Positions 1 to 47,252 of a stretch of DNA of 47,252 nucleotides are shown here, piece by piece; within the stretch, counting starts at the first letter, position 1, and each line of letters starts with the position of its first letter. The stretch spans positions 1-47,252 of the forward strand of contig NZ_NFLU01000018.1 of the NCBI RefSeq assembly GCF_002161085.1, written 5' to 3'. The notes beneath the pieces were generated by a model. It saw only the letters and a program-made list of their open reading frames with translations, did no database searches and had not been told where the DNA came from. Origin of the DNA: Flavonifractor sp. An112 (GTDB lineage Bacteria > Bacillota > Clostridia > Oscillospirales > Oscillospiraceae). Both the position numbers and the translations under genes were made by a program.

Positions 1-1218
1 CCCGTCAACCCCGCCCCTCTGGATCAGGCCCAGCGCCAGGAACGGGCTGCGGTACTGGCGGCAGGGACCGCCAAGCGGCAGGCGCGGATGGCGGGCTATT
101 GGGATGAGGAGAAGGCCCAAAACTACCCCCAGCAGCGGGAGCTGCTTCAAAAGGCCCGGGGCAATTTTGGGGAGATCTATGCCTTTCTCAGCAGGGATCA
201 TGACCCGCTGCGCCCCGCTCTCCTCTCCTCCCTGTCCGACAAGGACCTGCGGGATGTGACGGCAGACCTGCTGGAGGTCCATTTGCAGCGGGCCCGGCCC
301 TGGGCGGACCGGTACCCGGCGGAGGTGTTCCGGCGGTTTGTGCTCTGCCCCCGGGTGGCCTTTGAGCGTCTCACCGACTGGTCCATCCCCCAGCCCGGCG
401 TGGTGGGTGAGGTCATTGCCCTGCGGCAGCAGGGGGTGCCTGCCCTGCTGCGCCCCCTGGACGGGGCGGTGCTGGTGTGGCAAAACGGGAAATTTGTCCC
501 CAAGGAGCCGGAGGAATGTGGAAAAGTCACCTTCCGGAAGGCCCCGGTGGAGCGCTTTCTCTACCGGCAGAACTGGTCGCTGGACTTCTGGACGGGGGAA
601 ATGTGGAAACCCCTCAGGCTGACCGACCGGGCCTGGCACAAAAACAAGCTGAATGTCACCCTGCCCGCCGGACGCTACCGGGTGCTCACCGCCCTGCGGC
701 TGCCGGCGGGGGACCAGTTTGCAAGCCGCCTGGAGTTCACCCTGGAGGCGGAGCAGGAACAGGAAATCCCGCTGGTGCTGCGGGACTGCTCGGTGGACGA
801 CCTCATCTCCCCCCGGGACCTGCCTCTGGCGGAGCTGGCCGGAGCCCATGAAAAAGCCGCCCTCCTCCTCTGGCTGGAGGAGGGGGCGGAACCCACGGAA
901 CATATTTTAAATGAACTCTCCGCCGCCCTGCCCGCATTTCAGGCCCTGGACGGGGACGTGGTCTTTTTCCTGCGGCGGCCCGGCGCGGAACAGCAGGCCA
1001 CCCTGGCGGGGCTGCTGGACAAATGGCCCCAGGTACAGCTGGTCTATTCCGAGTGGGGCTATCAGGTGGAGACGGTGGCCCGCCATCTGGGTCTGGACCC
1101 GGACAAGCCGCCTCTGGCGGTGGTACGGGACCAGGAGGGCCGGGCGGCTTACGCCTGCTGCGGCTACCAGGTGGGGGCGGCGGACCTGCTGCGGCGGGTG
1201 CTGGAGCAGCTGGTGTAA
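1..1218 (+). CDS. Transglutaminase-like protein, C-terminal part (5' end outside window)
   Basis: The reading frame is open from base 1, so this is the 3' part of a longer gene; an internal ATG at 88 has no ribosome site and is unlikely to be the start. No transglutaminase catalytic triad is visible. The assignment rests on the tail, which has a beta-rich segment (motif LPAGRYRVLTALRLPAGDQ, about residue 195 from the ATG) like the domain that follows the transglutaminase core in large clostridial proteins of that family. The last 120 residues look thioredoxin-like but lack a CxxC pair. The stop codon lies 1 bp from the stop of the convergent nitroreductase gene, with no terminator between. 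The family call is from memory of such tails; the coding call is firm. Confidence 0.6.
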   Translation, partial: PVNPAPLDQAQRQERAAVLAAGTAKRQARMAGYWDEEKAQNYPQQRELLQKARGNFGEIYAFLSRDHDPLRPALLSSLSDKDLRDVTADLLEVHLQRARPWADRYPAEVFRRFVLCPRVAFERLTDWSIPQPGVVGEVIALRQQGVPALLRPLDGAVLVWQNGKFVPKEPEECGKVTFRKAPVERFLYRQNWSLDFWTGEMWKPLRLTDRAWHKNKLNVTLPAGRYRVLTALRLPAGDQFASRLEFTLEAEQEQEIPLVLRDCSVDDLISPRDLPLAELAGAHEKAALLLWLEEGAEPTEHILNELSAALPAFQALDGDVVFFLRRPGAEQQATLAGLLDKWPQVQLVYSEWGYQVETVARHLGLDPDKPPLAVVRDQEGRAAYACCGYQVGAADLLRRVLEQLV

Positions 1219-1219
1219 G

Positions 1220-1948
1220 TTACTCCTTAAAGTTCTTCAGATACTCCTCCACCGACCGGGTCATCTCCCGGGAGAAGTCGGAGTTGTACTTTCGGTCGCA
1301 AAAGGCTTTCAGCCAGTCAGCATAGGGCCGCTGGCCCGCGTTATCAGCCAGCATCCGCTCCAGCTCCCCGGCGTTCATCCGGCGATAGCCGTTTTCATGA
1401 ACCATGTAGGGCAGGGCCCGGCGGCGGGGCTTCTCCCGGCTCTGCTGCTGGGCGGTGGGGTAGCCGAACACCACCATGGCCGCGGGGAACACATAGTCCG
1501 GCAGGTTGAGCAGCTGCCGGTGGGTCTCGCACTGCTCCATCACGTCCCCGATGTAGCAGGAGCCGATGCCCAGGCTCCAGGCAGCGGTAACGGCGTTCTG
1601 GGCGGCGATGTTGGCATCGGAGCAGGCCAGCAGCAGGTCTCCCACCCCCGGCTTCCGGGGCTGGCAGCCGCCAGCGTCAAAGGCGTCGTACCACTTCTGA
1701 CAGTCGGCGCAGAAGATGAGCACCAGAGGCGCCTGGGCGATAAAGGGCTGGTGGTCGCAGGTCTCCGCCAGGGTATCCTTCAGCTTCTGGTCGGTAATGT
1801 CCAGAATGGTGTACAGCTGCTGGTTGCCCGCCGTGGGGGCGGCGCAGGCGGCCTCCAGGATGGCCCGCTTGTCGTCGGGGGCAATGGGCTTTTCCAGATA
1901 GGCCCGCACCGATTTGCGGTCCCGAAGCTGATGCAAAACGTCATTCAT
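1220..1948 (-). CDS. Nitroreductase family protein (NfsA/FRP-like)
   Basis: Encodes 242 aa. The N-terminus carries the nitroreductase signature RDRKSVRAYLEKPI (about residues 9-22), followed by PTAGNQQ and a central IGSCYIGD segment, as in FMN-dependent NAD(P)H nitro/flavin reductases. A basic RREKP-like C-terminal half fits the NfsA/FRP branch. The start is the ATG at 1948, preceded by AGGAGG eight bases upstream; the frame stays open far beyond it into the pseudouridine synthase gene on the other strand, but that part is shadow. It probably reduces nitroaromatics or quinones in the cytoplasm; the substrate is unknown. It is divergent from the rluA-like gene with only 30 bp between, so the promoters must overlap or sit inside the genes. 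Confidence 0.85.
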   Translation of the reverse strand: MNDVLHQLRDRKSVRAYLEKPIAPDDKRAILEAACAAPTAGNQQLYTILDITDQKLKDTLAETCDHQPFIAQAPLVLIFCADCQKWYDAFDAGGCQPRKPGVGDLLLACSDANIAAQNAVTAAWSLGIGSCYIGDVMEQCETHRQLLNLPDYVFPAAMVVFGYPTAQQQSREKPRRRALPYMVHENGYRRMNAGELERMLADNAGQRPYADWLKAFCDRKYNSDFSREMTRSVEEYLKNFKE

Positions 1949-1978
1949 TGACAAAACCTCCTGAATGGATGTGAAAAT

Positions 1979-2836
1979 ATGCAAGAAAAACGCTATTCCG
2001 TAGACGAGCAGGACACCCTGCTCCCCTTCCTGCTGGCCCATGTGACCGGCAAAAGCCGCAACAGCGTCAAGTCCCTGCTCACCCGGGGCCAGGTCCAGGT
2101 GGACGGCAAGACCGTCACCCGCCACGACCATCCTCTCTTGCCGGGGCAGACGGTGGTGGTGCTTCCTCAGGGCGCGGGAGACAAAAAGGCCCCCTTCCCC
2201 ATCCTCTACGAGGACGGCAGGCTGCTGGTCATCGAAAAACCCGCCGGTCTGCTGAGCATGGCCACCGACAAGGAGAAGGTGCGCACCGCCTACCACATGG
2301 CCACCGACTACGTCCGCAAGGCCGATCCCCGGAACCGGATCTTCATTGTCCACCGGCTGGACCGGGCCACCTCCGGCGTGCTCCTCTTCGCCAAGGACGA
2401 GGGGACCAAGCGGGCCTTCCAGGACAACTGGGACAAGCTGGTGGGCCGCCGGGGCTATCTGGCGGTGGTGGAGGGCAGGCCTCCGAAGGACTCGGATACC
2501 ATCCGTACCCTGCTGCGGGAGAACGCCGCCCACAAGGTATACTCGGTGCGCTCCGGCGGTAAGGAAGCGATAACCCATTATACCATGGTCAGCGCCGGAA
2601 AGGAATACGCCCTTCTGGAGATCGATCTGGACACCGGCCGGAAAAACCAGATCCGGGCCCACCTCAGCGAGCTGGGCTGTCCGGTAGCCGGAGACCGGGA
2701 CTACGGAGCCGCCACCGATCCTCTGGGTCGGCTGTGCCTCCACGCCCATGAGCTGGTACTCACCGACCCCTTCACCGGGGAGGAGCGCATCTTCCGGGCG
2801 GAGGCCCCCGCCGGGTTCCGGAAACTGACCCGGTAA
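1979..2836 (+). CDS. RluA family pseudouridine synthase with S4 domain
   Basis: Encodes 285 aa. An S4-type RNA-binding segment (VKSLLTRGQVQVDGKTV, about residues 28-45) precedes the catalytic domain. The RluA motif HRLDRATSGVLLFAK (about residues 124-138) holds the catalytic aspartate, and the late GRKNQIRAHL motif is also present. It would isomerise uridine to pseudouridine in rRNA or tRNA; the exact position cannot be read from sequence. The start ATG has only a weak ribosome site, GGATG, close by. It ends 3 bp from the stop of the convergent lipoprotein gene. Confidence 0.92.
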   Translation: MQEKRYSVDEQDTLLPFLLAHVTGKSRNSVKSLLTRGQVQVDGKTVTRHDHPLLPGQTVVVLPQGAGDKKAPFPILYEDGRLLVIEKPAGLLSMATDKEKVRTAYHMATDYVRKADPRNRIFIVHRLDRATSGVLLFAKDEGTKRAFQDNWDKLVGRRGYLAVVEGRPPKDSDTIRTLLRENAAHKVYSVRSGGKEAITHYTMVSAGKEYALLEIDLDTGRKNQIRAHLSELGCPVAGDRDYGAATDPLGRLCLHAHELVLTDPFTGEERIFRAEAPAGFRKLTR

Positions 2837-2839
2837 AAC

Positions 2840-3847
2840 TTACAGCCCCAGTTTGGCCCGGGCCTGGTCCCGGAAGGCCACCAGTTCCGGATAGTCGTAG
2901 AAAAAGTTCTGCTTCTGCTCCCACACCGACGTTCCGGTGGGCTTATCGTAGAGCACAAAGTAGGAGAAGCACTCGGCAATGTCCTCGGAGGGGCTGGTGG
3001 CGGCGTAGCTGGTGATAAAGTCGTCCTCATGCCGCAGATAGAAGTTGATGCTCTCCGGGTCAGCCAGCCGGTCATCCAGATAGTCCTTCCAGAAGCGCTG
3101 GTAGAAGGCATTGAGGTAGGAGTCCGGGTTGCTTACCAGGTCGTTCTCCCCGTAGCAGTCGTAGCGCTTGGGCGCGCCGTAGGTCACCTGCTTGTCGTTC
3201 AGGGTCAGATAATGGGCGTACTCATGGTATACCGTCTCGGTAAATTCCTCCGGGTCTTCGGTGTCCTGGGCGTCCACTGCCAGCTCCCACTGAACGCCCT
3301 CCTCATCCGCCGGCACCACATAGGCCAGGATGTTGTCCGGCCCGTCGGTAAAGACGGTAAAGTGTTGAAAGGCATCCAGGCTGCCCTCGGGCAGCAGGGC
3401 CCGCACCTGGTCCCACAGGGGCCGGTAGCTGTCCTCCCCCTCCACCGGGGTCAGTCCGCCGTCGGCGCCGATGTCGTACCGGGCCAGGGCGGGAGGGTCC
3501 TCCTCGCCCTCCGGGGCCTCCGGCTCCTCCAGATAGCGCTGGGTGTAGTCCTCATACAGCTGGTTGAGCTGGCCCACCAGCTCCTCCTCCTGGGGGAAGA
3601 GGGCCCACCGGCCGGTCTGGGCCCGGGTCTGCCGCAGGGGCACCAGCTGCTCCAGCAGGTCCAGGACCTGAGTCCGCTCCTGGTCGGTCAGTCTCTGTTC
3701 CAGCTGCCCCAGTTGAACGGAAGCCAGCCGAGCGGCCTCAGCCCGGACCTTCGGGTCAACGGCGGGGGCTGCCCCGGGTTTGGCACAGGCCGACAGGATC
3801 AATATTGGAAGCAAAAGCAGCGGTAATTGGCGGTTGGATCGCTTCAT
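2840..3847 (-). CDS. Lipoprotein with HExxH zincin-like motif
   Basis: Encodes 335 aa. The N-terminus is a lipoprotein signal: basic MKRSNRQ, a leucine-rich core and lipobox LSAC, so the mature protein should be anchored outside the membrane. Around residue 207 it has VYHEYAHYL, an HExxH motif typical of zinc metallopeptidases. The preceding half is Glu/Gln-rich and probably helical. The start is set at the second in-frame candidate (ATG, 3847), because the GAGG ribosome site lies just upstream of it and overlaps the GTG at 3856. The family is not recognised further; a peptidase role is inferred from the motif only. Convergent with the pseudouridine synthase gene. Confidence 0.8.
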   Translation of the reverse strand: MKRSNRQLPLLLLPILILSACAKPGAAPAVDPKVRAEAARLASVQLGQLEQRLTDQERTQVLDLLEQLVPLRQTRAQTGRWALFPQEEELVGQLNQLYEDYTQRYLEEPEAPEGEEDPPALARYDIGADGGLTPVEGEDSYRPLWDQVRALLPEGSLDAFQHFTVFTDGPDNILAYVVPADEEGVQWELAVDAQDTEDPEEFTETVYHEYAHYLTLNDKQVTYGAPKRYDCYGENDLVSNPDSYLNAFYQRFWKDYLDDRLADPESINFYLRHEDDFITSYAATSPSEDIAECFSYFVLYDKPTGTSVWEQKQNFFYDYPELVAFRDQARAKLGL

Positions 3848-3971
3848 GGGAAACACCTCGTTTTCTCAGCCCGTAGGGCTGGCATAATGGGGCGATTGTA
3901 CCACAGCGGCCCGGCCAGGGGAAGAAAGCTAAACAAATCTATAGGAAAACGTCATATGTTTCCAAGAAAGC

Positions 3972-4008
3972 GGCAGAGAGGCGGGTCCAGGGGTCCCGCC
4001 TCTCTGCC
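3972..4008 (-). terminator. Terminator after ilvE
   Basis: A perfect hairpin with a 13-14 bp GC-rich stem (GCAGAGAGGCGGG pairing with CCCGCCTCTCTGC) and a 9-nt loop. On the minus strand it lies about 36 bp beyond the ilvE stop and is followed by a pyrimidine-rich CTTTCTT run. Confidence 0.8.
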
Positions 4009-4043
4009 TGGGAAGGTATAGGAAGGTAAAGAAGAAATCAGGA

Positions 4044-5108
4044 TTACAGCTTGACCACCCAGCCATAGGGATCGGGCTGGGTCCCCCACTGGATACCGGT
4101 GAGGGTGTCATACAGCTTCTGGGCCAGGGGGCCGATCTTGCCGCCATTGACCACAACGTGCTTGTCCTCCCAGCCCATCTCGCCGATGGGAGAGATGACA
4201 GCAGCGGTACCGGTGCCCCAGGCCTCCTTCAGGGTGCCGTTGGCGCCCGCCTCGAAGAGCTCCTCCGCGGTGATGAGCCGCTCCTCCACCTTCAGGCCCC
4301 AGCTCTTGAGCAGTTCAATGCAGGACTTGCGGGTGATGCCGGGCAGCACGGAGCCGGTGAGCATGGGGGTGACCACCGTGTCCCCGATCTGGAACATGAC
4401 GTTCATGGAGCCCACTTCTTCAATATACTTGCGGTGTACGCCGTCCAGCCACAGCACCTGGGCGTAGCCCTTCTGCTCGGCCCGCTCGCCGGCCCGGATG
4501 GAGGCGGCATAGTTGCCGCCGCACTTGGTGTAGCCGGTGCCGCCCTTGACGGCGCGGACATCCTCGCTCTCCACATAGATTTTCACCGGATTGATGCCTT
4601 CGGCATAGTAGGCTCCCACAGGGCAGGTGATGATGGCGAAGATATAATCATGGGCGGCGTGGACTCCCAGAGTGGGGGTAGTGGCGATGATGAAGGGGCG
4701 GATATACAGGGAGGTGCCGGGCTGATCGGGCACCCAGTCCGCCTCCAGCCGCACCAGCTGCTCAATGGCGGCCAGGGCGTCCTCCTCATCCAGGGGCGGG
4801 ATGCACATACGCTCACAGGAGGAGTTGATGCGCTTGATGTTCTCGGTGGGACGGAAGAGCTGAATGGTACCATCGGGAGAACGGTAGGCCTTCAGGCCCT
4901 CAAAGACCTCCTGGGCATAATGGAACACCATGGCGGAGGGGTCCAGGGCAATGGGGCCGTAGGGAACGATGCGCCCGTCGTGCCAGCCCTGGCCGGCGGT
5001 ATAGTCCATCAAAAACATATGGTCGGTAAAGGTTCTGCCAAACACCAGCGTGGAGGGATCGGGCTTGGGCTTGCCCACTGCGGCACGCTGAACAGGATAT
5101 TCCTTCAT
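4044..5108 (-). CDS. ilvE: Branched-chain amino acid aminotransferase
   Basis: Encodes 354 aa, the normal length for class IV PLP aminotransferases of the bacterial BCAT2-like type. Typical segments are visible: FGRTFTDHMF near the start, QEVFEGLKAYR (about residue 67), the lysine-bearing KCGGNYAAS segment (about residue 195) and TGTAAVISPIG near the C-terminus. It transfers amino groups between 2-oxoglutarate/glutamate and leucine, isoleucine or valine. The ATG at 5108 has AAGGAGG 11 bases upstream. It is transcribed alone, between a strong terminator and the divergent ychF gene. No T-box leader could be recognised in the 244-bp upstream region. Confidence 0.96.
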   Translation of the reverse strand: MKEYPVQRAAVGKPKPDPSTLVFGRTFTDHMFLMDYTAGQGWHDGRIVPYGPIALDPSAMVFHYAQEVFEGLKAYRSPDGTIQLFRPTENIKRINSSCERMCIPPLDEEDALAAIEQLVRLEADWVPDQPGTSLYIRPFIIATTPTLGVHAAHDYIFAIITCPVGAYYAEGINPVKIYVESEDVRAVKGGTGYTKCGGNYAASIRAGERAEQKGYAQVLWLDGVHRKYIEEVGSMNVMFQIGDTVVTPMLTGSVLPGITRKSCIELLKSWGLKVEERLITAEELFEAGANGTLKEAWGTGTAAVISPIGEMGWEDKHVVVNGGKIGPLAQKLYDTLTGIQWGTQPDPYGWVVKL

Positions 5109-5287
5109 CAGAATGGCCTCCTTGCAGTTTCATTGCTTGTATTCAGTATGACAGGGCAAAGAAAAAAAGAATGTAAACCGTGATACAATGCCGAAAATAT
5201 ACCGGCAGGTTTTCCTGTCTCCTTCTCCTGTATGGTAGCACAAACCGGCCGGAAAGGCAACCGGGGCAAGAGTTCCTGCCCCAGCAC

Positions 5288-5316
5288 TTGTAATTTGGCC
5301 GGGGATACGATATAAT
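5288..5316 (+). promoter_or_regulatory. Promoter of ychF
   Basis: TTGTAA (5288-5293), a 17-bp spacer and a consensus TATAAT (5311-5316), placed 36 bp before the ychF start codon. Confidence 0.8.
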
Positions 5317-5352
5317 ACTTGGGCTAATATGCCGAAAGAGGGTATTTAACCG

Positions 5353-6462
5353 ATGAAATTAGGTATCGTGGGCCTGCCCAACGTGGGCAAATCGACCCTT
5401 TTCAACGCCATCACCAATGCCGGTGCTGAGAGCGCCAACTACCCCTTCTGCACCATCGACCCCAACGTGGGCGTGGTGGCTGTGCCCGACGCTCGTCTGG
5501 ACGCGCTGACCGAGATGTACCACCCCAAAAAGACCACCCCCGCCGTGGTGGAGTTCGTGGACATCGCCGGTCTGGTCAAGGGCGCCAGCCAGGGCCAGGG
5601 TCTGGGCAACAAATTCCTGGCCAACATCCGGGAGTGCGACGCCATCGTCCATGTGGTGCGCTGCTTTGACGACGAGAACATCATGCACGTGGTGGCCGAC
5701 ACCAGCACCAACGTGCCGGTGGACCCCGCCGGGGATATCGGCGTCATCGACATCGAGCTCATCATGGCCGACGTGGAGATGGTAGAGCGCCGCATCGACA
5801 AGGCCCAGAAGGCCGCCAAGGGCGACAAGAAGTACCTGCGGGAGGTGGAGGTGTTCACCGCTCTGAAGGACTGGCTCAACGACGGCAACTCCGCCCGCTC
5901 CTTCGAGTGCGACGAGGACGACGCCGCCATCATCGCCACCGCCGAGCTGCTCTCCCTGAAGCCCATCATCTACGCCGCCAACCTGGACGAGGACGGCTTT
6001 GCCGACTGCCACAGCAACGCTTACTACAAGATCGTGGAGGATCTGGCCGCCAAGGAGGGCGCTCAGGTCATCCCCGTGTGTGCCAAGCTGGAGGCCGAGA
6101 TCGCCGAGCTGGACGCCGACGAGAAGAAGATGTTCCTGGACGACCTGGGCATCGCCGAGTCCGGCCTGGACCGGCTCATCAAGGCCAGCTACGCCCTGCT
6201 GGGTCTGATCTCCTTCCTCACCTCCGGCGAGGACGAGTGCCGTGCCTGGACCATCAAGAAGGGCACCAAGGCTCCCCAGGCTGCCGGTAAGATCCACACC
6301 GACTTTGAGCGTGGCTTCATCCGGGCCGAGGTGGTCAACTTTGACGACCTGATGGCCTGCGGCTCCATGAATGGCGCCAAGGAAAAGGGCCTGGTCCGGT
6401 CCGAGGGCAAGGAGTACGTCATGAAGGACGGCGATATCGTCCTCTTCCGCTTCAATGTTTAA
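5353..6462 (+). CDS. ychF: Redox-regulated ATPase YchF (Obg-family)
   Basis: Encodes 369 aa. The P-loop GLPNVGKST lies at residues 6-14, followed by the family hallmark NYPFCTIDPN (about residue 35) and DIAGLVKGAS (G3). The G4-equivalent reads NLDE rather than NKxD, which is the YchF feature that favours ATP over GTP. The C-terminal TGS-like domain (FLTSGEDECRAW onwards, about residue 290) is complete. It is a ribosome-associated ATPase linked to stress response. An AGAGGG ribosome site precedes the ATG. Monocistronic between its own promoter and terminator. Confidence 0.97.
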   Translation: MKLGIVGLPNVGKSTLFNAITNAGAESANYPFCTIDPNVGVVAVPDARLDALTEMYHPKKTTPAVVEFVDIAGLVKGASQGQGLGNKFLANIRECDAIVHVVRCFDDENIMHVVADTSTNVPVDPAGDIGVIDIELIMADVEMVERRIDKAQKAAKGDKKYLREVEVFTALKDWLNDGNSARSFECDEDDAAIIATAELLSLKPIIYAANLDEDGFADCHSNAYYKIVEDLAAKEGAQVIPVCAKLEAEIAELDADEKKMFLDDLGIAESGLDRLIKASYALLGLISFLTSGEDECRAWTIKKGTKAPQAAGKIHTDFERGFIRAEVVNFDDLMACGSMNGAKEKGLVRSEGKEYVMKDGDIVLFRFNV

Positions 6463-6503
6463 GCCCCCTTTTCCCCATATGCCGCCACAAGCAGTTTGAC
6501 AGC

Positions 6504-6545
6504 AAGGCCCCCTGATGCAGTGTCCTGCATCAGGGGGCCTTTTCT
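6504..6545 (+). terminator. Terminator after ychF
   Basis: AAGGCCCCCTGATGCA pairs perfectly with TGCATCAGGGGGCCTT (16 bp) and is followed by TTTTCTT. It lies between the convergent ychF and glgA genes and could also serve glgA, though the minus side lacks a U-run. Confidence 0.9.
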
Positions 6546-6579
6546 TATGGACCGGTTTCTATTTCTTCTTTTCAGAACT

Positions 6580-8583
6580 TTACCACTGAGTCAGTTCCAG
6601 GTACAGGTCCTTGTACTGGCGGGCAGACTTCTCCCAGGAGACGTCCTTGGCCATATCCCGCTGGACCACCTCGTCCCAATGGTAACGGTTGTTGAAGTAA
6701 AGCGACTTGGCCCGGTTGATGGCGTCCAGCAGCAGACCGGCGTCATACCGGTCAAAGGTGAAGCCGTTGCCCTCGCCATTGAACTCGTTGTAGGGCTCTA
6801 CGGTATCCTTCAGTCCGCCGGTCTCACGAACGATGGGCAGGGTGCCATAGTGCATGGCGTTGAGTTGGGTCAGACCGCAGGGCTCAAAGCGGGAGGGCAC
6901 CAGCAGGGCGTCCGCACCGGCATAAATACGGTGGGCTCTCCCCTCGTCATACTGGATGCAGGCGCTAAAGGTGCCCTTGTAGCTCCCTTCATAGGCCCGG
7001 AAGGCGTCCTCATACTGTTTGTCACCAGTACCCAGCACCACCACCTGGGTGTTGCCGTCCAGTACCTGGGGAACGATGGCGTTGACCAGATCCAGGCCCT
7101 TCTGGTTGGTGAGCCGGGAAATCAGTCCAATGACAAATTTGCCGGTGTCCTGCTCCAGGCCCAGTTCCTTCTGGAGGGCCAGCTTGTTGGCCATCTTGTG
7201 GTCAAGCACGTTGCCCAGACTGTAGTTTTCCGCCAGGGCGGGGTCGGTCTCCGGGTTCCACATACCGTAGTCAATACCGTTGACAATGCCCCGGAGCTTG
7301 TGGCTGTGATAGCGCAGGTGATCCTCCAGCCGCTCGCCGTACTCACTGGTCTGGATCTCCCAGGCGTAGGTACCGCTGACGGTGGTGATCCGGTCGGCGT
7401 AGGCCAGGCCGCCTTTTAGCATATTGGCCTCCACCCAGTCCTGCTTCAACGCGCCCATGCCGAAGGCCTCGTCAGGCAGACCAGACCAGTACTTGATGGT
7501 GGGGATATTGTACACGCCCTGGAAGCGGAGGTTGTGGATGGTGATTACCGATCTGGCCCGGCCCACCGGGGAATCCTTGAACAGGGTACGCAGATACACC
7601 GGCACCAGAGCCGCCTGCCAGTCGTGGCAGTGGACCACGTCGGGAATCCAGTTCATGTAGTTCAGGGCAGCCAGGGCGGCCTTGCTGAAAAAGCAGTACT
7701 TGGGGATATCGTCCACCAGATTGGTATAGGGATTGCCCCAGGAGAAGAACTCCTCGTTGTCAATGAAGTCGTACACCACGCCGTCCCAGATGTACTCCAT
7801 GATCCCCACATAGTAGCTGCGGCCGGTGTTGCCCAGGTCCATGTAGAATTCGCCGCGGTAGATCATCTTGTTCTGATACTCCTGGGGAATGCAGGCATAG
7901 CGGGGCAGGATCACCCGGACGTCACAGTTCAGCCGGGCCAGCTCCCGGGGCAGGGCGTACATCACATCTCCCAGACCGCCTGTCTTTACAAAGGGATGGC
8001 ACTCCGAGCCGATGAAGGCCACGCTCCGGCGGGGCAGGTTGGGCTCTTCCATCACCGGGGCAGGCTCCGCCACCGCAGGGGTGCTTTCCGGCTCGACCAC
8101 AGGAGCCTTTGCCTTCCGCTTGTCGGCAGAGGCGGCCTTCTTCTTGGTAGCCGCCGTCTTTTTGGCGGGTTCGGCCTTTTTCGCGGTGGAGGCCGTCTTT
8201 TTAGCAGGCTCCGCTTTTTTCGCGGTGGGGGCTGCCTTTTTGGCAGGCTCGGCTTCCTTCGCGGCAGGAGCCGCCTTCTTGGCAGGCTCAGCTTCCTTTG
8301 CCACGGGGGCCGTCTTCTTGGCAGGCTCAGTTTCCTTCGTGGCAGGGGCCGCCTTTTTGACAGGCTCGGCTTCTTTGGCGGCAGGGGCCGCCTTTGGGGC
8401 GGGCTCAGCCTCTTTCGCGGCAGGAGCCGTCTTTTTCTTTGCGGCGGCTGTCTTTTCCGGGGCAGGCGCAGCCTCCTTCGCAGTGGAGGCGGGGCTTACT
8501 GCGGCGGGAATCTCCTTTTCCACAGGCTTCTTTTCAGCCGCAGCCTTTTTTACGTTCGCGGAGTCCGATTTTTCCCGTGCCAT
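6580..8583 (-). CDS. glgA: Glycogen synthase with Ala/Lys-rich N-terminal extension
   Basis: Encodes 667 aa. The catalytic part (about residue 184 to the end) is a GT5 starch/glycogen synthase. It has the ADP-glucose-binding KTGGLGDV motif (about residue 198), HCHDWQ in the middle and the C-terminal PSRFEPCGLTQL motif. The first about 180 residues are a low-complexity tail of repeated AKKAAPAAKEAEPAKK-type units, rich in Ala, Lys, Glu and Pro; ordinary GlgA begins directly at the catalytic domain. The start is ATG 8583, preceded by GGGAG; the frame continues upstream to 8796 without a ribosome site, and that part is not counted. The enzyme extends alpha-1,4-glucan from ADP-glucose. No other glycogen genes are nearby. 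Confidence 0.93.
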   Translation of the reverse strand: MAREKSDSANVKKAAAEKKPVEKEIPAAVSPASTAKEAAPAPEKTAAAKKKTAPAAKEAEPAPKAAPAAKEAEPVKKAAPATKETEPAKKTAPVAKEAEPAKKAAPAAKEAEPAKKAAPTAKKAEPAKKTASTAKKAEPAKKTAATKKKAASADKRKAKAPVVEPESTPAVAEPAPVMEEPNLPRRSVAFIGSECHPFVKTGGLGDVMYALPRELARLNCDVRVILPRYACIPQEYQNKMIYRGEFYMDLGNTGRSYYVGIMEYIWDGVVYDFIDNEEFFSWGNPYTNLVDDIPKYCFFSKAALAALNYMNWIPDVVHCHDWQAALVPVYLRTLFKDSPVGRARSVITIHNLRFQGVYNIPTIKYWSGLPDEAFGMGALKQDWVEANMLKGGLAYADRITTVSGTYAWEIQTSEYGERLEDHLRYHSHKLRGIVNGIDYGMWNPETDPALAENYSLGNVLDHKMANKLALQKELGLEQDTGKFVIGLISRLTNQKGLDLVNAIVPQVLDGNTQVVVLGTGDKQYEDAFRAYEGSYKGTFSACIQYDEGRAHRIYAGADALLVPSRFEPCGLTQLNAMHYGTLPIVRETGGLKDTVEPYNEFNGEGNGFTFDRYDAGLLLDAINRAKSLYFNNRYHWDEVVQRDMAKDVSWEKSARQYKDLYLELTQW
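7990..8583 (-). repeat. Degenerate tandem repeat coding the GlgA N-terminal tail
   Basis: Within the 5' part of glgA, mainly 8100-8450, units of about 36-39 bp are repeated. Each encodes a variant of PAKKAAPAAKEAE. Variation is mostly at third positions and in Pro/Thr/Val choices, so the array is old enough to have diverged but still in frame. Copy number is probably unstable between strains. Confidence 0.75.
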
Positions 8584-8806
8584 TCTAATTCTCCCTTTCA
8601 CATATGATCCGAATGACAAAGCCCCTGCCACTTCAGAGATCTGCGTGCTCAATGCAGAGGCAAAATTTGCTGACGCTAAAAATATAACACATCTACGCTC
8701 ATTTTTACAGTCCTTTTTGGTATATCCCAGCTGCAAATCCATAATTTTACTAAAGCATGATACATCTGAGTGGATTGTTCCAGTTTTTTGCTTCACAGGG
8801 CAGAAT
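8584..8806. other. Leader region upstream of glgA, no gene seen
   Basis: AT-rich compared with the flanks. It should hold the glgA promoter: a weak minus-strand candidate is TGTAAA, 16 bp, TTATAT around 8685-8712. No hairpin or small gene is supported here. Confidence 0.4.
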
Positions 8807-8842
8807 AAAAAGACCCCCGGGCTGTTGCCCGGGGGTCTTTTT
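8807..8842. terminator. Bidirectional terminator
   Basis: AAAAAGACCCCCGGGC pairs with GCCCGGGGGTCTTTTT around a short TGTT loop, with A and T runs on both sides, so it can work on both strands. On the minus strand it directly follows the second, broken copy of the pyruvate oxidoreductase gene tail and may be that gene's original terminator. Confidence 0.85.
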
Positions 8843-8851
8843 GGTGATCAA

Positions 8852-9013
8852 TTACTTGTACAGCTCCACCTCGTCAACACAAGCTCCACATCCCTCGCTT
8901 CGCCGCATACGGCAAAGCTCCCTCGTTCCGCTGTGTCTCCTCTCCCATGGACAGTCACACGGTTCGACTGCCCATGGGTTCCCAACAGGTGCTCCCAACG
9001 CTCCTTGGCGGCC
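8852..9013 (-). pseudogene. Broken duplicate of the PFOR gene 3' end
   Basis: Two pieces of the PFOR tail reappear here in the same orientation. Bases 8852-8870 match 9219-9237 exactly (19 bp, coding VELYK-stop) and 8986-9013 match 9246-9273 with one mismatch in 28 (coding AAKERWEHL). In the real gene the pieces are 8 bp apart; here they are 115 bp apart and out of frame. The insert (8871-8985) carries two hairpins. No ribosome site or start goes with it. Confidence 0.8.
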
Positions 9014-9137
9014 AGGCCCAACGGGGCCATAGCCCCGTTGGGGACCCTTTGATTTGATCTGTTCGGCGGAAATGAATTCCGCCGGCATCAAGGTTTTGGG
9101 CCGCAGGCCCAAAACGCTTGCACGGCGCATAGCGCCG
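8897..9137. repeat. Cluster of tandem hairpins downstream of PFOR
   Basis: Five short palindromes follow one another here: 8897-8918 (9 bp stem, CATA loop, one mismatch), 8944-8978 (CCCATGG..CCATGGG, 12 paired), 9017-9042 (11 bp, CATA loop), 9064-9084 (8 bp), and 9093-9115 (10 bp, GCA loop). A smaller one, 9123-9137, ends the series (6 bp, ATA loop). Three have TATG or TAT loops when read on the minus strand. With the flanking terminators at 8807 and 9179 this makes eight hairpins in 400 bp. No protein-coding frame across them is convincing. Confidence 0.75.
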
Positions 9138-9178
9138 CCCCATCTGCGATGTGGCCCACGAAGAGGCCGCAAACAAGA

Positions 9179-9207
9179 AAGGGCCCCGGGGTAAACCCGG
9201 GGCCCTT
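9179..9207 (-). terminator. Terminator after PFOR
   Basis: AAGGGCCCCGGG pairs with CCCGGGGCCCTT (12 bp) around a 5-nt loop, 11 bp past the PFOR stop. On the minus strand it is followed by TTTCTTGTTT. Confidence 0.88.
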
Positions 9208-9218
9208 GGCGGTAAAAC

Positions 9219-12785
<3,567 letters not shown>

Positions 12786-12812
12786 TGAAACGATTCCTCC
12801 TTGTTCGTTGTT

Positions 12813-12875
12813 CCAGGGCAATGGGAATCGGTCCCCGCCTCTCCCAAAGACCGGGCCGGATTCCCATTACCCTGG
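12813..12875 (-). promoter_or_regulatory. Long hairpin in the PFOR leader RNA
   Basis: CCAGGG-c-AATGGGAATC pairs with GATTCCCATT-a-CCCTGG, 16 base pairs with one mismatch, enclosing a further GGTC/GACC pairing. It lies between the PFOR promoter and its ribosome site, so it would form in the 5' untranslated RNA. There is no U-run on the minus side, so it is not a simple terminator; mRNA stabilisation or regulated ribosome access is possible. Confidence 0.6.
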
Positions 12876-13162
12876 CTTTTTCCCCGCTTACCGGAAAGAA
12901 ACTTTCCCGGAGCGCCTTCATTGTAACACCATCCAAACCGTTTGTAAATCAAATCTTACTTATCTATGAAAATTTTCTTCAAATTCTCAAATTCCTAGGA
13001 ATACACCCGGTTTTACCGCTTTTACTCGAAAAAAATTCAGAACTCCCTTTTTTCTGCTGAACCGCCCGTACTAGACTTCATATTCTGGAAAATTGCCGTC
13101 TTTGGAAGCCCCTCTCTCCTGTTTTGCAGACTGTCAGACAACCCGTACCTGTCCCTCCGCTC
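12876..13162. other. Intergenic region between PFOR and comM
   Basis: AT-rich divergent spacer that contains the PFOR promoter (12920-12948). No gene is seen. The stretch from about 12950 to 13160 shows no clear hairpin or motif. Confidence 0.5.
12920..12948 (-). promoter_or_regulatory. Promoter of PFOR
   Basis: On the minus strand TTTACA (12948-12943), a 17-bp spacer and TACAAT (12925-12920), giving a leader of about 130 nt with the hairpin at 12813-12875 in it. Confidence 0.75.
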
Positions 13163-13191
13163 TGGCAGCAGACGCCCTTATGTGCTATAAT
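13163..13191 (+). promoter_or_regulatory. Probable promoter of comM
   Basis: Extended -10 TGcTATAAT (13183-13191) with only a poor -35 (TGGCAG) 17 bp upstream; 65 bp before the start codon. Confidence 0.55.
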
Positions 13192-13255
13192 TTAATATGG
13201 TATAAGATTACAGCCCCCGGAGCCGCGGCCCGGGGCGGAAAGAAGGCGACAGGCC

Positions 13256-14767
13256 ATGCTGTGTGAAGTGCGTTCCCTGGGGCTCACCGGCATCTCAGGC
13301 TATGAGGTGCGGGCGGAGTGCGACCTGTCCGGCGGGCTGCCCGCCTTTGAGATCGTAGGCCTGCCCGACGCGGCGGTGAAAGAGGCCCGGGACCGGGTAC
13401 GCGCCGCCATCAAAAACTGCGGCTTCTCCTTCCCGGTTTCCCGCATTACCGTCAATCTGGCCCCGGCGGACCGTAAAAAGGGAGGCACGGTATATGACCT
13501 GCCCATCCTGGTAGGTATCCTGGCGGCGGGAGAGCAGCTCCGCCTGCCGGCCCACCCCTGCGCCTTCGTGGGAGAGTTGTCCCTGTCCGGGCAGCTGCGG
13601 CCCATCCCCGGTATGCTGCCCATGGCCCTGGCCGCCGTTCGGGCGGGTATCAAGGATCTGTACGTCCCCGCCTCCTCCGCTGCTGAGGCCACCCTGGCGG
13701 TTGGGCTGAACGTCTACCCGGTGGAGAGCGTCTCCCAGTTGGTGGCCCACCTGCGGGAGGAGACCCCCATCCTCCCCGCCGACCCCTGGACGCCGGGGGA
13801 TTCGGTGGAGGCGGAGCTGGACTTTGCCGACGTGAAGGGCCAGGAGAACGGCAAGCGGGCTCTGGAGATCGCCGCCGCGGGAGGCCACAACCTTTTGATG
13901 GTTGGCCCGCCGGGCTCGGGCAAGTCCATGCTGGCCCGCCGCCTGCCCTCCATCCTGCCCGACATGACCCGCCGGGAGGCTCTGGAGTGCACCGAGGTCC
14001 ACTCGGTGATGGGTCTGACCAGCGAGGACCAGCCCCTGCTCACCCGGCGGCCCTTCCGGGCCCCCCATCATACTGTCTCCGCCATGGGCATGGCAGGCGG
14101 AGGCTCCACTCCCCGGCCGGGAGAGATCTCCCTGGCCCACAACGGGGTGCTCTTTCTGGACGAGCTGCCCGAGTTCCATAAGGAGGTACTGGAGACGTTG
14201 CGCCAGCCCCTGGAGGACGGGGTGGTGCAGATCAGCCGGGTAGCGGGCACGGCGGTTTTTCCCGCCCGGTTCATGCTGGTGTGCGCCATGAACCCCTGCA
14301 AATGCGGCTGGTACGGCACCGACCGGTGCCGCTGCTCCCCCCAGGCGGTGGACAAGTACCTGAGCCGGCTGTCGGGTCCTCTGCTGGACCGGATCGACCT
14401 GTATGTGGAGGTACCCGCTCTGGACTTTGACCAGCTGTCCCGGCGGTCCGACGCGGAGCCCTCCGCCGTTATCAAGGCCAGAGTGAACGCCGCCCGGGCC
14501 ATCCAAACCGTTCGCTTCGGGCCGGAGGGTCCCGACTGCAACGCCCATATGGGGCAGCAGGAGCTCTCCCAGTTCTGCCGGCTGGACGAGGCGGGCACCG
14601 CCCTTATGAAAGGGGCCTTCGACCGCATGGGCCTGACCGCCCGCAGCTACGACCGCATCCTCCGGGTGGCCCGCACCATCGCCGATCTGGATGGGGCGGA
14701 GCACATCGGGGTGGACCACCTGGCCGAGGCCATCCAGTACCGGGAGAGCGCCTCCCTGAGGCGGTAG
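13256..14767 (+). CDS. comM: YifB/ComM-type Mg-chelatase-like AAA+ ATPase
   Basis: Encodes 503 aa. The N-terminal ChlI-like domain holds VEIVGLPDAAVKEARDRV-type sequence (about residue 30). Walker A is GPPGSGKSML (about residue 222) and Walker B is LFLDELPEF (about residue 300). The cysteine-rich MNPCKCGWYGTDRCRC loop is as in the family. In transforming bacteria ComM is a helicase that promotes branch migration during DNA uptake; in other species its role is unclear. The ATG at 13256 has AGAAGG upstream. Single gene ended by a strong bidirectional terminator. Confidence 0.95.
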   Translation: MLCEVRSLGLTGISGYEVRAECDLSGGLPAFEIVGLPDAAVKEARDRVRAAIKNCGFSFPVSRITVNLAPADRKKGGTVYDLPILVGILAAGEQLRLPAHPCAFVGELSLSGQLRPIPGMLPMALAAVRAGIKDLYVPASSAAEATLAVGLNVYPVESVSQLVAHLREETPILPADPWTPGDSVEAELDFADVKGQENGKRALEIAAAGGHNLLMVGPPGSGKSMLARRLPSILPDMTRREALECTEVHSVMGLTSEDQPLLTRRPFRAPHHTVSAMGMAGGGSTPRPGEISLAHNGVLFLDELPEFHKEVLETLRQPLEDGVVQISRVAGTAVFPARFMLVCAMNPCKCGWYGTDRCRCSPQAVDKYLSRLSGPLLDRIDLYVEVPALDFDQLSRRSDAEPSAVIKARVNAARAIQTVRFGPEGPDCNAHMGQQELSQFCRLDEAGTALMKGAFDRMGLTARSYDRILRVARTIADLDGAEHIGVDHLAEAIQYRESASLRR

Positions 14768-14785
14768 GCCTAATAAGCACAACAA

Positions 14786-14826
14786 AAAATGCGGCCCGGA
14801 ACAGAATTTGTTCCGGGCCGCATTTT
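14786..14826. terminator. Bidirectional terminator between comM and prfC
   Basis: AAAATGCGGCCCGGAACA pairs with TGTTCCGGGCCGCATTTT (18 bp), with A and T runs at both feet. It serves both convergent genes. Confidence 0.92.
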
Positions 14827-14829
14827 ATT

Positions 14830-16431
14830 TTAAAACTTGGTGCCGCCAAACTCGTGGAAGGTGAGGTTCTTGTTGCGCTCCTCGGTCCAGTTGATGGCCC
14901 ACTGGGATCCGAACAGCAGCAGCTGGTTACCCTTGTAGTCCTCCACCAGCTTGGTGTCGGTGCCCAGGTTCAGGTCCTCCTCCTTCACCGGCTGGCCGTC
15001 CTCGGTCTCGATCCACCGCAGGTACTCGTAGGGCAGACCCTCCATGTAGAGGTCCACGTTGTACTCGTTCTTCAGCCGGTACTCCAGCACGTCGAACTGC
15101 AGGGTACCCACCACGCCCACAATGACCTCCTCCATGCCGGAGTAGGGGGTCTTGAAGATCTGGATGGCGCCCTCCTGGGCGATCTGCTCCATGCCCTTCA
15201 GGAACTGCTTGCGCTTCATGGTGTCCAGGGAGCGCACCCGCTTGAAGTGCTCGGGGGCGAAGGTGGGGATGGGGTCAAACTTGAACTTCTTGGAGGCGGT
15301 GCACAGGGTATCACCGATGGAGAAGATGCCGGGATCAAACACGCCGATGATGTCGCCGGCGTAGGCCTCCTCGATGATCTCCCGCTCGGCAGCCATCAGC
15401 TGCTGAGGCCGGGACAGGCGGATCTTCTTGCCACCCTGGACGTGGTAGACCTCCTTGTCCGCCTCGAACTTGCCGGAGACGATGCGCATGAAGGCGATCC
15501 GGTCCCGGTGGGCCTTGTTCATGTTGGCCTGGATCTTGAACACGAAGGCGGAGAAATTGTCGTCCATGGAGTCGATGACTTCCTCCCCCGCCTTCCGGGG
15601 CAGCGGGGCGGTGGTCATCTGGAGGAAGTGCTCCAGGAAGGGCTCCACGCCGAAGTTGGTGAGGGCGGAGCCGAAGAACACGGGAGACAGCTTGCCGTGG
15701 CGCACCCGGTCCAGGTCGAACTCAGCGGCGGCGCCGTCCAGCAGCTCGATCTCATCATTGAGCTGCTGATGGAGCCGCTGGCCGATAAGTCCGTCCAGGT
15801 TGGGGTCCCCCAGCTCCACCTCGGTGGCGGTGGCGGCTTTGGCGCCGCCGTTGGAGGTGAAGTGGATGATCTTCCGGCTGCCCCGGTCGTACACGCCCTT
15901 AAAATCCTTGCCGCAGCCGATGGGCCAGTTGACGGGGTAGGTCTCGATGCCCAGCTCCTTCTCCAGCTCTTCCAGCAGCTCGAAGGAGTCCCGGGCCTCC
16001 CGGTCCATCTTGTTGATGAAGGTAAAGATGGGAATATCCCGCATGGCGCACACCTTGAACAGCTTCCGGGTCTGGGCCTCCACGCCCTTGGCGGCGTCGA
16101 TGACCATGACGGCGGAGTCGGCGGCCATCAGGGTGCGGTAGGTGTCCTCGGAGAAGTCCTGGTGGCCGGGGGTGTCCAGGATGTTGATGCAGTAGCCCTC
16201 GTACTGGAACTGCATGACGGAAGAGGTGACCGAGATGCCGCGCTGCTTCTCGATCTCCATCCAGTCGGAGGTGGCGGCACGGGTGTTCTTCTTGCCCTTG
16301 ACCTGACCGGCCTGGGCAATGGCTCCGCCGTAGAGCAGGAACTTTTCCGTCAGGGTGGTCTTACCGGCGTCGGGGTGGGAAATGATGGCAAAGGTTCTGC
16401 GCCGTTTGATTTCAGATTCGTATTGAGACAA
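14830..16431 (-). CDS. prfC: Peptide chain release factor 3
   Basis: Encodes 533 aa, the normal length of RF3. The GTPase domain has SHPDAGKTTL (G1, about residue 20), DTPGHQD (G3) and NKMDRE (G4), followed by the RF3-type domain with MEQIAQEGAIQIF. It recycles RF1/RF2 from ribosomes after termination. The start is the TTG at 16431: AAGGAGG lies 9 bp upstream and the protein then begins SQYESEIKRRRTFAI, as RF3 does. The in-frame ATG at 16467 lies upstream of that ribosome site and is rejected. A REP-like palindrome separates it from the HAD gene upstream, with which it may be co-transcribed. Confidence 0.95.
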   Translation of the reverse strand: MSQYESEIKRRRTFAIISHPDAGKTTLTEKFLLYGGAIAQAGQVKGKKNTRAATSDWMEIEKQRGISVTSSVMQFQYEGYCINILDTPGHQDFSEDTYRTLMAADSAVMVIDAAKGVEAQTRKLFKVCAMRDIPIFTFINKMDREARDSFELLEELEKELGIETYPVNWPIGCGKDFKGVYDRGSRKIIHFTSNGGAKAATATEVELGDPNLDGLIGQRLHQQLNDEIELLDGAAAEFDLDRVRHGKLSPVFFGSALTNFGVEPFLEHFLQMTTAPLPRKAGEEVIDSMDDNFSAFVFKIQANMNKAHRDRIAFMRIVSGKFEADKEVYHVQGGKKIRLSRPQQLMAAEREIIEEAYAGDIIGVFDPGIFSIGDTLCTASKKFKFDPIPTFAPEHFKRVRSLDTMKRKQFLKGMEQIAQEGAIQIFKTPYSGMEEVIVGVVGTLQFDVLEYRLKNEYNVDLYMEGLPYEYLRWIETEDGQPVKEEDLNLGTDTKLVEDYKGNQLLLFGSQWAINWTEERNKNLTFHEFGGTKF

Positions 16432-16468
16432 GGTATGGTTCCTCCTTGTAATAATATCAAAAAACAAC

Positions 16469-16494
16469 GTAGGGGCGGCCCTTATGGCCGCCCG
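16469..16494. repeat. REP-like palindrome, copy 1
   Basis: GTAGGGGCGGCC-cttat-GGCCGCCCG type palindrome in the 66-bp gap between the HAD gene and prfC. It shares its core with copies at 21371, 21408 and 42786. Confidence 0.7.
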
Positions 16495-16497
16495 TTT

Positions 16498-17139
16498 TTA
16501 CGGCGGACTGAGCCGTTTCACCGCCGCCGGGATATCCGCAAAAGCATTCACATGGGGCACCTCATGGTCGATGTGGCCGAAGCCGTAGGCGGCGTGAAGG
16601 AAGGGCACCTCCGCCTGGGTGGCGGCGTTGTAATCTCCCTGGGTATCCCCGATGTACAGGGGCTTTTTCAAGCCGTTGCGCTGTACCACCAGGGCAATGT
16701 TGTCCCCCTTGGGCTTGCCGGTACGGCCTGGGTTTTCATAGTCAGTGAAATACTTCCCCATCCCATGGGCCTGGAAAAAGGCCTCGATGTAGCCGTCCTG
16801 GCAGTTGCTGACGATAAACAGGGGGTAGTCCCGGGCCAGGATCTCCAGGGTCTCAGGCACCTGGGGATAGAGGATGCCGCCGTGGCGGGCCACATGGGCG
16901 TTCTCCTCTTTCAGCAGTCCGTCCAGCAGGGGCTGGATCTCCTTCCAGTCCAAATCGGGCAGCAGCTTCTTCACAATATCGGGCAGCAGCATCCCCATAC
17001 AGCCGATGAGCCGGGGCCGGGTGATCTGCCCGGCATACTGGGGCGCGATCCGCTCCAACACCCGGTTCCAGGACAGACAGATGGAGTCCACCGAATCCCA
17101 CAGGGTGCCGTCCAGATCAAATAACAGTCCGTCAAACAA
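16498..17139 (-). CDS. HAD family hydrolase (phosphoglycolate phosphatase-like)
   Basis: Encodes 213 aa. HAD motif I is FDLDGTLWDS (residues 7-16), motif II is VSNCQDGY (about residue 105) and the motif IV acidic region is YIGDTQGDY (about residue 163). The helical cap between motifs I and II puts it in subclass I, near Gph. The substrate is probably a small phosphate ester. The start is the TTG at 17139: GGGAGG precedes it by 9 bp, whereas the ATG at 17166 lies upstream of that site. Its own promoter is at 17175-17204. Confidence 0.9.
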   Translation of the reverse strand: MFDGLLFDLDGTLWDSVDSICLSWNRVLERIAPQYAGQITRPRLIGCMGMLLPDIVKKLLPDLDWKEIQPLLDGLLKEENAHVARHGGILYPQVPETLEILARDYPLFIVSNCQDGYIEAFFQAHGMGKYFTDYENPGRTGKPKGDNIALVVQRNGLKKPLYIGDTQGDYNAATQAEVPFLHAAYGFGHIDHEVPHVNAFADIPAAVKRLSPP

Positions 17140-17174
17140 GAAAAAGCGCCTCCCGCTGAAATACATACTCTGAT

Positions 17175-17204
17175 ACTATATCATACCCGCCGCAGGCATT
17201 TCAA
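17175..17204 (-). promoter_or_regulatory. Promoter of the HAD gene
   Basis: Minus strand TTGAAA (17204-17199), 18-bp spacer with an extended TGa, and TATAGT (17180-17175). Confidence 0.65.
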
Positions 17205-17236
17205 GCCTGCCGCCTCCGCCTTTTTGCACAAAAAGT

Positions 17237-17267
17237 CCCCGCCCGCCGGAATGTCCGGCGGGCGGGG
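17237..17267 (-). terminator. Terminator of the feo operon
   Basis: CCCCGCCCGCCGGA pairs perfectly with TCCGGCGGGCGGGG (14 bp) around a 3-nt loop, followed on the minus strand by ACTTTTTG; 33 bp beyond the regulator stop. Confidence 0.9.
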
Positions 17268-17300
17268 CGGTATGAGGGGAATGGAAAGAGAGAGGGAAAC

Positions 17301-17672
17301 TCAGGCAGGCAGGGGCACCGCCGCCAGGGGCTGCTGGAAGCAGCGTCGGGGCAGCTCGGATACGGCGGCGCAGGCGGCCTTCCAGGCCTCCTCCCCGGAC
17401 AGATCCATCCGGGTCTGGAGATCGGTGGCCAGCCGTCCGGCCTGACCGGCCAGCTCCCGGGCCAGTGCCCGGCCCAGGCCGGTCAGGTGGATCTTGCCGT
17501 AGCGCTCCTTATCCACCAGGTTTTTGTCAATGAGGATGGACATCATACTGGTGACCGACGCCCGGGAGACCGCCAGCGACGCGGCAATGTCCTTGGAGGA
17601 GACCTCCAGCCGGACTTGGGAGAGGTCATAGATGGTCAGCAGATAGCGGATGTTGGTGTTGGTCAGTTCCAT
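17301..17672 (-). CDS. DtxR/MntR-type metal-dependent regulator (short form)
   Basis: Encodes 123 aa. The N-terminal winged helix has SSKDIAASLAVSRASVTSM (about residues 23-41), followed by a wing with VDKERYGKIHLTGLGRALA, the pattern of DtxR/MntR-family repressors. It is shorter than classical DtxR and has no C-terminal SH3/FeoA-like domain. Being last in the iron-uptake operon suggests it senses Fe(II) and represses feo; the TTAGC-type palindromes at 20886 and 20299 are likely targets. The ATG at 17672 has AAGGAG upstream, next to the stop of the Cys-rich protein gene. A MarR-like origin is possible but fits the context less well. Confidence 0.82.
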   Translation of the reverse strand: MELTNTNIRYLLTIYDLSQVRLEVSSKDIAASLAVSRASVTSMMSILIDKNLVDKERYGKIHLTGLGRALARELAGQAGRLATDLQTRMDLSGEEAWKAACAAVSELPRRCFQQPLAAVPLPA

Positions 17673-17685
17673 GGTATGCTCCTTC

Positions 17686-17862
17686 CTAGCGTTTGGCGGG
17701 TTCTTCCCGGCCGGGGTGGCACATACCGGAGCATCCGCAGCTCCCGCAGGAGCCGCCGCAAGAGCAGCTGCTCTTGCCGTGGCGCCGGTTGTGGATGCCC
17801 CGGGCCACAATGGCCGCGCAGACAGCCGCAATGGCCAGACTGATGAGAATCGTGGGTAGCAT
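17686..17862 (-). CDS. FeoB-associated Cys-rich membrane protein
   Basis: Encodes 58 aa. A single N-terminal membrane helix (about residues 2-21, LPTILISLAIAAVCAAIV) is followed by basic residues and a cysteine-rich tail with CSCGGSCGSCGCSGMC. This architecture is that of the small proteins encoded next to feoB in Firmicutes. It may help deliver or bind ferrous iron at the inner face. The ATG has AAGGAG 7 bp upstream. It sits between feoB and the regulator, 38 bp after feoB. Confidence 0.9.
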   Translation of the reverse strand: MLPTILISLAIAAVCAAIVARGIHNRRHGKSSCSCGGSCGSCGCSGMCHPGREEPAKR

Positions 17863-17900
17863 AAAGATGCTCCTTTCTTTGATGGGATGGGCGGGCCGCC

Positions 17901-20279
17901 TTACTTGGCAGCGGCCACCGCCCGCAGGTTGATACCGGACTCCTCATACTTGTTCTTGCGCACCAGCAGGTAGATGAGGCCCGCCAGGCAGATGAGGGCG
18001 GCCACAGTGCCCACGCCAAAGGCCACCTGGCCCAGAATGAGTCCGCCGATCTGGTAGACGATGAGGGAGATCACATAGGCAAAGCCGCACATATAGCCGA
18101 TGGCGGCCAGGGTCCACTTGGGGCTGTTCATCTCCCGCTTGATGGCGCCCATGGCGGCGAAGCAGGGGGCGCACAGCAGGTTAAAGATCATGAAGGAGTA
18201 GGCGGAAATGGCAGTGAAGGCGGCAGCCATATCCACGGTCAGGTTGCCCGGGAAGAGCACGCCGAAGGTGGAAACAACCTCCTCCTTGGCGATGAGGCCG
18301 GTGACCACCGCCACGGTGGCCTCCCAGAAGCCGAAGCCCAGGGGCGCAAAGATAAAGGACACGGCGTGGCCCACAGCGGCCAGCAGGGAGTCGTTGTTGT
18401 CCTCCACCATCTGGAACACGCCGTCCACAAAGCCGAAGCCCTGGAGGAACCACAGAATGATGGAAGAAAGCAGGATGACGGTACCGGCCCGCTTGATGAA
18501 GGACCAGCCACGCTCCCACATGGCCCGCAGCACATTGCCGGCAGCGGGGGCGTGGTAGGCGGGCAGCTCCATAACGAAGGGGGCGGGATCACCGGCGAAA
18601 CCCTTCGTTTTCTTCAGAATGATGCCGGAGATCACCACCGCCGCCACACCGATGAAGTAGGCGGAGGTAGCCACCCAGGCGGAGCCGCCGAACAGGGCTC
18701 CGGCAAAGAGGGCAATGATGGGCATTTTGGCGCCGCAGGGGATGAAGCCGGTGGTCATGATGGTCATGCGCCGGTCCCGCTCCTGCTCAATGGTGCGGGA
18801 GGCCATGATGCCGGGCACGCCGCAGCCGGTAGCCACCAGCATGGGGATGAAGCTCTTGCCGGACAGGCCGAAGCGGCGGAAGATCCGGTCCATGATGAAG
18901 GCGATACGGGCCATATAGCCCACGTCCTCCAGAATGGCCAGCAGCAGGAAGAGCACCAGCATCTGGGGCACGAAGCCCAGCACGGCCCCTACGCCGCCGA
19001 TGATGCCGTCCAGGATCAGGGACTGGAGCACCGGGTGAGCGTTGATGGCAGTAAGCGCGCCCTCGGCCAGTACAGGGATGCCGGGTACCCAGGTGCCGTA
19101 GTCGTTGGGATCGGGCTCGGACACCTGGAGGGCGGCCTGATAGGCCTCCTCGGTGACGGGCACCACGGTGGTCTCGCCGGTCTCGTCATCGTAGAAGTAG
19201 ACCTCGCTGTCGCCGGCCTCATAGCCCGCGATCATGGTGGAAGCCTCCTCCCAGGCGCCGGAGGCCTCTTCCCAGGCCTCGGTGTCGGCGGTGAAGGGGA
19301 CAAACCAGCCGTCGCCGAACAGTCCATCGTTGGCCCACTCGGTGGCCCTGGTGCCCAGCGCAAAGGCGCTGCCGCCCATGGCGATGGCGTACACCAGGAT
19401 CATCACCGCCACAAAGATGGGCAGAGCCAGGATGCGGTTGGTCACCACCCGGTCGATCTTGTCGGAGGTGGTCATGGAATGGGCGGCCTTCTTCTTTTTC
19501 ACGGCCTTGCCCACCACGGAGCTGATGTAGACGTAGCGCTGGTTGGTGATGATGCTCTCGGCGTCGTCGTCCAGTTCCCGCTCGCAGTCGGCAATGTGGG
19601 CCTCCAGATGCTCCTTCAGCTCGCCGGTGAGGTTGAGGGTCTCCAGCACCTTCTCGTCTCGCTCAAAGACCTTGATGGCGTACCAGCGGAGATAGCGCTC
19701 CTCCACCAGGTCGGCGATGGACTCCTCAATGTGGGCAATGGCGTGCTCCACGCTGCCGGTGAACACATGGGGCAGCTCGCCGGCCTTCTTGGTCTTGGCC
19801 AGCACCACCGCCCGCTCGGCGGCCTCCTTGCCGCCCTCGCCCTTCAGGGCGCTCATCTCCACCACCTGGCAGCCCAGGGCGCTGCCCAGCTTCTGGAGAT
19901 CGATCACATCCCCGTTCTTGCGCACCAGGTCGATCATGTTCACCGCCACCACCACCGGGATGCCCAGCTCAATGAGCTGGGTGGTGAGGTACAGGTTGCG
20001 CTCGATGTTGGTGCCGTCCACAATATTCAGGATGGCGTCCGGCTTCTCGTTCACCAGATAGTTCCGGGCCACCACCTCTTCCAGGGTGTAGGGGGACAGG
20101 GAATAGATACCGGGCAGGTCCTGGATCACCACATCCTTGTGGCCTTTCAGCTTGCCCTCCTTCTTTTCCACCGTCACGCCAGGCCAGTTGCCCACGTATT
20201 GGCTGGAGCCGGTCAGGGCATTGAACAGGGTGGTTTTACCGCAGTTCGGGTTGCCCGCCAGCGCGATCTTCAACTCCAT
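17901..20279 (-). CDS. feoB: Ferrous iron transport protein B
   Basis: Encodes 792 aa. The N-terminal G domain has GNPNCGKTTLFN (residues 8-19), NWPGVTVEKKEG (G2 region), DLPGIYSL (G3) and NMID (G4). It is followed by the helical domain and the membrane domain with two Gate regions (for example GCGVPGIMASR and PCGAKMPI). It is the Fe(II) permease of the inner membrane. Between the first and second membrane segments (about residues 310-400) it has an acidic, Trp/Tyr-containing insert of roughly 90 residues, longer than in E. coli FeoB. An AAGGGAG ribosome site precedes the ATG, and a second operator-like palindrome lies just upstream of that. Confidence 0.96.
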   Translation of the reverse strand: MELKIALAGNPNCGKTTLFNALTGSSQYVGNWPGVTVEKKEGKLKGHKDVVIQDLPGIYSLSPYTLEEVVARNYLVNEKPDAILNIVDGTNIERNLYLTTQLIELGIPVVVAVNMIDLVRKNGDVIDLQKLGSALGCQVVEMSALKGEGGKEAAERAVVLAKTKKAGELPHVFTGSVEHAIAHIEESIADLVEERYLRWYAIKVFERDEKVLETLNLTGELKEHLEAHIADCERELDDDAESIITNQRYVYISSVVGKAVKKKKAAHSMTTSDKIDRVVTNRILALPIFVAVMILVYAIAMGGSAFALGTRATEWANDGLFGDGWFVPFTADTEAWEEASGAWEEASTMIAGYEAGDSEVYFYDDETGETTVVPVTEEAYQAALQVSEPDPNDYGTWVPGIPVLAEGALTAINAHPVLQSLILDGIIGGVGAVLGFVPQMLVLFLLLAILEDVGYMARIAFIMDRIFRRFGLSGKSFIPMLVATGCGVPGIMASRTIEQERDRRMTIMTTGFIPCGAKMPIIALFAGALFGGSAWVATSAYFIGVAAVVISGIILKKTKGFAGDPAPFVMELPAYHAPAAGNVLRAMWERGWSFIKRAGTVILLSSIILWFLQGFGFVDGVFQMVEDNNDSLLAAVGHAVSFIFAPLGFGFWEATVAVVTGLIAKEEVVSTFGVLFPGNLTVDMAAAFTAISAYSFMIFNLLCAPCFAAMGAIKREMNSPKWTLAAIGYMCGFAYVISLIVYQIGGLILGQVAFGVGTVAALICLAGLIYLLVRKNKYEESGINLRAVAAAK

Positions 20280-20298
20280 CTTCTTACTCCCTTCTTGA

Positions 20299-20319
20299 TT
20301 AGCGTTAGCTAACCATTAG
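20299..20319 (-). promoter_or_regulatory. Operator-like palindrome before feoB
   Basis: Contains the perfect 10-bp palindrome GTTAGCTAAC (20304-20313) with extra TTAG half-sites on each side. It shares TTAGC/GCTAA with the site at 20886 and resembles the DtxR/IdeR box in layout. It lies between feoA and feoB, 20-40 bp before feoB. Confidence 0.6.
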
Positions 20320-20350
20320 TCTGAAAAATAGCCTTCCCCCATGGGAAGGC

Positions 20351-20376
20351 GGGCGCACAGTGTGCGCCCCTACGGG
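20351..20376. repeat. REP-like palindrome, variant copy
   Basis: GGGCGCACA-g-TGTGCGCCC followed by CCTACGGG, in the feoB-feoA gap. It has the same CCCCTAC end as the other REP-like copies, but a different stem. Confidence 0.55.
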
Positions 20377-20390
20377 CTGCCAAATAGCCC

Positions 20391-20612
20391 TTACGCAATC
20401 TCAATCATTTCGGCGTCGGCTTTGCGTACGCTCAGCTCATAGCCCCGCACGTTCAGCTCCATGGGGTCCCCCAGGGGAGCCACCTTCCGGATCTGGATGG
20501 CCACACCCTTGGTGATGCCCATATCCATGATGCGGCGCTTCACCGCGCCCTCGCCGTGGAGGCGTACTACCGTGACGGTGTCCCCCACCTTGGCGTCCTT
20601 CAAAGTTCTCAT
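20391..20612 (-). CDS. feoA: FeoA family protein (second copy in operon)
   Basis: Encodes 73 aa, a complete small SH3-like FeoA domain with IMDMGITKGVAIQIRKVAPLG (hydrophobic core) and the closing NVRGYELSVRKADAEMI. FeoA is a cytoplasmic partner of FeoB. An AGAGG site overlaps the end of the upstream feoA gene region. It is 13 bp downstream of the other feoA and clearly distinct from it in sequence, so this is an old duplication rather than a recent one. Confidence 0.93.
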   Translation of the reverse strand: MRTLKDAKVGDTVTVVRLHGEGAVKRRIMDMGITKGVAIQIRKVAPLGDPMELNVRGYELSVRKADAEMIEIA

Positions 20613-20625
20613 TGCTCTGCTCCTC

Positions 20626-20838
20626 TCAGATCATGATTCGTCCGGCCATATTCCGGTCCAGGGCAATGCGGCTGTCCTTGACCTGCACGATCAGGTTCCC
20701 GCCCAGTTTACTAACCACAGTCACCGTGGCATCCATAACAAAGCCCAGTTCAGCCAGGTGCTGACGCAGTTCATCCTTCCCCGTGATTTTCCGGATGGTG
20801 ACCGGTTCGCCCTGCTGTGCCAGTGTCAGCGGCATCAT
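20626..20838 (-). CDS. feoA: FeoA family protein (first copy in operon)
   Basis: Encodes 70 aa. FeoA pattern: LAELGFVMDATVTVVSK followed by NLIVQVKDSRIALDRNMAGRI. Two adjacent ATG codons are possible; the second (20835) has the better spacing (7 bp) to GGGAGGAGG-type sequence upstream. First gene of the iron operon, downstream of the promoter at 20919-20947 and the palindrome at 20886-20903. Confidence 0.92.
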   Translation of the reverse strand: MMPLTLAQQGEPVTIRKITGKDELRQHLAELGFVMDATVTVVSKLGGNLIVQVKDSRIALDRNMAGRIMI

Positions 20839-20885
20839 AGTTCCTCCCTCCCAACGGCGGTCTGTCCGCCTATGGTCTTTTTCAC

Positions 20886-20903
20886 GGTTAGCTCTCGCTA
20901 ACC
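20886..20903 (-). promoter_or_regulatory. Operator-like palindrome before the feo operon
   Basis: A perfect inverted repeat GGTTAGC-tctc-GCTAACC, just downstream of the start of transcription. The TTAGC/GCTAA halves recur at 20299-20319. A DtxR-type repressor bound here would block the operon, and such a regulator is encoded at the operon's end. Confidence 0.7.
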
Positions 20904-20918
20904 TCCTCGGTGAGTATG

Positions 20919-20947
20919 AGTTTACATCAACTAACCACCGTTGTCAA
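20919..20947 (-). promoter_or_regulatory. Promoter of the feo operon
   Basis: Minus strand TTGACA (20947-20942), 17-bp spacer and TAAACT (20924-20919). The spacer itself contains GGTTAG, a further half-site like those in the palindromes. Confidence 0.8.
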
Positions 20948-20988
20948 TCCCCTTTTTTAAATTTTTCCTTTAAGTTCTTGCCCGCGCC

Positions 20989-21017
20989 TTGATTCGTACA
21001 TCAGTTCGATTTATAAT
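20989..21017 (+). promoter_or_regulatory. Promoter of the TIGR04076 gene
   Basis: TTGATT (20989-20994), 17 bp, TATAAT (21012-21017), 31 bp before the GTG start. Confidence 0.8.
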
Positions 21018-21048
21018 AAGGTCAGACTTTATAAGGAGGTGCCGCCCT

Positions 21049-21363
21049 GTGAAGCAGGTCAAAATTACGGTATTGCGCAAGCAGCTTTATTCCGATCTGG
21101 TCTGCCGCTATCTGACAGAGCCGCCGGAGGAATGTGTCTGTGATTTCTTTGAGGAGGGAGACACGTTTCTGTATACCGGCGGAGCGGAGATGCCGGCGGG
21201 GTTCTGCCCCTGGGCCTGGATCGACATTTACCGCTCGGTCTCTGCCCTGTCCTGCGGAGCCACCTACACCCCCTGGCAGAAGGAAGAGGGAGCCACGGTG
21301 GTATGCTGTACCGACGGCATCCGCCCGGTCACCTTTTTGCTGGAGGCGGTGGACCCGTCTTAA
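21049..21363 (+). CDS. TIGR04076 family protein
   Basis: Encodes 104 aa. Family features: KQVKITVLRKQLYSDL at the start, FEEGDTF in the middle, then GFCPWAWIDIYRSV, and the closing CCTDGIRPVTFLLE. Eight conserved-looking Cys/Trp residues suggest a metal or cofactor site, but the function is unknown. The start is the GTG at 21049, with AAGGAGG 9 bp upstream and a promoter just before it; earlier in-frame ATGs lie upstream of the promoter. Codons and context are typical of the host. Confidence 0.88.
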   Translation: MKQVKITVLRKQLYSDLVCRYLTEPPEECVCDFFEEGDTFLYTGGAEMPAGFCPWAWIDIYRSVSALSCGATYTPWQKEEGATVVCCTDGIRPVTFLLEAVDPS

Positions 21364-21370
21364 AAAAATC

Positions 21371-21433
21371 GGGCGGCCATAAAGGCCGCCCCTACGAGGT
21401 ATCTTGTGTAGGGGCGGCCTTTATGGTCGCCCG
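21371..21433. repeat. Inverted pair of REP-like palindromes
   Basis: GGGCGGCCataaaGGCCGCCC-CTACG (21371-21396) and, 11 bp on, the inverted copy starting GTAGGGGCGG (21408-21433). The pair fills the gap between two convergent genes and may also act as a terminator. Confidence 0.78.
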
Positions 21434-21451
21434 CATCATACTAGGATTGTT

Positions 21452-22297
21452 TCAGGACAGAGAACCGTTAAGCACCGCGGTCCACCCCTTCTCCCCTGCC
21501 TGGGGCGTGCCCTTGAAATCCCGGTCAAACCAGAGAGGCACCGGAGCGTCCTCCCGGATGGCCTGGAAAAAGGCGTCGATCTGCTGGGTGGTCTCATCCA
21601 CCGCACCCTCCAGCAACCGGTCCAGATCGGCGCTGCTCTCCAGGGAGGCGGGATGGGGGGTCTCCTTCAGGGCCACATCCTTGGCGGACTGGATGGGGAG
21701 CATCCGGCTCACCGCGCCGATGACCTTGCCCCGGCGGGTGCCGCAGGAGCGGGCAAAGAAGCCCAAGTAAAAATTCATGGCCCGGTAGGCCCGGCGAACC
21801 TGCCGGGGAGAGGCGTGGATATAGGCACAGGCAGCGGCGTCCCACACCTGGCTTCCCTTCTGGGGCGGGGTGGGCAGATGGGCCTGGCTGACGGTATCCA
21901 GGCCGTCGCTCTCCATCAGCATCCGGTCGAACTCTCCCTCCATGGCCATGTGGGAGATGGGGCCGTCGGCGGCCCGCTCGTCCACATAGCCGTGACAGGC
22001 GCTGTCCAGGGCCAGGTGGCACAAAAATCCGGCGCCATAGCCCACCGACATGGGCACACCCTCCTCAATGGCCTGGCGCAGCCGCTCCACCGCGGGCAGG
22101 GCGGAGTTGCGGTGCATCCTAACCCCCTCCCGCCGGACAGCGTTGGGTCGGATGGGCTGGTAGAAAAACAGCGGATCGGGACCCAGGCAGCCCAGATCAA
22201 AGGCCTCCCGCTCCTCATCGATGACCTGGGCCAGAGGCTGAGGCAGCCCGCCCAGTACTTTATCTCCAAATTTTAGATGCGCGTAGTAATTTGGCAT
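21452..22297 (-). CDS. Zinc-dependent phospholipase C family protein
   Basis: Encodes 281 aa. The start MPNYYAHLKFGDKVL and the later HLALDSACHGYVDE, with spaced His/Asp residues (HRNSALP, FLCHLALD), are typical of the zinc-dependent phospholipase C-like (S1/P1 fold) proteins of Clostridia. No signal peptide is visible, so it should be cytoplasmic, and its true substrate is unknown. The ribosome site GGAGGG is 13 bp from the ATG, a little far. Single gene. Confidence 0.85.
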   Translation of the reverse strand: MPNYYAHLKFGDKVLGGLPQPLAQVIDEEREAFDLGCLGPDPLFFYQPIRPNAVRREGVRMHRNSALPAVERLRQAIEEGVPMSVGYGAGFLCHLALDSACHGYVDERAADGPISHMAMEGEFDRMLMESDGLDTVSQAHLPTPPQKGSQVWDAAACAYIHASPRQVRRAYRAMNFYLGFFARSCGTRRGKVIGAVSRMLPIQSAKDVALKETPHPASLESSADLDRLLEGAVDETTQQIDAFFQAIREDAPVPLWFDRDFKGTPQAGEKGWTAVLNGSLS

Positions 22298-22410
22298 AGT
22301 TCCGTCGATTCCCTCCTGTCACAGTCCATAGCGATCCATTATATGTGCTTATTGTATCACGCTGTGTCAGGGAGAGAAAGCAGAAAAATGTTAAATCTTT
22401 TTCCATATAA

Positions 22411-22441
22411 AAAGGAGCGCGCCGCTGCGGCGCGCTCCTTT
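22411..22441 (-). terminator. Terminator after the stalk-domain gene
   Basis: AAAGGAGCGCGCC pairs with GGCGCGCTCCTTT (13 bp), followed on the minus strand by TTTATATGG. Confidence 0.88.
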
Positions 22442-22449
22442 GGGTGGAT

Positions 22450-23115
22450 TCAGGAGAAGGAGATGTCGTAGATGCCGAACTCATGGTTCCAGCCGCTGGT
22501 GCCCTCCACGTTGAGAGTCTCCAGCCGCACATTGGCAGCGTGGTCCAGGGGGATGGTGATGGTCTGGGGGGCGTCGCTCCAGTCAATGGTATAGGTCTCG
22601 GCCAGCTCGCCGTCCAGGTACACGTCCAGGCTGATCTTGTACTCCTTGGAGCCGTCCACATGGCCGATGGTAAAGGTCATGGTGTCATACTGGAGGTTGG
22701 TGTTCCAGATGGCGTAGCCCTCATTCTTGTAGCCGCCCGACATCTGGACACCCTGAGCAATTTTGTTGCCGGAAATGGTCATATAGCTCTTGGGATCGCT
22801 GCCGTCAAAGATTTTGGTATTGGTGCTCACCTGATAGGGGGGCAGCTTCTTCATCCAGTCGGTGGCCTGGCCGGGCACCTCGCCCACATAGACGGTGGCG
22901 GTGCTGCCGTCCCAGGTGACCTCCTTGCCCAGAGCCTCACCGATGGCGCGGACAGGCAGATAGGTGGTGCCGCTGCTGGCAAAGGGCTCCACAACCTTGC
23001 CGTTGGCGTCCTTGGGGGTGACCTCCACCCCGTCCACCACGATCTTGATACCCATGTAGTTGGCTTCGATCATCTTGGTGGTGACGGTACTGGCCGCCAC
23101 AGCCGTCCCGCACAA
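22450..23115 (-). CDS. Stalk (copper amine oxidase N-like) domain protein, start uncertain
   Basis: The conserved frame carries a stalk domain (VVDGVEVTPKDANGKVVEPF, then TTYLPVRAIGEALGKEVTW) and a C-terminal NPCBM-like part with beta-strands (about residues 105-220), fitting an exported surface protein. The frame continues upstream of the TTG at 23115 as LRKRILAGAAVAALLCGT, an ideal signal peptide core, up to KKT at 23166. The codon directly before it (23169-23167), 7 bp after GGAGG where ATG is expected, reads TAG. The listed start at 23115 is therefore only the first allowed one and would cut the signal peptide. Either the start codon is mutated (pseudogene), a CTG at 23157 is used, or the base call is wrong. 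Confidence 0.7.
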   Translation of the reverse strand: MCGTAVAASTVTTKMIEANYMGIKIVVDGVEVTPKDANGKVVEPFASSGTTYLPVRAIGEALGKEVTWDGSTATVYVGEVPGQATDWMKKLPPYQVSTNTKIFDGSDPKSYMTISGNKIAQGVQMSGGYKNEGYAIWNTNLQYDTMTFTIGHVDGSKEYKISLDVYLDGELAETYTIDWSDAPQTITIPLDHAANVRLETLNVEGTSGWNHEFGIYDISFS

Positions 23116-23373
23116 CAGGGCGGCAACAGCAGCGCCAGCCAGGATACGTTTACGCAGCGTCTTTTTCTACAGATTTCCTCCCTTTTTGATCTCCGCTCCG
23201 GCATGGAGGGCGGTTTCTTCCAAAACGGCTCTGGCCGGTTTGTCAGGGCCTGTTTCAGACAGCGCGGTCCGGAAGAATATGCTCGCTGCATATCCCTCCC
23301 CTTCCAGACATTCCAATATTTACCCCATCATTTTACCACACTAAATTTAGTTCCGCCATAGCTTTTCTTAAAA

Positions 23374-23402
23374 AAAGCGCGCTGCAAATTGCAGCGCGCT
23401 TT
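23374..23402 (-). terminator. Terminator of the liv operon
   Basis: AAAGCGCGCTGCAA pairs with TTGCAGCGCGCTTT (14 bp), followed on the minus strand by TTTTAAG; 20 bp beyond the livF stop. Confidence 0.9.
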
Positions 23403-23422
23403 CTCTCTCGTTTTATTGGGGC

Positions 23423-24133
23423 TTAACCGCCCAGGTAGGCCTTCTTCACCGCCTCGTCGGCCAGCAGCTGCCGGCCCGGACCGGTCAGGGTCACCCGGCC
23501 GGTCTCCAGCACATAGCCCCGGTCGGCCACGCTCAGGGCCATCTGGGCGTTCTGCTCTACCAGCAGGATGGTGGTGCCCGCCTTGTGCAGCTCCTTGATG
23601 ATATCGAAGATCTGCTCCACCAGGATGGGGGCCAGACCCATCGAAGGTTCGTCCAGCATGAGCAGCTTGGGGTTGGACATGAGGGCACGGCCCATGGCCA
23701 GCATTTGCTGCTCGCCGCCGGACAGGGTGCCCGCCACCTGCTTGCGGCGCTCTTTCAGCCGGGGGAACTGGGCGTACACCCGCTCCAGGTTGGGGGCAAT
23801 AGTGGAGTTGGGCTGGGTAAAGGCGCCCATCTCCAGGTTCTCCTCCACCGTCATCTGCTGGAACACCCGGCGGCCCTCGGGCACCTGGGCCAGGCCCTGG
23901 GCCACCAGCTTGGAGGCAGGTACCGCCTGAATGGGCTTGCCCATGAACTCGATGGAGCCGGTGCGGGTATGGAGCAGACCGGAGACGGTCTGGAGGGTGG
24001 TGGTCTTACCGGCGCCGTTGGCGCCGATGAGGGTGACGATCTCCCCCTCCTCTACGTGGAAGGAGATGTCTTTCACGGCGTGGATGGCGCCGTAGTACAC
24101 GTTGATGTTCTTGACGTCCAGCAATACCGCCAT
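23423..24133 (-). CDS. livF: Branched-chain amino acid ABC transporter, ATP-binding protein LivF
   Basis: Encodes 236 aa. Walker A is GANGAGKTT (about residue 38), the LivF-type signature LSGGEQQML (about residue 138) and Walker B LLMLDEPSMGL. Its second nucleotide-binding partner is LivG, encoded 3 bp upstream. GGAGG lies 9 bp before the ATG. Together with LivG it powers uptake of Leu/Ile/Val or related substrates. Confidence 0.96.
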   Translation of the reverse strand: MAVLLDVKNINVYYGAIHAVKDISFHVEEGEIVTLIGANGAGKTTTLQTVSGLLHTRTGSIEFMGKPIQAVPASKLVAQGLAQVPEGRRVFQQMTVEENLEMGAFTQPNSTIAPNLERVYAQFPRLKERRKQVAGTLSGGEQQMLAMGRALMSNPKLLMLDEPSMGLAPILVEQIFDIIKELHKAGTTILLVEQNAQMALSVADRGYVLETGRVTLTGPGRQLLADEAVKKAYLGG

Positions 24134-24136
24134 GGC

Positions 24137-24988
24137 TTATACCTCCTTCTGGTCACCCAGATAGGCCTTGATGACCTCCGGGTTGTTCTGGATCTCCGAG
24201 GGGGTGCCCTTGGCGATGATCTGGCCGAAGTTGAGCACGCAGATACCCTCACAGATGCCCATAACCAGATTCATGTCGTGCTCGATGAGCAGAATGGCGA
24301 TGTGGAAGGTATCCCGGATCTTGACGATGTTGTCCATCAGCTCGGCGGTCTCGGAGGGGTTCATGCCCGCCGCCGGCTCGTCCAGCAGCAGCAGAGAGGG
24401 GTTGGTGGCCAGGGCACGGACGATCTCCAGCTTGCGCTGGGCGCCGTAGGGCAGGCTGCCTGCCTTGGCGTTGGCCAGATGCTGCATATCGAAGATGCTC
24501 AGCAGTTCCAGGGCGCTCTCATGGGCCAGCTTCTCCTTCTTCCAGTAGCTGGGCAGACGGAGGATGCCGCTCCACATGGGGTAGCGGACATGGTTGTGCA
24601 GGCCGATCTTTACGTTGTCCTCCACCGTCAGGTTGTCGAACAGGCGGATGTTCTGGAAGGTACGGGCGATACCCGCCTTGTTCACCTGAACGGTGGACAT
24701 ATTGTGGGTGTCGATGCCGTCCAGCAGCACGGTGCCCCGGGTGGGCTGATACACCTTGGTCAGCAGGTTGAACACGGTGGTCTTACCGGCGCCGTTAGGG
24801 CCGATGAGGCCGGCGATCTCGGTACGGCCGATGGCCATGTTGAACTCATTCACGGCGGTGAGGCCGCCGAAGTCGATGCCCAGGTGCTGGCACTCCAGGA
24901 TGGGGGTCTGCTTGATGTCGCGCTCGGGGATAATATTGGGGCTGGGCACCGGGACCAGCTTGGTCTCGGGACGCTTGGGCTTACTCAT
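24137..24988 (-). CDS. livG: Branched-chain amino acid ABC transporter, ATP-binding protein LivG
   Basis: Encodes 283 aa. After an unusual 30-residue Pro/Lys-rich N-terminus comes the ATPase domain: Walker A GPNGAGKTTVFN (about residue 65), signature LPYGAQRKLEIVRAL (about residue 180) and Walker B LLLDEPAAGMNPSET. The extra start is longer than the common form. Its first 8 bases overlap the livM stop, so translation is probably coupled. Confidence 0.96.
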   Translation of the reverse strand: MSKPKRPETKLVPVPSPNIIPERDIKQTPILECQHLGIDFGGLTAVNEFNMAIGRTEIAGLIGPNGAGKTTVFNLLTKVYQPTRGTVLLDGIDTHNMSTVQVNKAGIARTFQNIRLFDNLTVEDNVKIGLHNHVRYPMWSGILRLPSYWKKEKLAHESALELLSIFDMQHLANAKAGSLPYGAQRKLEIVRALATNPSLLLLDEPAAGMNPSETAELMDNIVKIRDTFHIAILLIEHDMNLVMGICEGICVLNFGQIIAKGTPSEIQNNPEVIKAYLGDQKEV

Positions 24989-26072
24989 GGCTGACGCCTC
25001 CCTTCTCGGCCGGCTGTTCCGGCGACTTGCGGAATTTCTCCTTGATGCCGTTGAAGAATCCGCGCATCACCGGGTTATTGGTGGCAATCATCACCAGAAT
25101 GAGCACAATGGCGTACACCAGCATCCGGTACTCATCCAGGTTGATGGCACGCAGCAGCTCGGGCAGGTAGGTGAGGAAGGCGGCGGCAATGATGGAGCCG
25201 CGGATGTTGCCGATACCGCCCAGCACCACGAACACCAGCACCAGAATAGAGGTGTTGAAGTCAAACTTCTTGGGGGCCACGGAAGAGAAGTTCATGGCGT
25301 AGAGCACGCCCGCGGCACCCGCCATAACGGCGGAGGTAACGAAGGCCATCAGCTTGTACTTGGTAGCGCCGATGCCCACGCTCTCGGCGGCGATGCGGTT
25401 GTCCCGCAGGGCCATAATGGCCCGACCGGAGCGGCTGTTCACCAGGTTGAGCACCACAGTCAGGGCAATGAGCACCAGGATGAAGCCGGCGGTGAAGGAG
25501 GCCAGCTTCACGTTGGTGGTGAAGCCCATGGGCCCCTTCAGGATAGCCTTGCCGCCCTCCTCCAGGTTGAGGGCCATCTCATTCTCCAGAGAGAAGTGGA
25601 GGCCGTTCTTATCCACGCCCACATAGAGCACGTTCATGATGTTGCGGATGATCTCGCCGAAGGCCAGAGTCACGATGGCCAGGTAGTCGCCCCGCAGACG
25701 GAGCACAGGCACACCCACGATGACGCCGGCGATACCGGCCAGCACCGCGCCCACGATCATGGCCACCACCAGGCGGACCGCTCCGTTGGGAATGGCATCC
25801 TGGAGGGACATGGCGGTCACTACGCCGGAGAAGGCGCCCACACTCATAAATCCGGCGTGGCCCAGGCTCAGCTCACCGGAGATACCTACCACCAGATTGA
25901 GGGACAGAGCCATGACGATATAGGCGCAGATGGGCACCAGCTGGCCCTGCAGAGAGGAGGACAGCATATCGCCCGCATTGAGCACCTGAAGGATCACAAA
26001 GGCCGCAATGACAATGGCGTAGGTGATGGTGTTGTTGATCAGCCGTTTCCGGCCGGAAGTCAATTTCTTCAT
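24981..26072 (-). CDS. livM: Branched-chain amino acid ABC transporter permease LivM
   Basis: Encodes 363 aa. Eight or so hydrophobic segments, with the LivM-type ELSLGHAGFMSVGAF motif (about residue 70), GDYLAIVTLAFGEI and FDFNTSILVLVFVVLGG. Forms the inner-membrane channel with LivH. The start is the ATG at 26072, with GAGG 8 bp upstream; the GTG at 26081 sits inside that ribosome site. 10 bp after livH. Confidence 0.96.
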   Translation of the reverse strand: MKKLTSGRKRLINNTITYAIVIAAFVILQVLNAGDMLSSSLQGQLVPICAYIVMALSLNLVVGISGELSLGHAGFMSVGAFSGVVTAMSLQDAIPNGAVRLVVAMIVGAVLAGIAGVIVGVPVLRLRGDYLAIVTLAFGEIIRNIMNVLYVGVDKNGLHFSLENEMALNLEEGGKAILKGPMGFTTNVKLASFTAGFILVLIALTVVLNLVNSRSGRAIMALRDNRIAAESVGIGATKYKLMAFVTSAVMAGAAGVLYAMNFSSVAPKKFDFNTSILVLVFVVLGGIGNIRGSIIAAAFLTYLPELLRAINLDEYRMLVYAIVLILVMIATNNPVMRGFFNGIKEKFRKSPEQPAEKGGVSHE

Positions 26073-26082
26073 ATCCCTCACC

Positions 26083-26955
26083 TCACACTTTCTCGCGGAC
26101 GGTCTTGCCCAGCAGGCCGGCGGGCTTCACCAGCAGCACGATGATGAGCACCGCAAAGACCACCGCGTCGGAGATGTTGGTATTGATCACCTTGGCAAAG
26201 GTCTCGATGATACCCAGCAGGATGCCGCCCAGCATGGCGCCGGGGATGGAGCCGATGCCGCCGAACACGGCAGCGGTAAAGGCCTTGATGCCGGGCAGGG
26301 AGCCGGTGGTGGGCATCAGAGTCCGGTAGCTGGAGCACAGCAGCACACCGGCGATGGCGGCCAGAGCGGAGCCGATGGCAAAGGTCATGGAGATGGTGCG
26401 GTTGACGTTGATGCCCATGAGCTGAGCGGCCGCCTTATCCTCGGAGCAGGCCCGCATGGCCTTGCCCATCTTGGTCTTACTGGTGAACCAGGTGAGGGCC
26501 AGCATGATGATGATGCAAGCCAGTACGGTAACCAGAGACACATAGGTGATGTTCACACCCGAGATGGGCAGGGAGCCCTCAGGGATGACGGGGGTAAACA
26601 CCTTGGGGTCCGCGCCCCACAGCAGCAGGGCGGCGTTTTGCAGGAAATAGCTGACGCCAATGGCGGTGATGAGCACCGCCAGGGAGGACGCCTGACGCAG
26701 GGGCTTATAGGCCAGTCCTTCGATAACAACGCCCAGGACGGTACACACCACCACAGCCAGCAGTACGCCCACCACAGGGGGCAGGTTGAAGCTGCCGGTG
26801 GCAAAGAAGGTCACATAGGCGCCTACCATGATGACGTCGCCGTGGGCAAAGTTCAGCATCTTTGCGATGCCGTACACCATGGTGTAGCCCAGGGCGATGA
26901 TGGCGTAGACGCTGCCCAGGCTGATACCGGTGATCAGATTATTGAGGAAGCTCAA
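26083..26955 (-). CDS. livH: Branched-chain amino acid ABC transporter permease LivH
   Basis: Encodes 290 aa, the standard LivH length. Typical segments: GISLGSVYAIIALGYTMVYG (near the start), MLNFAHGDVIMVGAY, and AVFGGIGSIPGAMLGG near the end. The start is the TTG at 26955, with AGAGG 8 bp upstream; longer starts would add a hydrophilic stretch absent from the family. Confidence 0.95.
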   Translation of the reverse strand: MSFLNNLITGISLGSVYAIIALGYTMVYGIAKMLNFAHGDVIMVGAYVTFFATGSFNLPPVVGVLLAVVVCTVLGVVIEGLAYKPLRQASSLAVLITAIGVSYFLQNAALLLWGADPKVFTPVIPEGSLPISGVNITYVSLVTVLACIIIMLALTWFTSKTKMGKAMRACSEDKAAAQLMGINVNRTISMTFAIGSALAAIAGVLLCSSYRTLMPTTGSLPGIKAFTAAVFGGIGSIPGAMLGGILLGIIETFAKVINTNISDAVVFAVLIIVLLVKPAGLLGKTVREKV

Positions 26956-26998
26956 ACCATTCACCTCTCTACTTGTTTTCTCTGTTCTGTGTATGGCA

Positions 26999-27033
26999 GA
27001 AACATCGGCGGTCCTGCGGGCTGCCGATGTTTC
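26999..27033 (-). other. Hairpin upstream of livH
   Basis: GAAACATCGGC pairs with GCCGATGTTTC (11 bp) around a 13-nt loop in the livK-livH gap. With the stem at 27066-27099 it forms two successive hairpins in the mRNA. Confidence 0.6.
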
Positions 27034-27065
27034 CACCATACATCCGATTGGGGATACATGGGGAA

Positions 27066-27099
27066 AAGCGGGCTGCCGGGTCCCCCCGGCAACCCGCTT
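27066..27099 (-). terminator. Partial terminator between livK and livH
   Basis: AAGCGGG-TGCCGGG pairs with CCCGGCA-CCCGCTT with one mismatch, followed on the minus strand by TTTTCCCC. A leaky terminator here would give more binding protein than permease, as in many ABC operons. Confidence 0.65.
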
Positions 27100-27135
27100 C
27101 TGAGTCCCTGTTAAGCGGTAGTATTCTGCTCCAGA

Positions 27136-28338
27136 TTACTGGGTGACGTACACGCCGCCCTCGACCTTGACCACCACGGGGGCCTTGGAAACCTCGCCGT
27201 TGGCGGACCAGGTCATGCCGGTGCCGGTCAGGCCGTCCACGCTGAAGTCGCCGGAGGTGAACTGAGCGATCAGAGCCTCGCAGATCTCCTCGGCGCTCAT
27301 GTCGGCGGTAACGCCGGCAGCGGTGCAGGCCTCATAGATGGCGTACATACAGTCGTAGCCGTCAGCGGCGAACTGGTTGGGGATACCGCCGTAAGCAGCC
27401 TCATACTCGCTGACGAAGGTCTTGGTGCGCTCGTCCTCGCCCCAGGCGTTGAAGGGAGTCATGAGCATCAGGCCCTCGGCCAGGCTCTTGTCAAAGCCCT
27501 CCAGGTCCAGGATACCGTCCATACCGTCGCAGCCGAAGAAGGTGGGCTCATAGCCCATGCTCTTGGCCTGGGACAGGATCAGGGAAGCGGGGGTGTAGTA
27601 GATGGGCATGAACACCAGGTCGGCGCCGGCGTCCTTGGCGGCAGACAGCTGCACGTTGAAGTCGGTGTTGGTGTCATCGGGGAAGGTCTGAACGGTCACA
27701 ACCTCCAAGCCGATCTCCTTGGCAGTGGCCTGGAAGGAGTTGTAGATGCCGGTGGAGTAGGCATCGCCGTTGTTGTAGATGACAGCGACCTTGGTGCCCA
27801 GGTTGTTGTCCTTAATATAGTTGGCGGCGGTCACACCCTGGTTGGGGTCGGTGAAGCACACCTGGAACACGTTGTCCTTGCCCGCGGTCACGTCGGTGGA
27901 AGAGGCAGAGGGAGTCAGCTGGAAGTAACGGTCATTATAGGTCTCGGCGGCCACGGCCACGCAGGGGTTGGTGGTGGTGCAGCCGTAGATGATCTTGGCG
28001 CCGTCGTCCTTCAGCTTGCCGTAGGCGTTAACAGCCTTCTCAATGTCGCCCTCGTCGTCCTGGGAGTTCAGGGAGAACTGCAGGCCGCCCAGAGCGTTGA
28101 TCTCCTCAATGGCGATTTCGGCGCCCTGCTTGGTGGCCAGGCCGTAAACAGCAGCGGAGCCGGTCAGGGGGCCGATGCCGCCGATCTGAATGGTGCCTTC
28201 GGTGCTGCCGCTGGTGGTTTCATTGCCACCGGCGGGGGTATTGGCGGAGCCGCTCTCGGTGCCGCCGCCGCAGCCGGCCAGCATGGAGAAGCTGAGCGCA
28301 CCCGCCAGCGCAAGAGACAGGATGCGAGACTTTTTCAT
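27136..28338 (-). CDS. livK: Branched-chain amino acid ABC transporter substrate-binding lipoprotein
   Basis: Encodes 400 aa. Lipoprotein signal MKKSRILSLALAGALSFS with lipobox LAGC, then a Gly/Ser/Thr-rich linker and a type I periplasmic-binding fold (IQIGGIGPLTGSAAVYG, then KQGAEIAIEEINA and YGCTTTNPCVAVA). Captures Leu/Ile/Val or a related amino acid outside the cell. First gene of livKHMGF. Promoter at 28370-28398; ribosome site GGAGG. Confidence 0.95.
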   Translation of the reverse strand: MKKSRILSLALAGALSFSMLAGCGGGTESGSANTPAGGNETTSGSTEGTIQIGGIGPLTGSAAVYGLATKQGAEIAIEEINALGGLQFSLNSQDDEGDIEKAVNAYGKLKDDGAKIIYGCTTTNPCVAVAAETYNDRYFQLTPSASSTDVTAGKDNVFQVCFTDPNQGVTAANYIKDNNLGTKVAVIYNNGDAYSTGIYNSFQATAKEIGLEVVTVQTFPDDTNTDFNVQLSAAKDAGADLVFMPIYYTPASLILSQAKSMGYEPTFFGCDGMDGILDLEGFDKSLAEGLMLMTPFNAWGEDERTKTFVSEYEAAYGGIPNQFAADGYDCMYAIYEACTAAGVTADMSAEEICEALIAQFTSGDFSVDGLTGTGMTWSANGEVSKAPVVVKVEGGVYVTQ

Positions 28339-28362
28339 CGTTCATTCCTCCTTCAAGAAGTT

Positions 28363-28399
28363 GTTGACAATTATATGCGTGTCGTCGGAAATTGTCAAC
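28363..28399 (-). promoter_or_regulatory. livK promoter inside an inverted repeat
   Basis: The minus-strand promoter is TTGACA (28398-28393), 17 bp, TATAAT (28375-28370). It is bracketed by GTTGACAATT (28363-28372) and AATTGTCAAC (28390-28399), a perfect 10-bp inverted repeat covering the -35 and the region past the -10. This is a good site for a dimeric repressor. Confidence 0.78.
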
Positions 28400-28409
28400 C
28401 TTAAAAATG

Positions 28410-28443
28410 CACAAGGGCCGCCCCTTGGCAGGCAGCCCTTGTG
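28410..28443 (-). terminator. Terminator after the SDR gene
   Basis: CACAAGGGC pairs with GCCCTTGTG (9 bp, 16-nt loop), followed on the minus strand by ATTTTTAAGG. The CCGCCCC core recalls the REP-like family. Confidence 0.75.
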
Positions 28444-28480
28444 TGAAGTATGAACAATTCATGAACGTAGGCAGGCATTT

Positions 28481-29203
28481 TCAGATAATCAGTCCGCCAT
28501 TGGGGGACAAAACCTGTCCCGTGATAAAGTTTGCAGCGTCGGAAGCCAGATACCACAGGGCCTCCGCCACATCCTCCGGCCGGCCGATGCGCTCCAGGGG
28601 GGTCTCCTCCGCCAAAGCGGCCAGATCCTCGGGCCCCAGGTTGCCGTTCATCTCGGTATCAATGACCCCGGGAGACACACAGTTCACCGTGATCCCAGAG
28701 GGCCCAACCTCCTTGGCCAGAGCCTTTGTAAGCCCAATGACAGCAGCTTTTGCGGCAGAATAGGCCACCTCGCAGGAGCCTCCCACCTGTCCCCACATAG
28801 AGGACAAAGTCAAAATTTTTCCCGCCTTGCGATGGATAAAATGAGGCAGCGCCGCCCGGATGGTGTAGAACATTCCGTCCACGTTGACGGCAAACATCCG
28901 CCGCCAATCCTCGTCCGTCAGATCGCCAAATAATTTCTGCTGGGCAATGCCTGCGTTGCATATCAGAATGTCAAGTTGACAAAATTTATCCAACACATTG
29001 TCAACCATATTCCGTACCTGGGCCGAGTCTGACACGTCGGCCTGGACCGCCCAGCCGCCGATCTCCTCCGCCAGAGCCTCCGCTTTCTCTCTGGAGCGGC
29101 AGTAGTTGACCACCACCCGGTCTCCCCCGGCAGCAAACCGCCGGGCCGCCGCCGCGCCGATGCCGCGGCTTCCGCCGGTAATGAGAACTATCCGTCCTGC
29201 CAT
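28481..29203 (-). CDS. SDR family oxidoreductase (FabG-like)
   Basis: Encodes 240 aa. Cofactor motif TGGSRGIG (residues 9-16), NAG motif (ICNAGIAQQ, about residue 85), catalytic Ser (LSSMWG, about residue 134) and YSAAK (about residue 147), followed by PGVIDTEM. This is the classical SDR with the fold of 3-oxoacyl-ACP reductase; the true substrate is unknown because no fatty-acid genes are near. AAGGAGG precedes the ATG. Confidence 0.93.
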   Translation of the reverse strand: MAGRIVLITGGSRGIGAAAARRFAAGGDRVVVNYCRSREKAEALAEEIGGWAVQADVSDSAQVRNMVDNVLDKFCQLDILICNAGIAQQKLFGDLTDEDWRRMFAVNVDGMFYTIRAALPHFIHRKAGKILTLSSMWGQVGGSCEVAYSAAKAAVIGLTKALAKEVGPSGITVNCVSPGVIDTEMNGNLGPEDLAALAEETPLERIGRPEDVAEALWYLASDAANFITGQVLSPNGGLII

Positions 29204-29283
29204 ACTATTTCCTCCTTGTTCACGGCGTTTTCCTCAGTATACCAGCACTTTCCGGCCTTGAAAAGAGAAATTTCAAAAAAGTG

Positions 29284-29312
29284 TTGACAAGCACCTTTCT
29301 TTTCGCTATAAT
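29284..29312 (+). promoter_or_regulatory. Consensus promoter of tRNA-Val
   Basis: TTGACA (29284-29289), 17 bp, TATAAT (29307-29312): a perfect consensus, 14 bp before the tRNA. Confidence 0.95.
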
Positions 29313-29326
29313 AGTCCATGCTGTTC

Positions 29327-29402
29327 GGACGATTAGCTCAGCTGGTAGAGCATCCGCTTGACGTGCGGGAGGTCACAGGTTCAAGTCCTGTATCGTCCAC
29401 CA
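29327..29402 (+). tRNA. tRNA-Val(GAC)
   Basis: 76 nt with encoded CCA. The 7-bp acceptor stem is GGACGAT/ATCGTCC; D, anticodon and T arms fold canonically. Anticodon at 29360-29362 is GAC, which reads GUC/GUU Val codons. Its 3' end borders the integrated element and is a likely attachment site. Confidence 0.97.
29390..29402 (+). other. Probable attachment site (tRNA 3' end)
   Basis: The element's integrase gene starts its neighbourhood 78 bp downstream and points toward the tRNA, as for elements that use tRNA 3' ends. A second copy of the tRNA 3' sequence was looked for near 33600 and not found, so the other att site is lost or further away. Confidence 0.4.
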
Positions 29403-29406
29403 AAGC

Positions 29407-29442
29407 AAAGCCCTAAAGCCACAACGGTTCTAGGGCTTTTTT
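29407..29442 (+). terminator. Terminator after tRNA-Val
   Basis: AAAGCCCTA pairs with TAGGGCTTT, followed by TTT. Confidence 0.85.
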
Positions 29443-29480
29443 GCTGTCTGAAATCAGGGAATGACCCTTTAATTGACCCT

Positions 29481-30662
29481 TTACAGGTTCAAAACACCTT
29501 TTATGAACCCCTCCATGCGCTGGGCGCTGTCCTTCTTCATCTGTTCCGTGACATGGCCGTATACATCCAGGGTAAATGCCGCCGTGTGGTGCCCCAGGTT
29601 GCCCTGGACAGTCTTAATATCGTCCCCTGCTCGAAGGGAGGCCACGGCAAAGGTGTGGCGCAGATCGTGAAACCGGGTGGATGGGGTGCCCATCTGAGCC
29701 ACAATGCGCTTGAAGCAATCATACACCGTCCGGTAAGAGAGATACCCGCCTGTCTCATTGGTGAACACCATCCCGGAGTTCTCCCACAGCGGGCCCATTT
29801 TAAGCTGCTGCTCCGCTTGTCTGGCCTTTTGGGAGCGGAGCAGCTTCATCACCCAGGGGGCAGGGGTGATGGTGCGGGGCTTGCCGTTCTTCGGTGTGGT
29901 GATGTAGTAGGCCCCGCCCTTTTTCTGTTCCCGGCGGAGCTGGCGCTTGATGGTAATGGTGCCCTTCTCGAAGTCCACACAATCCCACATGAGCCCCAGC
30001 ACCTCCCCCTCCCTCATGCCGGTAAACAGGGCTACCTTATAAAGGAGTTCGTGCCGGTGCCCCTCTATGGCCTTTAGGAAGGTTGCTATCTGTTCTTCAT
30101 CGAGCGGGCTTATCTCCTTTTTCTCCACCCTGGGGAGGGTGCAAGCGTCCGCCGGATTGAAGCGGATATATCCCACTGCCACGGCCTGCTGGAGCGCCTT
30201 GTGGAGGATGCCGTGGATGTTCTTTACCGACTTTGGGGACAGCGCCTTGCCCCCTTCCCGCTCGATGCTCAGACCATTGTAAAATCCCTGAATAGTATGG
30301 GTGTTCAGGGCTTCCAGCTTCACCGCACCCAGGGCGGGCTTGATGTATAGCCGTATCTGTTCCCCATAGAGAAAAGCGGTGGAGGGCTTCACGCCGCCCA
30401 TATAGTCCGCCGTCCAAATGTCCAGCCATTGGCCCACCGTCATCTTGCAGGGCTCCTTATAGGTGCCGTTGTCGAGGGCGGTAGTAAGCCGGGCTAGCTT
30501 CTTCCTCACTTCCTGCTGAGTGGCTCCATAGACTGACCGCTGTATCTGTTTCCCGCTGCCAGGATCACGGCCCACAGTATAGCGGGCCTCCCATCTTCCG
30601 TCTTTTCGCTGGCGGATCGTCCCGGCCCCCTGGGCCCCTCTGGTGTTGCTTTTTCTTGGCAT
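29481..30662 (-). CDS. Tyrosine-type site-specific integrase
   Basis: Encodes 393 aa. N-terminal arm-binding domain (GTIRQRKDGRWEARYTVG), SAM-like core-binding domain (TVGQWLDIWTADYMGG) and catalytic domain. Catalytic Arg is in TGMREGEVLGL (about residue 216), HxxR in HDLRHTFA (about 331-334), His in LGHHTAAF (about 357) and the nucleophile in DVYGHV (about 367). The full set is intact, so the protein could be active. It would integrate and excise the element at the tRNA-Val 3' end, 78 bp away. Confidence 0.95.
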   Translation of the reverse strand: MPRKSNTRGAQGAGTIRQRKDGRWEARYTVGRDPGSGKQIQRSVYGATQQEVRKKLARLTTALDNGTYKEPCKMTVGQWLDIWTADYMGGVKPSTAFLYGEQIRLYIKPALGAVKLEALNTHTIQGFYNGLSIEREGGKALSPKSVKNIHGILHKALQQAVAVGYIRFNPADACTLPRVEKKEISPLDEEQIATFLKAIEGHRHELLYKVALFTGMREGEVLGLMWDCVDFEKGTITIKRQLRREQKKGGAYYITTPKNGKPRTITPAPWVMKLLRSQKARQAEQQLKMGPLWENSGMVFTNETGGYLSYRTVYDCFKRIVAQMGTPSTRFHDLRHTFAVASLRAGDDIKTVQGNLGHHTAAFTLDVYGHVTEQMKKDSAQRMEGFIKGVLNL

Positions 30663-30763
30663 TGCAATTCCTCCCTTAAATTGATAGAATGGGAGGGCAG
30701 TAGGCCGCTAAGTTTACTGCCCTTTTAGCCGTCCCTGGTGTTCACAGCACCGGGGGCGGTTTT

Positions 30764-31468
30764 TTAATCGCTTTCGTCATAACCTTTGAGAAAATCGGAC
30801 ACAAGATCATTTAAAAAATCTGGAGCTTTTTCATGTTCTTTTTTAAAATCCTCATACATTTTGGTCATATCTTTAATAGCTTGTGCGAACAAATATCTTT
30901 CATATATCTCTGAATCAGGTTTAACAATGGGAATACGCATTGATGCGGAAATCTTACTTGCTACACCACCAAGCGTACCTTTATCTACCGCTCGATCATA
31001 TCGTTCGACTTCTTCTTTCCTGGGCGAACGATAACCGAGAATTTCCTGATCTACATTCTCCCATGCAGATGCCGACAAATAACCAATTATATTTGCCAAA
31101 AACGTTCCATTTTCCAATATAAAGTTAAGAACAAATCGATCAGATTTGTGTTCACACAATTCTTTAAGTGTTTCTACTGCTTCACTATTAAGTCCAATGT
31201 AATTGCAGACCTGGCTCAGTTCTCCACTTAATTTCTTAGATTCGGATAATCCCAAAAGCCAATCGGAGGATACGTCAAAAAACTTTGCTATATTTTTTAA
31301 CTGCTCTGCATCCGGCATAGATTGTCCACTTTTATATAAGCTAACTGTCTGTCTCTTTACACCGAGTGCAGTAGCTAACGTGTCTTGTGTAATATGCCGG
31401 TCTTTCATTAGCTCAGAAAGCCGTTTAGAAAATATCTTAAAGTCATCAGATACCACTTTTCTTGCCAA
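30764..31468 (-). CDS. XRE family repressor of the element
   Basis: Encodes 234 aa from a TTG at 31468 (GAGGG upstream); the frame opens further to 31537 without a ribosome site. N-terminal helix-turn-helix DTLATALGVKRQTVSLYKSG (about residues 30-50), then PDAEQLKNIAKFFDVSSDWLLG. The C-terminal part is not recognised. AT-rich and Lys/Glu-rich, unlike the host genes, so of foreign origin. Divergent from the early operon, with overlapping promoters. Confidence 0.88.
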   Translation of the reverse strand: MARKVVSDDFKIFSKRLSELMKDRHITQDTLATALGVKRQTVSLYKSGQSMPDAEQLKNIAKFFDVSSDWLLGLSESKKLSGELSQVCNYIGLNSEAVETLKELCEHKSDRFVLNFILENGTFLANIIGYLSASAWENVDQEILGYRSPRKEEVERYDRAVDKGTLGGVASKISASMRIPIVKPDSEIYERYLFAQAIKDMTKMYEDFKKEHEKAPDFLNDLVSDFLKGYDESD

Positions 31469-31531
31469 ATGTCTCACCCTCATCAATAATGTCCTATTGG
31501 TATGCGTAATTGATTTCTCCGTCCTTATCAG

Positions 31532-31560
31532 TTGCAAGTACCTTGATGTTGCTTTATAAT
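31532..31560 (+). promoter_or_regulatory. Rightward early promoter of the element
   Basis: TTGCAA (31532-31537), 17 bp, TATAAT (31555-31560), reading toward the excisionase-like genes. It lies inside the 5' leader of the repressor gene. Confidence 0.82.
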
Positions 31561-31561
31561 T

Positions 31562-31590
31562 ATTATAGCAAACACAACGGACGTTTGCAA
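31562..31590 (-). promoter_or_regulatory. Leftward repressor promoter of the element
   Basis: Minus strand TTGCAA (31590-31585), 17 bp, TATAAT (31567-31562). Its -10 is separated by a single base from the -10 of the rightward promoter, and both use identical hexamers, so one polymerase excludes the other. Confidence 0.82.
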
Positions 31591-31614
31591 CAACAACATG
31601 GAGGTGACTTTTAA

Positions 31615-31794
31615 ATGAGCAACCAGGATATCAGACGCACAGCGGCAGGGGCCGGAGTGAAACTATGGCAGATTGCGGACGCTCTAGGAATGGCGGATTG
31701 CAGCTTTTCCCGGAAACTCCGCAAGGAACTGCCTGAGGATGAAAAGGAGAAAATCTTCTCTATCATCCAGCGGCTTGCAAAGGAGGTAAGCTAA
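31615..31794 (+). CDS. Small element protein, helix-turn-helix-like
   Basis: Encodes 59 aa: KLWQIADALGMADCSFSRKL is a plausible helix-turn-helix, followed by LPEDEKEKIFSIIQRL. GGAGG precedes the ATG by 10 bp. Stop and next start share one base (TAATG), so it is translationally coupled to the next gene. First gene of the rightward operon; probably an early regulator. Confidence 0.75.
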   Translation: MSNQDIRRTAAGAGVKLWQIADALGMADCSFSRKLRKELPEDEKEKIFSIIQRLAKEVS

Positions 31795-31991
31795 TGGCCG
31801 ACAAATTAGACCCCCTGGCCGTCTCCCCAGCAGAGTGTGCCCGTCTGCTGGGTATCAGCAGGCCGAAGGTTTATGACCTTATCAATCAAGGTAGGTTTCC
31901 TTCCTTTAAATTAGGCAGTCGCACACTCATCAGTGTGGACGGATTGCGGGAATGGATCTCCAGACAGACACAAGCAGAGGTGAATATATGA
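31794..31991 (+). CDS. Excisionase-family DNA-binding protein
   Basis: Encodes 65 aa. Winged-helix/MerR-like excisionase pattern: SPAECARLLGISRPKVYDLINQ (about residues 12-33) and FKLGSRTLISVDGLREWI. Likely a DNA-bending directionality factor for the integrase. AAAGGAGG precedes the ATG. Overlaps the next gene by 4 bp (ATGA). Confidence 0.88.
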   Translation: MADKLDPLAVSPAECARLLGISRPKVYDLINQGRFPSFKLGSRTLISVDGLREWISRQTQAEVNI

Positions 31992-32389
31992 GCAAGACAA
32001 AAAAGAACCGCCCCGGTGCTGGCACACCAGGACGGCAGACGGAAACGGGGACTTATGGCAGGGCCTCCACTTCCATTTATCAGAATACCACACAGCCAAC
32101 CGGCAGACAACCGGGAATGATTGAAAAATTGCTATCCAGCGGCGCAGAGAACGCCGTGCCGCTCCAGCACCTTGTGAAACTTATGGACAAACCCGCCCGC
32201 CAAGTCCGCCAGCAGATCCAGGCGGAACGCTTGCGAGGTATTCCCATTCTATCTGACAACGAACATGGCTATTATCTACCGAAAACACAGGAAGATGTGG
32301 ACAACTTCGTCCGCAGTATGCTCCACCGGGCGCATGAAATTGCCCGTGTTGCCAACACCGTGCGGCTGAGGGGGCGACGGCTTGACTAA
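31988..32389 (+). CDS. Element protein, unknown function
   Basis: Encodes 133 aa. Lys/Arg/Gly-rich N-terminus, then a central segment PLQHLVKLMDKPARQVRQQI with ERLRGIPILS that looks like a winged-helix, and a C-terminal EIARVANTVRLRGRR. AGAGG precedes the ATG. Found between excisionase and primase, so probably in element replication. Not recognised further. Confidence 0.72.
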   Translation: MSKTKKNRPGAGTPGRQTETGTYGRASTSIYQNTTQPTGRQPGMIEKLLSSGAENAVPLQHLVKLMDKPARQVRQQIQAERLRGIPILSDNEHGYYLPKTQEDVDNFVRSMLHRAHEIARVANTVRLRGRRLD

Positions 32390-33154
32390 ATTTTACCCCG
32401 AAGGATTGCCCCAAGAACTGAAAGACAGCGGGCGCTGGTGCGTGTGGAGATATGAAACCCGAGAAGGCAGCGCAAAGCCCACCAAATGCCCGTACAACCC
32501 CCGGACAGGAGGCGGGGCTATGTCCAACAACCCCAGCACCTTCACCAGCTACCAGGAGGCCGTGAACGCCCTGGAGCGGGGCGGATATGATGGCCTGGGC
32601 GTTGGGGTGTTTGACGGCTTATGTGCCGTTGACATCGACCACTGCATAGCGGATGACGGCACCCCCTCCACTCTACCTTGTGCCTGTTCACCAACCACCT
32701 GCCCCGTGTGGGCAGCACTGACCCCGGCACCTGGCGGCGGCTGATCGTGGTACCCTTCCGGGCCACCATCCCCACACAGGGGAGCCGGTCAAACTATGGC
32801 GACATTCTGGTGCAAGAGGCTGGGCCGTCTATCCTGGCCTGGGCTGTCGAGGGAGCTGTGAACTTTGCACGCAACGGCTACCAACTCCAGACCCCAGATG
32901 TGGTGGAGGAAACCACCGAAGCATACCGAGGGCAAGAGGACTGGGTGGGCAACTTCCTTTCGGAGTGCTGCACCCTGGAGCCTGGGGCATGGATACCAGC
33001 CTCTAATCTATACCGCCGATACCGTGAATGGGCAGAGGGAGCGGGGGACTATGTGCGCCGACTGCCTGACTTTAACACCGCCCTGGAAAACCGAGGACTG
33101 GCCAAAAAAAGGACAAAAACCTGCAATGTATGGCAGGGAGTTGGGATGCAGTAA
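32382..33154 (+). pseudogene. Phage-type primase, internal-deletion remnant
   Basis: The N-terminal piece (TTG 32382, GAGGGGG upstream) carries the prim-pol start ELKDSGRWCVWRYE and GVGVFDGLCAVDIDHCI. After about base 32668 the same frame runs into nonsense and stops at 32744. A second frame (from about 32660 on) gives LFTNHLPRVGSTDPGTWRRL and ends at 33154 as the C-terminal part of a D5-type helicase. Most of the primase and helicase middle is missing and the two ends are out of frame, so no functional protein is made. Confidence 0.85.
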
Positions 33155-33164
33155 CACCCCAAAA

Positions 33165-33346
33165 GGTGGAGCTACTGGGTGGAGGTGGAGCTACTTTCCT
33201 ATTGTTTAAAAAAATCGGAAAAAATTAAAACCCTATAGGGACTTTTGGGGAAATAGCTCCACCATCTCCACCAAATCCAGCAATCCCTTGTGGGAGTAGG
33301 GATAGAGCCGGTGGAGGCACCTCCACCCTATCTCCACCCGGTGGAG
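33165..33346. repeat. Iteron-like GGTGGAG repeats (possible element origin)
   Basis: Nine copies of GGTGGAG or its complement: plus at 33165, 33178, 33184, 33310 and 33340; minus at 33257, 33266, 33321 and 33332. In the middle lies an AT-rich stretch (33191-33240) suited to strand opening. Position just after the primase and direct/inverted layout fit an origin of replication of the element. Confidence 0.6.
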
Positions 33347-33395
33347 GTACATCCCCGGTTTTCAATCTATTTAGGCATAAAACGAGGAAAAACCC

Positions 33396-33611
33396 ATGTA
33401 CTACAGATGCAACGCCGGAGGCTGGAACCGCAGCCACGGACAGGTGGAGCAAACACCCCGGCTAGATTCCTTTGAGCTGCCAATGGGCAAGCCGTGGGAG
33501 ATCATATATTGCGGATGCCCTGACCGTGGAGACAAGCCGGTAGAGGTGGACGCAGAGGGCAACACAGCCCACCTTTACCTGACCGGCTGGCGGAAATGCG
33601 TGACAGTATGA
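33396..33611 (+). CDS. Small element protein, unknown function
   Basis: Encodes 71 aa: MYYRCNAGGWNRSHGQVEQT, then CGCPDRGDKPVEVDAEGN. Two CGC/CP pairs suggest a small metal-binding fold, but it is not recognised. GAGG precedes the ATG by 9 bp. Its end overlaps the start of the SLH protein frame by 16 bp, so the boundary between element and chromosome falls about here. Confidence 0.6.
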   Translation: MYYRCNAGGWNRSHGQVEQTPRLDSFELPMGKPWEIIYCGCPDRGDKPVEVDAEGNTAHLYLTGWRKCVTV

Positions 33612-35521
33612 ACCTGGCTCTGGAGCATCCTGTCTATGCTTCCGGCCTTGAGGTCAATCATCAGACCTTCGCCGCTGATGCTGTGGACGGTAAACTTGAC
33701 ACTCGCTGGAGCGGCAACAAGATGAAGGTCGCTGACACCGCCGACTCCTGGATCGTGGTGGATCTGGGTGAGGATGTGTGCGACATCACTGAGGTTTCCT
33801 CCAGCTATTATGCCAAGGTATGGCCCAGCGACTATGTGGTACAAGTGGCCGGTTCTGACTTTGTACCCACCGACTACAGCACTGTCAATGTAGGTACGGT
33901 AAGCGATAAGAGCGCCTTTGAGGGCCAGAACGCCAAGGGCGCCAGCTGCTGGACCACCATCGGAACCTACACCGGTATGAGCGGCGACGGCCGCACCGAT
34001 GCCCTGACTAACTTTGAAGCCGCCATTCCGGAGGGTACTCGTTACCTGCGTCTCTACTTCACCGGTATCAACCAGAGCGCTTTCGGCCACTCCATCGGCC
34101 TGAACGAGCTGGAGGTCACCGGTACCCGCTACCTGGATCCCACTGAGCCGGGCGAGCCTGAAGATGTGGTGGTGGAGACCGTAATGCCTTCCGTGGCCTA
34201 CGGCCGGCTCAACACCGCGTTTGACGATCTGGAGCTGCCTGTGTGCGCCGTAGTTGCCCTGTCCGACGGCACTACCCTCCGCTTCCCCGTAGAGTGGAGC
34301 GCTAAGGGTTATGACGCCGCCTCCACGGAGCCCCAGACCCTGACCGGCACACTGGACCTGTCCGGCACCGCCATCCTCAACGAGGAGAACCTTACCGCTT
34401 CCGTAACCGTCAACCTGTCCGACGAACCCACTGTGGTCAATGTGCTGGTGAACCCCACCAGCCTGGGCGTGGACTACGGCACTTCCTTTGAGATGCTCAA
34501 CCTGCCTGAGCAGGTGGTTCTGGAGCTGTCCACCGGCTTCGGTGTCGCCTGCGACGTGACCTGGGACAGCACCACCTACAACCCCAACGCCGAAGACACC
34601 CAGTACGTCCGCGGCTCCGTACTCTACAACGGCCAGACCTACGAGGCCGTCATGCCCGTGGATGTAGAGGGCGCCCCCGTGGATCCTGAGGGCCCCACCG
34701 TCTCTACTGCCTACGTCATCACCGTGGAGGACAGCGACAACGGCACTGTGACTTCCAGCCGCACCCGCGCCCCCAAGGGCCTCACCGTCACTCTGACCGT
34801 GAAGCCTGACGAAGGCTACAAGCTGGATACCCTCACCGTCACCGACAAGAACGGCAATGAGCTCAAGCTCACCGACAAGGGCAACGGCAAGTACACCTTT
34901 GCCATGCCCGCCTCTGCCGTTACTGTGGAGGCCTCCTTCACCAAGGACGATACCCCCGTGGAGACCGGCCTGCCCTTCACCGACGTGAAGACCGACGACT
35001 GGTTCTTCGAGGCTGTGAAGTACGTCTATGACAACAAGCTGATGGACGGTACTTCCACCACCACCTTTGCCCCCCTCATGACCACCAACCGTGCCATGAT
35101 CGTCACCATCCTGTGGCGGCTGGAGGGTCAGCCTGAGACCGACGCCACCCTGTCCTTCACCGACGTGGAGAGCGGCGTGTGGTACACCGACGCTGTGAAC
35201 TGGGCTGCCTCCAAAGGCATCGTCAAGGGCTACAGCGACACCGTGTTTGCCCCCAACGACACCGTGACCCGCGAGCAGCTGGCCACCATCCTGTACCGCT
35301 ATGCTGAGTACAAGGAGTACGACGTGTCCGCCAAAGGCGACCTGACCATCTTCGCCGACGGCGCCAACACCTCCTCCTGGGCTACTGAGGCCATGGAGTG
35401 GGCGGTAGGCTCCGGCCTGCTGTCCGGCAAGGACGGCGGCAAGCTGGACCCCACCGGCACCGCCACCCGCGCGGAAGTGGCGCAGATCTTCATGAACTTT
35501 GCGCAGGGTCTGCAGAAGTAA
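33596..35521 (+). CDS. SLH-domain surface protein, N-terminally truncated
   Basis: Encodes 641 aa. It opens directly in a discoidin (F5/8 type C)-like domain (NLALEHPVYASGLEVN, about residues 6-185) with no signal peptide. Two Ig-like domains follow (about 190-360), then an InlB-type repeat (VTLTVKPDEGYKLDTLTV, about 390-450). Three SLH domains come last: FTDVKTDDWFFEAVKYV, FTDVESGVWYTDAVNWA and FADGANTSSWATEAMEWA. SLH domains anchor to cell-wall polymers, so an export signal is needed; its absence and the poor ribosome site indicate loss of the 5' end at the element junction. Codon use is host-like, unlike the element upstream. Confidence 0.85.
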   Translation: MRDSMNLALEHPVYASGLEVNHQTFAADAVDGKLDTRWSGNKMKVADTADSWIVVDLGEDVCDITEVSSSYYAKVWPSDYVVQVAGSDFVPTDYSTVNVGTVSDKSAFEGQNAKGASCWTTIGTYTGMSGDGRTDALTNFEAAIPEGTRYLRLYFTGINQSAFGHSIGLNELEVTGTRYLDPTEPGEPEDVVVETVMPSVAYGRLNTAFDDLELPVCAVVALSDGTTLRFPVEWSAKGYDAASTEPQTLTGTLDLSGTAILNEENLTASVTVNLSDEPTVVNVLVNPTSLGVDYGTSFEMLNLPEQVVLELSTGFGVACDVTWDSTTYNPNAEDTQYVRGSVLYNGQTYEAVMPVDVEGAPVDPEGPTVSTAYVITVEDSDNGTVTSSRTRAPKGLTVTLTVKPDEGYKLDTLTVTDKNGNELKLTDKGNGKYTFAMPASAVTVEASFTKDDTPVETGLPFTDVKTDDWFFEAVKYVYDNKLMDGTSTTTFAPLMTTNRAMIVTILWRLEGQPETDATLSFTDVESGVWYTDAVNWAASKGIVKGYSDTVFAPNDTVTREQLATILYRYAEYKEYDVSAKGDLTIFADGANTSSWATEAMEWAVGSGLLSGKDGGKLDPTGTATRAEVAQIFMNFAQGLQK

Positions 35522-35534
35522 AGATCCATGCCGG

Positions 35535-35566
35535 CAAGGGCGCGCTGCATCAGCAGCGCGCCCTTG
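35535..35566 (+). terminator. Terminator after the SLH gene
   Basis: CAAGGGCGCGCTG pairs with CAGCGCGCCCTTG (13 bp), followed by TTGTTG. Confidence 0.8.
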
Positions 35567-35773
35567 TTGTTGCCAAGAACGTGGTCTGTCCCCCTCTGGA
35601 CAAGATGTCCACCACTGAAGGAGACCGCTTAACCCTGGGGCATTGGCGATACCATTCAGTCAGACAAGGCGGACCAGGCCACCCACAGCGGCTGCCCGCC
35701 TCCGGTATCGGAGCGGGCAGGCAAGCCGTTCCAACGTCTCCTCCGCCTGCCGGAGGAGCTTTATGGACAAAAG
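35567..35773. other. Intergenic region with weak hairpins
   Basis: Between the SLH gene and the small membrane gene. A degenerate hairpin (GCCCGCC..GAGCGGGC around 35693-35724) and CTCCTCCG..CGGAGGAG near 35740-35760 are visible. No gene is seen. Confidence 0.4.
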
Positions 35774-35802
35774 CAGCCCCTCCGTACCGAACGGAGGGGC
35801 TG
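35774..35802 (-). terminator. Terminator after the small membrane gene
   Basis: CAGCCCCTCCGT pairs with ACGGAGGGGCTG (12 bp), followed on the minus strand by CTTTTGTCC. Confidence 0.82.
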
Positions 35803-35819
35803 ACGGTTATGTATGCAGT

Positions 35820-36269
35820 TCAGTCCCGGGTGCACAGCGCCTGGGCGCCCTTGATACACAGGGGGAAGAAGATCAGCGCGGTTATATAGGCCACCAGGAA
35901 GATAGCGGGCACTTTGGTGATCCAAAAACCAAAGAACCCCGTACCCAGCAGAAAGCCCACTTCACAGAACATCAGGATGGAGCTCATCAGCAGCACCAGC
36001 AGCAGCACGATGAAAAAGATCCGCACAAAGTATGCTCCGATACTTTCCATTTTCAGGTGAAAGGCCTTGACAAAGAAATTGCCAAAGGCAGGCAGGTCAA
36101 TGAGCGTCTCCAGCGTCAGATTCAGGCAGAAACCGTAAACCATACCAACCACCAGGGCGGGAACATTCAGGTTATTGTTGACTGCCAGGTTGAAGATGGT
36201 CACCGCCAGGGTAATGAAAAAGGCCAGAAATACATTCATTACTACAGGAAAATCTTTTTTCTTACACAT
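35820..36269 (-). CDS. Small membrane protein, unknown function
   Basis: Encodes 149 aa with four hydrophobic segments, for example VFLAFFITLAVTIFNLAV (about 13-30), YFVRIFFIVLLLVLLMSSIL (about 85-104) and IFLVAYITALIFFPL (about 125-139). It lies 28 bp downstream of the DAPG/phloretin hydrolase gene on the same strand, so it is probably co-transcribed and may take part in substrate or product transport. No family is recognised. Confidence 0.75.
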   Translation of the reverse strand: MCKKKDFPVVMNVFLAFFITLAVTIFNLAVNNNLNVPALVVGMVYGFCLNLTLETLIDLPAFGNFFVKAFHLKMESIGAYFVRIFFIVLLLVLLMSSILMFCEVGFLLGTGFFGFWITKVPAIFLVAYITALIFFPLCIKGAQALCTRD

Positions 36270-36297
36270 AATTCTTCTCCTTTTCCGTCTGTTCCGC

Positions 36298-37101
36298 TTA
36301 CCAGCGGTCTTTCTCTTCGGCGTAGAGGGAGGGCAGGATGGCGGCCAGATGGCCGAATTCCTTCAGATTATGGGCAAACAGGCCCATGGGCACCACCGGG
36401 GGCACGCTGACGCCGTCGGGCAGCAGCTTGACCACCTGGCCGTCCACCAGGCCGTAGCCGATCCAGAAGCGGGAACGCAGCTCGATCCCGCCCTCGATCT
36501 CCCGAACCATGTGGGTCATGATGGCGGCCACACCCTGGCCGGGTACCGGTCCATGGCCGTTGGCGCACATCATAGTGGCGCAGGCGGGGGTACCAACTTT
36601 GGACTCGTCGTATCCCAGCTCATGGGGATAGCGGAAGTTCAGGATCAGCTCGTCGGGACCGCCTCCTACGTCCTCCAATACATGGTGAACGGTGCCCCAA
36701 GTTTTTTCCCGCATAGGCACGCTGGGGTCCAGCACCTTGTCCGGATTCTGCTGACGGGCGTAGAAGTGGTCCTCCGGGTCCCAGATGCGGTAGCGCATAT
36801 CGTTCAGGCCGTGCCAGGCAAACCACCACTCAAACATCTCAGGAGTGACGCCGGGCATCTCAGTGCGGTTGGCCAGATAGCCGGTACCGTTTGGCATCAC
36901 ACAGTAGCCGGTCTCACAGGGCAGATAGCCGGGCAGGAACAAATCGTTGCGATCCTCAATCTTCAGGGCCAGAGAGGGATCAATAGGGCCGCCCTCCAAG
37001 ATGGCAAGTTTCTCCTGGGGAATGGGAGTAATGGGCAGATCATAGTACTTGGCGTAAGACAGCGCCCGCTCCTCCGGGGTAAGAACAGGTCTTTGGCTCA
37101 T
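36298..37101 (-). CDS. DAPG/phloretin hydrolase family protein (zinc C-C hydrolase)
   Basis: Encodes 267 aa, close to the Eubacterium ramulus phloretin hydrolase and a little shorter than Pseudomonas PhlG. His112 (DHFYARQ), Glu143 (VLEDVG), His244 and Glu248 (FAHNLKEFG) have the spacing of the four zinc ligands of that family (H-31-E, then HxxxE). The WWFAWHGLNDMRYRIW segment is also characteristic. Such enzymes cleave an acyl-aryl carbon-carbon bond: phloretin to phloroglucinol plus a phenylpropionate, or diacetylphloroglucinol to the monoacetyl form. ATG at 37101 with AGGAGG upstream. A TetR gene is divergent. Ligand numbering is from memory of the characterised enzymes; which substrate is used is not known. 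Confidence 0.85.
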   Translation of the reverse strand: MSQRPVLTPEERALSYAKYYDLPITPIPQEKLAILEGGPIDPSLALKIEDRNDLFLPGYLPCETGYCVMPNGTGYLANRTEMPGVTPEMFEWWFAWHGLNDMRYRIWDPEDHFYARQQNPDKVLDPSVPMREKTWGTVHHVLEDVGGGPDELILNFRYPHELGYDESKVGTPACATMMCANGHGPVPGQGVAAIMTHMVREIEGGIELRSRFWIGYGLVDGQVVKLLPDGVSVPPVVPMGLFAHNLKEFGHLAAILPSLYAEEKDRW

Positions 37102-37159
37102 AACAGCTCCTCCTTTTTCTGTTTGTTCTGTGTGAAAAAGATAGCATAAACTACCTCTA

Positions 37160-37165
37160 TTTATA
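37160..37165 (-). promoter_or_regulatory. Candidate -10 of the hydrolase gene
   Basis: TATAAA on the minus strand, 59 bp before the start codon. No good -35 was found; the palindrome 17 bp upstream (37183-37194) occupies that position. Confidence 0.45.
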
Positions 37166-37182
37166 CACATCACACAAAAATC

Positions 37183-37194
37183 TACCGTACAGTA
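37183..37194. promoter_or_regulatory. Candidate TetR operator
   Basis: TAC-c-GTAC-a-GTA, a palindrome with one asymmetric pair, at the -35 position of the hydrolase promoter and 46 bp before the TetR promoter. Binding here would silence the hydrolase gene. Confidence 0.5.
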
Positions 37195-37239
37195 ACTGAA
37201 CAAACGGAGGCAAAGTGTCCATTCCCCTCCGATTTTTTG

Positions 37240-37268
37240 TTGCAATTTTATTCTTGGTCAAATATAAT
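37240..37268 (+). promoter_or_regulatory. Promoter of the tetR gene
   Basis: TTGCAA (37240-37245), 17 bp, TATAAT (37263-37268), 76 bp before the ATG. Confidence 0.75.
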
Positions 37269-37343
37269 AATAATTTAAGCAAAGTACCCCCTATTTTGCA
37301 GCAGATCCGCAAACCTTCTTTGATTTCTAATGAGAGGCAGTTG

Positions 37344-37922
37344 ATGGATATGCCCCCCCGCAGGACGCTGAACCGCCAGCGCACTATTCAGGATATTGAA
37401 TCCGCCTTTCTGGAAATTTACCAGCGGGACGGTATCGACGGCGTAAGCATTGCCGGCATCTGCCAAGTATGCGGTATAGCCCGCTCCACTTTTTACCTTT
37501 ATTTTGAGGATAAATTTGCAGTATTGCAGGGTGTGGAGGACCGGCTGCTCTCCGCCCTGTGGGAAATCTGCCGTAATCTGCCCGACATCATGGACCACAG
37601 CAGCGCCACCGACACCGCCCTGCGCACCATTACGCATATCCGGGAAAACCTAGACTGGTACCGGGTCCTGCTGAGCAACCGCGGAGATCCTATGTTTGTG
37701 TACCGCTGGAAAAAAGACATTGTGAAGAGCCTCCGCCGCAAGCTGGAGCAGCGCAACGTCAACGAGCTGGATGCGGTGATCCAGGGCGTGATGTTCTCCT
37801 CCGCCCTGATTGGACTATATACCCATATCACCATGGAATGCCCCGATATCCCCGATCAAACCCTGTGCCGCTATATGGACGACCTGCTGGCCCGCAGTCT
37901 GAAGCCCATTTCACCCCGATAA
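37344..37922 (+). CDS. TetR/AcrR family regulator
   Basis: Encodes 192 aa. N-terminal helix-turn-helix: IESAFLEIYQRDGIDGVSIA then ICGVCGIARSTFYLYFEDK-like sequence (about residues 15-55). The C-terminal two thirds are the helical ligand domain. The start is ATG 37344, with AGAGG 6 bp upstream; the open frame to 37215 lies partly in the promoter. It is divergent from the hydrolase gene, so it likely senses a flavonoid or polyphenol. Confidence 0.92.
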   Translation: MDMPPRRTLNRQRTIQDIESAFLEIYQRDGIDGVSIAGICQVCGIARSTFYLYFEDKFAVLQGVEDRLLSALWEICRNLPDIMDHSSATDTALRTITHIRENLDWYRVLLSNRGDPMFVYRWKKDIVKSLRRKLEQRNVNELDAVIQGVMFSSALIGLYTHITMECPDIPDQTLCRYMDDLLARSLKPISPR

Positions 37923-37929
37923 TAACAAT

Positions 37930-37959
37930 CCCCCGCTCCAGAAGTTCCGGAGCGGGGGG
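37930..37959 (+). terminator. Terminator after tetR
   Basis: CCCCCGCTCC pairs with GGAGCGGGGG, followed by ATTTAG; 8 bp beyond the stop. Copy 1 of the duplicated pair. Confidence 0.8.
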
Positions 37960-38201
37960 ATTTAGTCTATCGATAAAATGTATTTCTGCGATTTTTGCTG
38001 CAGGAGCCTCGCAGAGTTCCGCCGTCCGCAGAGGACGGAAATGGGTCAAAATTGTGTTTTCCGGCGGCGTGTACGTCGGAAAACACCCTTCTCAGGCCGC
38101 AAGTGTGTGGCCCTTGGGGCCATGCGCGCGGCGGCCTGCATTCCCTCTCAAAAATGCTTGCATTTTTGAGAAGCGTGTCGAAAAACTTCGACACACTGAG
38201 T

Positions 38202-38232
38202 CCCCCCGCTCCGGAACTTCCGGAGCGGGGGG
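38202..38232 (-). terminator. Terminator after the QueG-like gene
   Basis: CCCCCCGCTCCGGAA pairs with TTCCGGAGCGGGGGG (15 bp); 5 bp beyond the stop on the minus strand. Copy 2 of the duplicated pair. Confidence 0.82.
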
Positions 38233-38236
38233 ATTG

Positions 38237-39076
38237 TTACATACTCTTTTTCAATTCCAGGTTGCGCCGCAGGGGCGCGGGCCCCCGCCAGGCAAAGGCC
38301 CGGTCACCGTACTTCTCCCGGAAGGTCCGGTTGGTGAGCCCCTCCAGGTCGGCCCGGTCCAGGGCATCCACCAGCCCCTCCCGGAACTCAGGCAGAGGGG
38401 ACAGGGCGGGATGGGCGTTGTAGGGGCACACCCGCTGGCAGGTGTCGCACCCCCAGATCAGTGGGTGAGCCTGCACCAGCCCCGCCTCCTCACCAGTCAG
38501 CTCCCCCTTCTTCTGGGTCAGCTCGGACAGACAGCGGGACAGGTCCACCCCAGCCTCCCCCAGGGCGCCGCCGGGGCAGGCGGCCAGACACTTGCCGCAG
38601 CCCACACAGTGGGCGGACGGCGTGCGGGGCGGCAGGTTCAATTCCACATCGGTGAGGATAGTGCCCAGGAACACATAGCTGCCGTAGGGAGGCAAAATCA
38701 CCAGCCCGTTCTTCCCCCGCAGGCCAATGCCGCACCGCCAGGCCGCCTGCCGCTCCGGCAGGGGGGAATTGTCGGCGGCGGGCAAAAACGCCCTATTTTT
38801 GTATTTTTCTCGCAAAATATCACAAATAGTATTTAGTTTTTCGGTGACTACCTGGTGATAATCCCGCCCACGGGCGTAGAGAGACAGGTTGCCAGGCCGG
38901 TCCCCGGCGTAGTAGGGGAAGGCGGCCACCAGCACGGTGCGGGGGTTGGGGCACAGCTGTTCCGCCTTTGCGATGGCCTCGGGGGTCATGTCCTCCGCCA
39001 GTTCTGAAAACGGCAAGCCGCCCCAGGCGGCGGCGCCCGCGGCGGCAAAAGCCTTATTCAGCATGGTCACGGTCAT
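38237..39076 (-). CDS. QueG-like Fe-S protein (epoxyqueuosine reductase family)
   Basis: Encodes 279 aa. Two 4Fe-4S motifs: CVGCGKCLAACPGGAL (about residue 195) and WGCDTCQRVCPYN (about residue 243). The N-terminal part has the QueG-like SLYARGRDYH and FLGTILTDVEL motifs. QueG performs the last step of queuosine synthesis by reducing epoxyqueuosine in tRNA. It is shorter than typical QueG (about 310-380 aa), the shortfall being at both ends. Two starts, 39076 and 39064, are possible; it overlaps murE either way (23 or 11 bp), so it is translationally coupled. Whether it reduces epoxyqueuosine or another substrate is open. Confidence 0.82.
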   Translation of the reverse strand: MTVTMLNKAFAAAGAAAWGGLPFSELAEDMTPEAIAKAEQLCPNPRTVLVAAFPYYAGDRPGNLSLYARGRDYHQVVTEKLNTICDILREKYKNRAFLPAADNSPLPERQAAWRCGIGLRGKNGLVILPPYGSYVFLGTILTDVELNLPPRTPSAHCVGCGKCLAACPGGALGEAGVDLSRCLSELTQKKGELTGEEAGLVQAHPLIWGCDTCQRVCPYNAHPALSPLPEFREGLVDALDRADLEGLTNRTFREKYGDRAFAWRGPAPLRRNLELKKSM

Positions 39077-40586
39077 ACTTGTCCAAAGCCTGCCGGGCCA
39101 GCACTCCGTCGGGGATACAGGGCTCGGGGCCGTTCTTCCGCTTCTGGGCCTCCTCGCAGCCCTTGCCCGCCAGCAGCACCACAGCGGGACGCTGGGCCTC
39201 CAGGATGGCGGCCTCCACAGCCCGCTCCCGGTCGGGGATGACGGTGTAGTCCTTATTCCACCGCTTGAGGAACACGCCGATGTCGGCGCAGATGTCCTCC
39301 ACTTCTTCAGGACCGGGATCGTCCTCGGTGAGGATGATCCGGTGGGCCCACTCGCCGGCGGCGTTGCCCATGCCCTCCCGGCGGTCGATGCCCTTGCCGC
39401 CGGTGCAGCCGAAGAGGACCGTCAGCTGCCGGTCAGGGTACTCCGCCCGGACGGAGCGCAGGGCGTTCTGCAAACTCATGCCGTTGTGGGAATAGTCCAC
39501 AATGACGGAGATCTGGTTGTCGGCGCTGACATAGTGCTCCATGCGTCCGGGGACGAAGGCCTTCTCCAGACCTTCCCTCACCATCTCCTGGGGGATGCCA
39601 TAGACCTCGGCCACCGCCACGGCGGCCAGGGCGTTCTCCACGTTGAACAGGCCGGGGGTGGAAATGGCCATGTCCCCCTCGTAGCGAGGAGTGCGAACGT
39701 GGAAGGCGATCCGGTTGCCCTCCTTGCGCACGTTGGTGCCATACACGGTGGCGGCAGGGTCCTTCTGGGAGAAGGTGATGACCTGCTCACACCGGGCGGC
39801 GGCCTGAGCCACCTCAGAGGTATGATCGCAGTCCATGGAAATACAGGCGGTTTTCGCCTGCTTAAAAATCAACAGCTTGGATTGGAGATAGTCCTCCAGG
39901 TCGGGGTGCTCCACCGGGGAGATGTGGTCCTCGCCGATGTTGAGGAACACGGCGCAGGACAGGTCCACCCCGATGACCCTGCCATATTTCAGGGCCTGGG
40001 AGGACACCTCCATGGTGAGGTAGTCCGCCCCGGCGGTGACAGCGTTGGACAGGTGCCGCTGGAGGTCCAGAGGCTCCGGGGTAGTCAGCTTGGCGGGCTT
40101 GCGCTCCAGGCCGTCGTCGGTGACGATGGTGGAGAGCAGGGCGCTCTCCCGGTGGCCCTGGGCAGCCAGCCAGGTATCCACGATGGACTTGATATAATAG
40201 GCCGTGGTAGTCTTGCCCTTGGTGCCGGTGATGCCGGTGATGGTCAGCTTGCCGGAGGGGTGGCCGTAGGCCAGATCGGCCAGCAGGCCCATGGCCTGCC
40301 GGATGTCGGTGACCCGCAGGCAGGGCAGGGGCACGTTGGGATAGGGGGTCTCGCTGACATACACGAAGGCCCCCTTGTCCATGGCCTGGCGCAGGTAGTC
40401 CTCCTTGAACTTGGCCCCCTTGCAGATGAAGAGGGTGTGGGGGATCACCACCTGGGAGTCGCAGGACACCAGGGCCACCGGGGCGGTCAGGTCGGCGTGG
40501 ACCGGCCCCTTGTCGGCCAGCAGGTCATGGCGCAGCAGCAGCTGCACATAGTCGCCCAAAGGGCGGCGGAAATCGGTCATAGTCAT
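39054..40586 (-). CDS. murE: MurE-like UDP-MurNAc-tripeptide synthetase
   Basis: Encodes 510 aa. ATP site TGTKGKTTT (about residue 122), SSQALKYGRV (middle), and a C-terminal domain with FGCTGGKGIDRR and LLAGKGCEE. MurE adds the third, diamino, acid of the peptidoglycan stem. The motif that fixes the amino acid, DNPR in diaminopimelate enzymes, reads DDPG here (EDDPGPE, about residue 422), so DAP may not be the substrate; lysine, ornithine or another amine are possible. It sits in a tight operon with an Asp/Glu racemase and an ATP-grasp ligase. Whether the chromosome has a second, canonical murE is not visible here. Confidence 0.88.
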   Translation of the reverse strand: MTMTDFRRPLGDYVQLLLRHDLLADKGPVHADLTAPVALVSCDSQVVIPHTLFICKGAKFKEDYLRQAMDKGAFVYVSETPYPNVPLPCLRVTDIRQAMGLLADLAYGHPSGKLTITGITGTKGKTTTAYYIKSIVDTWLAAQGHRESALLSTIVTDDGLERKPAKLTTPEPLDLQRHLSNAVTAGADYLTMEVSSQALKYGRVIGVDLSCAVFLNIGEDHISPVEHPDLEDYLQSKLLIFKQAKTACISMDCDHTSEVAQAAARCEQVITFSQKDPAATVYGTNVRKEGNRIAFHVRTPRYEGDMAISTPGLFNVENALAAVAVAEVYGIPQEMVREGLEKAFVPGRMEHYVSADNQISVIVDYSHNGMSLQNALRSVRAEYPDRQLTVLFGCTGGKGIDRREGMGNAAGEWAHRIILTEDDPGPEEVEDICADIGVFLKRWNKDYTVIPDRERAVEAAILEAQRPAVVLLAGKGCEEAQKRKNGPEPCIPDGVLARQALDKYDRDHAE

Positions 40587-40602
40587 TCACCACCAGAAAC
40601 TT

Positions 40603-40627
40603 GTAGGGCCGATGTCTCCATCGGCCC
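40603..40627. repeat. REP-like palindrome, variant copy
   Basis: GTAGGGCCGATG-tctc-CATCGGCCC, in the 46-bp gap between the racemase and murE genes. GTAGGG start as in the other copies. Confidence 0.6.
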
Positions 40628-40632
40628 ATTGC

Positions 40633-41334
40633 TTATACCATCCGCAGCTTGTAGCCGCAGGCGGTGATACACCGCTGAGCCAGCACGTCCATGGCGTCCA
40701 GATAGTGGTCGGGCAGGCCGTGATAGGTGCGGTAGACAGACAGCTCGGTGCAGCCCAGAATGGCGCTGTCGCACCCGGCCTGACGGAGCCAGCGGTCAAT
40801 GACGGCGAATTTCTCCCGGGAGCCCTTTTCCCCCCGCTTGATCTCGTCGTAGATGATGCTCATCACCAGCTTCTGGACCTCCTCCGGCGGGGAGACGGCC
40901 TCAATGCCCCGGGCGGTACACTCCTTCTGGTACACGCCGGTGCGGATGGTGCCGTCGGTGGCCAGGATGCCCACCTTGCGCCGCCCCTCCTCCGCCAGCA
41001 CTCCCACAGTCTCCCGGGGCATATGGATGAGAGGGATGGAGATATCCCCCTGGAGCCGGTCGGCAAAGTAGTGGGAGGTGTTGCAGGGAATGGACAGCAC
41101 GGTGCAGCCGCCCCCCTCCAGCAGACGGGCACCCGCCAGCAGCCGCTGGTAGCAGCCCTCCGCATCGCCCCCCAGAATGGCGGCGGTGCGGTCGGGCATG
41201 GAGGTGTCGCTCCAGATCAGGGTAGGCAGGTGCTCCTGGTCTTTGGCCGCGTCGGTGCGGTCCAGAATCCGCTGATAAAAGTCCTGGGTGGCCTGGGGCC
41301 CCATGCCGCCCAGAATACCAAGGCGTTGTTCCAT
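40633..41334 (-). CDS. Aspartate/glutamate racemase family protein
   Basis: Encodes 233 aa. LGILGGMGPQATQDFY (residues 5-20) and the two catalytic cysteine regions, SIPCNTSHYF (about residue 83) and AILGCTELSVY (about residue 195). It interconverts L- and D-Asp (or Glu) without a cofactor. The ATG shares its A with the stop of the ligase gene (TAATG), so it is coupled to that gene. By context its product is most likely D-Asp for the neighbouring ligase. Confidence 0.93.
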   Translation of the reverse strand: MEQRLGILGGMGPQATQDFYQRILDRTDAAKDQEHLPTLIWSDTSMPDRTAAILGGDAEGCYQRLLAGARLLEGGGCTVLSIPCNTSHYFADRLQGDISIPLIHMPRETVGVLAEEGRRKVGILATDGTIRTGVYQKECTARGIEAVSPPEEVQKLVMSIIYDEIKRGEKGSREKFAVIDRWLRQAGCDSAILGCTELSVYRTYHGLPDHYLDAMDVLAQRCITACGYKLRMV

Positions 41335-42545
41335 TATTTCACCTTTTCCATACAAGAGGCATACCAGCCCACATACCGCTTCTGGCCCTTCATAATGCGC
41401 AGGGTACGCACCAGGCCGTTGTCCGGCTTGTAGAACAGGGGGTTGACCACGGCGCCCGCCTTCTCCAGGGCCTTCATCTCCTCATGGTACTTGGGATTCA
41501 CATAGTCGTAGGCCACCTTGGGGGGAATGACCCACCACAGATGGCGGTTTTTGGTAATGGTCAGCTCACAGCTCTTGCCCAGCACCCGGTCCTCCACCAG
41601 GTACTTGGCCAGGTTGTAGCCCGCGCCGGTGACATAGTAGTTGGACCGGCCCTGGCGGCAGTTGATCTCAAAGGCCTTAAACTTGCCGTCCCGCTGGTCG
41701 TACTTGATGTCGAAGTTGGAGAAGCCGGTGAACTTGATGGCTTCCAGGAAGCCCTTCAGCTTCTCGCACAGCTCAGGCTCAGGCTCGGTGATGATAACGG
41801 CGTGGTTGCCGATGGCGTGGGCGGTGTGCTCCTCCAGCAGGACGTGGCCCACGCACATGAGGCGCACCTGCCCGTCCTGGCCGGAGTAGTTGGTGACCAC
41901 CCGCATATAGCTGTCGTCACCGGGAATAAAGTCCTGGATGATGAGGGAGTCCTCATATCCGGCGTTGTAGATGTCGTCGATGACTTGGTCCACCTCTTCC
42001 CGGGTCTGGAGGACATAGGCCTTCTTCTGAGTGGGGAAGGGATGCTTCCAGTAGGTGTCCGACTCGGCGGGCTTGACCACAAAGGGGCCCTCAAAAGGCA
42101 GGGTAAAGCCGTGGCCCTCCCCCTTGTGGTAGACGTAGGTGGCCGGATGGTCGATGCCGTACTGGTCGCACAGGTCGTAGAACTTCTCCTTGTGGATCAG
42201 GGTCTCCAGCATGGACAGGTCCACATAGGGGGCGATGACGTTCTCGGGGTAGTTGGGCAGGTTGGCGGAGATGGAGTTGAGGTAGTTGTCTCCGCAGCCC
42301 AGCACCAGAATCTTCTTGTCCGGGTGCTCTTTGGCCACCTCGTTGACGTTCTCCAGCACCTTGTCCACCCGGTCGTTGTGCTCCCGCACCCGGTAGTCGA
42401 TGATCTTGCTGCCGGCGCACACGCTGGCGGGGAACATTCCATACACCACGGAATGTACGCCGTAGGCCTCATGGAAGGCCCGGGCCATGCTGTAGGCGTT
42501 GATGTCCGAGCCTAACAGCACGGGCACAAATTCAGTTGCAGCCAT
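41334..42545 (-). CDS. ATP-grasp carboxylate-amine ligase (D-aspartate ligase-like)
   Basis: Encodes 403 aa. N-terminal FVPVLLGSDINAYSMARAF, then the ATP-grasp fold: PFVVKPAESDTYWKH (about residue 155), SLIIQDFIPGDDSYM, and the metal-binding KAFEINCRQGRSNYY (about residue 305). The combination of this ligase with an Asp racemase in one operon is that of aslfm and racfm of Enterococcus faecium, where the ligase joins D-Asp to the side-chain amine of the peptidoglycan precursor. The ATG at 42545 has GGAGG 9 bp upstream; the open frame beyond it covers the small gene upstream and is not coding. The D-Asp assignment is inference from family resemblance plus context. Confidence 0.85.
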   Translation of the reverse strand: MAATEFVPVLLGSDINAYSMARAFHEAYGVHSVVYGMFPASVCAGSKIIDYRVREHNDRVDKVLENVNEVAKEHPDKKILVLGCGDNYLNSISANLPNYPENVIAPYVDLSMLETLIHKEKFYDLCDQYGIDHPATYVYHKGEGHGFTLPFEGPFVVKPAESDTYWKHPFPTQKKAYVLQTREEVDQVIDDIYNAGYEDSLIIQDFIPGDDSYMRVVTNYSGQDGQVRLMCVGHVLLEEHTAHAIGNHAVIITEPEPELCEKLKGFLEAIKFTGFSNFDIKYDQRDGKFKAFEINCRQGRSNYYVTGAGYNLAKYLVEDRVLGKSCELTITKNRHLWWVIPPKVAYDYVNPKYHEEMKALEKAGAVVNPLFYKPDNGLVRTLRIMKGQKRYVGWYASCMEKVK

Positions 42546-42747
42546 TGTAAAATGCCTCCTGGAAGGTAATTTCATACCAATGTTCGCCCATGGGAATAAC
42601 CTGGGCGCAATAATGTCCCGCCACATAGGCGGCCTGGGCCTCGGTGAGCCGCAGCTCCCGCCGGAGCAGCTCTCCGCCCGCAAAGCACTGGGAGATCAGC
42701 CGGTCCAGGGTCTCGTTTTCTTGCAGTATCTCTCTCTGAATCATCAT
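42532..42747 (-). CDS. Small protein upstream of the ligase, unknown
   Basis: Encodes 71 aa (70 if the second ATG is used): MIQREILQENETLDRLISQ, then ELRLTEAQAAYVAGHYCAQV. It is acidic at the start and mostly helical. GAGGAG lies 5 bp before the first ATG. Overlaps the ligase gene by 14 bp, so it is coupled to it. Not recognised. Confidence 0.7.
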   Translation of the reverse strand: MMIQREILQENETLDRLISQCFAGGELLRRELRLTEAQAAYVAGHYCAQVIPMGEHWYEITFQEAFYNGCN

Positions 42748-42785
42748 TCGTTCTCCTCAACAAGAGAAAAGGCAGTGGTCGTACC

Positions 42786-42811
42786 GCAGGGGCGACCCTT
42801 GTGGCCGCCCC
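42786..42811. repeat. REP-like palindrome, copy 4
   Basis: GGGGCGACC-cttgt-GGCCGCCCC between relA and the small gene. A near relative of the copy at 16469. Confidence 0.65.
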
Positions 42812-42822
42812 CAGATTATTTT

Positions 42823-45057
42823 TTATCCGGCAGCGCGTTTCACTTGGTACACGCCCTGGATCTGACCCAGCTTGTTGATAACGGCGGTAAGCTCGGTGTG
42901 GTCCTTCACCTCCAGCACAATGCTGACGGTGGCGTAGCCGTCGGGCATGGACCGGGCGGACAGGCTGGTGGTCTTAGCCTTCATGGTGGACAGGGCCATG
43001 GCCACATCGAGAGTCAGGCCGTCCCGATCCTTGGCGGCGATCTCCAGGGAAGTGCGGTAGGTAGACAACTCTCCGCTGGCCCAGGATACCTTGATCCAGC
43101 GGCCCTCCTCCTCCGGCTTGCGCTTCTCGGGGGCGGCGTTGGGGCAGTCCGCCCGGTGGACGGAGACGCCGAAGCCCCGGGTAATAAAGCCCACCACCGG
43201 GTCGCCGGGCACGGGGGTGCAGCACTTGGCGAACTTCACCAGGCAGTTGTCGATGCCCTCCACGATGATGCCGCTCTGGTCGTGCTTGCCGGTCTTGACG
43301 GGCACGGTGGGCTGATTGCTGGTGGCGGGATAAATGGCATCCTGCTGCTGGGCCGTCTTTTCGGCGGCGGCCGCCTGCTCGGCGTGGAGTCGGTTGAGCC
43401 GGGTCATCTCGTCCTTGACCCGCACCACTGCCTTCTGGGCGGACATACCGCCGTAGCCGATGGCGGCGTACAACTCATCCAGGGTGCCGAAGCGCACCTT
43501 CTTCAAAATAAAGGGCAGCACATCCTCAGCCGTGATGGCCGCCAGAGACAGGCCCACGTGCTTGAGCTCCGACTCGAAGGAGGCCCGGCCGGTGGCGATG
43601 TTCTCCTCCCGCCGCTCCTTCTTGAACCACTGACGGATCTTGTTGCGGGCCTCGTTGGACTTGCAGATCTTCATCCAGTCCCGGCTGGGACCGTGGGCCG
43701 ACTTGGAGGTGATGACCTCCACGATGTCGCCGTTTTTCAGGGGGGTGTCGAAGGTGACCATGCGGCCGTTGACCTTGGCCCCCGTCATGTGGTTGCCCAC
43801 GGCGGAGTGGATGTTGTAGGCAAAGTCGATGGGGGTGGCCCCGGCGGGCAGGTTGATCACGTCGCCCCGGGGGGTGAACACGAACACCTCGTCGGAGAAC
43901 AGGTCCACCCGCATGGTGCGGACAAACTCCTCGGCGTCCACGTCCTGCTGGCTCTCCAGCAGCTTGCGCACCCACTCAAAGGCCTCCTCGGTGCCCAGCT
44001 TGGTGTTGGCCATGCCCTGCTTGTACTTCCAGTGGGCGGCGATGCCGTACTCGGCGGTATGGTGCATCTCCCAGGTGCGGATCTGCACCTCGAAGGGGAT
44101 GCCGTCCCGGCCGATGACGGTGGTATGAAGGGACTGATAGCCATTGGGCTTGGGCGTGCCGATGTAGTCCTTGAACCGGCCCAGCACCGGGTTAAAGAGA
44201 TCATGAATGACGCCCAGCACATTGTAGCACTCCGGGATGTCATCTACAATGACCCGGAAGGCATAGAGATCAAAAATCTCATCCATGGTCTTGTTCTGGG
44301 TGTACATCTTCCGGTAGATGGAATAGGCGTGCTTCACCCGGCCGTAGATGGTGCAGTGGATGCCCTCGGCGTCCAGCCGCTCCTGAATGCGCCGCTGGAC
44401 GGTGGCCAAAAACTCCTCGTGGGCGGCAGATCGGGCGGCCAGCTCATCGGAGATCTCTTTGTAGCCCACCGGGTCCAGGTAGCGCAGGGAGGTATCCTCC
44501 AGCTCCCACTTGATGCGCTGCATACCTAAGCGGTGGGCGATGGGGGCGTAGATCTCCATGGTCTCCAGGGCCTTCTCCTTCTGCTTCTTGGGAGACTGGT
44601 ATTCCATGGTGCGCATATTGTGAAGCCGGTCGCAGATTTTAATCAGGATCACCCGGATGTCCTTGGCCATGGCCATGAGCATCTTCCGCAGGTTCTCCAT
44701 CTGCTCCTCTTCCTTGGAGGTATACTGTACCCGGGTCAGTTTGGTAACGCCCTCCACCAGGTCGGCCACCACCGTCCCGAAGAGCTTGGCGATCTCCTCG
44801 TGGGTGGAACCGGTGTCCTCGATACAGTCGTGGAGCAGAGCGGCAATGATGGAGTCGGTGTCCAGCTCCAGCTCGGCCACGATCTCGGCCACCGCCAGGG
44901 GATGGGTGATATAGGGCGATCCGTCCTTACGCAGCTGCCCGGAGTGGGCATTGTCCGCATAGGTGAACGCGCTGAACAGGCGCTGGGTGTCCAGTGCCGG
45001 ATTATAGGTTTTGATTTTGTCCTCAAGAGCCTGATAACGCTCCAGGATGGGGTCCAT
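42823..45057 (-). CDS. relA: Bifunctional (p)ppGpp synthetase/hydrolase
   Basis: Encodes 744 aa. Order of domains: HD hydrolase (HDCIEDT, about residue 78), synthetase (GRVKHAYSIYRKM, about residue 240, and GYQSLHTTV), TGS (VFTPRGDVINLPAGATPIDF, about residue 393) and C-terminal ACT domain. Makes and degrades the alarmone (p)ppGpp. The start is ATG 45057: AGGAGG lies 8 bp upstream and overlaps the alternative GTG at 45066. 39 bp after recJ, same strand. Confidence 0.96.
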   Translation of the reverse strand: MDPILERYQALEDKIKTYNPALDTQRLFSAFTYADNAHSGQLRKDGSPYITHPLAVAEIVAELELDTDSIIAALLHDCIEDTGSTHEEIAKLFGTVVADLVEGVTKLTRVQYTSKEEEQMENLRKMLMAMAKDIRVILIKICDRLHNMRTMEYQSPKKQKEKALETMEIYAPIAHRLGMQRIKWELEDTSLRYLDPVGYKEISDELAARSAAHEEFLATVQRRIQERLDAEGIHCTIYGRVKHAYSIYRKMYTQNKTMDEIFDLYAFRVIVDDIPECYNVLGVIHDLFNPVLGRFKDYIGTPKPNGYQSLHTTVIGRDGIPFEVQIRTWEMHHTAEYGIAAHWKYKQGMANTKLGTEEAFEWVRKLLESQQDVDAEEFVRTMRVDLFSDEVFVFTPRGDVINLPAGATPIDFAYNIHSAVGNHMTGAKVNGRMVTFDTPLKNGDIVEVITSKSAHGPSRDWMKICKSNEARNKIRQWFKKERREENIATGRASFESELKHVGLSLAAITAEDVLPFILKKVRFGTLDELYAAIGYGGMSAQKAVVRVKDEMTRLNRLHAEQAAAAEKTAQQQDAIYPATSNQPTVPVKTGKHDQSGIIVEGIDNCLVKFAKCCTPVPGDPVVGFITRGFGVSVHRADCPNAAPEKRKPEEEGRWIKVSWASGELSTYRTSLEIAAKDRDGLTLDVAMALSTMKAKTTSLSARSMPDGYATVSIVLEVKDHTELTAVINKLGQIQGVYQVKRAAG

Positions 45058-45096
45058 ACAGGGCACCTCCTGTCGAAATAAAAATGAAAGGGAAAT

Positions 45097-47163
45097 TTAT
45101 CCGCTCATGCCCCGCAGCCGGCGCATGATCCAGCTGTCATCCAGATCCACCTTGCCCTCCACCGTCCGCAGGGCGATGTGGAGGTGATCGGTGGTGTGCT
45201 CCAGCTGGATCAGTCCCCGCTCGTCAAAGACCTCCAGACATACCAGAGTACGCATGACGGTCTCCCGCCGTCCGGCGGAGCGGGCGATGTTGCGGGCCAA
45301 CCGGTGGGCGGTCTCCTCCAGAGGAGACTGTCCGGCATGGCCCTTCAAATAGCGCCAGAGAACCACGAACTCCTCTCTGGTGGGCAGCAGGGCGGCCGCC
45401 TCCCGGCGGGTCAGTTCCTCGCCCCGGCGGAATTTTTCAAAGAGGGCCCGCTCGGCCTGGGCCCGGGTAAGGGCGGGGCGCAGGTCGCACACCTGGAACT
45501 GGACCGAGCGCCACCCCCGGTACTCATTGACCTGGGGGGTAAAGGCCACATCCACCCGGTCTCCCTGGGCCACCCCCATCTCGGCGGCGGTGGCGGAGAA
45601 GAAAATGGCGTCAAAACTGCGGCCGCCGGAGGCCAGCTTCAGCTTCAGATGCCGGCCGCCCCCCACCTCGCTGAGGGCGGTGATGAGGCAGCCCGACAGG
45701 GAGAACACCGGCTTGGGGTTGCCCGAGCCATAGGGCTCCAGCAGGTCCAGTCCCTCCACCCCTTCCAGGGTAAGGATACCCACATCGTCCACCGGACAAT
45801 CCACATCCAGGGTGGACACCATCTCGGCGCCGCCGGTACACTGGCGGACATAGTCGTTCATGGCGGCGGTAAAGGCGGGGATGTTCTCCTCCAGAATGGT
45901 AAAGCCCGCCGCCAGCTCATGGCCGCCGAAGCCCTCCAGCAGGGGGGCGCAGTGCTCCAGAGCGGCAAACAGGTTGAAGCCGCCGAAGGACCGGCAGGAG
46001 CCTTTGCCCTTGCCGTCCTGGAGGCAGATCATAAAGGCGGGGCAGGAGTATTTCTCCGCCAGGCGGGAGGCCACAATGCCCACCACCCCCTGGTGCCAGT
46101 GGTCGCCGGCCAGCACCAGAGCATAGCGCTCCTCCGGCGGCAGGGCCTCGGCCAGCTCCTGGCACTCGGCGGAGATCTGGGCCTCAATGGTCTGCCGCTC
46201 CCGGTTCAGCTCGCACAGCTGGATGGCCAGTTCCTCTCCCCGGGCGGGATCGGCGGTGAGCAGCAGCTCGGCGGCCAGGGAGGCGCACCCCATCCGGCCC
46301 GAGGCGTTGAGCCGCGGGGCCAGGGTGTAGCCGATGGCCACCGAATTGAGGGGCCGCTCCTCCAGGCCCGCCTGCCGCAGCAGGGCCTTCAGGCCGGGGC
46401 GGCCGGTGTGGCGCAGGGCCTCCAGCCCCAGGCGCACAATGGTGCGGTTCTCCCCGGTGAGGCTCATCACGTCGGCCACCGTACCGATGGCCGCCAAATC
46501 GGCGTACCGGTTCAGCAGTTCCTCCTGCCGGGGCTTCCCACCCAGGGCCAGCACCAGCTTGAGGGCCACCCCCACGCCGGCCAGACATTTAAAGGGATAG
46601 GGGCAGTCGGCCTGGTGGGGGTCCACCACCGCCAGCGCGGCGGGCAGTTCCTCCTTGCACTCGTGGTGGTCGGTGATCACCAGATCCATGCCCAGACGGG
46701 CGGCGTGGCGGGCCTCCTCCACGGCGGTGATGCCGCAGTCTACCGTCACCACCAGACTGACCCCCGCCTGGTGGAGGGTATCCAGGGCGTCGGTATTCAG
46801 GCCGTAGCCCTCCTCCATCCGGTCCGGGATGTAGGAGATCACATCTCCCCCCTCCCGCCGGAGGAAATCGGTGAGCAGGCTGGTGGAGGTGATGCCATCC
46901 ACGTCGTAGTCGCCGTAGACTGCAATGGTCTCCCCCGCCGCCAGGGCACGGGCCAGCCGGGCGGCGGCCCTGTCCATATCCTTCATCAGCAGGGGGTCCT
47001 GAAGCTGACCCCGTCCCGCATCCAGAAAGGCACGGGCCTTCTCCGGGGTATCCATCCCCCGGGCGCACAGGGTCATGGCCGCCAGAGTGGGCAGTCCCGC
47101 CCGCTCCAGAGCGGCCACCGCGGCCGGATCGCTGGCCGCCTGATTCCATTGTTTGTATTTCAT
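45097..47163 (-). CDS. recJ: Single-stranded-DNA-specific exonuclease RecJ
   Basis: Encodes 688 aa. DHH phosphoesterase motifs: VYGDYDVDGITST (about residue 83), ITDHHECKEELP (about residue 160), and DHH-associated domain with FGGHELAAGF (about residue 415). A 5'-3' exonuclease in recombination and mismatch repair. The start ATG 47163 has AAAGGACGG upstream; the open frame to 47229 runs into the promoter. Longer than E. coli RecJ by a C-terminal domain of about 110 residues, common in Firmicutes. Confidence 0.95.
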   Translation of the reverse strand: MKYKQWNQAASDPAAVAALERAGLPTLAAMTLCARGMDTPEKARAFLDAGRGQLQDPLLMKDMDRAAARLARALAAGETIAVYGDYDVDGITSTSLLTDFLRREGGDVISYIPDRMEEGYGLNTDALDTLHQAGVSLVVTVDCGITAVEEARHAARLGMDLVITDHHECKEELPAALAVVDPHQADCPYPFKCLAGVGVALKLVLALGGKPRQEELLNRYADLAAIGTVADVMSLTGENRTIVRLGLEALRHTGRPGLKALLRQAGLEERPLNSVAIGYTLAPRLNASGRMGCASLAAELLLTADPARGEELAIQLCELNRERQTIEAQISAECQELAEALPPEERYALVLAGDHWHQGVVGIVASRLAEKYSCPAFMICLQDGKGKGSCRSFGGFNLFAALEHCAPLLEGFGGHELAAGFTILEENIPAFTAAMNDYVRQCTGGAEMVSTLDVDCPVDDVGILTLEGVEGLDLLEPYGSGNPKPVFSLSGCLITALSEVGGGRHLKLKLASGGRSFDAIFFSATAAEMGVAQGDRVDVAFTPQVNEYRGWRSVQFQVCDLRPALTRAQAERALFEKFRRGEELTRREAAALLPTREEFVVLWRYLKGHAGQSPLEETAHRLARNIARSAGRRETVMRTLVCLEVFDERGLIQLEHTTDHLHIALRTVEGKVDLDDSWIMRRLRGMSG

Positions 47164-47200
47164 GGGCGGCCACCGTCCTTTCCCATTAAAATTACCCTTT

Positions 47201-47229
47201 ATTATATCAAATGCCTTTCCCTGTGACAA
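47201..47229 (-). promoter_or_regulatory. Promoter of recJ
   Basis: Minus strand TTGTCA (47229-47224), 17 bp, TATAAT (47206-47201), 38 bp before the start codon. It probably drives recJ-relA and may read on into the ligase operon. Confidence 0.82.
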
Positions 47230-47252
47230 GGCCTTGGAAAAAAACGGCGGGC

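Follow-up and report, generated by a model that had tools for sequence, protein, structure and literature searches.

Among the closest described systems is aslA-racD of Lactococcus lactis. In the available part of the source, functions are described for the AslA ligase and the RacD racemase, AsnH is reported to amidate D-Asp, and asnB1 is placed with murE in L. plantarum (PMC4155827). The locus of Flavonifractor sp. An112 analysed here resembles aslA-racD and the Aslfm system of Enterococcus faecium in that an ATP-grasp ligase and an aspartate racemase stand in one operon; its likeness to Aslfm/AslA is read through homologous lactobacillar ligases, which share nearly all invariant residues. 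It differs in that the unit includes a MurE, whereas no murE is named for the L. lactis operon in that part of the source, and in that the genome carries an extra DAP-type MurE elsewhere, whereas the species with aslA-racD or Aslfm are there of one wall type (PMC4155827). As in the AsnH/AsnB1 units, asnB is found near the ligase in relatives, and beside it in L. crispatus; unlike in those units, there is no asnB among the five genes of our locus.

A further point of comparison is Lysinibacillus (Bacillus) sphaericus, whose growing cells have a Lys-D-Asp wall and whose spores have DAP. Among the matches listed in searches of open-licence papers, this dual-wall precedent was not found. Like L. 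sphaericus, the organism studied here would, as predicted from its genes, be a spore former that has both a D-Asp branch and MurE of two specificities; it differs in belonging to the Clostridia and in that the gene for its lysine-type MurE stands with those for the ligase and the racemase.

Layout of the locus and recurrence of its core

The window, that is, the whole stretch of 47,252 nucleotides that was analysed, contains the following features:

45097..47229, minus strand: recJ, upstream on the same strand (profile match)
42823..45066, minus strand: relA/spoT, upstream on the same strand (profile match)
42532..42747, minus strand: 71-residue protein of no family, whose last codons contain the ligase's ribosome site
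41334..42545, minus strand: ATP-grasp ligase of the Aslfm/AslA type, probable D-aspartate ligase, 403 aa (homology, model, Foldseek, invariant residues)
40633..41334, minus strand: racemase of the aspartate-racemase type, 233 aa (PF01177, TIGR00035, NF052483, 1jfl alignment)
39054..40586, minus strand: MurE2, a second MurE with motif DDPG, placed by the tree on the lysine side (profiles, tblastn, alignment, tree)
38237..39076, minus strand: short QueG-like protein, 279 aa (PF08331 (DUF1730), PF13484, TIGR00276, QueG structures)

The five open reading frames between 38237 and 42747 share the minus strand, start with ATG and have zero internal stops. Three of their four joins overlap, as had been noticed before: the small-protein and ligase frames share 14 bp (42532-42545), the ligase and racemase frames 1 bp at 41334 (TAATG), and the MurE2 and QueG-like frames 23 bp (39054-39076); the racemase and MurE2 are separated by a 46-bp gap. 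The ligase start was placed at the ATG at 42545, which has AGGAGG about 10 nt upstream. Upstream, recJ and relA/spoT share this strand, 30 bp separating the two and 75 bp separating relA/spoT from the small-protein gene, so a longer transcript may end with the five genes.

The 71-residue frame has conserved counterparts in 21 loci, and the four other frames have homologues in many; the 71-residue product had no Pfam or NCBIfam match at E 0.001. Three of the five genes belong together, namely the ligase, the racemase and MurE2: in 52/80 loci the racemase and MurE2 both lie downstream of the ligase on the same strand. As this core order recurs in many Clostridia, the central reading of the original prediction, which had proposed a search for conserved gene order, is supported. 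The gene asnB is present within the stretch in 7/35 relative loci (L035-L040, L044), directly adjoining the ligase in four of them (L035, L037, L038, L044), and in Collinsella it precedes a MurE.

The ligase, the racemase and MurE2

In tblastn, three Lactobacillaceae ligases were homologous to ours over its length, at 33-38% identity (the query in all ligase searches, 41334-42566, was 7 codons longer than the chosen frame). Among the 32 invariant residues, defined from 19 aligned ligase rows, 31 are kept in the Latilactobacillus curvatus ligase, which adjoins an amino acid racemase, all 32 in that of L. crispatus, and 30 in that of L. fermentum, which adjoins neither a racemase nor asnB. A generic ATP-grasp protein used as a control (L048) has only 16/32. 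The AlphaFold model (pLDDT 90.8) placed the protein in the ATP-grasp fold, its Foldseek matches being headed by the L-amino acid ligase 3vot and PylC (TM about 0.5) and, with PurK included, lying at a TM of about 0.5-0.6; phmmer against solved structures gave a best E of 2. PylC couples D-Orn to Lys through the side-chain amine of the latter. The likening of the ligase-racemase pair to aslfm/racfm is supported by homology to the lactobacillar ligases, and the ligase is probably a D-aspartate ligase of the Aslfm/AslA type.

The racemase (query 40633-41337, one codon longer) scored 214.6 bits on the aspartate racemase model TIGR00035 (cut-off 93.1) and 212.1 bits on NF052483, cysteate racemase CuyB (cut-off 190). 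The latter label is indecisive for the substrate, because four other racemases from ligase units score 185-207 on it, two of them below the cut-off. Alignment to the aspartate racemase 1jfl showed PCNTSH and GCTEL, with both Cys present, which we take to be the catalytic cysteines.

MurE2 is not the genome's sole MurE, a possibility that was ruled out when a second one was found elsewhere. This other MurE has the motif DNPR, groups with five DAP references (100/99) and sits in an apparent division and cell-wall cluster, so the idea that a single unit fixes the third amino acid is not supported. MurE2 falls into a 25-row group with the E. faecalis lysine MurE and the L. curvatus MurE (100/100) in a tree built from 40 hand-picked sequences of MurE. 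The E. faecalis enzyme was also the best placed among 12 records in tblastn (38.5% identity). MurE2 resembles the lysine-adding MurE of Lactobacillales in its side of the tree, in GTKGKT and SSQA, in K for the DAP-type R and in DDPx for DNPR. It differs from them in being only 35-39% identical, in falling below the NCBIfam lysine cut-off and in being kinase-fused in some relatives. The DDPG motif lacks the Arg of DNPR and to that extent departs from it as predicted, but it cannot be called unusual, as the L. curvatus MurE has the same DDPG. We kept MurE2 out of the lysine-ligase equivalog NF010628, since it scores 346 bits against a curated cut-off of 536, and it reaches as much (347.6 bits) on a DAP-labelled model. 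There are 16 sites at which five DAP references can be told from two Lys references, the L. curvatus MurE being assumed to be of the Lys type; at these sites MurE2 has 7 Lys-like, 5 DAP-like and 4 other residues. Among the enzymes that the tree puts on the lysine side, only that of E. faecalis is annotated as a lysine ligase, and those of L. curvatus and Collinsella are annotated as DAP ligases. MurE2 retains TTPE, SS..., R and the active-site Lys, which are common to DAP- and Lys-MurE and presumably lie around the UDP-MurNAc-dipeptide.

At least two MurE were found in 19/24 ligase-positive and in 7/77 ligase-negative good genomes (p = 1e-10, uncorrected for kinship). The five good ligase-positive genomes with a single MurE match (G024, G089, G108, G112, G131) all carry DNPR or DNSR, so the ligase does occur without a lysine-type MurE; the G108 ligase match is weak (6e-7) and is probably another enzyme. 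The MurE adjoining the ligase in G109 has DNPG and lies on the DAP side of the tree, and four genomes (G099, G123, G138, G141) have a lysine-type MurE without the ligase.

A fusion of MurE2 with an N-acetylglutamate kinase domain occurs in some relatives, among them Evtepia gabavorous (L099); this 300-residue extension had also been considered as a QueG fusion, which was ruled out. The E. coli ArgB residues K8, R66, N158, D162 and K217, which we take to be functional, are kept in all nine fused domains compared. In 6/7 fusion genomes searched a second ArgB is present, so the fused kinase is not the cell's only one there; in the seventh, G055, it is the only ArgB found. No account of a MurE-kinase fusion was found among the open-licence matches listed. 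The fusion would also suit a different acceptor, in which case the ligase would put D-Asp, or a related acid, on meso-DAP or on a non-peptidoglycan acceptor, and MurE2 would serve another small-molecule pathway. Ligase-positive genomes with DNPR or DNSR MurE only, and a racemase above the cysteate racemase cut-off, point the same way, but the grouping of MurE2 with a lysine-annotated MurE and its retained common residues, with the roles assumed above, argue against it. We consider this account distinctly unlikely.

Judged from its sequences, the three-gene core is best explained as a unit that makes peptidoglycan of the lysine or ornithine type carrying a D-aspartate branch. The gene content, the placement in families and clades, the recurring order and the presence of two MurE types side by side are observed; we infer the substrates, the D-Asp branch and the timing of precursor use as follows. 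MurE2 would extend UDP-MurNAc-L-Ala-D-Glu with L-Lys or L-Orn, and the racemase would supply D-Asp. As in the AslA reaction, D-Asp would be activated by the ligase to beta-aspartyl phosphate and then linked to the side-chain amine carried by the third residue. The two MurE would most likely share out the work, the lysine-type precursor going to the growing wall and the DAP-type precursor to the spore.

The QueG-like neighbour

The QueG-like protein has DUF1730 (PF08331) and a double 4Fe-4S domain (PF13484), and matches the QueG structures 5d08 and 5d6s. Since it scores 165.2 bits on TIGR00276, under the cut-off of 200, and is shorter than 5d08 (279 vs 437 aa), we kept the name "QueG-like"; no TIGR00276 match above 200 was found in any of 23 genomes searched. 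Among 22 genomes searched for both proteins, 12 have the QueG-like protein without QueH, 9 have QueH alone, and one (G034) has QueH together with a partial QueG-like match of 70 bits. The two are thus mutually exclusive in 21/22 genomes (p = 2e-5), or in 22/22 if the partial match is set aside (p = 1.5e-6). This exclusion makes it most likely that the protein serves the cell as epoxyqueuosine reductase and is a neighbour outside the wall unit, and we rejected it as a member of the wall pathway. The original prediction had envisaged a new role for it, which the exclusion does not bear out.

A single new pathway of all five genes, with the Fe-S protein acting on a wall precursor, would fit the loci in which MurE2 adjoins the QueG-like gene (6/80 and 11/35, two sets that share four genomes) and G082, where the two stand together away from the ligase. 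However, the QueG-like gene lies away from MurE2 in G048, G055, G061 and G062, and together with the exclusion by QueH this makes such a pathway very improbable. The QueG-like gene is probably an ordinary tRNA-modification gene for queuosine, on the same strand as the wall unit and probably in the same transcript. The QueG/QueH exclusion clears away a misleading lead.

Two MurE types, spores and the predicted walls

What is new here is that, where SpoIVA is present, a lysine-type MurE is usually accompanied by another MurE: SpoIVA was found in 49/50 genomes that have a lysine-type plus another MurE, and the second MurE was typed in 11 of these 50. SpoIVA is present in 1/5 genomes where only a lysine-type MurE was found; a second MurE may have been missed in these, since only the best three MurE candidates per genome were scored. 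The four that lack SpoIVA are of one genus (p = 0.08 with the genus counted once), and G123, their congener with both types, has SpoIVA. SpoIVA is common in the order in any case (373/395 genomes), so the spore link discriminates weakly, and as most relatives have it too (129/149), the presence of the ligase alone is uninformative on spores. Among the open-licence matches listed we found no wall chemistry of Flavonifractor or Oscillospiraceae, and no title on two MurE genes in this group; the main text of one review does not mention Flavonifractor.

In our opinion the best explanation, unproven and given modest confidence, is a Lys/Orn-D-Asp wall in growth together with DAP in the spore. The same D-Asp bridge unit could instead belong to cells that use both MurE during growth, in a mixed wall, or switch between them by condition (stringent response, lysozyme) and not by sporulation. 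Consistent with this are relA/spoT, directly upstream on the same strand and a frequent neighbour (25/80 loci), the wide occurrence of SpoIVA, and two exceptions to the spore link, G792 (both types without SpoIVA) and G589 (lysine-type only with SpoIVA). The four SpoIVA-lacking genomes with the lysine type only, set beside G123, speak against it, and we regard a mixed or switched wall as fairly unlikely.

Whether a given innate sensor, lysozyme or endolysin acts on a cell depends on the cell's wall type. NOD1 senses DAP, and NOD2 senses muramyl dipeptide. Flavonifractor is a common gut genus, and the genome studied here predicts two wall types. More tentatively, many spore-forming gut Clostridia, Flavonifractor among them, might possess two complete third-residue systems and alter their wall chemistry during development, with Lys/Orn-D-Asp from the linked unit in growth and DAP in the spore, and in one branch the fused kinase might feed MurE2 with ornithine, which we regard as possible rather than probable. 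The MurE-kinase fusion raises a direct question, namely whether the third residue is ornithine.

The five frames and the two MurE proteins

The genome of Flavonifractor sp. An112 (2.96 Mb, 99.86% complete) holds the window as a single contig, C10. The original prediction of five consecutive frames was borne out: they follow recJ and relA/spoT on the - strand, with short gaps or overlaps as joins. Three features of the contig are:

42532-42747, - strand: 71-residue protein with the pattern GGE..RRELRLT...WYEITFQ, conserved in Flavonifractor and its close relatives (21 loci)
39054-40586, - strand: MurE2, the lower-scoring MurE of the genome
36298-37104, - strand: protein that scores 271 bits with the DAPG hydrolase family PF18089, above its cut-off, although the host is a gut anaerobe

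The 71-residue protein gave no family match in Pfam or NCBIfam. Since AGGAGG lies within the 3' end of its frame, the ATG at 42545 is most likely the start of the ligase.

Two proteins of this genome exceeded the MurE cut-off, one on contig C38 (505.6 bits), near frames which by eye resemble ftsW and mraZ, and MurE2 (328.3 bits). The C38 protein has the motif DNPR, while MurE2 has DDPG, with the preceding R of the DAP type replaced by K, and also GTKGKT and SSQA. In a tree of 40 hand-picked MurE rows, which has long branches for E. coli and Vescimonas and several rows that fail the composition test, MurE2 shared a 25-row group with the enzymes of E. faecalis and L. curvatus (100/100), and the C38 protein grouped with those of E. 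coli, Bacillus, Paenibacillus, Monoglobus and Priestia (100/99). Among the lysine-side references the E. faecalis enzyme is annotated as a lysine ligase and those of L. curvatus and Collinsella as DAP ligases. Sixteen sites tell the five DAP references apart from E. faecalis and L. curvatus. The C38 protein was DAP-like at all of them (16/16), and MurE2 was Lys-like at 7, DAP-like at 5 and neither at 4. Given this mixture, the sequence places MurE2 on the lysine side as a divergent member, and it may add either Lys or Orn as third residue. Two lysine-side proteins have settings of their own:

L194:5892-9446, Collinsella aerofaciens: the MurE annotated as a DAP ligase, right after asnB
L196:7911-9398, Vescimonas fastidiosa: long-branched MurE near pgeF, thyA and spoIIID

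The candidate D-Asp ligase and its racemase

The ligase had no Pfam match at E 0.001 and only weak PRK12767 matches in NCBIfam, as did the lactobacillar ligases. Its AlphaFold model (19 homologues, pLDDT 90.8) has an ATP-grasp fold, and in Foldseek the L-amino acid ligase 3vot and PylC headed the list (TM about 0.5). PylC forms the amide joining D-ornithine to the lysine side-chain amine, the type of bond proposed for the ligase. A tblastn search of plasmid records gave 46 records, mostly distant Priestia proteins, and at least 80% of the query was covered in five.

Selected plasmid-record matches to the ligase (identity; query covered; setting)
Subdoligranulum variabile: 44.9%; at least 80%; record without annotation
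Lactobacillus crispatus: 37.6%; at least 80%; adjoins asnB
Limosilactobacillus fermentum: 33.3%; at least 80%; neither racemase nor asnB adjoining
Methanosarcina (two matches): 22%; at least 80%
Latilactobacillus curvatus: 37.9%; 77%; adjoins an amino acid racemase, aspS near

Of 32 residues invariant in a 19-row ligase alignment, the crispatus protein keeps 32, the curvatus protein 31 and the fermentum protein 30, as against 16 in the generic ATP-grasp control L048. It is through these lactobacillar homologues that the ligase can be likened to Aslfm and AslA, AslA itself being compared by description. According to PMC4155827, the L. lactis enzyme AslA is of the ATP-grasp type and uses D-Asp as beta-aspartyl phosphate, racD shares its operon, and AsnH then amidates the D-Asp.

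The racemase scored above the cut-offs of both TIGR00035 and the cysteate racemase model. Four other racemases of such units scored 185 to 207 with the latter, on both sides of its cut-off of 190, thus the cysteate label does not settle the substrate. Aligned with the aspartate racemase 1jfl, the protein matches both catalytic cysteines and further residues that presumably hold the second carboxylate.

Composition of the unit among relatives

The ligase was present in 45 of 149 relatives, and a profile search across the phylum found it in 28 of 398 genomes, weaker matches counted. Named carriers include Clostridium aminobutyricum, Sinanaerobacter chloroacetimidivorans, Bacilliculturomica massiliensis, Drancourtella massiliensis and Evtepia gabavorous. 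Downstream of the ligase in the best 80 of at least 563 named-genome loci, picked by similarity and including 11 with less than 2.5 kb of downstream sequence, we found the racemase in 63, MurE2 in 63 and both in 52. A set of 35 loci from relatives, which shares four genomes with the first and excludes L048 as too distant, gave 28 racemases, 19 MurE2 and seven asnB. Among good genomes, defined by completeness of 90% or more and contamination of 5% or less, two or more MurE proteins occurred in 19/24 with the ligase versus 7/77 without it (hand tally, Fisher p = 1e-10), kinship being uncorrected and eight of the 19 coming from one genus. Against a strict pairing of ligase and MurE2 stand five good ligase-positive genomes whose single MurE match has DNPR or DNSR, genome G109, whose ligase-adjoining MurE has DNPG and lies on the DAP side of the tree, and some genomes with a lysine-type MurE and no ligase.

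MurE2 bears a C-terminal acetylglutamate kinase domain in 16 of the best 80 of at least 563 loci (within L079-L158) and in 7/35 relative loci (L046, L047, L060, L062-L065). The two fusions scanned scored 234 and 220 bits with TIGR00761 (cut-off 151.3), and the domain keeps the catalytic residues known from E. coli ArgB. A stand-alone ArgB was also present in 6/7 fusion genomes checked. The fusion hints, and no more, at ornithine supply. Eight loci (L131, L134, L135, L137, L140, L141, L150, L151) have an extra MurE close to MurE2, in one case on the opposite strand; it is 36-38% identical to MurE2 and always has DNPR (8/8). The sole DNPR MurE found in genome G084 belongs to this type.

The QueG-like protein lies below the QueG cut-off, and most of its length matches QueG structures. 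Among 22 genomes searched for both, 12 had a QueG-like protein without QueH and nine QueH without a QueG-like protein; the remaining one, G034, had QueH and a partial 70-bit QueG-like match (p = 2e-5, or 1.5e-6 with that match set aside). Given this exclusion, and since our search of the An112 genome found neither a second QueG-like match nor QueH, the protein is most simply predicted to be the cell's queuosine enzyme. Its gene adjoins MurE2 in 6/80 (best of at least 563) and 11/35 loci, and lies away from it in four genomes. The ligase, racemase and MurE2 probably do form the proposed unit for a D-Asp branch, while its extension to all five genes is not upheld.

Two MurE types and sporulation

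We scanned 395 genomes of the order, each at least 90% complete, for lysine-type MurE, scoring the best three candidates per genome with a model partly built from sequences of these same genomes. The scores split cleanly, with 55 genomes at E 3.3e-161 or below and the rest at 5e-139 or worse. Another MurE match was present in 50 of the 55 and absent from five; in the 11 dual genomes where the second type was read, it had DNPR or DNSR (11/11). SpoIVA, for which a prediction had been set down before the search, was found in 49/50 dual genomes versus 1/5 lysine-only ones (Fisher p = 7e-5), counting a partial match in G609 as present; the exceptions are G792, dual without SpoIVA, and G589, lysine-only with it. 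All four lysine-only genomes without SpoIVA come from a single genus, which also includes the dual, SpoIVA-positive G123; with this genus counted once, p = 0.08. The data are therefore a single suggestive case, in which sporulation loss would have been accompanied by loss of the DAP-type, not the lysine-type, MurE. The ligase was not found in G099, G123 and G141, the three genomes searched from this genus's family. The case agrees with Bacillus sphaericus, whose growing cells have a Lys-D-Asp wall and whose spores have DAP.

In four genomes SpoIVA is in two pieces, broken near residue 400, which looks like a skin-type element inserted in spoIVA:

G017: C13:22670-23881 and 70213-70494, same strand, about 46 kb apart
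G014, G050 and G091: pieces on separate contigs

The interest of the locus lies in two predicted wall chemistries within one common gut genus, which can readily be tested.
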